Source: Gemmatimonadota bacterium
GTDB lineage: Bacteria; Gemmatimonadota; Gemmatimonadetes; Gemmatimonadales; Gemmatimonadaceae
Reading direction: 5' to 3'
Length of the DNA: 39,823 bases
Assembly (NCBI GenBank): GCA_947471365.1
Contig: CANIWQ010000012.1
Location: 1 to 39,823 of the forward strand
The translations under genes were made by a program, and so were the position numbers. This document shows positions 1-39,823 of the stretch, in pieces. The notes beneath the pieces are model-generated. The model ran no database searches, was not told the origin of the DNA, and saw nothing but the letters and a program-made list of their open reading frames with translations. Positions within the stretch are counted from its first letter, which is position 1. Every line of letters begins with the position of its first letter.

Positions 1-17
1 AATCAACCCTCGGCGAA

Positions 18-797
18 CTATCCGTCTTTGCGGGCGACGAGTAGCATCTCGCTCGAGCGGCGGTTGACCGGCTGCTCCGTGAATGCGTCAAACGCCTGCT
101 CCACAATGAGCCCAGCGTCGCGCATCAGATCGGCCAACTGGGTCGGCGTGTAGAGCCGAATGCGATGGGTGCGGTCCTCGTTCACCTTCGGCCCGCGCCA
201 CACGGATTCCACCGTCAGGAACCCTGACAGCGGGTCGAAGCTCCGCTCCTGCGCCACCACGGTGCCATCCGCCGTCGTCCACCAGTCGCGCGACAGAAAC
301 TTGGCCATGACGCCGTCGCGGTCTCCGCCGTGCCAGAGGAGCACGCCGCCAGGCTTGAGCACGCGGGCGAACTCGCGCAACGTCTTGGCATCATCGCGGG
401 GATCCGCAAAGAAACCAAAGCTCGTGAACAGGTTGACCACGGCATCGAACCGACCGGTCCAGGCGGGCGGCAAGCGTCGCATATCCGCCTTCGTATAACG
501 CAGGGTGCGCCCCGTGCCGCGTGTGCGCGCCGCAGCGAGCAAAGGAGCGGAGTAGTCCGCCCCGTCCACATTGAAGCCCGCCTCGGCTAGCAGGTGCGCG
601 TGACGCCCCTGTCCGCACGGGCAGTCGAGCACGCGCGCTCCGGACGGCAGTTCGAGTAGCTCCATCAGGCGAGCCACCTGCGCGCGGTCACCGGCAAAAT
701 CGAACATGGGCTCGTACTCGCGCAGGTATCCCGCATCGAAGTACGTGCGCCACCAATCGCCGCCGGTGGCGGGCGTCGTCCGTTTACGCGTGCTCAC
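18..797 (-). CDS. Class I SAM-dependent methyltransferase
   Basis: A 259-residue protein of the class I (Rossmann-fold) methyltransferase family; substrate unknown. The SAM-binding motif I reads VLDCPCGQGRHA at about residues 60-71. The acidic loop D-G-A-D-Y follows strand 2, and the post-motif LKPGGVLLWHGG strand lies near the middle. I chose the GTG at 797 because the open frame further upstream would run deep into the mutase gene, which ends at 823; the gap is then 25 bases. It is the last gene of the minus-strand run in this window. The family methylates small molecules, proteins or RNA, and nothing here separates these. There is no signal peptide, so it should be cytoplasmic. Its position after mutase and MeaB may be coincidental. 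Confidence 0.82.
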   Translation of the reverse strand: MSTRKRTTPATGGDWWRTYFDAGYLREYEPMFDFAGDRAQVARLMELLELPSGARVLDCPCGQGRHAHLLAEAGFNVDGADYSAPLLAAARTRGTGRTLRYTKADMRRLPPAWTGRFDAVVNLFTSFGFFADPRDDAKTLREFARVLKPGGVLLWHGGDRDGVMAKFLSRDWWTTADGTVVAQERSFDPLSGFLTVESVWRGPKVNEDRTHRIRLYTPTQLADLMRDAGLIVEQAFDAFTEQPVNRRSSEMLLVARKDG

Positions 798-822
798 GAG
801 CGGCGAGCGGCGCGAGCCGGGG

Positions 823-2517
823 TCAAAAGAAGACCGGTTCGCGATACGCGCCAAACACATCTTCGAGCGCGGCGCGAATCTCATAGAGCGTGCAGTACGA
901 CCGGGCGCACTCGAGAATGAACGGCACGACATTCGCCGATCCTCGCGCTGCCTCCCGCAGTGCATCAAGGCGACGCGTACACGTGGCGTCATCGCGCGTT
1001 TTCCGAAGCTGAGCCAGTTTCGCCGCCTGCTCCTTGGCCGCCTGCTCATCAATCTTGAGCAACGGAATCGTGAGCGCGTCTTCGTCGCTCACAAATTCAT
1101 TCACCCCGACAATCACGCGACGGTGCTGCTCAATCTCCCATTGCTGGCGGGCCGCGCTCTCCGCGATTTTCCGCTGAAACCACCCGTTCTCGAGGCCCCG
1201 CACCACGCCCCCTTCCTCGGCAATCTTCTCAAAGAGTAACTCTGCCTCGCGCTCCATCTGATCCGTGAGCGCTTCCACGTAATACGAACCGCCCAGCGGG
1301 TCCGTGACGTTCGGTACGCCCGTTTCGTAGGCGAGAATCTGCTGCGTGCGGAGCGCCACCTGCACCGCATGCTCCGTGGGCAACGCGAGTGTTTCGTCCA
1401 TGGAGTTGGTGTGCAACGACTGCGTGCCGCCAAGCGCTGCGGCCAGGGCCTGGTACGCCACGCGCACGACGTTATTCATCGGCTGCTGCGCCGTGAGGGT
1501 CACGCCCGCCGTCTGCGAGTGGAATCGCATAATCAGCGAACGGGGATCCTTGGCGCCGTACCGCTCCTTCATGTGTCGAGCCCAAATACGACGCGCGGCA
1601 CGCAACTTCGCGATTTCTTCAAAGAAATCGTTGTGCACATCCCAAAAGAACGACAACCGCGGCGCAAAGTCATCCACGTTGAGCCCACGGGCAATGCCAC
1701 GCTCGACGTAGGTAAAGCCATCCGCGAGCGTAAAGGCCAGCTCCTGCGCAGCCGTCGCGCCGGCTTCGCGAATATGATAGCCCGATATTGAAATCGTGTT
1801 CCACTGCGGAGCGTTCGTGGCTCCCCATTCAAACATGTCGACAATAAGGCGCAACGCCGGCTCAATCGGAAAACACCACGCGTGCTGCGCCATGTATTCC
1901 TTGAGAATGTCATTCTGCACGGTGCCGCGCAGCTTATCGGCGCTCACACCCTGCTTTTCCGCTGCCGCGATGTAGAAACACCACAGAATGATCGCGGGTC
2001 CGTTGATCGTCATCGAGGTGGAGACGTCGCCGAGCGGAATCCCCTCGAACAGCGCCTCCATATCGGCGAGAGAGCTGATCGCCACGCCGCACTTGCCCAC
2101 TTCCCCTTCCGACCGCCCATGGTCAGAGTCGTAGCCCATCAGCGTGGGAAAATCGAAGGCCACCGACAGCCCTGTGGTGCCGTTGGCCAGCAAAAACTTG
2201 TAGCGAGCGTTCGTCTCTTTGGCCGACCCAAAGCCGGCAAACTGCCGCATCGTCCACAGTTTGCCGCGGTACCCCGTGGCGTGAATGCCACGCGTGTAGG
2301 GATACGCCCCGGGAATCTCGAAGGCGGTACCAGCCGAACCTTCGAGATCGAGTGCGGAATAGAGCGGCTCCACTTCAGCCGACGAGTTGGTGAATGCGAT
2401 GTCGCGCTTGGCCGCCCGATCGTATTTCGCGCGAAACGCCGCCACTTCGGCGCGGAGGCGATCGAGTTCGTCCTGCATCGCGGCAATCGTGCCGTCCTCA
2501 TCCTGAATACCGGTCAT
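823..2517 (-). CDS. mcmA: Methylmalonyl-CoA mutase family, large (catalytic barrel) subunit
   Basis: A 564-residue catalytic subunit of an adenosylcobalamin-dependent acyl-CoA mutase, normally interconverting (R)-methylmalonyl-CoA and succinyl-CoA. After a short N-terminal helix come the family blocks [48 protein letters not shown] and [10 protein letters not shown]. The length fits the split form of the enzyme; the C-terminal B12-binding domain with its D-x-H-x-x-G motif is absent and must be encoded elsewhere. ATG 2517 is chosen because it lies 4 bases after the meaB stop. The aromatic in the RQ-F-AGF block is Phe, where classical methylmalonyl-CoA mutases have Tyr, while the Arg in the later ALRLI block is kept. 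Isobutyryl- or ethylmalonyl-CoA mutase activity is therefore an alternative. Confidence 0.9.
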
Positions 2518-2521
2518 CCGT

Positions 2522-3640
2522 TTACTCCGTGCTAAGCAAAGAGCCGCTGCGGGCCAACAACGCATTGGCCACGGCATACGGGGTCGTACCGCCCCGCTCG
2601 AGTTCTGGAATCCGTTCGTCCAACCACGCATTCGTCGCGGCATCGGTCCACAAGCGCCGGCGAACGCGGTGTTCCACGACATCAATGACCCGCTCCCGCA
2701 ATCGGGTGCGGCGACGGCGCTGCAGGTCCCCACTCTGTTCAAGATAGCCAAAATGGCGGTCGAGCGCGGTGATCATCTCGTCGATCCCTTCTCCCGTCGT
2801 GGCGCAGGAGCGCAGGACGGGAGGAATCCACCGCGCCACATCGTCCGTTCGCGCCGCAGCGCGAGCGGCTTTGGCGGGATTGGCCAGCTGACTCAGCGAC
2901 ACCCCATGATGGGCGGGCTGGTCCTTGAGGGAGAGCCCTGAGCGAAGCCCAAGCATCAGTTCGATGTCGTTGCGCAGGCGGTCCGCGCCAGGGCGGTCCG
3001 CCTTGTTCACCACAAAGCAGTCGGCGATTTCCATCAAACCCGCTTTGAGTGTCTGAATGGAGTCCCCCGATTCGGGGACAAGCACAACCACACTCGTGTC
3101 GACGGAGCGGGCGATGTCGAGTTCGCTCTGCCCCACGCCGACGGTTTCCACGAGAATGCGGTCCACTCCAAAGGCATCAAGGACGTCGCACACTTCGCGT
3201 GTGGCGGACGCAAGGCCGCCGAGTGAACCGCGCGTGGCCATCGACCGAATGAACACACCGGGGTCAAGCGCCACAGCTTCCATGCGCACCCGATCACCGA
3301 GCAGCGCACCGCCCGTGAATGGAGACGTCGGATCGACGGCCACCACGCCGACGGTGAATCCCGCCTGGCGGTACGTAGCAACGAGTCGTGTCGTCAGCGT
3401 ACTCTTCCCCGCGCCCGGCGGCCCTGTCAGGCCAATCCGACGTGCACGGCCCACGCGACTGTGCATAGCCGCGAGCAGCAGATCACTGCCCGTACGTTGG
3501 TTTTCGACGACCGACACGGCTCGCGCCAACGCGGCGGTGCGTCCCGCATCAAAATCCGCCGCAAGCGTATGCAACGCCGCTGACGCCTTGGCATCGAGCA
3601 CGAGTGGTGGAGCGGTTCTGGTGGAATCAGTGAACGGCAC
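2522..3640 (-). CDS. meaB: MeaB/ArgK-type G3E GTPase, mutase chaperone
   Basis: A 372-residue GTPase of the MeaB family, which gates adenosylcobalamin loading and protects or reactivates methylmalonyl-CoA mutase. The P-loop GPPGAGKS lies at residues 73-80. It is followed by VVAVDPTSP, the switch region [18 protein letters not shown] and the base-specificity motif NKAD. The C-terminal dimerisation arm (about residues 300-372) is present. Start is GTG 3640, two bases after the stop of the CBS gene. It ends 4 bases before the mutase start, so the chaperone and its client are adjacent and probably coupled. The family is well defined and the pairing supports the function; only the exact partner substrate is open. 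Confidence 0.93.
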
Positions 3641-3642
3641 GG

Positions 3643-4608
3643 TCAGTCGGCGGAAGGCATGGAGAGAGGCGGCACGTCGTCGTGCTCGTCATGAATATCA
3701 CCAACGAGTTCTTCGACCAGATCTTCGAGCGTGACCAGCCCGAGGGTCCGGGCGGCGTCATCCTGAATTATCGCGAGATGGACGCGTTCGCGCAGCATGC
3801 GCCGCATCAGCGTGTCGCACCGTTCGATCTGGCGCACCGTCACCACCCGACGCAGCACGCGCAGGGGGGCGGCTGGACGAGCGAGCACGTCGAACGAATG
3901 GATCAGCCCCACCACGTGATCCAGATCCCGGTCGTACACCGGAATTCGGCTGTATTTGGACTGCGCCACCGTGCGAATCACCTCAGCCGTCCCTAGGGCA
4001 CGCTCGACCGCCACGATTTCACTGCGAGGCGTCATGACCTCAGCGACCGCCTTCTCACTAAAGTCCACGACGCCACTGATAATCGCGCTTTCGGCCGGCG
4101 CGCCGACCCCCTCCAGCTCGCCTTCGCGCAGCAGGTCTTCGAGAGCCTCGCGGGGGTCATCCGGCGCATGCGCGGGCGCCATAAATGGCTTGGGCAACTC
4201 AGACGCCATGCGGATGAGCGGCCGACTCGCCCATTCCAGTACGCTCAGCGCGGGCGTGAGCGCCGAGACGAGCGGCGTTGCGAAGCGTCGCGCGATGGCC
4301 CGCGGCACCAGTTGACCGCCCACCAGCAACGCGACGGCGGCACCGACGAGGATGCGCACCAGATCGAGTCCATCATCGTGCAGCGCGAGCAATGCGCCCA
4401 GCGCGAACACCGTCGAGGCGATGCCCGTCGATGCCGCGATGAGCAAGCGCTGTGGCCGTTCGATCGTCGGTGCGCTTTCGCCGCCAACGAGTCGGCGCTC
4501 CGCCCAATGCCGCAACCAGATGCGGCTCACGGTGCGCACCGACGTCGCCGCGGCCGTCAACCAGGCCACGATGAGCACGAGCAGCACAATGGTGCCGGCG
4601 ACGGTCAT
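3643..4608 (-). CDS. CBS-pair membrane protein, CNNM/CorC-like (short form)
   Basis: A 321-residue protein related to the CNNM/CorC (former 'hemolysin') family linked to divalent-cation (Mg2+/Co2+) handling. The N-terminal third has three hydrophobic segments of a DUF21-like membrane domain (about residues 4-22, 55-75, 85-100). A CBS pair follows, with EVMTPRSEIVAVE near residue 190 and LGLVTLEDLVEELVGDI near the C terminus. It stops about 10 residues after the second CBS motif, so it lacks the C-terminal CorC_HlyC domain that its upstream paralogue has. ATG 4608 overlaps that paralogue's stop by ATGA. Transport function is not established for this short form; a regulatory partner of the longer protein is one possibility. 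Confidence 0.82.
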   Translation of the reverse strand: MTVAGTIVLLVLIVAWLTAAATSVRTVSRIWLRHWAERRLVGGESAPTIERPQRLLIAASTGIASTVFALGALLALHDDGLDLVRILVGAAVALLVGGQLVPRAIARRFATPLVSALTPALSVLEWASRPLIRMASELPKPFMAPAHAPDDPREALEDLLREGELEGVGAPAESAIISGVVDFSEKAVAEVMTPRSEIVAVERALGTAEVIRTVAQSKYSRIPVYDRDLDHVVGLIHSFDVLARPAAPLRVLRRVVTVRQIERCDTLMRRMLRERVHLAIIQDDAARTLGLVTLEDLVEELVGDIHDEHDDVPPLSMPSAD

Positions 4609-5831
4609 GCCCGCGTCTCCGGATGCACGGCCACGTACACGCGCTCGACGCGATGGCGCACCACGCGCTCCACCACCACTCGGCACCCGTGCGACTCCAG
4701 CATCTGCCCCGCGCGCGGCACTTGACCCACCAACTCGTAGACCAGTCCGCCGACGGTTGTAACGTCTTCACGCGTAAAGTCGCGTCCGGTCAGATCGCTG
4801 AGTTCTTCAAGTGTGACGGTGCCCGCGAGCCAAAACTCCCCCGCGTCCCCGCGTACGACATCGGGTTCTTCGCTATCATGTTCATCGCGAATGTCACCGA
4901 CGATCAACTCGAGTGTGTCCTCGAGGGTGACGAGCCCCGCGGTGCCGCCGAATTCGTCGGCGACAATGGCAATGTGCCGGCGACTCGTCTTGAAGTCGCG
5001 CAATTGATCCTCGGCTGATTTGCCGCCGGGAATAAAGACGGCCGGGCGCACGAGCGACAGCCACCCTTCGGCGGGTTCGTCATCTGCCACGAGCGCCGGA
5101 AGCAGATCCTTGGCGTACAGAATACCGACGATCTCATCGAGCGTGCCGTCGAACACCACGAGTCGTGCATGCCGCGCGCTCCGCACGCGATCGGCCAACT
5201 CCGACCAGAGCGTATCGCGTTCAACGCCCACAATGTCCACGCGCGGCACCATAATCTCACGTACCGTGGTCTCGCCGAGCGAAAAGACGCCGCGCAGCAT
5301 CACGGCTTCGGCGGGCGTCGCGTCCGCCGCGACGACTTCACGGAACTGCTCAATACTGGCATCGCGATCGTCGTTGTCGCGTTTCGCCGGCGGCAGCAGC
5401 TCGACGAGAAACGCATCACACCAGCGCCCGAAGACCACGACGGGGCGGAGCACGCCCTCAATGCCGGTGACGAACGGCGCGACCCGCTCGAGGGCTGGCG
5501 CACCGGATGCATCGCCAGCCGTTCGCGCCGCCACTTCGGCTATGACAATGATCAAGATGCCGACCACAATGACGGCGGGCGCCAGCTCGCGGGTGGACAG
5601 TCCCGCGGCACGCAGAGAGGTCGACGCCGCCGCCCCTGCGAGTAGCACGGCGAGGATGCGACCAAAGGCCAAGGCGCGGTGCGCGGGTTCCCGTCGCGCG
5701 AGGAGCGCGGCGGCCCGCGGGGTCGCGGGAGGTTCGTCCTCGTCGAGGGCGAGCAGCGCGCCATCCGCGAAGGCACAAAAGGCGGCCGCAACGGCGGACC
5801 CAATCGCCACGATCAACATGACGAACGTCAT
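4605..5831 (-). CDS. CNNM/CorC-type protein with DUF21, CBS pair and CorC_HlyC domain
   Basis: A 408-residue membrane protein of the CNNM/CorC family, implicated in magnesium and cobalt efflux or homeostasis. Hydrophobic segments at about residues 1-25, 58-70 and 80-98 form the DUF21 region. The CBS pair is marked by VREIMVPRVDIVGVE and GTAGLVTLEDTLELIVGDI. The C-terminal acidic-to-basic segment from DEHDSEEPD to the end fits the CorC_HlyC (transporter-associated) domain. ATG 5831 shares one base with the ybeY stop (TGATG). PhoH-YbeY-CBS order is a widespread conserved neighbourhood, which supports the assignment. The DUF21 part is short and Ala-rich, so its topology is uncertain. Confidence 0.87.
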   Translation of the reverse strand: MTFVMLIVAIGSAVAAAFCAFADGALLALDEDEPPATPRAAALLARREPAHRALAFGRILAVLLAGAAASTSLRAAGLSTRELAPAVIVVGILIIVIAEVAARTAGDASGAPALERVAPFVTGIEGVLRPVVVFGRWCDAFLVELLPPAKRDNDDRDASIEQFREVVAADATPAEAVMLRGVFSLGETTVREIMVPRVDIVGVERDTLWSELADRVRSARHARLVVFDGTLDEIVGILYAKDLLPALVADDEPAEGWLSLVRPAVFIPGGKSAEDQLRDFKTSRRHIAIVADEFGGTAGLVTLEDTLELIVGDIRDEHDSEEPDVVRGDAGEFWLAGTVTLEELSDLTGRDFTREDVTTVGGLVYELVGQVPRAGQMLESHGCRVVVERVVRHRVERVYVAVHPETRA

Positions 5832-6373
5832 CACCCTGCCACCGCGCGCGCGCGCCGCACCAGAACTTCCTGCCGCTTCCACATGGCCGACTGCACGCGT
5901 GTTGCGTCCGTGGGATGATCGTGCCCCATCACATGCAACACTCCATGCACCACGAGCCGCACCAACTCTTCGCGCACGCTGACCTTGGCGTCGAGCGCAT
6001 TCGTGCGCGCCACAGCGGGCGCGATGTAAATGTCTCCAACGACTGGGCCACCTGGCACCGCGCGAAATCCAAAGGAAATGACGTCAGTCGGGCCACGATG
6101 TTGCAAATGGCGTTCGTTGAGTCGCGCCATGGCAGCAGAGGAGAGCAACGTCACGCTCACCATCGCCGCACGCGCTCCTTCAGCGCGCAGCGCCATTCGC
6201 GCGACCTCAGCGAGCTTCGCGCGAGCGACGGGGCTCCGAATGCCGTCCGCGTTCACCGACACGGCAATCGGCGCCGCTGCCGGCGCGGCCGTTCTCACCA
6301 CGGGTGACGCCATGCGGCGTGATGCCGCCGCGCGGCGGGGGCGTGTGGTGCTCGTCCCACGGCGTGCGTTCAC
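5831..6373 (-). CDS. ybeY: YbeY endoribonuclease, 16S rRNA maturation
   Basis: YbeY is a zinc-dependent single-strand endoribonuclease used in 16S rRNA 3'-end maturation and ribosome quality control. The metal motif H-x3-H-x5-H is complete: His143, His147 and His153 in HGVLHVMGHDH. Upstream are LNERHL and TDVISFGF, typical of the family. At 180 residues it has about 30 extra N-terminal residues that are Arg/Ala-rich and not conserved. GTG 6373 overlaps the phoH stop as GTGA; the ATG at residue 21 is an alternative start closer to the usual length of about 150-160. It is encoded directly after phoH, the most common context for this gene. Confidence 0.95.
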   Translation of the reverse strand: MNARRGTSTTRPRRAAASRRMASPVVRTAAPAAAPIAVSVNADGIRSPVARAKLAEVARMALRAEGARAAMVSVTLLSSAAMARLNERHLQHRGPTDVISFGFRAVPGGPVVGDIYIAPAVARTNALDAKVSVREELVRLVVHGVLHVMGHDHPTDATRVQSAMWKRQEVLVRRARAVAG

Positions 6374-7386
6374 GCGCGACCACCGCGAGGAGGAACGGAC
6401 GACGCGGCGGTCGGCACGTTCGTGCCCCCCCCTTCTCGCTCGTACGCCTTGACGATCTCCCGCACCAATCGGTGGCGAATCACGTCCGTCTCCGTGAGAT
6501 AGTGGAACGCAATTCCCTCGATGCCCGGCAGCACGCGTTCCACCTGCAGCAGTCCGCTCTCCTCACGCTTTGGCAAATCCACCTGGGTTTTATCGCCGGT
6601 GATCACCGCCCGAGAGTTCACACCCAAGCGGGTCAAGAACATCTTCATTTGCGCCTTCGTGGCGTTTTGCGCTTCGTCGAGAATGACGAACGCGTCCGAC
6701 AGCGTCCGGCCGCGCATATACGCGAGCGGCGCGATTTCGATCACGCGGGTTTCGAGCGCTTTCTGGACGCGCTCCGGCGGCATCATGTCTTCGAGCGCAT
6801 CATAGAGCGGACGCAGGTACGGGTCCACTTTGGCCTGCATGTCGCCGGGCAGAAAGCCCAGCGACTCGCCGGCTTCGACGGCTGGCCGCGCGAGCACAAT
6901 GCGCTTGACGCGCTTACGCGAGAGCGCGTCCACCGCTGCCGCCACGGCGAGATAGGTCTTTCCGGTGCCCGCCGGACCGATGCCCACGACAATCTCGTTG
7001 TCGGCAATCGCCTGCAGGTACGCGGCCTGCCCCGCCGTCTTGGGCTGAATGACTTTGCGCACGCCGGGGAGGACGAGGCGCGCGCCGGAATCGGCCGCTC
7101 CACCTTCCAGCGAGTACCGGAGCACATCGTCGGGCTCGAGCATGCGATGCTGTTTGGCCGCCTCGATCATGCGCTGTGCCACCACGGCCGCCTTCTCGAG
7201 CACGTCGGCAGCGCCCACAAGCGCCATCGCGTCACCGCGCAACGTCACGCGCACCGGAAACAGTTTCTGCAACTCCACCAAATTGCTGTCGGCCACACCG
7301 GCGAGCGTGAGCAAATCCGCCCCTTCGGTGGAGAGACGCAGCGTCACGGGTTCCGGCACCGTACCGACAAAAGCGCCATCGACCAT
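6370..7386 (-). CDS. phoH: PhoH-like ATPase
   Basis: A 338-residue PhoH-family P-loop ATPase, thought to act in RNA metabolism next to YbeY. The Walker A motif GPAGTGKT is at 137-144 and Walker B FVILDEAQ at 233-240, followed by SRAVITGDKTQVDLP. An N-terminal KH-like segment (about residues 15-80, with VRVTLRGDAMALVG) is present. ATG 7386 shares one base with the aspS stop (TAATG). The last 20 residues are Gly/Pro-rich and lie over an 8-C run at 6425-6432, so the exact C terminus is sensitive to a homopolymer error. The family is unambiguous; its RNA substrate is not. Confidence 0.95.
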   Translation of the reverse strand: MVDGAFVGTVPEPVTLRLSTEGADLLTLAGVADSNLVELQKLFPVRVTLRGDAMALVGAADVLEKAAVVAQRMIEAAKQHRMLEPDDVLRYSLEGGAADSGARLVLPGVRKVIQPKTAGQAAYLQAIADNEIVVGIGPAGTGKTYLAVAAAVDALSRKRVKRIVLARPAVEAGESLGFLPGDMQAKVDPYLRPLYDALEDMMPPERVQKALETRVIEIAPLAYMRGRTLSDAFVILDEAQNATKAQMKMFLTRLGVNSRAVITGDKTQVDLPKREESGLLQVERVLPGIEGIAFHYLTETDVIRHRLVREIVKAYEREGGGTNVPTAASSVPPRGGRA

Positions 7387-9173
7387 TATTTCACATCGGG
7401 GCGAATGTGCAGCTGCCGGAGATCCTCAGCGGGTACGACCGTGGGCGCGCCTTCAAAGAGCGCGCGAGCGGCGGTTGTTTTGGGGAAGGCAATCACGTCG
7501 CGCAGCGAGGTGGCTCCAGAGAGGAGCATCGTGATGCGATCAAAACCGAAGGCGATTCCGCCGTGCGGCGGCGCGCCGGCGCGGAGTCCCTCGAGCAAGA
7601 ATCCAAACCGACGCTCCTGCTCCTCAACGTCGCCAATCCCCAACAACTCGAACATGCGCGACTGCACCGCTGCGTCGTGTGTACGGATGCTGCCGCCGCC
7701 CAGTTCCAGGCCGTTGAGCACCACGTCATAGGCCGTGGCACGCCAACGGTGCGGCTCATCGGGCCACGCGGCCATGTCTTCGGCCTTGGGCGCGGTGAAC
7801 GGGTGGTGCACCGCACCCAGCGTTCCGGTAACAGGATCGCGCTCAAACATCGGAAAGTCCGTGACAATCAAGAAGCGGCGATCGCCCTCGTGCACGAGAC
7901 CCAACCGCTGCGCGCACTCCTGTCGCACGCGGTCCAGCGCCGGATTCGAGACATGATCGGGCGCGGCCACGAGCAACATCAGCGCACCGTCCTCGAGAGG
8001 CAACGCCGCCTCGGCTTCGGGCGTGAGGAACTTTGCGGTGGGGCCGTCGAACTTCCCTTCCGTCTTCTTGAGACGCAACAATCCACCAGCGCCAGCGCCC
8101 TTCGCCAAGGCCTCGAGTTCGTCCACCTGCTTCCGGCTCCACGCACCGGCGCCAGGCAACACTATTCCGCGCACACGGCCACCAGCGGCCAAGGCGGACG
8201 TGGTGATACCAAAGTCGAGTCCACGGAACACATCGCTACAATCGCGAATCTCGAGACCGTAGCGCAGGTCGGGACGGTCACTGCCGTACTGCTCCATGGC
8301 GTCGGCGTACGTCATTCGCTCGAAATGCTCTGGCGCGTCAGCGCCACCTTCACGCCAGAGCGAACCAATCAAGCTTTCGGCGAGCGCCAGAATGTCTTCC
8401 TGCCCGACGAAGCTCGCCTCAATATCAATCTGCGTGAACTCGGGCTGACGGTCGGCGCGTAAATCTTCGTCACGGAAGCAACGCGCAATTTGAAAGTACC
8501 GGTCAAATCCGCAGACCATAAAGAGCTGCTTGTAGATTTGCGGCGACTGGGGCAACGCATAAAACTCACCAGGATGCACGCGACTGGGCACGAGATAATC
8601 GCGCGCGCCTTCGGGCGTGGGCTTGGTGAGAATCGGGGTTTCGAGCTCAAGGTATCCGCGGTCGCTGAGGAAACGACGTGTGACCTGGAGCAATCGATGC
8701 CGAAGTACGAGCGCCGCCTGAAGCTCCGGACGGCGCAGGTCCAGATAGCGGTGACGGAGCCGCAACTCCTCGGCTGGCAATTTCTCACCCTTGCCACGCG
8801 CCACCGGAATCGCCGGTGTCACGGCCGGACTCAACACCCGCAACGAGACCGCGTGCACTTCAATCTCGCCCGTGTCCATGTCAGCATTGCGCGTTTCGGC
8901 AGATCGCGCGACCACGGTGCCTTCAATCAGCACCACGCTCTCCACGCCCACCGCAGCGGCCGCGGCAATGACTTCTGGCGCGGCCCACGCGGGACCGAAC
9001 GACAGTTGCACCAGTCCGCCGCGATCGCGCAGATCCAGAAAGACAATGCCGCCGAGATTCCGGGAGCGATGCACCCAGCCGCCAAGGGTAACGCGTGTGC
9101 CAGCATCACCCGTGCGCAGGGCGCCGGCGAGGTGCGAGCGGATCGAAGTAGACAGCATCGAAGAGTCAGTCAC
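7386..9173 (-). CDS. aspS: Aspartyl-tRNA synthetase
   Basis: A class II aminoacyl-tRNA synthetase that charges tRNA-Asp in the cytoplasm. With GTG 9173 it has 595 residues; ATG 9158 gives 590, and both are normal. The N-terminal OB-fold has GGWVHRSRNLGG and FLDLRDR. Class II motif 2 is in FRDEDLRADRQPEFTQID and motif 3 in GGIAFGFDRI near the C terminus. The bacterial GAD insertion domain lies between. GTG 9173 overlaps the vanZ stop as GTGA, which is why I prefer it; neither start has a strong Shine-Dalgarno. A Leu follows RSRN in the anticodon-binding loop, where I recall nondiscriminating enzymes having His. This hints at a discriminating enzyme but is only an inference. Confidence 0.96.
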   Translation of the reverse strand: MTDSSMLSTSIRSHLAGALRTGDAGTRVTLGGWVHRSRNLGGIVFLDLRDRGGLVQLSFGPAWAAPEVIAAAAAVGVESVVLIEGTVVARSAETRNADMDTGEIEVHAVSLRVLSPAVTPAIPVARGKGEKLPAEELRLRHRYLDLRRPELQAALVLRHRLLQVTRRFLSDRGYLELETPILTKPTPEGARDYLVPSRVHPGEFYALPQSPQIYKQLFMVCGFDRYFQIARCFRDEDLRADRQPEFTQIDIEASFVGQEDILALAESLIGSLWREGGADAPEHFERMTYADAMEQYGSDRPDLRYGLEIRDCSDVFRGLDFGITTSALAAGGRVRGIVLPGAGAWSRKQVDELEALAKGAGAGGLLRLKKTEGKFDGPTAKFLTPEAEAALPLEDGALMLLVAAPDHVSNPALDRVRQECAQRLGLVHEGDRRFLIVTDFPMFERDPVTGTLGAVHHPFTAPKAEDMAAWPDEPHRWRATAYDVVLNGLELGGGSIRTHDAAVQSRMFELLGIGDVEEQERRFGFLLEGLRAGAPPHGGIAFGFDRITMLLSGATSLRDVIAFPKTTAARALFEGAPTVVPAEDLRQLHIRPDVK

Positions 9174-9562
9174 GAGGATGTGTTCCGGCGCGCCACCGCA
9201 ACGCCGGCGCTGAGAGTAAGGAGACCGACGCCCGCCATGCCGCCGAGACTGTCGGCCAGCCAGTCGCCAAACTCCATCGACCGGCCAGGAATAAAGAGTT
9301 GATGCCATTCGTCGAGCGCGCCGAACAGGGACACGCCCACTATCGTCAAGAGCAACATCGTGCTCAGCGTGCGACGTGTCGGCGACTGCCGCACCGCTCG
9401 CGCCACCAGAAAACCCAACATCAAATACATCATGAAGTGCGCCACCTTGTCCGACTCTGACGGCAGCTGATCCATCGCCGGGGGATTCGGCCACGACGTA
9501 AGCCCTTCAATACCCAAGGCCCACACGGCGGCCGGGAGCCATCGACGCCACCGCTCGGTCAT
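9170..9562 (-). CDS. VanZ-like membrane protein
   Basis: A 130-residue integral membrane protein with the VanZ-like signature: SDKVAHFMMY in the first half and LDEWHQLFIPGRSMEFGDWLADSLGG in the second. Four hydrophobic segments are visible (about residues 10-22, 40-55, 65-85 and 105-122). VanZ itself confers low-level teicoplanin resistance, but most VanZ-like proteins have no known role and nothing here indicates drug resistance. ATG 9562 overlaps the EIIA gene stop (ATGA), and its own stop overlaps the likely aspS start. The open frame upstream of 9562 lies within the EIIA gene and was not used. Confidence 0.85.
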   Translation of the reverse strand: MTERWRRWLPAAVWALGIEGLTSWPNPPAMDQLPSESDKVAHFMMYLMLGFLVARAVRQSPTRRTLSTMLLLTIVGVSLFGALDEWHQLFIPGRSMEFGDWLADSLGGMAGVGLLTLSAGVAVARRNTSS

Positions 9563-10014
9563 GCGGCCTCCGCCTGCCGAACCACCGAGAGAAACGCATG
9601 CGCCGACGCCGAGGCCAGTAACGCCGCGCGCCATTCCGGCCGGTGCATCATCCGCGCGATGCTCGCCAACACTTTGATGTGCTGACGGCTCGCCGCCAAC
9701 GGGGTGAGCACGAGAAAGACGACTGCTACCGGCGCATGATCCGGCGCCACATAATCGCGAACATCGTGCACCAGCCCCGCCGATACCCGCAGTTCTCGAA
9801 CCAAATCCGTCCTGCCATGTGGCACGGCCAAGCCGCCCCCCATGGCGGTACTCACTTGCGACTCGCGTTCCTCAACGGCCGCAATGATCAAATCCAAGGT
9901 TTCGGGGGCGACATCGGGAACCGCGAGAATCGCCAGTTCGCGGAGTAGGTCGGCCTTGGAATGGCTGCCGAGCGGAACGCGGATGCGTTCCGTCGTAAGC
10001 AGCTCGCTGAGCAC
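9559..10014 (-). CDS. ptsN: PTS EIIA domain protein, fructose/nitrogen (PtsN) type
   Basis: A 151-residue stand-alone EIIA domain of the fructose/nitrogen-regulatory type. Such proteins accept a phosphate from HPr/NPr and usually regulate rather than transport. The phosphoryl-acceptor motif is GGGLAVPHGRTD with His66, and the later VVFLVLTP and HIKVLASIARMM blocks match the family. GTG 10014 is chosen because a GGAG sits 8 bases upstream and the length then equals that of PtsN. The longer open frame would run under the divergent gene at 10118. It is the first gene of the minus-strand run. No PTS permease or HPr is nearby, so a regulatory role is likely; the symbol reflects domain type rather than proven function. 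Confidence 0.85.
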   Translation of the reverse strand: MLSELLTTERIRVPLGSHSKADLLRELAILAVPDVAPETLDLIIAAVEERESQVSTAMGGGLAVPHGRTDLVRELRVSAGLVHDVRDYVAPDHAPVAVVFLVLTPLAASRQHIKVLASIARMMHRPEWRAALLASASAHAFLSVVRQAEAA

Positions 10015-10021
10015 CAGTAAA

Positions 10022-10048
10022 TCTCCGGGCGGAAGTGACTTAAATATA
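10022..10048 (-). promoter_or_regulatory. Candidate -10 and Shine-Dalgarno for the ptsN-led operon
   Basis: On the minus strand a TATATT hexamer (10048-10043) is followed, 15 bases on, by CGGAGA (10027-10022). The GGAG within it ends 8 bases before GTG 10014. No good -35 is seen at 16-18 bases. The Shine-Dalgarno is fairly clear; the promoter is tentative. Confidence 0.4.
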
Positions 10049-10080
10049 TGGGGCGCCGTCACTTGGTGGTAGTCAGCCGG

Positions 10081-10110
10081 TTGACCCACCACCCCGACAT
10101 CGAATAGCTT
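10081..10110 (+). promoter_or_regulatory. Candidate promoter abutting the start of the 10118 gene (leaderless?)
   Basis: TTGACC (10081-10086), an 18-base spacer and TAGCTT (10105-10110) resemble a sigma-70 promoter. The ATG at 10118 begins 8 bases after the -10 element, where transcription would start. No Shine-Dalgarno is present between them. The -10 is weak, so this is a hypothesis. Confidence 0.35.
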
Positions 10111-10117
10111 TAACTGT

Positions 10118-11017
10118 ATGTGGCGCAACGTGTTTGCCGTGCTGGCCTGCGTCCCGCTCTGCGCCGCCGCCCAAGGTGGTAATGTGCCGGGGCGTGACCT
10201 GCTCACATTCCCCGTGACCCTCGTGGTCGAGGGGCCGGCAACGGGCGACGCGAGCGGCGTGGGGCTCTGGAATCCCGCGCTGACGCTCCTCCCCACCGGG
10301 AGTCGCTGGCGAATTGGCGCCGGCGCGATGACCGCACCGACCGACGCCGCGATCAACGCACAATACGGTGGCTTCTCGCACAGCTGGCGCGGTACGACCG
10401 TCAGCGTGTCGGTGCTGCGTTCGTCGGTTGGGCGCCTCCTTCGCACGGATAGCGATCCCCTGAGCCTGGGTGAAGAAGTCCCCTACGAGACGGTGCTGCT
10501 GACGGCAGGGGTCGCACGGCGGATCGCGCCGCACGTGGTGCTTGGGCTCGCCGCGCACGCTCGCAGTGGGTTACTCGACGGCATCAGCCGGAGCGCCAAC
10601 TCTCTCGACGCTGGGCTGCTCGTGGACCATCTGACGCCCCTGGACGTCAGTGTGGGGGCATCGAGTTTTCTGCATACCACGTGGACGGGTGCAGGGAGCG
10701 AGCTCGCGGCGTTGCTGCTCGGGGTGGACGGCCGAGTGTTCGGTACGGACTCCGTGCATACGCTGCGCGCCGGCTACTCATATCAGCGCGCGGTGGGGCT
10801 ATACAGCGAGCAGTTCGCGTACGGCGCTGGCCGATGGAGTATGTTCGAGTTACGGGGCGGCACCGTGCGCACCGACATCTACGGACAAACAAACTGGCGC
10901 CTCCGACTCGGCATGGTGGCGCGCTACGGCGGCTACACCGTCGGCGTTGCGCGCGAGGAAACGCCCAACGGATTTGCGCCGTCGTACCAGTTCACACTTA
11001 GCACCTTGCTTCCATGA
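10118..11017 (+). CDS. Secreted protein, probable outer-membrane beta-barrel, unknown function
   Basis: A 299-residue protein I do not recognise as a named family. It begins with a typical Sec signal peptide, MWRNVFAVLACVPLCAAAQG, with likely cleavage after A-A-A or A-A-Q. The rest is dominated by alternating polar/hydrophobic strands with Gly and aromatic residues (WRIGAGAMTAP, VVLGLAAHARSG, LRLGMVARYGGYTVGVARE). It ends in a strand, YQFTLSTLLP, which suits a small outer-membrane barrel. Start ATG 10118 has no Shine-Dalgarno and lies just after a candidate promoter. Its stop overlaps the rlmN start (ATGA), so the two are co-expressed, although a link to RNA methylation is not obvious. A soluble periplasmic beta protein is the main alternative. 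Confidence 0.72.
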   Translation: MWRNVFAVLACVPLCAAAQGGNVPGRDLLTFPVTLVVEGPATGDASGVGLWNPALTLLPTGSRWRIGAGAMTAPTDAAINAQYGGFSHSWRGTTVSVSVLRSSVGRLLRTDSDPLSLGEEVPYETVLLTAGVARRIAPHVVLGLAAHARSGLLDGISRSANSLDAGLLVDHLTPLDVSVGASSFLHTTWTGAGSELAALLLGVDGRVFGTDSVHTLRAGYSYQRAVGLYSEQFAYGAGRWSMFELRGGTVRTDIYGQTNWRLRLGMVARYGGYTVGVAREETPNGFAPSYQFTLSTLLP

Positions 11018-12096
11018 CCACACCCGTCAATCTGCTCGATCTGACACCAGCGGCGGCAGAGCTGGCGTTACGCGCTTTTGCGGAGGAATGCGGCGTTGGT
11101 GCGTATCGCGGCAGTCAGGCGGCACGTCATCTGTGGCAGGCGCCCGTCGCCGGATTCGCCGACATGACGGTGCTCCCCGCTGAATTTCGGGCGCAACTCG
11201 CCGAACGCTTCACGCTTCCCCGCCCGGAACTCGTGGCACAACAGGCGTCCACCGACGGCACGCGCAAGTTTCTGTTCCGCATGCACGATGGGCAGACCGT
11301 TGAAACCGTGGCGATTCCCGACGACGACCGCATGACCTTTTGTATCTCGTCGCAGGCGGGGTGCCCGCTCCAGTGTGCGTTCTGCGCGACCGGTGCGATG
11401 GGCTTTGCGCGAAACCTCACCCCCTCGGAAATCGCCGGCCAAGTGCGGGAGCTCGCGCTGCTCGATCCACCGCTCCGTGCCACGAACATCGTGTTTATGG
11501 GAATGGGCGAGCCGCTAATGAACTGGCCCGCCGTGGACGTCGTGCTCACCACACTCAACCAGCCGCAGGGGCTGGGAATTGGTGCGCGGCACATCACCAT
11601 TTCGACCGTTGGTTGGTTGCCGGGCATTCAGGCGCTCGCGCGTCGCCCGGAACAGTTTCGGCTCGCCATCTCGGTACACGCGCCCTCGGATGCGCTGCGC
11701 GCCACACTCATGCCGGTCAACACCAAGTTTCCGCTCGACGACGTCATTGCCGCCGCTGGAGAGTTCGACCGGCGCGTGACCTTCGAATACGTGATGCTGG
11801 GCGGCATCAACGACCAGCCCGAGCACGCGCGCCAACTCGCCGCCTTGGCGAAACGCTGCAAGGCGTTCGTCAACCTTATTCCGCTGCATCCGGGCGGAAC
11901 GATGGGGTTCGTCCCCACGTCACGCGATGACATTGGCACCTTCGCGCGCATGATGCGCAAAGCCGGAGTGGAAGTCGCCGTGCGCAAGAGTCGCGGCCTC
12001 GACATCGACGCCGCCTGCGGGCAGCTACGGGTGGAACGGCTCGCTCGGCAGCGTCCAGCGCTTGCCAATGAGAATCGTGAGGTCGAGATACCGTGA
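11014..12096 (+). CDS. rlmN: Dual-specificity RNA methyltransferase RlmN (23S rRNA m2A2503 / tRNA m2A37)
   Basis: A 360-residue radical-SAM methyltransferase that methylates C2 of A2503 in 23S rRNA and A37 in some tRNAs. The 4Fe-4S ligands are Cys117, Cys121 and Cys124 in GCPLQCAFC. The two mechanistic cysteines are present: Cys110 in MTFCISSQ and Cys335 in DIDAACGQL. FMGMGEPLMN and HAPSDALR are further family blocks. ATG 11014 overlaps the upstream stop. The last 72 bases, starting just after the Cys335 codon, overlap the convergent LytR_C gene. Length and motifs are complete, so it should be active. Confidence 0.96.
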   Translation: MTTPVNLLDLTPAAAELALRAFAEECGVGAYRGSQAARHLWQAPVAGFADMTVLPAEFRAQLAERFTLPRPELVAQQASTDGTRKFLFRMHDGQTVETVAIPDDDRMTFCISSQAGCPLQCAFCATGAMGFARNLTPSEIAGQVRELALLDPPLRATNIVFMGMGEPLMNWPAVDVVLTTLNQPQGLGIGARHITISTVGWLPGIQALARRPEQFRLAISVHAPSDALRATLMPVNTKFPLDDVIAAAGEFDRRVTFEYVMLGGINDQPEHARQLAALAKRCKAFVNLIPLHPGGTMGFVPTSRDDIGTFARMMRKAGVEVAVRKSRGLDIDAACGQLRVERLARQRPALANENREVEIP

Positions 12097-12513
12097 GCTG
12101 TCGGGGCGCGACTCCATGCGCGCCTCCCCCAAGGCTTTGACGGCGAGCGCCGCCCACTCGGGATGACCGCTCCGGTCGAGCACGAGCGTGGAGTCCTGCC
12201 GCTCGGACGTCGTGCCAAAGGACACCACGTCAAAGCCCGCGTCGCGCAGGGCGAACATCGCCTGGCGCGCCAAGCCGCGCGTGTCCGTGGCATTGAGTAT
12301 TTCGACGCGCACGCGCACACTCTCAGGAACCACGCGCCGTAACGGAACCGATCGTTTGGGCTCCGCGGCGGCACCCTCCGCGATGGCGGCGTGCGCACTG
12401 CGGCGCCAAGCGTAGTACCCCGCCCCCCCAACGAGCAGCGCGAGCAGAATCCAGCGGCCCATCCGACGCGGGCGTCGGCCGGATGGCGCCGCGCCTAGCG
12501 AATCGAGTTCCAC
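12025..12513 (-). CDS. LytR_C domain membrane-anchored protein
   Basis: A 162-residue protein with one transmembrane helix (RWILLALLVGGAGYYAW) near the N terminus. A C-terminal LytR_C domain covers about the last 100 residues: VRVEILNATDTRGLARQAM, then AGFDVVSFG, and YLDLTILIGK near the end. The LytR-Cps2A-Psr catalytic domain is missing, so it cannot be a cell-wall ligase by itself. LytR_C-only proteins often follow yqeK, as here. GTG 12513 is chosen because it overlaps the yqeK stop by 19 bases; ATG 12462, just before the helix, is an alternative. The 3' end overlaps convergent rlmN by 72 bases. Its role is unknown, possibly envelope-related. Confidence 0.75.
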   Translation of the reverse strand: MELDSLGAAPSGRRPRRMGRWILLALLVGGAGYYAWRRSAHAAIAEGAAAEPKRSVPLRRVVPESVRVRVEILNATDTRGLARQAMFALRDAGFDVVSFGTTSERQDSTLVLDRSGHPEWAALAVKALGEARMESRPDSSRYLDLTILIGKRWTLPSEPFHP

Positions 12514-13046
12514 AGTGCCACCGTCTCGGGAAAGAGCGAGTTCCCTTCGCGCAACGTCCACTCCATTCGCATCCGCACCACCTGCCGAAACACCCCGTCA
12601 AAGTCGCGCGGCAAGAGCGTGGCGAGAAAGGCGCGATCGGCCCGCATGAACCCGCGGCCCGGCTCAAGAAAATCGGCCATAAAGAGCGCGCGTCCCGCGC
12701 GACCCCACGCGGGATTGCCCACCGTGTGCCATTCAATGGCCATCAACAGCTCCCCGCGCGTTTCCCCCGCTTGGCGCAACAGCGCCGCTGCGGCAGGCCC
12801 GTGGAGCAGATTGACCGGCGCGTCCGCAAAGGCACTGGTCGACGCGAGCGCGCGGAGTTCGGCGTCGGGCGCGTCGCGCAACGCGTCGTGCCACGCGCCG
12901 GCGTCGTGCCAGCGCTGTGCTTCGTCCGCGTCGAGCGTCATCGCGCCGGCCCACGAGTCGAGCAGAGCGGTCACACGCGCGATGTGTGCGCGGCGTTTAT
13001 CGCCGACCTGCGCCCACGCGGGAAGCACGAGAGGAGAATCGGGCAT
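12495..13046 (-). CDS. YqeK-like HD-domain hydrolase
   Basis: A 183-residue HD-superfamily protein resembling YqeK, a symmetrical diadenosine tetraphosphatase. Metal-binding positions fit the family: His in KRRAH, the HD pair in GAWHD, His in LLHGPAAA, and IEWHTVGNP followed by ADFLEPGR, a YqeK hallmark. The region between the HD pair and LLHGP is longer and less conserved than usual, so substrate preference may differ. ATG 13046 shares one base with the MCP gene stop (TGATG). In many genomes yqeK neighbours nadD and rsfS; here it has only the LytR_C gene, so that context is incomplete. Confidence 0.75.
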   Translation of the reverse strand: MPDSPLVLPAWAQVGDKRRAHIARVTALLDSWAGAMTLDADEAQRWHDAGAWHDALRDAPDAELRALASTSAFADAPVNLLHGPAAAALLRQAGETRGELLMAIEWHTVGNPAWGRAGRALFMADFLEPGRGFMRADRAFLATLLPRDFDGVFRQVVRMRMEWTLREGNSLFPETVALWNSIR

Positions 13047-15130
13047 CAGACGACCGTCGTGATGCGCTGCGCCAGATCATTGAGGTTCGTGACCACCTCG
13101 CGGAGCCCACGAATCGCACCGGCCAGCTCCCGCAGCGCAGACGCCTGCTCAGCGGCCGACGCGTTCACCTGTTCGGCGCCCACTCGATTGCGATCAGAGA
13201 TCTCCGAGACGCGCGCGACGCGATCCAGCAACACCGCAAACTCCCGCTGCTGGTCTTCGGCGGTCACGACGATGCGCTGCGCGCGGGCCGCGCTATGCTC
13301 GGTTCCTGAGACGATTCCCTTGAGCGCGCGACTGGAGCCCGCCGAAAGTTGCTCGACGTCCGCGACGAGCAGTTCGCCGTGCACCATCTGCTCGCCCACG
13401 ACGCGCATCTGCTTTCCGAAGTGCGTCAACAAATCCGCGGCTTCGTCGCTCGCGCGACGACTCTCCTCCGCCAGCGCGCGCACTTCCTCGGCGACCACGG
13501 CAAACCCGCGTCCTTCGGCGCCCGCGCGGGCCGCTTCGATAGCGGCATTGAGCGCCAGCAGGTTGGTTTGATCGGCGATCTGCGAGATGACCGCAATAAA
13601 CTCGGTAATGCGCGTCGTGGTGGAAGCGAGCGCCCCAATCTGCCGCGCACTTTCACCCACGAAGTTCTTGGCGCCCACCAGTCGCTCAATCGCGGTTCCG
13701 ATTTGCGCCTCGCTTCGCGACGCCGTGTCGGTGGCGCTGCGACTCGCCTCCGACGCATCGCGCGCGTCGGTGACCACCCGACCCGTGGCCTCGAGCATGT
13801 GCTGCGACATCTCGAGACTCGAACGCACCTGCTGCGACTCCTCCGCGATGCCGCGCGAAATGCCGGCGACAGTTTCCGCCACGTACTCGCCGCCGATGCG
13901 CAACGTCTGCGCCGATTCGGTGAGCGTCTCCAGCTCGACCTGCAACCGAGAGACGGTGTCGAGCAGCGGTCCGCGCAGATCGTAGATGTGGAGCGTGGTC
14001 GCCAACTGATTGGCAAAGCGACGCACCAGCATCGCTTCCTTGGCTCCATAGGCGGCCGGTTTGTGATGCTCCAGCTCGAGGATGCCCACCGTGCGCTCGC
14101 CGAACCGCAGCGGCACCGCTAACGCCGAGCGCGCTTCCGGTCTGGGCCGCTCCACGCGTGAATCCCGTGTGGCATCATGCACGATGACCGGCGCCCCGGC
14201 CTCCACAGCGAGCGCGCGCAGGCGCTCGCCATCGTGCGCCGCAGGTTCCGGCACCTCGAGCAATCCAATGCCACCGCGGTACGCCACGAGCACACGGCCC
14301 TCAACCACGCGACTAATGCGCAAGGAGGTCCAGTCCACGAGCCGATGCGCCAGCGCTTCTATGCGACGGATCGCGTCCGCGAGACCGCGATCGCTGGCCA
14401 CCACCTGCTCCATTGCGAGAATCGTATTCAACTCCTCCGCCGCAATAGACTCTTCAATAATGCGGCGCAACAACAAACCCGCAAACAGCAGGACCATGGC
14501 CACAATGGCCGTCCCCATCCAGCCGAGGATCTGGAGTGCCGTGACGAGCACCGCGACGACCGTCGCGCCGGCACCGTAGGTCAGTACCTCATACCGGAGA
14601 ATGAGATTGCGCTCTTCCGGCAGCAGCTTGCCGCGGAGCAAGAGCGAAAAATACAGGAGGCCACGGCTCACCAAGAAATGCATGAGCAGGTAGAGCACCA
14701 TCGCCGGAATGAAATCCGCGCCGGCGGAGGCTCCTTCGGGCAAGCCGAACGAATGCGCAATCCACGCGAAGAACCCGTACGACACGAACAGCGCGAGCGT
14801 CTCACGTCCCGCGTTGATCCACGCCGTTTCGAACAGCTTGTGAAGCAACAACCAGTCTGAAAGCAACAGGCCCACAAAGAGCGCAAACGCCGCAGTGGAG
14901 GGTCCCACCACCAGCGATCCGCCCACGGCCACGATCATCAACAAGTTGAGCGCGCCGTACTTGGTAACCGGCAACTGACTGCGCCGCAGTTCCCCCGACA
15001 GGATGATGAGCGCCGCGAACGGCACCAGATGCGACGCCCACGAGGTATCGATCCAGGCAGCGACCACCAGCGCGATCGTGCCAGCAATCGGCACCAATCG
15101 CGCCTGCAGGACGAGCAACCGCTCGATCAC
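13046..15130 (-). CDS. Membrane-anchored GAF/MCP-signal-domain protein
   Basis: A 694-residue methyl-accepting-chemotaxis-like protein. The N-terminal ~235 residues contain about six to seven hydrophobic helices with short loops, so it has a polytopic membrane module rather than a periplasmic ligand domain. A GAF domain follows (about 250-395, with [20 protein letters not shown]). The MCP signalling coiled coil (about 420-690) carries the conserved hairpin [20 protein letters not shown] and [16 protein letters not shown], which binds CheA/CheW. No HAMP domain is evident. GTG 15130 overlaps the trpA stop as GTGA. No che genes are in the window, so it could serve chemotaxis or another Che-like pathway. 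The link to tryptophan genes is positional only. Confidence 0.85.
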
Positions 15131-15903
15131 CGGGCCGGTCCTTCGTCGAGCGCGAGCCTCAGGGAGCGCACCAGATCCACGGCATCATCCACACTGCGCT
15201 CCGCGGCCTGCACGATCGCACTGCCAACAACCACACCGTCGGCCACAGCGCCCACGGTGCGCGCATGCGCTGGCGTGGACACACCGAAGCCGACGCAAAT
15301 GGGGAGCGAGCACACGGCGCGCAACTGTGCCACCGTGGCCGGCAGCGAATCGGGCATCGAATCGCGCACCCCGGTCACACCAAGCCGGCTAATCAAATAC
15401 ACGAACCCCTTTCCATGGCGCGCAATCTCGGCCATGCGACTCGCCGGTGTCGTGGGAGCCACGAGCCGAACGAAATCGAGCGGCCCCGTGCCAAACCACG
15501 TCTCGCGCTCCGCATCGGAGCCGACCGGTAGATCGGTCACGAGGACACCATGCGCGCCAGCGTCGCGTGCGCGCTGCAACACGTCCGCACCGGCCGACAT
15601 CAGCGGATTGAGATACGAGAACAACACCACCGGAATGGACAACTTGGCGTCCGCAATGAGCGAGAGCGCACCATCGAGCGTCATGCCACCGGCGAGTGCC
15701 AGTTGCGAGCTGCGCTGAATGATCGGGCCGTCCGCCACGGGATCTGAAAAGGGAACGCCCACCTCGAGCACGTCGGCGCCGGCATCAGCCAGCCCCTGCA
15801 GCAGCGCGATACTGCGTGCGCGATCCGGATGGCCGGCCGTGGCGTAGCAGACGAGCGCGCGGCGCCCAGCGGCGCGGAGCGCGTCGAAACGTTGAGTGAT
15901 CAT
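15127..15903 (-). CDS. trpA: Tryptophan synthase alpha subunit
   Basis: TrpA cleaves indole-3-glycerol phosphate to indole and glyceraldehyde-3-phosphate and passes indole to TrpB. At 258 residues it is of normal length. Catalytic acids are Glu47 in [10 protein letters not shown] and Asp58 in [19 protein letters not shown] and [10 protein letters not shown] are further signatures. ATG 15903 lies one base after the HD-GYP stop. TrpA is not next to trpB: HEAT and HD-GYP genes separate them by about 3.3 kb, although all are in one overlapping run. Its stop overlaps the MCP gene start. Function is confident. Confidence 0.96.
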
Positions 15904-15904
15904 G

Positions 15905-17380
15905 CTAGAGAAAGTAGTCGCCGACGCGGACGCCGTACTTATCGGGGTTCGCCGTCTTAATAATGGTGCGACGGAAGTTGCCCGCCTCGTCGTGTTCCGC
16001 GAGGTCCACGAGATCGCCGGGGTATCGCACATTCCCCAAGTCATCGCTGACAATGAGAACCATGGGGCGCGACACCTGATCGGGATTCGGGTTATTCGAG
16101 TGCACGATCGCCAAGTCGAACGTGTCGAGCACCACGAACGTCCCCACGGGATAGATGCCGAGCAGATTCACAAACGCTTTGACGATCACCGGCTCCATAC
16201 CACGACGCGCATTGTCGCGCATCTCGGCGAGCACCGAGGCGGGGTTCATCGGTTCCGTCTGATACGACCGGCGCGTCGTCGCAGCATCGAAGCCGTCGGC
16301 CACGGCCACGATCTTGCTGTAGAAGCCAATCGCCTTGGTGCGCAAGGAACGCGGGTAGCCGGTGACATCGCGCTTCATATGATGCTCGTACGCCACCGCC
16401 ATCGCGCGATACGGGAATTCGTTTTGTTCCTTCACCTGGAATAAGGCGAGCACTCCCATCCATGGATGCGAGGCGATCAGTTGCCACTCGTCGTCGGTGA
16501 GGAGGTCCGGCTTGTTCGTAACGTCGATCGGCACGCGAGACTTGCCGATGTCGTGGAACAGCGCGGCGAGGCCAAGATCGTAGAGCTGCAAACGGGTGAG
16601 CCCCAGTCGGCGGCCAAGCGCCACGGCAAAGATGCACACATTGACCGAGTGCGTGAACGTGTAATCATCGTAATCGCGAATCGTGGTGAGGCCGATCAAC
16701 GAGGTTTCGTCGCCGAGGATTTGATCGACAATCCCCTGCACCACGCGTTTCACCTTTTTGAGGTTCGGACTCTGCCCCATCCGAACCGAGTTCATGACGT
16801 CCTTGGTCGCAGACACCGACTGCGCGTAGGTCCGCTTGGCCGCGTCCTTGGACTCAGCGCGATGTTTTTCATCGTCTTCGGACTCCACGGGCGGCGCAAT
16901 CTCAAACACCGTGATCCCCGTGGACTCCAACCGTTGCTGCAGTAACTCAAACCGGTCCGCCGGCGTCTCGCCTTGCGGCTTGAGCAGGAACGAGAGCAAC
17001 ACCATCCAGTCACGCGCGGCCGGGCGGCTATTGATGCGCAGCACGCCCACACCGCTCCCGCGAAACTGCGAGAGCAAGTAGCTGAAGGTCGTGTAGTTGT
17101 CGAGGTCGAGGCGCAGTCGCGTGCCGTTGACGAAAATAAACTCACCCGACACCCGAAACTCCGTTTCGCCCTCGGAGGCCCGCAATTCTTCGGCAATGCC
17201 GGTGAGGTCGTCGAGCGCGCTCTGCACCACGGGGTTGTCCACGGGATACATGCGCGTGCTGCGCAACGCGCCATACAAGGCGAGAATGAGCGAGCGACCC
17301 ACGGCGCGCACATAACCTTCCCCGCCCTTGTCGGGGAGTGCGGACAGCGCGGACGAGAGGCGACCCGACGGCCGGTTCAT
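15905..17380 (-). CDS. HD-GYP domain protein, probable cyclic-di-GMP phosphodiesterase
   Basis: A 491-residue soluble protein with an HD-GYP domain in the C-terminal half. His244 (FTHSVNV), the HD pair 276-277 in FHDIGK, HHMKRDVTGYP at 333-343 and ADGFDAATTRR give the metal and GYP motifs. Such domains hydrolyse cyclic-di-GMP or act as binding effectors. The usual D-G-x-G-Y-P is D-V-T-G-Y-P here, so activity is plausible but unproven. Residues about 25-150 form a separate module that resembles the N terminus of the upstream HEAT protein. A charged linker (165-190) joins the halves. ATG 17380 overlaps the HEAT gene stop (ATGA). It lies between trpB and trpA. Confidence 0.85.
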   Translation of the reverse strand: MNRPSGRLSSALSALPDKGGEGYVRAVGRSLILALYGALRSTRMYPVDNPVVQSALDDLTGIAEELRASEGETEFRVSGEFIFVNGTRLRLDLDNYTTFSYLLSQFRGSGVGVLRINSRPAARDWMVLLSFLLKPQGETPADRFELLQQRLESTGITVFEIAPPVESEDDEKHRAESKDAAKRTYAQSVSATKDVMNSVRMGQSPNLKKVKRVVQGIVDQILGDETSLIGLTTIRDYDDYTFTHSVNVCIFAVALGRRLGLTRLQLYDLGLAALFHDIGKSRVPIDVTNKPDLLTDDEWQLIASHPWMGVLALFQVKEQNEFPYRAMAVAYEHHMKRDVTGYPRSLRTKAIGFYSKIVAVADGFDAATTRRSYQTEPMNPASVLAEMRDNARRGMEPVIVKAFVNLLGIYPVGTFVVLDTFDLAIVHSNNPNPDQVSRPMVLIVSDDLGNVRYPGDLVDLAEHDEAGNFRRTIIKTANPDKYGVRVGDYFL

Positions 17381-19173
17381 GCCGCACCGCCTTTCATACC
17401 GCGGTTCACCGCCGTGCGCACCACAATGTCCTTTTCCCCCACCGATTTTTGCAGCGCCTGTTGCGCCTTGGGCGTTCCAATCCGCCCCAGCGCCAGCGCG
17501 GCGCAGGCGCGAAGCTCAGGGTCTTCCTTGCGCGAGAATAGTCCGGTTTTGGGATTCAAGATCTCATCAAGAAACGGCACACCGCCGTCACCACAGAGTG
17601 CGCCGAATAACTCGAAGACCGCCACGCGCTCGGTCCGATCGGCCAACTCGCGCACTTCCTTGGACTTCACCATCGTCGTCACTCGCGCGAGGGCTGGGCG
17701 GTACGACTTGGCGGTGAGCGCCCTGATGGCGCCAAGCCGCACGTCACGGTCGGTGTCGTCCAGAGATCTTTCCAACCCCTGCACCGCACCGGCCGTTCCG
17801 ATTTCCACCAGCGCCGCGACGGCCGCCAGCCGAAGTTCGCGATCCCCATCGGTGAGCACTTTGGAGAGCGGCGGCACGGCGGCGGCTGTCTTGAGGGCGC
17901 CCGAACGGCGAATGGCTTCGAGTGCCACCGCGGGCGCCTCGTGCAGAATCAATTTGGTGAGTTCACCAGTATTCGACACGGCCAACCGTTCCGCCGCGCG
18001 CTGCAACAGCGGCTTGAGCTTGGCGTTGGTGCTCTGCCCGATCCACGCAAAGACGGTCGCGAGCGCCATCGGACGCAACTGGAGGAACAGTCCTTCGAGC
18101 TCCTCAGCGCTCGGAAGCGTGGCCGCCTCGTCCATGGCCTCGAGCAGTTGCGACAGCGCATCCGGATGACTCAGCCGGTCCGGAAGCTGGGCAAAACGCT
18201 GCCGGATATCGACGGGCAGATCACGCGCGCGCTCGAGCACCACGTCCACCTCGCGCAGCAACTGCGCGACATTCTGAAAGCGGCGCCCAGCGAGCAAGTG
18301 GAGCGTGAGGGTTTCAATGTTCTGCGACACTTCCTGCCGGACCAGCGGCGCGGTCTGCAGCTCAAAGATGTCGAGGAGTGCATTCAAAACCGTCGCGCGA
18401 TGATCCGCCGCGTACTCGCGTTTCGCCTCGTCGCGCAGGTACTCCACTTCGCCCGCGTCGAGGAAATACAGGGTCGAATCGAAATCTTCCATCCGCACGA
18501 TACCGGCCGGCTTGGGAGAGTCTTTGACTACCGACTGACTGCCTTGTGCCGGCGTCCCGTTCTGCTCCGCATCGGCTGCCACTTCCGTGCGCGCGTCGGC
18601 GATCGCCTGACGCAGGTCTTCGACTTCCTCGCCCGGCGTCACGGGCCAACGGCCGTCTGCCGCATTGGAGTCAAGTGGCAACCCCGACTCATTCGACACG
18701 TCCACGTAGCGGTACGTGAGAAATGCAAACTCTTGCTCCCACAGAAGCGTGAGCAAGTCGTCATCCTGATCCTGCGCCTTCCGCACTTTCGGGATGATAT
18801 CGAGCAACCACTCGAGTTCCGCGCCTTCAAAGCCAGCGGTGAGCGTCAACTCGCGCACACCATCTTTAAAGAACGTCCACGGCAGGGAGTCGGATGCCTT
18901 CTCCTGCTCCTCGCGAACAACGCAGCCGCTCCACAGGAACTGCGTGTCACTCACGTGCAGCGATATGCTGGCCGTCTCCGCCCAAATCGGCGCGAACGAT
19001 GCCCGTAAGTTTTCGACGGCCTTGAGGTACGTGGGATTGTTGTGCAGATACAACTGATGCGCGCGAACGGTCCTGTCCAATTGACGAAGCATTTCCTCAA
19101 CGAGGGCCGGAGCAAAGGGCGGCTCCGGCTTCTCCGTATCAAAGCTGGACACTGTCGCGCGGGGAGGGGTCAC
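17377..19173 (-). CDS. HEAT-repeat protein with N-terminal module shared with HD-GYP neighbour
   Basis: A 598-residue soluble protein without a named function. Residues about 22-150 carry a module with the pattern [12 protein letters not shown]...[13 protein letters not shown], matching the N-terminal pattern of the adjacent HD-GYP protein. A low-complexity linker (about 165-220) follows. The C-terminal half has helical repeats typical of HEAT/PBS-lyase repeats (for example [31 protein letters not shown] and [16 protein letters not shown]), which usually make protein-protein contacts. GTG 19173 overlaps the trpB stop as GTGA and its own stop overlaps the HD-GYP start. The two proteins are probably co-produced and may form a signalling pair. 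No membrane segment or signal peptide is seen. Confidence 0.8.
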
Positions 19174-20360
19174 GCAGTGAAGATACCCATTTCCGCGACC
19201 TGCGCCACATCCTTATCCCCTCGTCCGCTCACGCAGAGGAGCACCGGCTCGTCGGCCGCCCAGCGTCCCGCATTCGCCATGATCCAGGCCGCCGCGTGCG
19301 CTGTCTCCAGCGCGGGGATAATCCCCTCGAGCTGGCTGAACCGGCTGAACGCCGCGAGCGCCACATCATCCGTCACGGACACGTACGAGGCGCGCCCCGA
19401 ATCCTTAAAAAACGCGTGCTCCGGACCGACACCGGGGTAATCCAGCCCTGCGGAGATGGAGTGGGCCGGGTGAACCTGCCCGTGCGCATCCTGCAGGAGG
19501 TAGCTCAACGCGCCATGCAGCACCCCTGGGCGCCCCTTGGTGAGCGAGGCCGAATGTTGGTCGGAATCAAGACCGTGTCCGGCCGCCTCCACCCCGATCA
19601 ACTCGACGCCTGCATCTGGCACGAACGCGTGAAAAATCCCCATCGCGTTCGATCCGCCCCCCACGCACGCCACCACGCTCTTGGGCAGCCGCCCAGCCCG
19701 CTCGAGCATCTGCTCACGCGCCTCGCGCCCGATCACAGCCTGAAAATCGCGCACCATGCGCGGGTACGGCGCGGGGCCAACCACGGACCCAATGATATAG
19801 TGCGAGTGGTCGCAGGTGGTCACCCACTCGCGGATCGCTTCGCTCGTGGCATCCTTGAGCGTGCGCGTGCCCGTGGTGACCGGCACCACCGTGGCCCCGA
19901 GGAGCTTCATCCGAAAAACATTCAGGCTTTGACGCCGCATGTCTTCTTCTCCCATGTACACCACGCACGAGAGTCCGAGCCGCGCACACACCGTGGCCGT
20001 GGCCACCCCGTGCTGCCCGGCTCCCGTCTCAGCGATGATGCGCTGCTTCCCCATCCGCTTGGCGAGGATCGCCTGCGCCATCGCATTGTTGATCTTGTGC
20101 GCGCCGGTGTGGTTGAGGTCTTCGCGCTTCAGCCACACCGGCGCGCCAACCAACGCCGACAGGCGCGGCGCGTCAGACAGCGGCGACGGACGGCCCACAT
20201 AGTGCCGGAGCGCGGAATCGAGTTCAACATGGAAAGCCGGATCGGCCCAAGCCGCGGCGAACGCCGCCTCGAGTTCGTCGAGCGCCGGAATGAGGGTCTC
20301 AGGTACGTAGCGTCCACCAAACGCGCCAAAACGATCGCCGCCGGCTGTCTCCGATGTCAC
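19170..20360 (-). CDS. trpB: Tryptophan synthase beta subunit
   Basis: TrpB is the PLP enzyme that condenses indole with serine to give tryptophan. It has 396 residues, the normal length of the TrpB1 type. Lys89 in [11 protein letters not shown] is the PLP Schiff-base lysine; [10 protein letters not shown], the phosphate-binding VGGGSNAMG and the C-terminal SGRGDKD are all present. GTG 20360 overlaps the trpF stop as GTGA; the longer open frame upstream lies inside trpF. It is followed directly by the HEAT gene rather than trpA. Complete and expected to be active. Confidence 0.96.
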
Positions 20361-21007
20361 GTCCTGCTCCCACGCACCGCGTCCATGAACGCGCGCATTC
20401 TTGAGTGATCTTTCTCCCCCGGTACCCGCTCGACACCGGAAGACACATCTACCACATCTGGCGATAGTAACCGGATGGCCGTTGCCACATTCTCCGGCCG
20501 AAGCCCACCGGCCAGCACGACGGGTGTGGTGCCGCGCACCGACTCCAGCGTGCGGGCCAAGGCTTCCCACTCCAGCGTCACACCGGTGCCTCCCAAACTC
20601 CCCGGCACCCGCGCGTCGAGCAACACCGCGTCGGCCTCACGAAACAACTCCTCGGTCCAGTCGGGGAGCAACGAACCATCGGCTCGTGCCACCGCCCAAA
20701 TTTGTCCACCAAAACGAGCCCGCGCAGCCCGAATATCCGCCGCGCGCGGATCGCCGTGCAGCTGCACCACGGCGAGCCCGACGGTCCGCGCCGTCATGCT
20801 CAACTGCTCCAGCGCATCCGCACCGAAGACACCAACGCGCGGAATGTCCGCGGGGATCCCTGCCCACAGCTCCGCAGCGCGCTCGGTCGTGAGGTGACGC
20901 GGCCCACCGGCAAACACCGTCCCGATGTACGAAGCGCCCAGCGCAATCGCGGCGAGGGCATCTTCGCTGCGCGTCATGCCGCAGAACTTGACCTGAACCT
21001 CAGCCAC
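20357..21007 (-). CDS. trpF: Phosphoribosylanthranilate isomerase
   Basis: TrpF isomerises N-(5-phosphoribosyl)anthranilate to CdRP, the substrate of TrpC encoded just upstream. It has 216 residues. [12 protein letters not shown] at the N terminus contains the catalytic Cys. [28 protein letters not shown] (catalytic Asp) and VDVSSGVE with the phosphate-binding LAGGL complete the barrel. GTG 21007 is the only plausible start near the conserved VKFCG; it overlaps the trpC stop by 8 bases. Its stop overlaps trpB. Confidence 0.95.
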
Positions 21008-21830
21008 GCGCCCGCCGACGTACGCCGAGCAGCGCGGCGACACCGCGCGCTCCGTCGGCGGAACGCGACAGCGCCGACCCCACCAGCACCGCATCCGCGC
21101 CGAGGGCAGCGGCGCGCTCCACGCCAAGCCGGTCTGCCACTCCACTCTCATAGACCGCTATCCGGTCGCTCGGCACGAGCGGCACCAACCGCGCACTCAC
21201 CTCGTCATCGATGACGAGTGTTTCGAGATTGCGATTGTTCACACCAATCACGCCGGCCGGAACAGCCAGTGCGCGCTCGAGCTCCTGCTCGCTGCGCACT
21301 TCGAGCAGTAGCTCAAGCCCTATCCCCGCAGCGAACCTCGCCAGTTGCGTAAACCGGGCGGGCGCTAAGCCACGCGCGATCAGTAAAACCGCCGATGCGC
21401 CGTAGGCGCGCGCCTCGAGCAACTGCACCTCATCCACAATGAAATCCTTCCGTAGCAGCGGAATGGACACCGCGCGACCTGCCGACTGCAAATCATCGAG
21501 CGAGCCGCCAAAACGCGAGGGCTCCGTCAGCACGGACAGCGCGGCGGCGCCAGCGTCCGCATATAACAGCGCGCGCTCCGCTGCGACGATTTCGGCGTTG
21601 ATGGTGCCCTTGCTCGGGCTTCGCCGCTTGATCTCTGCGATGACCTGCACCGTGTCGCGCCGAAGCGCAGCGGCAAAGCCGGCGGGCTGGGGAGCCTCCG
21701 CCACGGCGCGTTCCAACGCCGCGCGGTTGGACGCCGCAGCCCCCGCCCGCACGAGGGATGCGGCGGTCAGCTCCCCCAGCGGGCCGGCGGGGGGGGGCCA
21801 TGGCAGATTTGACTGTTGCGCTTCGGTCAA
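21000..21830 (-). CDS. trpC: Indole-3-glycerol phosphate synthase
   Basis: TrpC converts CdRP to indole-3-glycerol phosphate. The catalytic region IAEIKRRSPSKG, the block LLRKDFIVDEVQ with its lysine, LLEVRSEQEL, GVNNRNLET and ESGVA are all present. The start is uncertain. TTG 21830 gives 276 residues, and GTG 21887 would give 295. A nine-C run lies a few codons after the start; an ATG just before it (21801) is out of frame by one base and would be in frame if the run had eight Cs. Divergent from lexA, with about 95 bases between the starts. Function is confident; the N terminus is not. Confidence 0.93.
   Translation of the reverse strand: MTEAQQSNLPWPPPAGPLGELTAASLVRAGAAASNRAALERAVAEAPQPAGFAAALRRDTVQVIAEIKRRSPSKGTINAEIVAAERALLYADAGAAALSVLTEPSRFGGSLDDLQSAGRAVSIPLLRKDFIVDEVQLLEARAYGASAVLLIARGLAPARFTQLARFAAGIGLELLLEVRSEQELERALAVPAGVIGVNNRNLETLVIDDEVSARLVPLVPSDRIAVYESGVADRLGVERAAALGADAVLVGSALSRSADGARGVAALLGVRRRARG
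21789..21797. repeat. Nine-base G/C homopolymer at the start of trpC
   Basis: Nine G on the plus strand, read as nine C in trpC (Pro-Pro-Pro). It directly follows CCATGG, whose minus-strand ATG (21801) is out of frame with trpC by one base. Loss of one C would bring this ATG in frame as M-A-P-P-A-G-P-L. It may be a slippage site or a sequencing-length error. Confidence 0.9.
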
Positions 21831-21865
21831 TGTTCGGCTACCGTTACTTCGGGTGCTGTTCGGGC

Positions 21866-21877
21866 GTCTCCTGAGAC
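21866..21877. promoter_or_regulatory. Candidate LexA operator (inverted repeat) between trpC and lexA
   Basis: GTCTC-CT-GAGAC is a perfect 5-2-5 inverted repeat, 48 bases before the lexA ATG. LexA commonly represses itself through a palindrome at this place. The sequence is not a known LexA box of another phylum, so the call rests on position and symmetry only. Confidence 0.3.
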
Positions 21878-21912
21878 ACGCTCCCACTTCCGTTGTTGCC
21901 GTTCACTCTAGC

Positions 21913-21917
21913 AGGGA
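21913..21917 (+). promoter_or_regulatory. Shine-Dalgarno of lexA
   Basis: AGGGA ends 8 bases before ATG 21926. This fixes the lexA start at 21926 rather than at the upstream in-frame ATG at 21893. Confidence 0.65.
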
Positions 21918-21925
21918 CCGCCGCC

Positions 21926-22534
21926 ATGCCGCTCACCAAGCGCCAGCGCCAGATCCTCGATTACCTCAATAACTACACCAACGAAAACGGCTATGCGCCG
22001 AGTTTCGAGGAAATCGCGGCGCAGTTCAACTATAACTCGCTGGCGACGGTTCACGAACACCTCAGCAACCTTGAGCGAAAGGGATACATCAAGCGCAGCT
22101 ACAACGAGAGCCGCGCCATCGAAATCCTTCCGAACGACGTGCTCCCACGGGCGGTGGAGATTCCCCTGCTCGGCGCCGTCGCGGCCGGTCTTCCGCTCGA
22201 AGCGAGCGCGACGGACGAAACAATCTCGGTTCCAGAAGATTTCGTGCGGCGCGCCGGCAACCATTACGCCCTTCGCGTGCGCGGCAACTCGATGGTGGAC
22301 GATCACATCACCGATGGCGACCTCGTGGTGGTGCACGACCGGCAGAACGCCGACAATGGCGACATGGTGATTGCGATGCTCGACGACCAGTCCGCGACCG
22401 TCAAGCGCTACTATCGTGAGCGCGACGGGCGCATCCGTCTGCAGCCGGCCAACGACACCATGGCGCCGATCTACCTGCAGGAGCATCAAATGCGGGTGCG
22501 GGGTGTGGTGGTGGGCGTGATGCGGCGCTTCTAA
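21926..22534 (+). CDS. lexA: LexA repressor, SOS regulator
   Basis: A 202-residue LexA. Residues 1-65 form the winged-helix DNA-binding domain (TKRQRQILDYL, SFEEIAAQF, TVHEHLSNLERKGYI). The self-cleavage site is Ala87-Gly88 in LLGAVAAG. The catalytic dyad is Ser122 in RGNSMVDD and Lys160 in ATVKRYY. ATG 21926 is supported by AGGGA upstream and by similarity starting at M-P-L-T-K. It lies divergent to trpC and convergent to trpD, as a lone plus-strand gene inside the tryptophan genes. In the recognition helix region the sequence is AAQFNYNSLATVHEH, so the operator may differ from the Proteobacterial or Firmicute one. Confidence 0.96.
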   Translation: MPLTKRQRQILDYLNNYTNENGYAPSFEEIAAQFNYNSLATVHEHLSNLERKGYIKRSYNESRAIEILPNDVLPRAVEIPLLGAVAAGLPLEASATDETISVPEDFVRRAGNHYALRVRGNSMVDDHITDGDLVVVHDRQNADNGDMVIAMLDDQSATVKRYYRERDGRIRLQPANDTMAPIYLQEHQMRVRGVVVGVMRRF

Positions 22535-22563
22535 AACCGCCCGCTTTCCGTGCTACACAAACA

Positions 22564-22593
22564 CCGCGCCGCTGGGACTTCCTAGCGGCGCGG
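22564..22593. terminator. Hairpin between convergent lexA and trpD
   Basis: CCGCGCCGCT (22564-22573) and AGCGGCGCGG (22584-22593) form a perfect 10-bp stem with a 10-base loop. It overlaps the last codons of trpD. On the minus strand it is followed by the T-rich GTGTTTGTGT; on the plus strand there is no T run. A terminator for trpD, perhaps also for lexA. Confidence 0.5.
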
Positions 22594-23607
22594 CGCCGCT
22601 TTGCGGAGACGTTCGAGCGCGTCAAAACCGGCGCCACCCTGTAATACCGACTGCGCCAGCGCGAGAGCCCCCGCATAATCCGCCGCGAGACCACCAACAT
22701 AGATGGCACCGGCCGCGTTCAACGCCACCGCGGAACGCGCTTCTAGGCTGCCGCCACCGCGCAGAACCTGCTCGATAAGCGCGGCATTGTCTTCCGGCGA
22801 TCCACCTGCGAGTGACTCCGCGCTCGCGAGCGTCAGTCCCACATCAGTAGGGTCGAGCGTCCACCGCTGCTGCTCGCCGCGTGAAATCTCGATGATCGTC
22901 GTCCGACCCATCGGCGAAATCTCATCGAGCCCCGGTTCGCCGTGCACGACCAACGAGTGGCGTGTTCCGAGTGTGGCGAGTGCGCCGGCAATGAGCTCCA
23001 GGCGGTTTGGATCTGCCACGCCAATGACCTGACGTCCCGCCCGGGCCGGATTCGCGAGCGGGCCGACGAGGTTCATGACGGTGGGAATCGCGATCTCGCG
23101 CCGTACCGGGCCCACGTGGCGCATGGCCGGGTGCATGGTGGGCGCAAACATAAAAACAATCCCCGCCTCGCTGAGCACTTGTGCCATCTGCGACACGGGG
23201 ACATCGATGGCCACCCCCAGCGCCTCGATGACATCCGCGCTACCAGAGCGCGAGGTGAACGAGCGATTGCCGTGTTTGGCTACGCGCGCGCCGGCGCCAG
23301 CGGCGACAAGGGCAGCCGCCGTCGAAATATTGAAGGTGGAAATCGTGCCACCGCCCGTGCCGCAGGTGTCCACGAGCGCGTCAGCGTCGGCAACATTGAG
23401 GACGGTCATCGCACTGCGCAGGGCAGCCGCAGCACCGGCCACCTCGCTCGGAGTTTCCCCTTTGACGCGGAGACCCATCAAGAGCGCGGAGATCTGCGAC
23501 GGTGTGCCCTCCCCCGCCATCACCACCTCAAAAGCGGCCTGTGCTTGAGGCCCCGCCAATGACTCGCCCAGCGCAAGCGCTTTCACGGCAGACTGTAGCG
23601 CATTCAT
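22582..23607 (-). CDS. trpD: Anthranilate phosphoribosyltransferase
   Basis: TrpD transfers phosphoribose from PRPP to anthranilate. It has 341 residues. The PRPP/anthranilate-binding segments DTCGTGGGTISTFNIST and AKHGNRSFTSRSGSADV are complete. The Mg-binding GEPGLDEISP and HPAMRHVGPVRREI follow. I prefer ATG 23607, four bases after the stop of the GAF gene; GTG 23619 is an alternative that overlaps that gene. It is separated from trpCFB by lexA on the opposite strand, so it needs its own transcript, which most likely starts before the GAF gene. Confidence 0.95.
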   Translation of the reverse strand: MNALQSAVKALALGESLAGPQAQAAFEVVMAGEGTPSQISALLMGLRVKGETPSEVAGAAAALRSAMTVLNVADADALVDTCGTGGGTISTFNISTAAALVAAGAGARVAKHGNRSFTSRSGSADVIEALGVAIDVPVSQMAQVLSEAGIVFMFAPTMHPAMRHVGPVRREIAIPTVMNLVGPLANPARAGRQVIGVADPNRLELIAGALATLGTRHSLVVHGEPGLDEISPMGRTTIIEISRGEQQRWTLDPTDVGLTLASAESLAGGSPEDNAALIEQVLRGGGSLEARSAVALNAAGAIYVGGLAADYAGALALAQSVLQGGAGFDALERLRKAAPRR

Positions 23608-23611
23608 TGGG

Positions 23612-24904
23612 TTATGCACCCCGCATCGCCCCCATCAGTCGCTCGGGAAGACGCGCCTCACTGGCGAGCAGTGAAATCACCAATCCAAGGAGACGCACCC
23701 GTTCGACGTCTTCCTCAACGAAGAGTCCGCGTTGCGCACGATTGGTGAGATTCACCACACCCACGAGCTCCTCGCGCAGCAGTAACGGAAAACTGATAAA
23801 CGAGCCGGTGGTCAGGTATTCGTCGCCGAGGAGCGGTTGTGCGGCCGCATCGGAGGCATCCACCACGAGGAGCGGTTCTCGCGTCGCCGCAACCTTGCCC
23901 GCGACCCCTTCGCCGAGTTTGATGCGCGCTCCGAGCGTGACATGCGGCGCGAGCCCGCGCCCTGCCGCCAGATACAGGGTGCGCGGATCCCCTGGCACCA
24001 CGAGGAAGAGCGAACAGCGGAGCGCTTGCATATCGTCGCCAACGAGCGCGAGTAGCGCCTCGGAGAGGCGATGCGGTGATTCCCACGCGGCGGCGAGCGT
24101 GAGGACGCGCTCAATCAGGTACAAGGTGCGGGTCCGCTGACGCAGCGCCTCGCTCCGTCGGTGGAGCTCGATGTGGGCCTGTTCCAGCTGACCGATGGCC
24201 GCGGTCAGCTGCTGCTCGAGGGCCGCGAGTTTGCGGGTCGACCGTCGCGTGGCCTCCGCGAGCTTTGCCTCCTCCATTTCGAGCAGTATGGGATCCACCG
24301 CCGTGGGGGTGCGCCGCACCTCCGCAAGCTGATGTTCGAGGGATCCCAGTCGCTGGACGTACTCGGTATGCACCTTCTGCACCACGTCCTCGAGGGTTTG
24401 CACGGCTTCGCGCCGTGTTTCCCGTTCCGCGAAGCGCAAATAGGCCAGCTCGAAGAGCGCCGCCATCGGCGCGAGGCGCTCGCTGGCGCGCGTATTGAAC
24501 ACGTTGCGCGGCTCGGTGAGCGCGAGCACGGCGGCGAGTTCCCCGTCTTCCCGAAGCCCAAGCAGCGACACGAACCCGCCCGAGGGGATCGGCAGCGCGA
24601 GTAACCGTGAAAACGCCGGGGACTGCTCGCCCAGGTCGACGAGACGACCGCCCGCGCGGAGTGCGCGGATCACGTCCTCGGAGAGCTGCTCCAGCGCCGT
24701 TTCGAGCGGGGCCCGTTCGACCCGTCCCCCGCTCGCCAGCGACCGCTCACGAAAAAGCCCCTGACGCGCGTCGAGCCTTAGGAGCGCGACCGATGCGTCC
24801 CGATCGGTATCGGCGAGCCCCTCCGCGAGCGCGACGAGCGCGGCGTCGAGGTCGGTCGCGGCACTGAGCGCATGCGCGAGCGAAGCGAGTGTTCGGGTGG
24901 TCAT
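23612..24904 (-). CDS. GAF-coiled coil-GAF protein
   Basis: A 430-residue soluble protein. A degenerate N-terminal GAF-like region spans about residues 10-150 (FVSLLGLREDGELAAVLALTEP). A long charged coiled coil follows (about 155-265). A better-conserved C-terminal GAF domain (about 270-425) has LGARIKLGEGVAGKVAATREP and SFISFPLLLREELVGVVNLTN. No output domain (kinase, GGDEF or DNA-binding) is present, so it may act as a sensor or scaffold through partners. ATG 24904 is the only good start. It is the first gene before trpD, four bases apart, and is divergent from truA. The ligand is unknown. Confidence 0.8.
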   Translation of the reverse strand: MTTRTLASLAHALSAATDLDAALVALAEGLADTDRDASVALLRLDARQGLFRERSLASGGRVERAPLETALEQLSEDVIRALRAGGRLVDLGEQSPAFSRLLALPIPSGGFVSLLGLREDGELAAVLALTEPRNVFNTRASERLAPMAALFELAYLRFAERETRREAVQTLEDVVQKVHTEYVQRLGSLEHQLAEVRRTPTAVDPILLEMEEAKLAEATRRSTRKLAALEQQLTAAIGQLEQAHIELHRRSEALRQRTRTLYLIERVLTLAAAWESPHRLSEALLALVGDDMQALRCSLFLVVPGDPRTLYLAAGRGLAPHVTLGARIKLGEGVAGKVAATREPLLVVDASDAAAQPLLGDEYLTTGSFISFPLLLREELVGVVNLTNRAQRGLFVEEDVERVRLLGLVISLLASEARLPERLMGAMRGA

Positions 24905-24976
24905 AATCGGGGAACGAGGAGCCCCCGGTGATGGAACGCCGAGCGCAGATCGAAGGTTCGCCGACCGCTAGGACAT

Positions 24977-24982
24977 TGTCAA
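24977..24982 (-). promoter_or_regulatory. Candidate -35 element for the GAF-trpD transcript
   Basis: A perfect TTGACA on the minus strand, 72 bases before ATG 24904. At 17 bases downstream the sequence is GAACCT, a poor -10, so the promoter is only suggested. Confidence 0.3.
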
Positions 24983-25005
24983 CTTAAAGCGCGTTCAATT
25001 GTTCC

Positions 25006-25034
25006 TTGATGCGCGCCGTGCGCGGGGGTATTTT
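25006..25034 (+). promoter_or_regulatory. Candidate promoter abutting truA (leaderless?)
   Basis: TTGATG (25006-25011), a 17-base spacer and TATTTT (25029-25034) form a good sigma-70-like promoter. ATG 25043 starts 9 bases after the -10, where transcription is expected to begin. No Shine-Dalgarno is seen, so the truA message may start at or within a base or two of its ATG. Confidence 0.5.
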
Positions 25035-25042
25035 TCGGCACG

Positions 25043-25816
25043 ATGGCGGGGCGCATTCTTCAGCTCGTGTTGCACTACGACGGACATGACTTCGCCGGTT
25101 GGCAGGTCCAACCGGCGCAGCGTACGGTGCAAGGTGAACTCGAATCGGTGCTCTCCCGCCTGTGCGACAAACCGGTGCGCGTGGCAGGCGCTGGTCGGAC
25201 AGATGCCGGAGTTCATGCGCGCGGTCAGGTCGCGAGTGTGGAGATCCCGGAACATTGGACGGACGACCGGCTGCGCAAAGCCATGAACAGCATGCTGCCG
25301 CACGATCTCTGGGTGGCTCGGGTGTGCGGCATGGCACCTGGCTTTCACGCTCGGTATAGCGCGACTGGCCGGCGCTACAGCTACACGGTGGGGCTCGACG
25401 AGGGGTCCCGCTCGCCCTTTCGGCGACGCTGGGAATACACCTTTTCCCGGGCCCTCGACCGCGACACGCTGCACTGGTGTGCGGAGCAGGTCGTAGGGTT
25501 GCATTGTTTCTACGGATTCGCCGTGCGAGGGACCGCACCGGCGACCGATGGGCATCAAAGCGATGTGCGGATCTGCCGGTGGCGTGACACCGCAACAGGC
25601 ATCGTGCTCGACATCGAAGCGAACCGGTTCTTGCATCACATGGTTCGGTTTCTCGTGGGCACCATGCTCGACGTGGCAAGCGGCAAGCGGCAGCGCGGGG
25701 AGCTCACGTCGCTTCTCGTGGCAACGGACAACGACGAGGTGTCGCCCCCTGCGCCGAGTGAAGGGTTGTGCCTGGAGCACGTTACGTATCCCGATGCCCT
25801 CTACCTTTCCGCCTGA
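25043..25816 (+). CDS. truA: tRNA pseudouridine synthase A (positions 38-40)
   Basis: TruA makes pseudouridine at positions 38-40 of the tRNA anticodon arm. The 257-residue protein has the catalytic Asp54 in AGRTDAGVHARGQV, an early YDGHDFAGWQ block and the C-terminal FLHHMVRFLVGTML. Start ATG 25043 is correct because the conserved region begins within ten residues. It is the first gene of a twelve-gene plus-strand run that ends with purF. The gap to the next gene is 7 bases. Expected to be active. Confidence 0.96.
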   Translation: MAGRILQLVLHYDGHDFAGWQVQPAQRTVQGELESVLSRLCDKPVRVAGAGRTDAGVHARGQVASVEIPEHWTDDRLRKAMNSMLPHDLWVARVCGMAPGFHARYSATGRRYSYTVGLDEGSRSPFRRRWEYTFSRALDRDTLHWCAEQVVGLHCFYGFAVRGTAPATDGHQSDVRICRWRDTATGIVLDIEANRFLHHMVRFLVGTMLDVASGKRQRGELTSLLVATDNDEVSPPAPSEGLCLEHVTYPDALYLSA

Positions 25817-25823
25817 GTCATCG

Positions 25824-26486
25824 ATGCGCCTCTTTCTTGCAACTGCGTCGCTCGACGAAATCCGCTGGGCTACTGAGGCCGGCCTCATTGACGGTGTCGT
25901 GGCGACACCGACCGTGGTCACCTCGGAATTGCCCGGCGCTGACGTGCGCGAGGTGATTACCGAAATCGCCCGTGCCACGCGCCTGCCTCTCTGCGCGAGT
26001 GTGCCGGCCATCGGCGCGGCCGACATCATTAAGGGCGCGCGCGACCTCGCCAAGCTCAGCGATCATGTGATCATCGCGATCCCATTTATCGAAGACTCGG
26101 TGCCCGCCATCAACAAGCTGTCGGCCGACGGCGTGCGCGTGGCGGCCACCCTCGTCTATTCGGCCGCGCAGGGGATACTCGCGGCCAAGGCGGGGGCGAC
26201 GATGGTCACGATCGCGATCGACGCGCTGGACGCCGTCGGGCAGGACGGCGTCGCGGTGATACGGGAACTGCGTGCGGCGTTTGGCCACCACACCGAATGC
26301 GACATCGCCGCGGCGGGGCCGTCGAGCGCAGCCACGTTCGCGGCCTGCGCCGCCGCCGGCGCCGACGTCACCATTGTCACGCCGGGCGCGTTGCACGCCT
26401 TCCTGCAACATCCGTTGACCGACCGCGGACTCGACCGCTTCCTCGGCGCCATCGCGCGCCGTCCGAAGCCACGGCGGGCGCGTTGA
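25824..26486 (+). CDS. Transaldolase/fructose-6-phosphate aldolase-fold protein lacking catalytic residues
   Basis: A 220-residue protein, the same length as E. coli fructose-6-phosphate aldolase (FSA), with clear transaldolase-family sequence: VRVAATLVYSAAQGILAAKAGATMV. Gap-free alignment to FSA numbering (from memory) shows that the Schiff-base Lys85 is Ala85 (codon GCG at 26076-26078, in VIIAIPF). Asp6 is Ala6, Thr26 is Val26, Asn28 is Thr28, Gln59 is Ser59 and Tyr131 is Ala131; only Thr109 remains. The reading frame is intact and sits 7 bases after truA and 2 bases before htrA. A classical aldolase is therefore unlikely. It could be a pseudoenzyme, a binding protein, or an enzyme with other chemistry. 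Confidence 0.88.
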   Translation: MRLFLATASLDEIRWATEAGLIDGVVATPTVVTSELPGADVREVITEIARATRLPLCASVPAIGAADIIKGARDLAKLSDHVIIAIPFIEDSVPAINKLSADGVRVAATLVYSAAQGILAAKAGATMVTIAIDALDAVGQDGVAVIRELRAAFGHHTECDIAAAGPSSAATFAACAAAGADVTIVTPGALHAFLQHPLTDRGLDRFLGAIARRPKPRRAR

Positions 26487-26488
26487 CC

Positions 26489-27904
26489 ATGCGGTCGGTC
26501 CTCCCGATCAGCGCGATCATCGCGATTGCCTGCGGCGGGGCGGCACCGTCGCCGTCTATCGCGCAGAACACGCGACTGCCGGAGCCAGCGGCGAGCATCA
26601 ATAGCCAGCGCCGCACCGCCATCACCGAGGCCGTCGCCAAAGTGGCTCCAGCGGTCGTCACCGTGCAAACGGAAGCGGTGCAACGCACGCAGGTCTCACC
26701 GTTCGACGCATTCTTTGGGCGACAGCCGGAACAACAGATACAGTCGGGTATCGGTTCCGGTTTCATCATTCGCGACGACGGCATCATCATCACCAACGCG
26801 CACGTGGTGAATGGGGCGAGTAAAATCAGCGTGGCGCTGCGCGACGGCACCACCTACCCCGCGACGCTCAAGGGCATCGACGAGCTCAACGATCTCGCCG
26901 TCCTCAAGATCGACGCGAAGAAGTTACCCGTCGCCACCCTTGGCACCTCGCGCGGCTTGCTCATTGGCGAATGGGCGATCGCTATTGGGAATCCCTACGG
27001 CTTCATCCTCGGCAACACCGAGCCGAGCGTGACCGCCGGAGTGATCAGCGCCACCGGACGTAACCTGACGGCGCGCGCCGAGGGCAACGGCCTGTACGTG
27101 GACATGATTCAAACCGATGCGTCGATCAATCCGGGCAACTCGGGCGGACCGCTCGTGGACGCGGTGGGTGAAGTCATCGGCGTGAACAGTTCGATCTATT
27201 CACCGTCGGGCGGTTCGATCGGCTTGGGTTTTGCGATTCCCATCGATCGCGCACGTCGTGTGGCGGAAGATCTGCTCGCGCACGGCAAGGCGCGTCGCCC
27301 GTGGATTGGCGTGAAGATGGAAATGCCGACGGCAGCGGGCGCCTCCGCGCGTCAGCAGTTCGCGAGTGGCGCGACGGTCAAGAGCGTGGTCCCAGGCTCC
27401 CCCGCCGCCGCCGCCGGTTTGCAACCGGGTGACGTCCTCGTGCGATCACGGGAGCGCGCGTTGCGCAACGCGTATGATTGGGAAGCGGAGCTGCTTGAGC
27501 TCCGCGTGGGCGACAATGAGCCGCTCGTCGTCAAGCGCGGCGGCCGTGAGTTTCAGGCCACGGTGAAGATTGCCGATCTACCAGAAGTGAGCGCGGAGCG
27601 TGTGGCGGTGCTCAAGGATCTGGAACTCGTCACGCTCACGCCGGCGATCCGCGGCGAACGCAACGTGCGCACCACGCGCGGCGCGCTCATTACGAATATC
27701 GCGCAGAAGGTCGCCGACGACCTCGGGATTCAAGCGGGTGACGTGATCACCCGCATTGGCAACCCGACCATCGGCTACGTCGATCTCACGGACGCGCAGC
27801 AGGCCAAGACGGTCCTCGAGAGCCTCGCCGGGCGCGGCCAGATGCAAATGTTCTTTGAACGCAACGGCACCACCTACTATTCCGTCTTCCAGATTGGTCG
27901 ATGA
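26489..27904 (+). CDS. HtrA/DegP-family serine protease with two PDZ domains
   Basis: A 471-residue periplasmic trypsin-like protease/chaperone of the HtrA family. The catalytic triad is His105 (TNAHVV), Asp135 (NDLAVLK) and Ser218 (GNSGGPL). Two PDZ domains follow: about 285-375 (SVVPGSPAAAAGLQPGDVL) and about 385-470 (LGIQAGDVITRIGN). The N terminus has a signal sequence; a Cys at residue 15 (AIIAIAC) could be a weak lipobox, otherwise signal peptidase I would cut near SIAQ. ATG 26489 follows the previous stop by 2 bases, and its stop overlaps purB (ATGA). Coupling a protease to purine genes is unusual but may reflect read-through organisation only. Confidence 0.92.
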   Translation: MRSVLPISAIIAIACGGAAPSPSIAQNTRLPEPAASINSQRRTAITEAVAKVAPAVVTVQTEAVQRTQVSPFDAFFGRQPEQQIQSGIGSGFIIRDDGIIITNAHVVNGASKISVALRDGTTYPATLKGIDELNDLAVLKIDAKKLPVATLGTSRGLLIGEWAIAIGNPYGFILGNTEPSVTAGVISATGRNLTARAEGNGLYVDMIQTDASINPGNSGGPLVDAVGEVIGVNSSIYSPSGGSIGLGFAIPIDRARRVAEDLLAHGKARRPWIGVKMEMPTAAGASARQQFASGATVKSVVPGSPAAAAGLQPGDVLVRSRERALRNAYDWEAELLELRVGDNEPLVVKRGGREFQATVKIADLPEVSAERVAVLKDLELVTLTPAIRGERNVRTTRGALITNIAQKVADDLGIQAGDVITRIGNPTIGYVDLTDAQQAKTVLESLAGRGQMQMFFERNGTTYYSVFQIGR

Positions 27905-29337
27905 ACGCACACTCGCGTTACAGTTCCCCACTCAGCGAACGCTACGCCTCCAAGGCGATGCTCGAGCTGTGGTCGCCGCAAACCCGCCACGGGCTCTGGC
28001 GCCGTCTTTGGCTGGCACTCGCCGAATCCGAGCGCGCACTGGGCATCGACATTTCCGAGGCCGCCGTGAACGAAATGCGCGCGCACCTCGACGATATCGA
28101 CTTCCCGAAGGTCGCGGAGTACGAGAAGCGCTTTCGGCATGACGTCATGGCACACGTGCACGCCTTTGGCGAGGCCGCACCGCTGGCGCGTGGCGTGATT
28201 CACCTCGGAGCCACCAGCGCGTTTGTGACCGACAACGGTGACTTGATTCAAATGCGCCGTGGCCTCGAGTTGCTTCGAGCGCGGGTGATTGCGGTGATCG
28301 GCACGATGTCGACCTTCGCCCGTCAATGGCGCGCAGAGCCGACCCTCGGGTACACGCACTTGCAGCCGGCGCAGCTCACCACAGTCGGTAAACGCGCCAC
28401 GCTGTGGTTGCAGGATCTCGTACTCGACCTCTCGGACCTCGACCACCGCATTGCCAATCTGCCGATGCGTGGAGTCAAGGGAACGACCGGAACGCAGGCG
28501 AGCTTCCTCGAATTGTTCCACGGGGATCACGACAAAGTGCGCGACCTCGATCGTCGCGTATGCGCGGCGATGGGCTTTTCCGCATCGATCCCCGTGTCGG
28601 GGCAGACCTACACGCGTAAGCTGGACGCGCAGTTGATGGGTGTGCTCTCCGGCATCGCCGCGAGTGCGGCCAAGTTTGCCAGCGACATGCGGATGTTGCA
28701 GGCCTTTGGGGAAATAGAAGAGCCGTTCGAGAAGGAACAGATTGGCTCGAGCGCGATGGCGTACAAGCGCAATCCGATGCGCGCCGAGCGCATCAACGCC
28801 CTCGCGCGCTTTGTGCTGTCGCTTGAGACGAACGCGAACCAAACGCACTCGGTGCAATACTTTGAGCGCACGCTCGATGATAGCGCCAACCGACGTCTCG
28901 CGATCCCTGATGCGTTCTTGACGGTTGACGCGATTCTTATTCTCCTCGAGAACATCGCGAGCGGCCTCGAGGTGCATCCGGCGCGCATCCGGGCACGCGT
29001 GATGGAAGAGTTGCCGTTCATGGCCACCGAGGAACTCATCGTGCGCGCCGTTGAAGCGGGTGGCGACCGGCAGGAGGCGCACGAAGTGATTCGTCGACAC
29101 TCCATTGCGGCCGCGCGCGCCATGAAGGATGATGGCGTGGCGAATGACATGCTCACGCGGCTCGCGGCAGACCCCGCGTTTGGCGTGAACATCGACGCGG
29201 TGCGCGCCGCAGCTGACCCGCACCGATACATCGGGCGATCGCCGCAACAGGTGGACGATTTTCTCGCGGAAGTCATTGCGCCGTTACTCGCACAGCATGG
29301 CGCTGGCGCGGTTCCCACGGAGGACGTCCGGGTATGA
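27901..29337 (+). CDS. purB: Adenylosuccinate lyase
   Basis: PurB acts twice in purine synthesis: SAICAR to AICAR, and adenylosuccinate to AMP. The 478-residue protein belongs to the fumarase/aspartase superfamily. Its signature [10 protein letters not shown] is at about 283-292, with [13 protein letters not shown] and the [11 protein letters not shown] loop earlier. The N-terminal [12 protein letters not shown] is typical of the longer, animal-like PurB group. ATG 27901 overlaps the htrA stop; its own stop overlaps purC. Expected to be active. Confidence 0.96.
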
Positions 29338-30260
29338 CACGTACAGTTGGCACCACCGATCTGCCGCTTCCGCGCGTTCGCCGAGGCAAAGTGCGCGATG
29401 TCTACGCCGTGGGCGATGACCGACTCCTGCTGGTCGCGAGCGACCGCGTGAGCGCGTTTGACGTCGTGATGCGGGAACTCGTGCCCTATAAGGGAGCGGT
29501 CCTCACGCAAATCACCGCGTGGTGGCTCCGGCAGTTTGAGGACGAGATTCCACATCACATGCTCAGTGCTGATGCTGACGAGATTATACAACTCGTCCCC
29601 GCGCTGGCCCCGCACCGCGAAACGTTGGCCGGCCGTTCGATGCTCTGCCGTCGCACCGAGGTCTTCCCGATCGAGTGCGTGGTTCGCGGCTACCTCTCGG
29701 GTTCGGCGTGGAAGGAATACCAAGCCACCGGCACCCTCGCCGGCGAGCCACTCGCGGCTGGCCTCGTGGAAAGCAGTCACTTTTCTCCCCCGGTGTTTAG
29801 CCCCGCCACGAAAGCGGAGACGGGTCACGACGAGAATATCACGATTGCGGTGATGCGCGCGCAGTTGGGCGAAACCACCACCGCAGCGCTCGAGCACATG
29901 GCCCGCCGCATCTACGAGCGTGGCCGTGACCTTGCCGCGACCCGAGGTATCATCATTGCCGACACGAAGTTTGAGTTTGGCTTGGTGGATGGTCGCATCA
30001 TCCTGATTGACGAAGTGCTCACTCCCGACAGTTCGCGCTTCTGGCCTGCGGACCAGTACACGCCAGGACGCAGTCAACCGAGTTTCGACAAGCAACCGCT
30101 GCGCGACTGGCTCGATGTCGAGCGCCGCGCAGGACGTTGGGATGGCAATGCGCCCCCTCCCACCCTGCCAGCGGCCGTGGTCGCCGAAACGAGCGCGCGT
30201 TACCTCAATGCGTTCTCGCGCCTCACTGGTTCCGCCCTAGACCTCCCGAGGATTTCGTGA
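29334..30260 (+). CDS. purC: SAICAR synthetase
   Basis: PurC joins CAIR and aspartate using ATP to make SAICAR. It has 308 residues, the longer form of the family. [23 protein letters not shown] at the start forms the ATP-binding strand pair. [17 protein letters not shown] and the signature [15 protein letters not shown] are complete. ATG 29334 overlaps the purB stop as ATGA, and psd begins inside its stop (GTGA). PurC and PurB catalyse consecutive steps, so the order suits the pathway. Confidence 0.96.
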
Positions 30261-30904
30261 ACGTCGCTAGAGAAGGCATTCCGTTCATTGTCATTGCGGT
30301 CGCGATTGCGTCGGGGGCATTCTTGCTCGCGGTGACGAAGCGCTCCTGGCCGCTCTGGCTCCTGGCGTTTCTGCTCCTGCTCATTGCGCTCTGGGTGGCG
30401 TATTTCTTTCGCGATCCCGAACGCACGGGCGAGCGGGGTGATACGCTGGTGATTGCTCCGGCCGACGGTCGGATCGTGCACCTAACCGAAGTGGACGAAC
30501 CCTCATTCATTCACGGCAAGGCACTCCGCATTTCGATCTTCATGAACGTGTTCAATGTGCACGTCAACCGATATCCGGTGAACGGCACAGTGGACTACGT
30601 GCACTACAATCCCGGCAAGTTCCTCAACGCGGCCGTTGAAAAATCGAGCCTTGAGAATGAACAGATGTCGGTGGGCATCACCTCAGGCCCCCGGAAGATT
30701 CTCGTACGCCAGATTGCCGGCCTCATTGCGCGGCGGATCGTCACGTACAGCAAGGTTGGAGATGCGGTGCGTCAGGGCGAACGCTTTGGCCTGATTCGCT
30801 TCGGCTCACGGGTCGACGTGTTCGTCCCGACGAACGCGAAGATTCGCGTCAAGATTGGGGAAACCACCGCGTCCGGAACGACCGTGCTGGCGGAGCTACC
30901 GTAA
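30257..30904 (+). CDS. psd: Phosphatidylserine decarboxylase, short form
   Basis: Psd removes CO2 from phosphatidylserine to give phosphatidylethanolamine at the inner membrane. This is the short (about 215-residue) type. Two close hydrophobic segments (about 9-26 and 31-50) anchor it. [13 protein letters not shown] and the self-cleavage site FGSRVD, with Ser184 becoming the pyruvoyl group, are present. GTG 30257 overlaps the purC stop; the longer open frame would lie inside purC. The gene abuts pssA with no spacing, so the two consecutive lipid steps are made together. Confidence 0.94.
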
Positions 30905-31855
30905 ATGAAGCGGCCTCGGCTCCCGCGCCCCTCGATGGTCATGTTGCCGAACGGTTTCACCCTCGGCAATCTCTTCTGCGGCGTATTTGCCATCGTCAGT
31001 GCCACACGAGGCGAGCTGAATCTCGCCGTCACGTGTATTCTCGTCGGCGGCGTCTGCGATGCGCTGGATGGTCGCGTAGCGCGTGCCACCAATACCGGAA
31101 GTCGCTTTGGCGAAGAACTGGACTCACTCGTCGATGCCATTTCCTTTGGCCTCGCGCCAGCGCTCATTATGTACTTTGCGGTCCTGCGCCGCGATAACTG
31201 GGACTGGCTCTTTGTGTTCTGGTTCGCCGCCTGCGCTGTGATGCGGCTGGCGCGTTTCAATGTGGAGCAAGCCGGCCAATCGAAGCGGTATTTCCGCGGA
31301 CTGCCGAGCCCGGCAGCAGGCGGAGTACTGGCGTCGTACTACTGGTTCAGCCAAACGTCGCTGTTTCAGCAGACGTCCATCGGCGACCTGCCGTGGCATA
31401 CGTACGTGCGCATCCTGATGGCCACGCTGTCGTTCCTCATGATCAGCAACGTGCCGTATCTCGCGTGGCCTACCTTCAATCTCCGAAGCTGGCGCGGGGT
31501 GATGGGACTCCTCGTATTCGTGGGACTCGGCGTGGGGCTCGTGTTTCTCCCGAAGCAGTTCTTCTTCCCCGTCGGCTTGCTGTACGTCGTGACGGGTGTG
31601 CTGGCTGCGGTGGTCGGCGGATTATTGGAAAAGCAGATCCAGCGCACGGCTGAGCACGAGGTCGAGGGGATCGAGGCCTATGAACTGCCTGAAGATGAAG
31701 CGGATGATGCGGACACTGATGATGACGTAGTTCCCGGCAATGCGGTGGCCGCGCGCGACAGCGAGCAGAGCCGTCGCCGCCGCCGTCGCCGCCGCGGTCG
31801 TCGCGGCCCTGGCTCCTCCCCTGACAAAGACCAATCCGAGGGTTCACCGGAATGA
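30905..31855 (+). CDS. pssA: CDP-diacylglycerol-serine O-phosphatidyltransferase
   Basis: PssA makes phosphatidylserine from CDP-diacylglycerol and serine, supplying Psd. The CDP-alcohol phosphatidyltransferase motif D-G-x2-A-R-x8-G-x3-D-x3-D runs from Asp55 to Asp77. About six to eight hydrophobic helices cover residues 15-240. The last ~65 residues are an unusual tail: first acidic (ELPEDEADDADTDDD), then eight consecutive Arg and Gly/Ser/Pro. Starts directly at the end of psd and overlaps purS (ATGA). The tail may interact with membrane or nucleic acid; that is inference. Confidence 0.93.
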   Translation: MKRPRLPRPSMVMLPNGFTLGNLFCGVFAIVSATRGELNLAVTCILVGGVCDALDGRVARATNTGSRFGEELDSLVDAISFGLAPALIMYFAVLRRDNWDWLFVFWFAACAVMRLARFNVEQAGQSKRYFRGLPSPAAGGVLASYYWFSQTSLFQQTSIGDLPWHTYVRILMATLSFLMISNVPYLAWPTFNLRSWRGVMGLLVFVGLGVGLVFLPKQFFFPVGLLYVVTGVLAAVVGGLLEKQIQRTAEHEVEGIEAYELPEDEADDADTDDDVVPGNAVAARDSEQSRRRRRRRRGRRGPGSSPDKDQSEGSPE

Positions 31856-32118
31856 CCCGCTATCGCGTTGCTGTTCACATCGTCCCGCGCCGCGGGTTGC
31901 TCGATCCACAGGGGAAAGCCGTCGCCGATGCGCTACACACGCTCGGATTCAGCGCGGTCACTGACGTGCACGTGGGGCGTCACATCGTGATTGAGTCCGA
32001 CGCTGCGGATGCCGCGGCCGCTGAAGCATCCGTGCGAGCGATGTGCGACAAGTTGTTAGCCAATCCCGTCACCGAAGACTACGAGATCGCCAGTGTCCGC
32101 ACGGCGGAGGGCGCGTGA
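31852..32118 (+). CDS. purS: Phosphoribosylformylglycinamidine synthase subunit PurS
   Basis: An 88-residue small subunit of the PurSQL complex, which converts FGAR to FGAM. It shows the PurS pattern RVAVHIVPRRGLLDPQGKAV and a later VHVGRHIVIE strand. PurS dimers bridge PurQ and PurL and help ammonia transfer. ATG 31852 overlaps the pssA stop; its own stop overlaps purQ (GTGA). Length is normal. Confidence 0.94.
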   Translation: MTRYRVAVHIVPRRGLLDPQGKAVADALHTLGFSAVTDVHVGRHIVIESDAADAAAAEASVRAMCDKLLANPVTEDYEIASVRTAEGA

Positions 32119-32807
32119 AAGTCGGCGTCGTTCGATTCCCCGGCTCCAACTGCGACGAAGACGCCGTGCTCGCCGTTGTGGAACAGTTGCACGAAGAAGC
32201 CGTGTTGCTCTGGCATAAAGATCACGACCTGCAGGGGTCGGATCTCATCATCCTCCCCGGCGGGTTCAGCTACGGCGACTACCTCCGCTCTGGGGCCATT
32301 GCTCGGTTCAGCCCGATCATGCAGGAAGTGGTGGCGCACGCCAAGCGCGGTGGACCGGTGATTGGCATCTGCAACGGCTTCCAGATTGCCTGCGAGGCGG
32401 GACTCCTCCCAGGTGCCCTGCTCCGCAACGACAGTCTCCAGTTTCGCTCCATGCAGGTGACAATCCGCGTCGAGCAAACAAACAGCTGTTTGACGCGCGC
32501 CGCGACCAAGGGCCAGTTGTTAACGATGCCCATTGCCCATGGCGACGGCCGCTACACCGCCGACGACGCGACCATCGCACGACTTGAGGGTGAAGGGCGC
32601 GTGGTCTTTCGCTACGTGGATGCAACGGGCGAAGCGGTCTCGGCGGCAAACCCCAACGGCTCTCTTCACAACATTGCTGGCGTCGCGAACGACGCTGGCA
32701 ACGTCGTCGGCCTAATGCCCCACCCCGAGCGCGCAGTCGACGCGCTGCTTGGCTCGGCCGACGGCCGAGTGTTGATGGAATCCATGCTCGTCGCCGCTCA
32801 CGCCTGA
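32115..32807 (+). CDS. purQ: Phosphoribosylformylglycinamidine synthase, glutaminase subunit PurQ
   Basis: PurQ hydrolyses glutamine and passes ammonia to PurL. The 230-residue class I amidotransferase has the nucleophile Cys in VIGICNGFQIA and the His-Glu pair in MPHPERA. VVRFPGSNCDED at the N terminus and LPGGFSYGDYLR are family blocks. GTG 32115 overlaps the purS stop; the longer open frame would lie inside purS. A short exported protein gene separates it from purL. Confidence 0.95.
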   Translation: MKVGVVRFPGSNCDEDAVLAVVEQLHEEAVLLWHKDHDLQGSDLIILPGGFSYGDYLRSGAIARFSPIMQEVVAHAKRGGPVIGICNGFQIACEAGLLPGALLRNDSLQFRSMQVTIRVEQTNSCLTRAATKGQLLTMPIAHGDGRYTADDATIARLEGEGRVVFRYVDATGEAVSAANPNGSLHNIAGVANDAGNVVGLMPHPERAVDALLGSADGRVLMESMLVAAHA

Positions 32808-32819
32808 TCGGAGTCCCCC

Positions 32820-33380
32820 ATGCACCGTCTCCTCTATCTTCCATGCGTTCTGCTCGCCGCCTCGCTTGGCGCGCAGACCGTGATCAATCCTGGAATGACA
32901 CGCGCGGACGTTGTCACGGCGCTCGGCAAGCCCCTAGCCGAGCGCACGTCCGGCACGCAGACCTTCCTCTTTTACAAGAACGGCGTCGAGAAGCGCGTTG
33001 GGATGAACGATCTCGTTGTTCTCGAGTCGGACAAGGTTGTCGATGCGGTGTTTCGCGCCCCCAGCCGAACGTACTCTGGGAAGAGCTCGTCTCCCGTTGA
33101 AGTCACGGCGGCCGCTGCACGGGCTGAGGGACGAAAAGCGCGCACTATCCGCGACAGTAGTTCGTCGGCTGCCCCTGCCGCACCGAAGGTCGCCGCTCCC
33201 GCAAAGAAGCCAGGGGTGCTCCCCGCGGAAGACATCCAGCAGGTCGAAGTAGCGAGGCCGATACCACCAGCCGCCCGCAAGGATGCGCCGACGGCCGCAC
33301 CACCGGTTGATCCCAAAGCGAGCCCCGCTCCAAAAAAGGTTGTGCCAGCTACCAAGGCGCCGCCCGCAAAAAAGCCCTGA
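32820..33380 (+). CDS. Exported BamE/SmpA-like small protein with Pro/Ala-rich tail
   Basis: A 186-residue protein with a signal peptide ([14 protein letters not shown]) and a small domain of about residues 18-80. [17 protein letters not shown] resembles the helix-turn-helix start of BamE/SmpA-like outer-membrane assembly lipoproteins, followed by the strand [14 protein letters not shown] Cys at residue 9 is too early to be a lipobox. The rest (about 90-186) is Ala/Pro/Lys-rich and probably disordered, ending in repeats of P-A-x-K-K-P type. The gene lies between purQ and purL, 12 and 34 bases from each. The domain call is by pattern only; function unknown. Confidence 0.7.
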
Positions 33381-33414
33381 CCGCCACCACACTCATTTCG
33401 CGAGCAACACTTCT

Positions 33415-37097
<3,683 letters not shown>

Positions 37098-37159
37098 CGA
37101 TCGGTACGTTGACACCGCTCGGTAGCGTTGCCGCAGTCACACGGAAAGCACGAACAGCG

Positions 37160-37191
37160 ACAGGGTCGGCACCAAACGGTGCCGACCCTGT
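37160..37191. terminator. Bidirectional terminator hairpin between purF and the cyclodeaminase gene
   Basis: ACAGGGTCGGCACC (37160-37173) and GGTGCCGACCCTGT (37178-37191) form a perfect 14-bp stem with an AAAC loop, 62 bases after the purF stop. A short T run follows on the plus strand. The convergent gene ends 7 bases further on, so it may serve both. Confidence 0.85.
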
Positions 37192-37198
37192 TTGCATG

Positions 37199-38206
37199 TT
37201 ACTCCGAGCGTAGCCCGCCCAGCGAAACCGCCGTCCCAGCCCCCGCCGCCAACGCTTGCGTATAGATGTGGCGAAGCGCCGCCACGTCCTCCACGGCCAG
37301 CCCGAGCGACTTAAACAACGTGATGTCGCCGCGCTCCTTGCGACCCGCCACGCGCTTGAGCAGCACGTCGCCGAGCTCACCTCGGATGTGCGAGTCGTCA
37401 ATCGCCCCCTCGTCGCGCGCAAACAGAAAATCACCCGATTCCTTGAGCGTGGACTCGCGCCGATCCACAAACATGCGCGCGCGAGCCACGGCGGAGGCAT
37501 CCAGCTCACGTGCCACCGGGAGCGACGCACCCACGGCATTCACATGCGTGCCCGGTGCCAGCCACGCCCCCTCTAGGATCGGCGTGCGCGCACCGGTGAT
37601 GGTGCAGACCACGTCCGCGCCGGCCACCGCCTCGCGCGCGGTCGACGACACCACGATCTCAGCGGACGAATGCCGACGAGCGCGCTCGGCAAAGGCCTCC
37701 GCTCGAGCACCCGACCGACTCCATACGCGCACTTTGCGTATGGGACGCACCGCGCACACCGCCTGCAAGTGCGGGAGCGCCAACACCCCAGCCCCCAGCA
37801 GCGCCAACTCGCTCGCGTCGTCATTGGCCAGCAGGCGCGTGGCGAGCCCTGACACCGCCGCCGTCCGAATGGCGGTGATCGACGAGGCGTCCGCAATCGC
37901 GAGGAGCGTTCCGTGTGCCGCGTCAAAGAGCAGCACCACGCCAATGTGCGAGTCAAAGGGCGTCGCCTCGTTGCCCGGGAACACCGTAATCACCTTGGCG
38001 CCGATCGCCGCCTGCGAGCCCTCTCCCACAATCGCGGGCATAGTCCCAAAGGCGTTCGGCGTGCCCTCAAGGCGCAACACCGTGCGCAGGGGTAGTTGTG
38101 CCTTCCCCTCTGCCACGCTGCGCAGTGCGTCGGCCATCACGTCAATACAGTCGGGCACGGGGAGGAACCGGGCCACGTCGAGGTGCGAGAGCAGGAGTGT
38201 TGTCAT
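37199..38206 (-). CDS. Ornithine cyclodeaminase/mu-crystallin family protein
   Basis: A 335-residue NAD(P)-binding protein of the ornithine cyclodeaminase/mu-crystallin family, whose members act on ornithine, alanine, lysine derivatives or cyclic imines. The N-terminal substrate domain has LPLRTVLRL and a conserved Lys in AIGAKVITVFPGN. The Rossmann domain begins LALLGAGVLALPHLQAV, and VNAVGASLP with a catalytic-type Asp (ARELDASAVARA) follows. KERGDITLFKSLGLAVEDVAA is a C-terminal family block. ATG 38206 is the first good start. It is a single gene, divergent from ppdK. The substrate cannot be told from sequence alone. Confidence 0.88.
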   Translation of the reverse strand: MTTLLLSHLDVARFLPVPDCIDVMADALRSVAEGKAQLPLRTVLRLEGTPNAFGTMPAIVGEGSQAAIGAKVITVFPGNEATPFDSHIGVVLLFDAAHGTLLAIADASSITAIRTAAVSGLATRLLANDDASELALLGAGVLALPHLQAVCAVRPIRKVRVWSRSGARAEAFAERARRHSSAEIVVSSTAREAVAGADVVCTITGARTPILEGAWLAPGTHVNAVGASLPVARELDASAVARARMFVDRRESTLKESGDFLFARDEGAIDDSHIRGELGDVLLKRVAGRKERGDITLFKSLGLAVEDVAALRHIYTQALAAGAGTAVSLGGLRSE

Positions 38207-38311
38207 GCGCGGAAGGATGCCACGCGGCGGCGTGCCGCGCAAAGGGGCGTCCATTTTCCCCGAACCCCCACAGGCAAATACCTGACGGACTGGGGATCCC
38301 GCGCAGCGTAC

Positions 38312-38339
38312 TATAAAGAAAGGCGACAACTTCCGGGAG
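38312..38339 (+). promoter_or_regulatory. Candidate -10 and Shine-Dalgarno of ppdK
   Basis: TATAAA (38312-38317) is a good -10; no clear -35 precedes it at 16-18 bases. GGGAG (38335-38339) ends 5 bases before ATG 38345. Unlike truA, this gene has a normal leader. Confidence 0.5.
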
Positions 38340-38344
38340 CGCGC

Positions 38345-39823
38345 ATGGCACAGAACGTCTTCTTCTTCGGTAGCGGCAAAGCCGAGGGCACCCGCGAATG
38401 GCGTGATCTGCTCGGCGGCAAAGGAGCGAATCTTCACGAGATGACGAATCTCGGGATTCCCGTGCCGCCGGGATTCACAATTAGCTGCGCGGTCTGCGAC
38501 GAATATCTCGCCGATGGCTCCACTCCGCCCAACCTCCGCGCCGAAGTGGCCAGCGCGCTCGCGCGCCTTGAGGCGGCCGTCGGCCGAAAGCTCGGAGACC
38601 TCAACGACCCGCTGCTCGTGTCCGTGCGATCTGGCGCGCGCGTCTCCATGCCCGGAATGATGGAAACGATTCTGAACCTCGGCCTCAATGACGAAACCGT
38701 AGAGGCCCTCGCACGTCAGAGCGGCAACGCTCGGTTTGCCTGGGATTCGTACCGGCGTTTCCTCCAGATGTACGGCGACGTCGTGATGGGTGTACCGAGT
38801 CAAAAGTTCGAACAGCTGCTCGGCGCCAAGCGCATGTTGTCCGGCGCGCACACCGACGCGGAGATTCCAGCCGACGTCCTCAAGGTGCTCGTCGGCGAGT
38901 ACAAGGCACTCGTGCAGCACACACTCGGCCGCTCCCTTCCCATGGACCCGCAAGAACAGCTCTGGGGCTCCGTTGAGGCCGTGTGGCGTTCGTGGACTCT
39001 CAAGAAGGCGGTGGACTACCGTCGCGTGAACAATACTCCCGACGCGCCCGGCACCGCCGTGAACGTGATGGCGATGGTGTTCGGCAATCTGGGCGACGAC
39101 TCCGGCACTGGCGTGGCCTTCACGCGCGACCCCTCCACCGGCGAACGGCGCTTTTACGGTGAGTTCTTAGTGAATGCACAGGGCGAGGACGTCGTCGCTG
39201 GCATTCGCACGCCACTTCCCATCACGGCCATGGCGGACGCATTTCCTGACGCATACGCCGCGCTCATGAAAGTGCAGGATACTCTCGAGAAACACTTTCA
39301 TGACATGCAGGATCTCGAGTTCACGGTGGAGCGCAAGACGCTCTATATGTTGCAGACACGCACCGGCAAACGCACGGTGGCGGCGGCACTGCGCATTGCG
39401 CACGAGATGGTGGCCGAGGGACTGATCACCAAAGCGGACGCCGTGAAGCGTGTGCGCCCAAGCCAACTCGATCAACTGTTGCATCCGGTGCTGGATCCGC
39501 GCACGAGCTCAACGGTGCTGGCCGTCGGACTGCCGGCAAGCCCAGGCGCGGCCAGCGGTCAAGCCGTGTTCGACGCCGACGAAGCCGAGCGCCGCGCGTC
39601 TCGCGGCGACGCGGTGATTTTGGTGCGCGAAGAAACGACGCCAGAAGATTTCCATGGCATTGTTGCGGCGCGTGCCGTACTCACCGAACGCGGGGGGATG
39701 ACCAGTCACGCGGCGGTGGTGTGCCGCGGAATGGGAAAGGTTGCCGTTGTGGGGTGCAAGGACATCAGCGTCGATGTCACGCATCGTCGCTTTACGGTGG
39801 GCGACACCGTGATCAACGAACGC
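38345..39823 (+). CDS. ppdK: Pyruvate phosphate dikinase (partial, 3' end beyond window)
   Basis: PPDK interconverts pyruvate, ATP and Pi with PEP, AMP and PPi. The window holds the first 493 codons of a protein usually about 870-900 residues long; the frame is open to the window edge. The N-terminal GGKGANLHEMTNLGIPVPPG and SVRSGARVSMPGMMETILNLG form the ATP-grasp part. The swivelling domain carries the catalytic His455 in ERGGMTSHAAVVCRGMG, the same number I recall for the Clostridium symbiosum enzyme. The C-terminal PEP/pyruvate barrel is outside the window. ATG 38345 is supported by GGGAG upstream. Confidence 0.95.
   Translation, partial: MAQNVFFFGSGKAEGTREWRDLLGGKGANLHEMTNLGIPVPPGFTISCAVCDEYLADGSTPPNLRAEVASALARLEAAVGRKLGDLNDPLLVSVRSGARVSMPGMMETILNLGLNDETVEALARQSGNARFAWDSYRRFLQMYGDVVMGVPSQKFEQLLGAKRMLSGAHTDAEIPADVLKVLVGEYKALVQHTLGRSLPMDPQEQLWGSVEAVWRSWTLKKAVDYRRVNNTPDAPGTAVNVMAMVFGNLGDDSGTGVAFTRDPSTGERRFYGEFLVNAQGEDVVAGIRTPLPITAMADAFPDAYAALMKVQDTLEKHFHDMQDLEFTVERKTLYMLQTRTGKRTVAAALRIAHEMVAEGLITKADAVKRVRPSQLDQLLHPVLDPRTSSTVLAVGLPASPGAASGQAVFDADEAERRASRGDAVILVREETTPEDFHGIVAARAVLTERGGMTSHAAVVCRGMGKVAVVGCKDISVDVTHRRFTVGDTVINER

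Follow-up and report, generated by a model that had tools for sequence, protein, structure and literature searches.

Enzymes of the TalC/FSA family (TIGR00875; PDB entries 1vpx, 3s0c, and 1l6w) are the closest described relatives of the protein analyzed here, and they have in common with it the fold, the length, an alignment over the whole chain, and a C-terminal HPLTD arm. In class I aldolases, the catalytic lysine can sit on different strands. Pseudoenzymes in general are usually thought to arise from a duplicate copy. The gene of interest lies in a 39,823-nucleotide stretch of DNA from a Gemmatimonadota bacterium, the whole of which is called the window below, and encodes a protein of 220 residues (positions 25824–26486, forward strand). 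It belongs to the TalC/FSA-type transaldolase fold. Pfam profile PF00923 (TAL_FSA) matched it with 77.3 bits, above the gathering cut-off of 27 bits. However, the equivalog profile TIGR00875 (fsa_talC_mipB) gave 145.8 bits, which is far below its curated cut-off of 245.95 bits, and the protein is thus not assigned to this equivalog. The nearest solved structures are Thermotoga maritima TM0295 (1vpx, 1e-37) and Thermoplasma acidophilum transaldolase (3s0c, 7e-34); E. coli FSA (FsaA, 1l6w) is a further solved relative (4e-14). An AF2 model of the monomer, built from a two-row alignment of the window protein and its homolog L033, predicted a transaldolase-type (beta/alpha)8 barrel with a pLDDT of 84 and a pTM of 0.81. 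The predicted monomer superimposed on T. acidophilum transaldolase (4xz9) with a Z score of 28.9 and an rmsd of 1.7 over 200 residues.

Although the fold is retained, the active site is not. The Schiff-base lysine of strand 4 is missing, and its position is occupied by Ala85 (codon GCG, 26076–26078). The alignment gives the substitutions D6A, T26V, N28T, Q/E59S, K85A, L/N107A, Y/F131A, G/N133D, R134A, and S166G, of which four read Q59S, L107A, Y131A, and N133D against E. coli FSA specifically. The acid/base and sugar-contacting set Asp6, Thr26, Asn28, Glu/Gln59, and Phe/Tyr131 has therefore become Ala, Val, Thr, Ser, and Ala. The first three of these are encoded on the forward strand at 25839–25841 (Ala6), 25899–25901 (Val26), and 25905–25907 (Thr28), and Ser59 at 25998–26000. 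Thr109 is kept, and the segment 26142–26225 carries it together with Ala107, Ala131, the newly fixed Asp133, and Ala134, which replaces the phosphate-binding arginine. The other part of the phosphate site, formerly Ala165-Ser166, is Ala164-Gly165 (26313–26318) in the window protein. The original prediction, made from the sequence, had listed the replacements at positions 6, 26, 28, 59, 85, and 131 and the retention of Thr109, and the alignment bears out this list. The E. coli numbering was checked against 1l6w (100% identical). The observation that the catalytic site was erased is correct and, if anything, too modest; Arg134 and Ser166 of the phosphate site are lost as well. The alignment with FSA had been described as gapless over the comparable parts; this is nearly so, the comparison with E. 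coli having a two-residue gap just past position 50 and a single-residue one close to position 158. A correction is needed for the ancestor: the syntenic orthologs show that the ancestral site was of the transaldolase type (Glu59 and Phe131) and not of the FSA type (Gln59 and Tyr131).

The gene is tightly packed in an intact frame, as had been noted, with truA (tRNA pseudouridine synthase; 25043–25816, forward strand) ending 7 nt upstream and an htrA/degP-like protease gene (26489–27904, forward strand) beginning 2 nt downstream. We collected its homologs from the Gemmatimonadaceae (f1) and from further families within the same order and class (f2, f3, f4, f5, f9, and f10). Both neighbors, truA and either htrA or purB, were visible at 104 of the 108 Gemmatimonadaceae loci and at 39 of the 42 loci elsewhere, and the ancestral gene order is truA-fsa-htrA-purB. 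This order is older than the loss of the lysine; therefore, we dropped the idea of a functional tie to htrA or truA based on gene order. The TalC enzymes of the sister families are direct orthologs at the identical locus. They retain Lys85 at all 42 loci, and the site is intact in f2, f3, f4, f5, f9, and f10 (D6, T26, N28, E59, K85, N107, T109, F131, G133, R134, A165, and S166). By contrast, Lys85 is absent from all 108 Gemmatimonadaceae loci, which carry Gln (52), Ala (38), Glu (13), Arg (3), or Met (2) instead. A close homolog with Lys85, which might have made Ala85 a local mutation, was thus not found among them, and the concordance of 108 loci rules out a local mutation or an assembly error as the cause.

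In the tree of orthologs, all of the proteins without the lysine form a single clade (SH-aLRT 98) adjoining the f3 copy that has it, and the Ala85 copies form one clade within the same tree (SH-aLRT 97), indicating a single origin of Ala85. The tree is a quick one with several long branches, but the split between Lys85 and its replacements still needs just one change. This places a single loss of the lysine in the Gemmatimonadaceae ancestor. Synteny and tree position together identify the window gene as the original Gemmatimonadetes TalC at its ancestral locus. A genome-wide scan for relatives outside the phylum reached only one close relative, and the matches listed in a plasmid scan were all annotated as FSA or unannotated, at about 38% identity or less.

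The order in which the site was dismantled can be read from the lineages that branch early. In genera g34 (K85M) and g21 (K85E), nearly all of the remaining site residues are kept. In g32 (K85E), Thr26, Asn28, and Glu59 have changed too, and in the remaining lineages without the lysine most of the site is gone. Because the early-branching intermediates keep the rest of the site, the lysine was the first residue to be lost, and the other residues followed stepwise. Most of these lineages show a drifting pocket and repeated deletion of the gene. A homolog was not found in 36 of 148 Gemmatimonadaceae genomes. We read the locus in 11 such genomes; in 10 of them htrA comes immediately after truA, whereas the remaining one (L233, genus g3) still has a remnant of about 25 codons between the two genes (2259–2336). 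This remnant is the pseudo-transaldolase gene caught midway through deletion. Presence and absence have to switch at least 6 to 8 times on a tree of TruA and HtrA, and the gene has been deleted at least six times within the family.

The branch to which the window belongs, comprising genera g1, g13, and g23 (hereafter the A85 clade), behaves differently. The gene is retained in 38 of 38 genomes of this clade as against 74 of 110 in the rest of the family, counts in which the genus codes of some unlisted genomes were partly inferred. Ala85 is kept by 37 homologs in the clade. A codon model gave an omega of 0.030–0.031 in the A85 genera, which is similar to that of htrA (0.031–0.036) and purB (0.027), lower than that of truA (0.079–0.114), and higher than that of the live orthologs (0.012–0.021), although the absolute values are rough because synonymous sites are near saturation. 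The pairs L003/L004 and L025/L034 gave 0.038 and 0.050. The least diverged informative pairs of the clade gave NG86 values of 0.04–0.10; the NG86 medians over pairs are too high as a result of synonymous saturation. One A85-type gene in g23 (L100, G087:C12) is in two frames, split near residue 128, by either a frameshift or a sequencing error.

Selection in this clade extends to the former active site. Its twelve positions have a mean entropy of 0.24 compared with 0.82 at the other strand positions, and none of 20,000 random sets was as low. In the eroded Gln/Glu/Arg clade, the same positions are less conserved than the other strand positions (2.07 versus 1.26). Young age of the A85 clade does not account for this fixation, because two eroded Gln/Glu85 subclades of matching divergence (mean identity 0.59–0.65, against 0.62 for the A85 clade) show none, with pocket entropies of 0.88 and 1.13 versus averages of 0.77 and 0.97. 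Ala6, Val26, Thr28, Ser59, Ala85, and Asp133 are new and invariant in the clade, and Thr109 is kept; the mouth positions 131 and 134 vary.

These results bear on whether the gene is a decaying pseudogene whose frame has stayed open by chance. The deletions elsewhere in the family, the L233 remnant, and the split g23 copy would fit such decay. However, an omega of about 0.03, intact frames in nearly all homologs, an invariant new pocket, and complete retention in the clade speak against it, and we give this explanation next to no probability; for the A85 clade, omega and the fixation of the pocket rule it out. The earlier view that the protein is a pseudoenzyme selected rather than decaying is thus upheld by Ala85 in 37 homologs, by the low omega, and by retention in every sampled genome of three genera, and the suggested search for a low dN/dS clade sharing Ala85 found just this. 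The clade-wide loss of catalytic residues under purifying selection, by which a pseudoenzyme is recognized, is present here.

It is hardly conceivable, too, that the protein is still an aldolase or transaldolase using a lysine from another position. Such relocation has a precedent in the different strands that carry the lysine of class I aldolases, but no lysine of the A85 clade is conserved above 86%. The best conserved are at position 215 (86%, in the disordered tail), position 122 (84%, in helix 5 and also present in live enzymes), and position 70 (62%). None of them is suitable, which makes a relocated lysine very unlikely, and a pocket lysine supplied by another strand, which had been named as a possible objection, was not found in the clade.

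How the family could dispense with this enzyme is suggested by a second transaldolase. We surveyed PF00923 proteins in 56 genomes, 36 of them from the Gemmatimonadaceae, and a second transaldolase of about 345 residues was present in all 36. The long protein was found in none of the sampled f2, f4, and f5 genomes; a second copy carried by the f5 genome G338 is a different, small one. In f3, and in two of the three sampled f9 genomes, the long protein occurs alongside an intact small enzyme. A lysine in a KVP/KIP motif was present in all 30 long transaldolases that were read. The closest outside relative, an f3 genome (G174, loci L145 and L201), has both an intact syntenic small transaldolase and a long one. 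This pair is the state expected prior to the loss of the lysine.

In the simplest history, the long transaldolase would have arrived in the lineage and coexisted with the small syntenic enzyme, as in present-day f3, and Lys85 would then have been lost in the Gemmatimonadaceae ancestor, the old enzyme having been freed by the long one. Because the long protein is present in 36 of 36 Gemmatimonadaceae genomes and missing from most of the sampled families with Lys85, replacement by it probably freed the old enzyme. We infer this from the order of events; it is a historical argument and not a test of correlation, because replacement and loss are each essentially one event. In one genome with the K85E copy at the syntenic locus, an additional small transaldolase is encoded on a different replicon or contig (L108, G016:C4:131955-132566); its Lys85 site is intact, and the gene may have been re-acquired. 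A comparable non-syntenic copy with Lys85 lies inside a longer open frame (L109, G020:C27).

Two features at the C-terminus may indicate what the converted protein does. The C-terminal arm (HPLTDRGLDRFLG, 26409–26447, forward strand) is a probable subunit contact, and its consensus, HPLTDRGxDxFL, belongs to the stretches that live enzymes and pseudoenzymes share most closely. In the TalC/FSA family, the arm touches the neighboring subunit; therefore, the window protein has probably kept its oligomeric state. The arm is followed by a conserved polybasic tail (ARRPKPRRAR; 26448–26483, forward strand), which is new in the A85 clade and has the consensus (S/A)RRx(K/R)x(R/K)Rx(R/K) there. Its net charge is +5.2 in the A85 clade compared with +0.35 in live enzymes, and its entropy is 0.79 compared with 2.00. 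The ribosome binding site of htrA is ruled out as the sole cause of this conservation, because the basic residues stay constant while their codons vary, and because the tail is also kept at L011 and L020, two loci at which no neighboring htrA was found. Cys159 (26298–26300) is common to 97% of the Gemmatimonadaceae proteins and is Thr in the live orthologs. It lies where strand 7 begins, probably on the barrel face opposite the active site, and may form a new contact.

On balance, we favor reading the window protein as an oligomeric pseudoenzyme that no longer acts as an aldolase and has taken on a putative new role in binding. Aldol chemistry would be absent and the oligomeric barrel retained; the shaved pocket may accept a ligand without phosphate recognition; and a ring of polybasic tails could bind a polyanion such as RNA, DNA, polyphosphate, or acidic lipid, the tail being the basis for this last step. 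A more specific proposal is tentative and somewhat doubtful as a whole: the A85-clade protein would represent a new functional class within the FSA fold, a ring (probably a decamer) that has a re-purposed pocket free of phosphate and bears ten polybasic tails, and it would serve either as a ligand-controlled binder of a polyanion (RNA, DNA, or polyphosphate) or as an enzyme that works without a Schiff base.

A new enzyme of this kind, in which Thr28, Ser59, Thr109, and Asp133 form a new catalytic site with room made by Ala6 and Ala85, is unlikely as a reading of its own. The former site is constrained at nearly the level of live enzymes and far above the matched controls, Asp133 and Thr28 are derived and invariant, and the four re-fixed residues, being polar, might lend themselves to a new chemistry. 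However, none of the twelve former site positions has gained a fixed His, Cys, Glu, or Lys. Ala, Val, Gly, and Ser account for most of the changes, and the mouth positions are variable. A purely structural role, as a scaffold or oligomer partner with an irrelevant pocket, is less probable still. Conservation of the C-terminal arm and helix 5 agrees with such a scaffold, as does the pocket of the Gln/Glu85 lineages, which is less conserved than their other strand positions. Nevertheless, the pocket of the A85 clade is among its most conserved parts, unlike what a pure scaffold predicts. A scaffold is thus a better description of the other (Gln/Glu) lineages than of the window protein, for which it is weak. 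The original prediction had also suggested a regulator with a sugar phosphate as its ligand. This is unlikely for the window protein, because Arg134, Ser166, and the sugar-contacting residues are gone; the K85E and K85M intermediates, whose sites are otherwise kept, would fit that idea better.

Any annotation of these Gemmatimonadaceae genes as transaldolase or fructose-6-phosphate aldolase would mislead. A longer, distantly related isoenzyme apparently displaced the original enzyme of a core pentose phosphate step, and the lysine of the old enzyme was then lost in place throughout the family. The stages that survive are the enzyme with its replacement, the site intact except for the lysine, the drifting site, the deleted gene, and the re-fixed site, and they make the order of conversion from enzyme to pseudoenzyme directly testable.

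In the open-access literature, we found no description of a transaldolase/FSA pseudoenzyme or of this gene. Compared with the TalC/FSA enzymes, the window protein lacks the Schiff-base lysine, the residues Asp6, Asn28, Glu59, and Phe131, and the phosphate-site residues Arg134 and Ser166, and it has a conserved polybasic tail. Some of its changes have counterparts in engineered proteins. The K86A mutant of T. acidophilum transaldolase (PDB 3s1w) has the same replacement of Lys by Ala at the equivalent position of the same fold, but it is a laboratory mutant with an otherwise intact site, whereas nearly the whole site is replaced in the natural window protein. The E. coli FSA variants R134V/S166G and L107C/A129G/R134V/L163C/S166G (PDB 7qxf and 8s7i) likewise have a small residue in place of Arg134 and Gly in place of Ser166; however, according to the PDB titles, Lys85 is untouched in those mutants. 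With pseudoenzymes in general, the A85-clade protein shares the clade-wide loss of catalytic residues, purifying selection, and the retained fold. It differs from them in that the original copy was converted at its ancestral locus.
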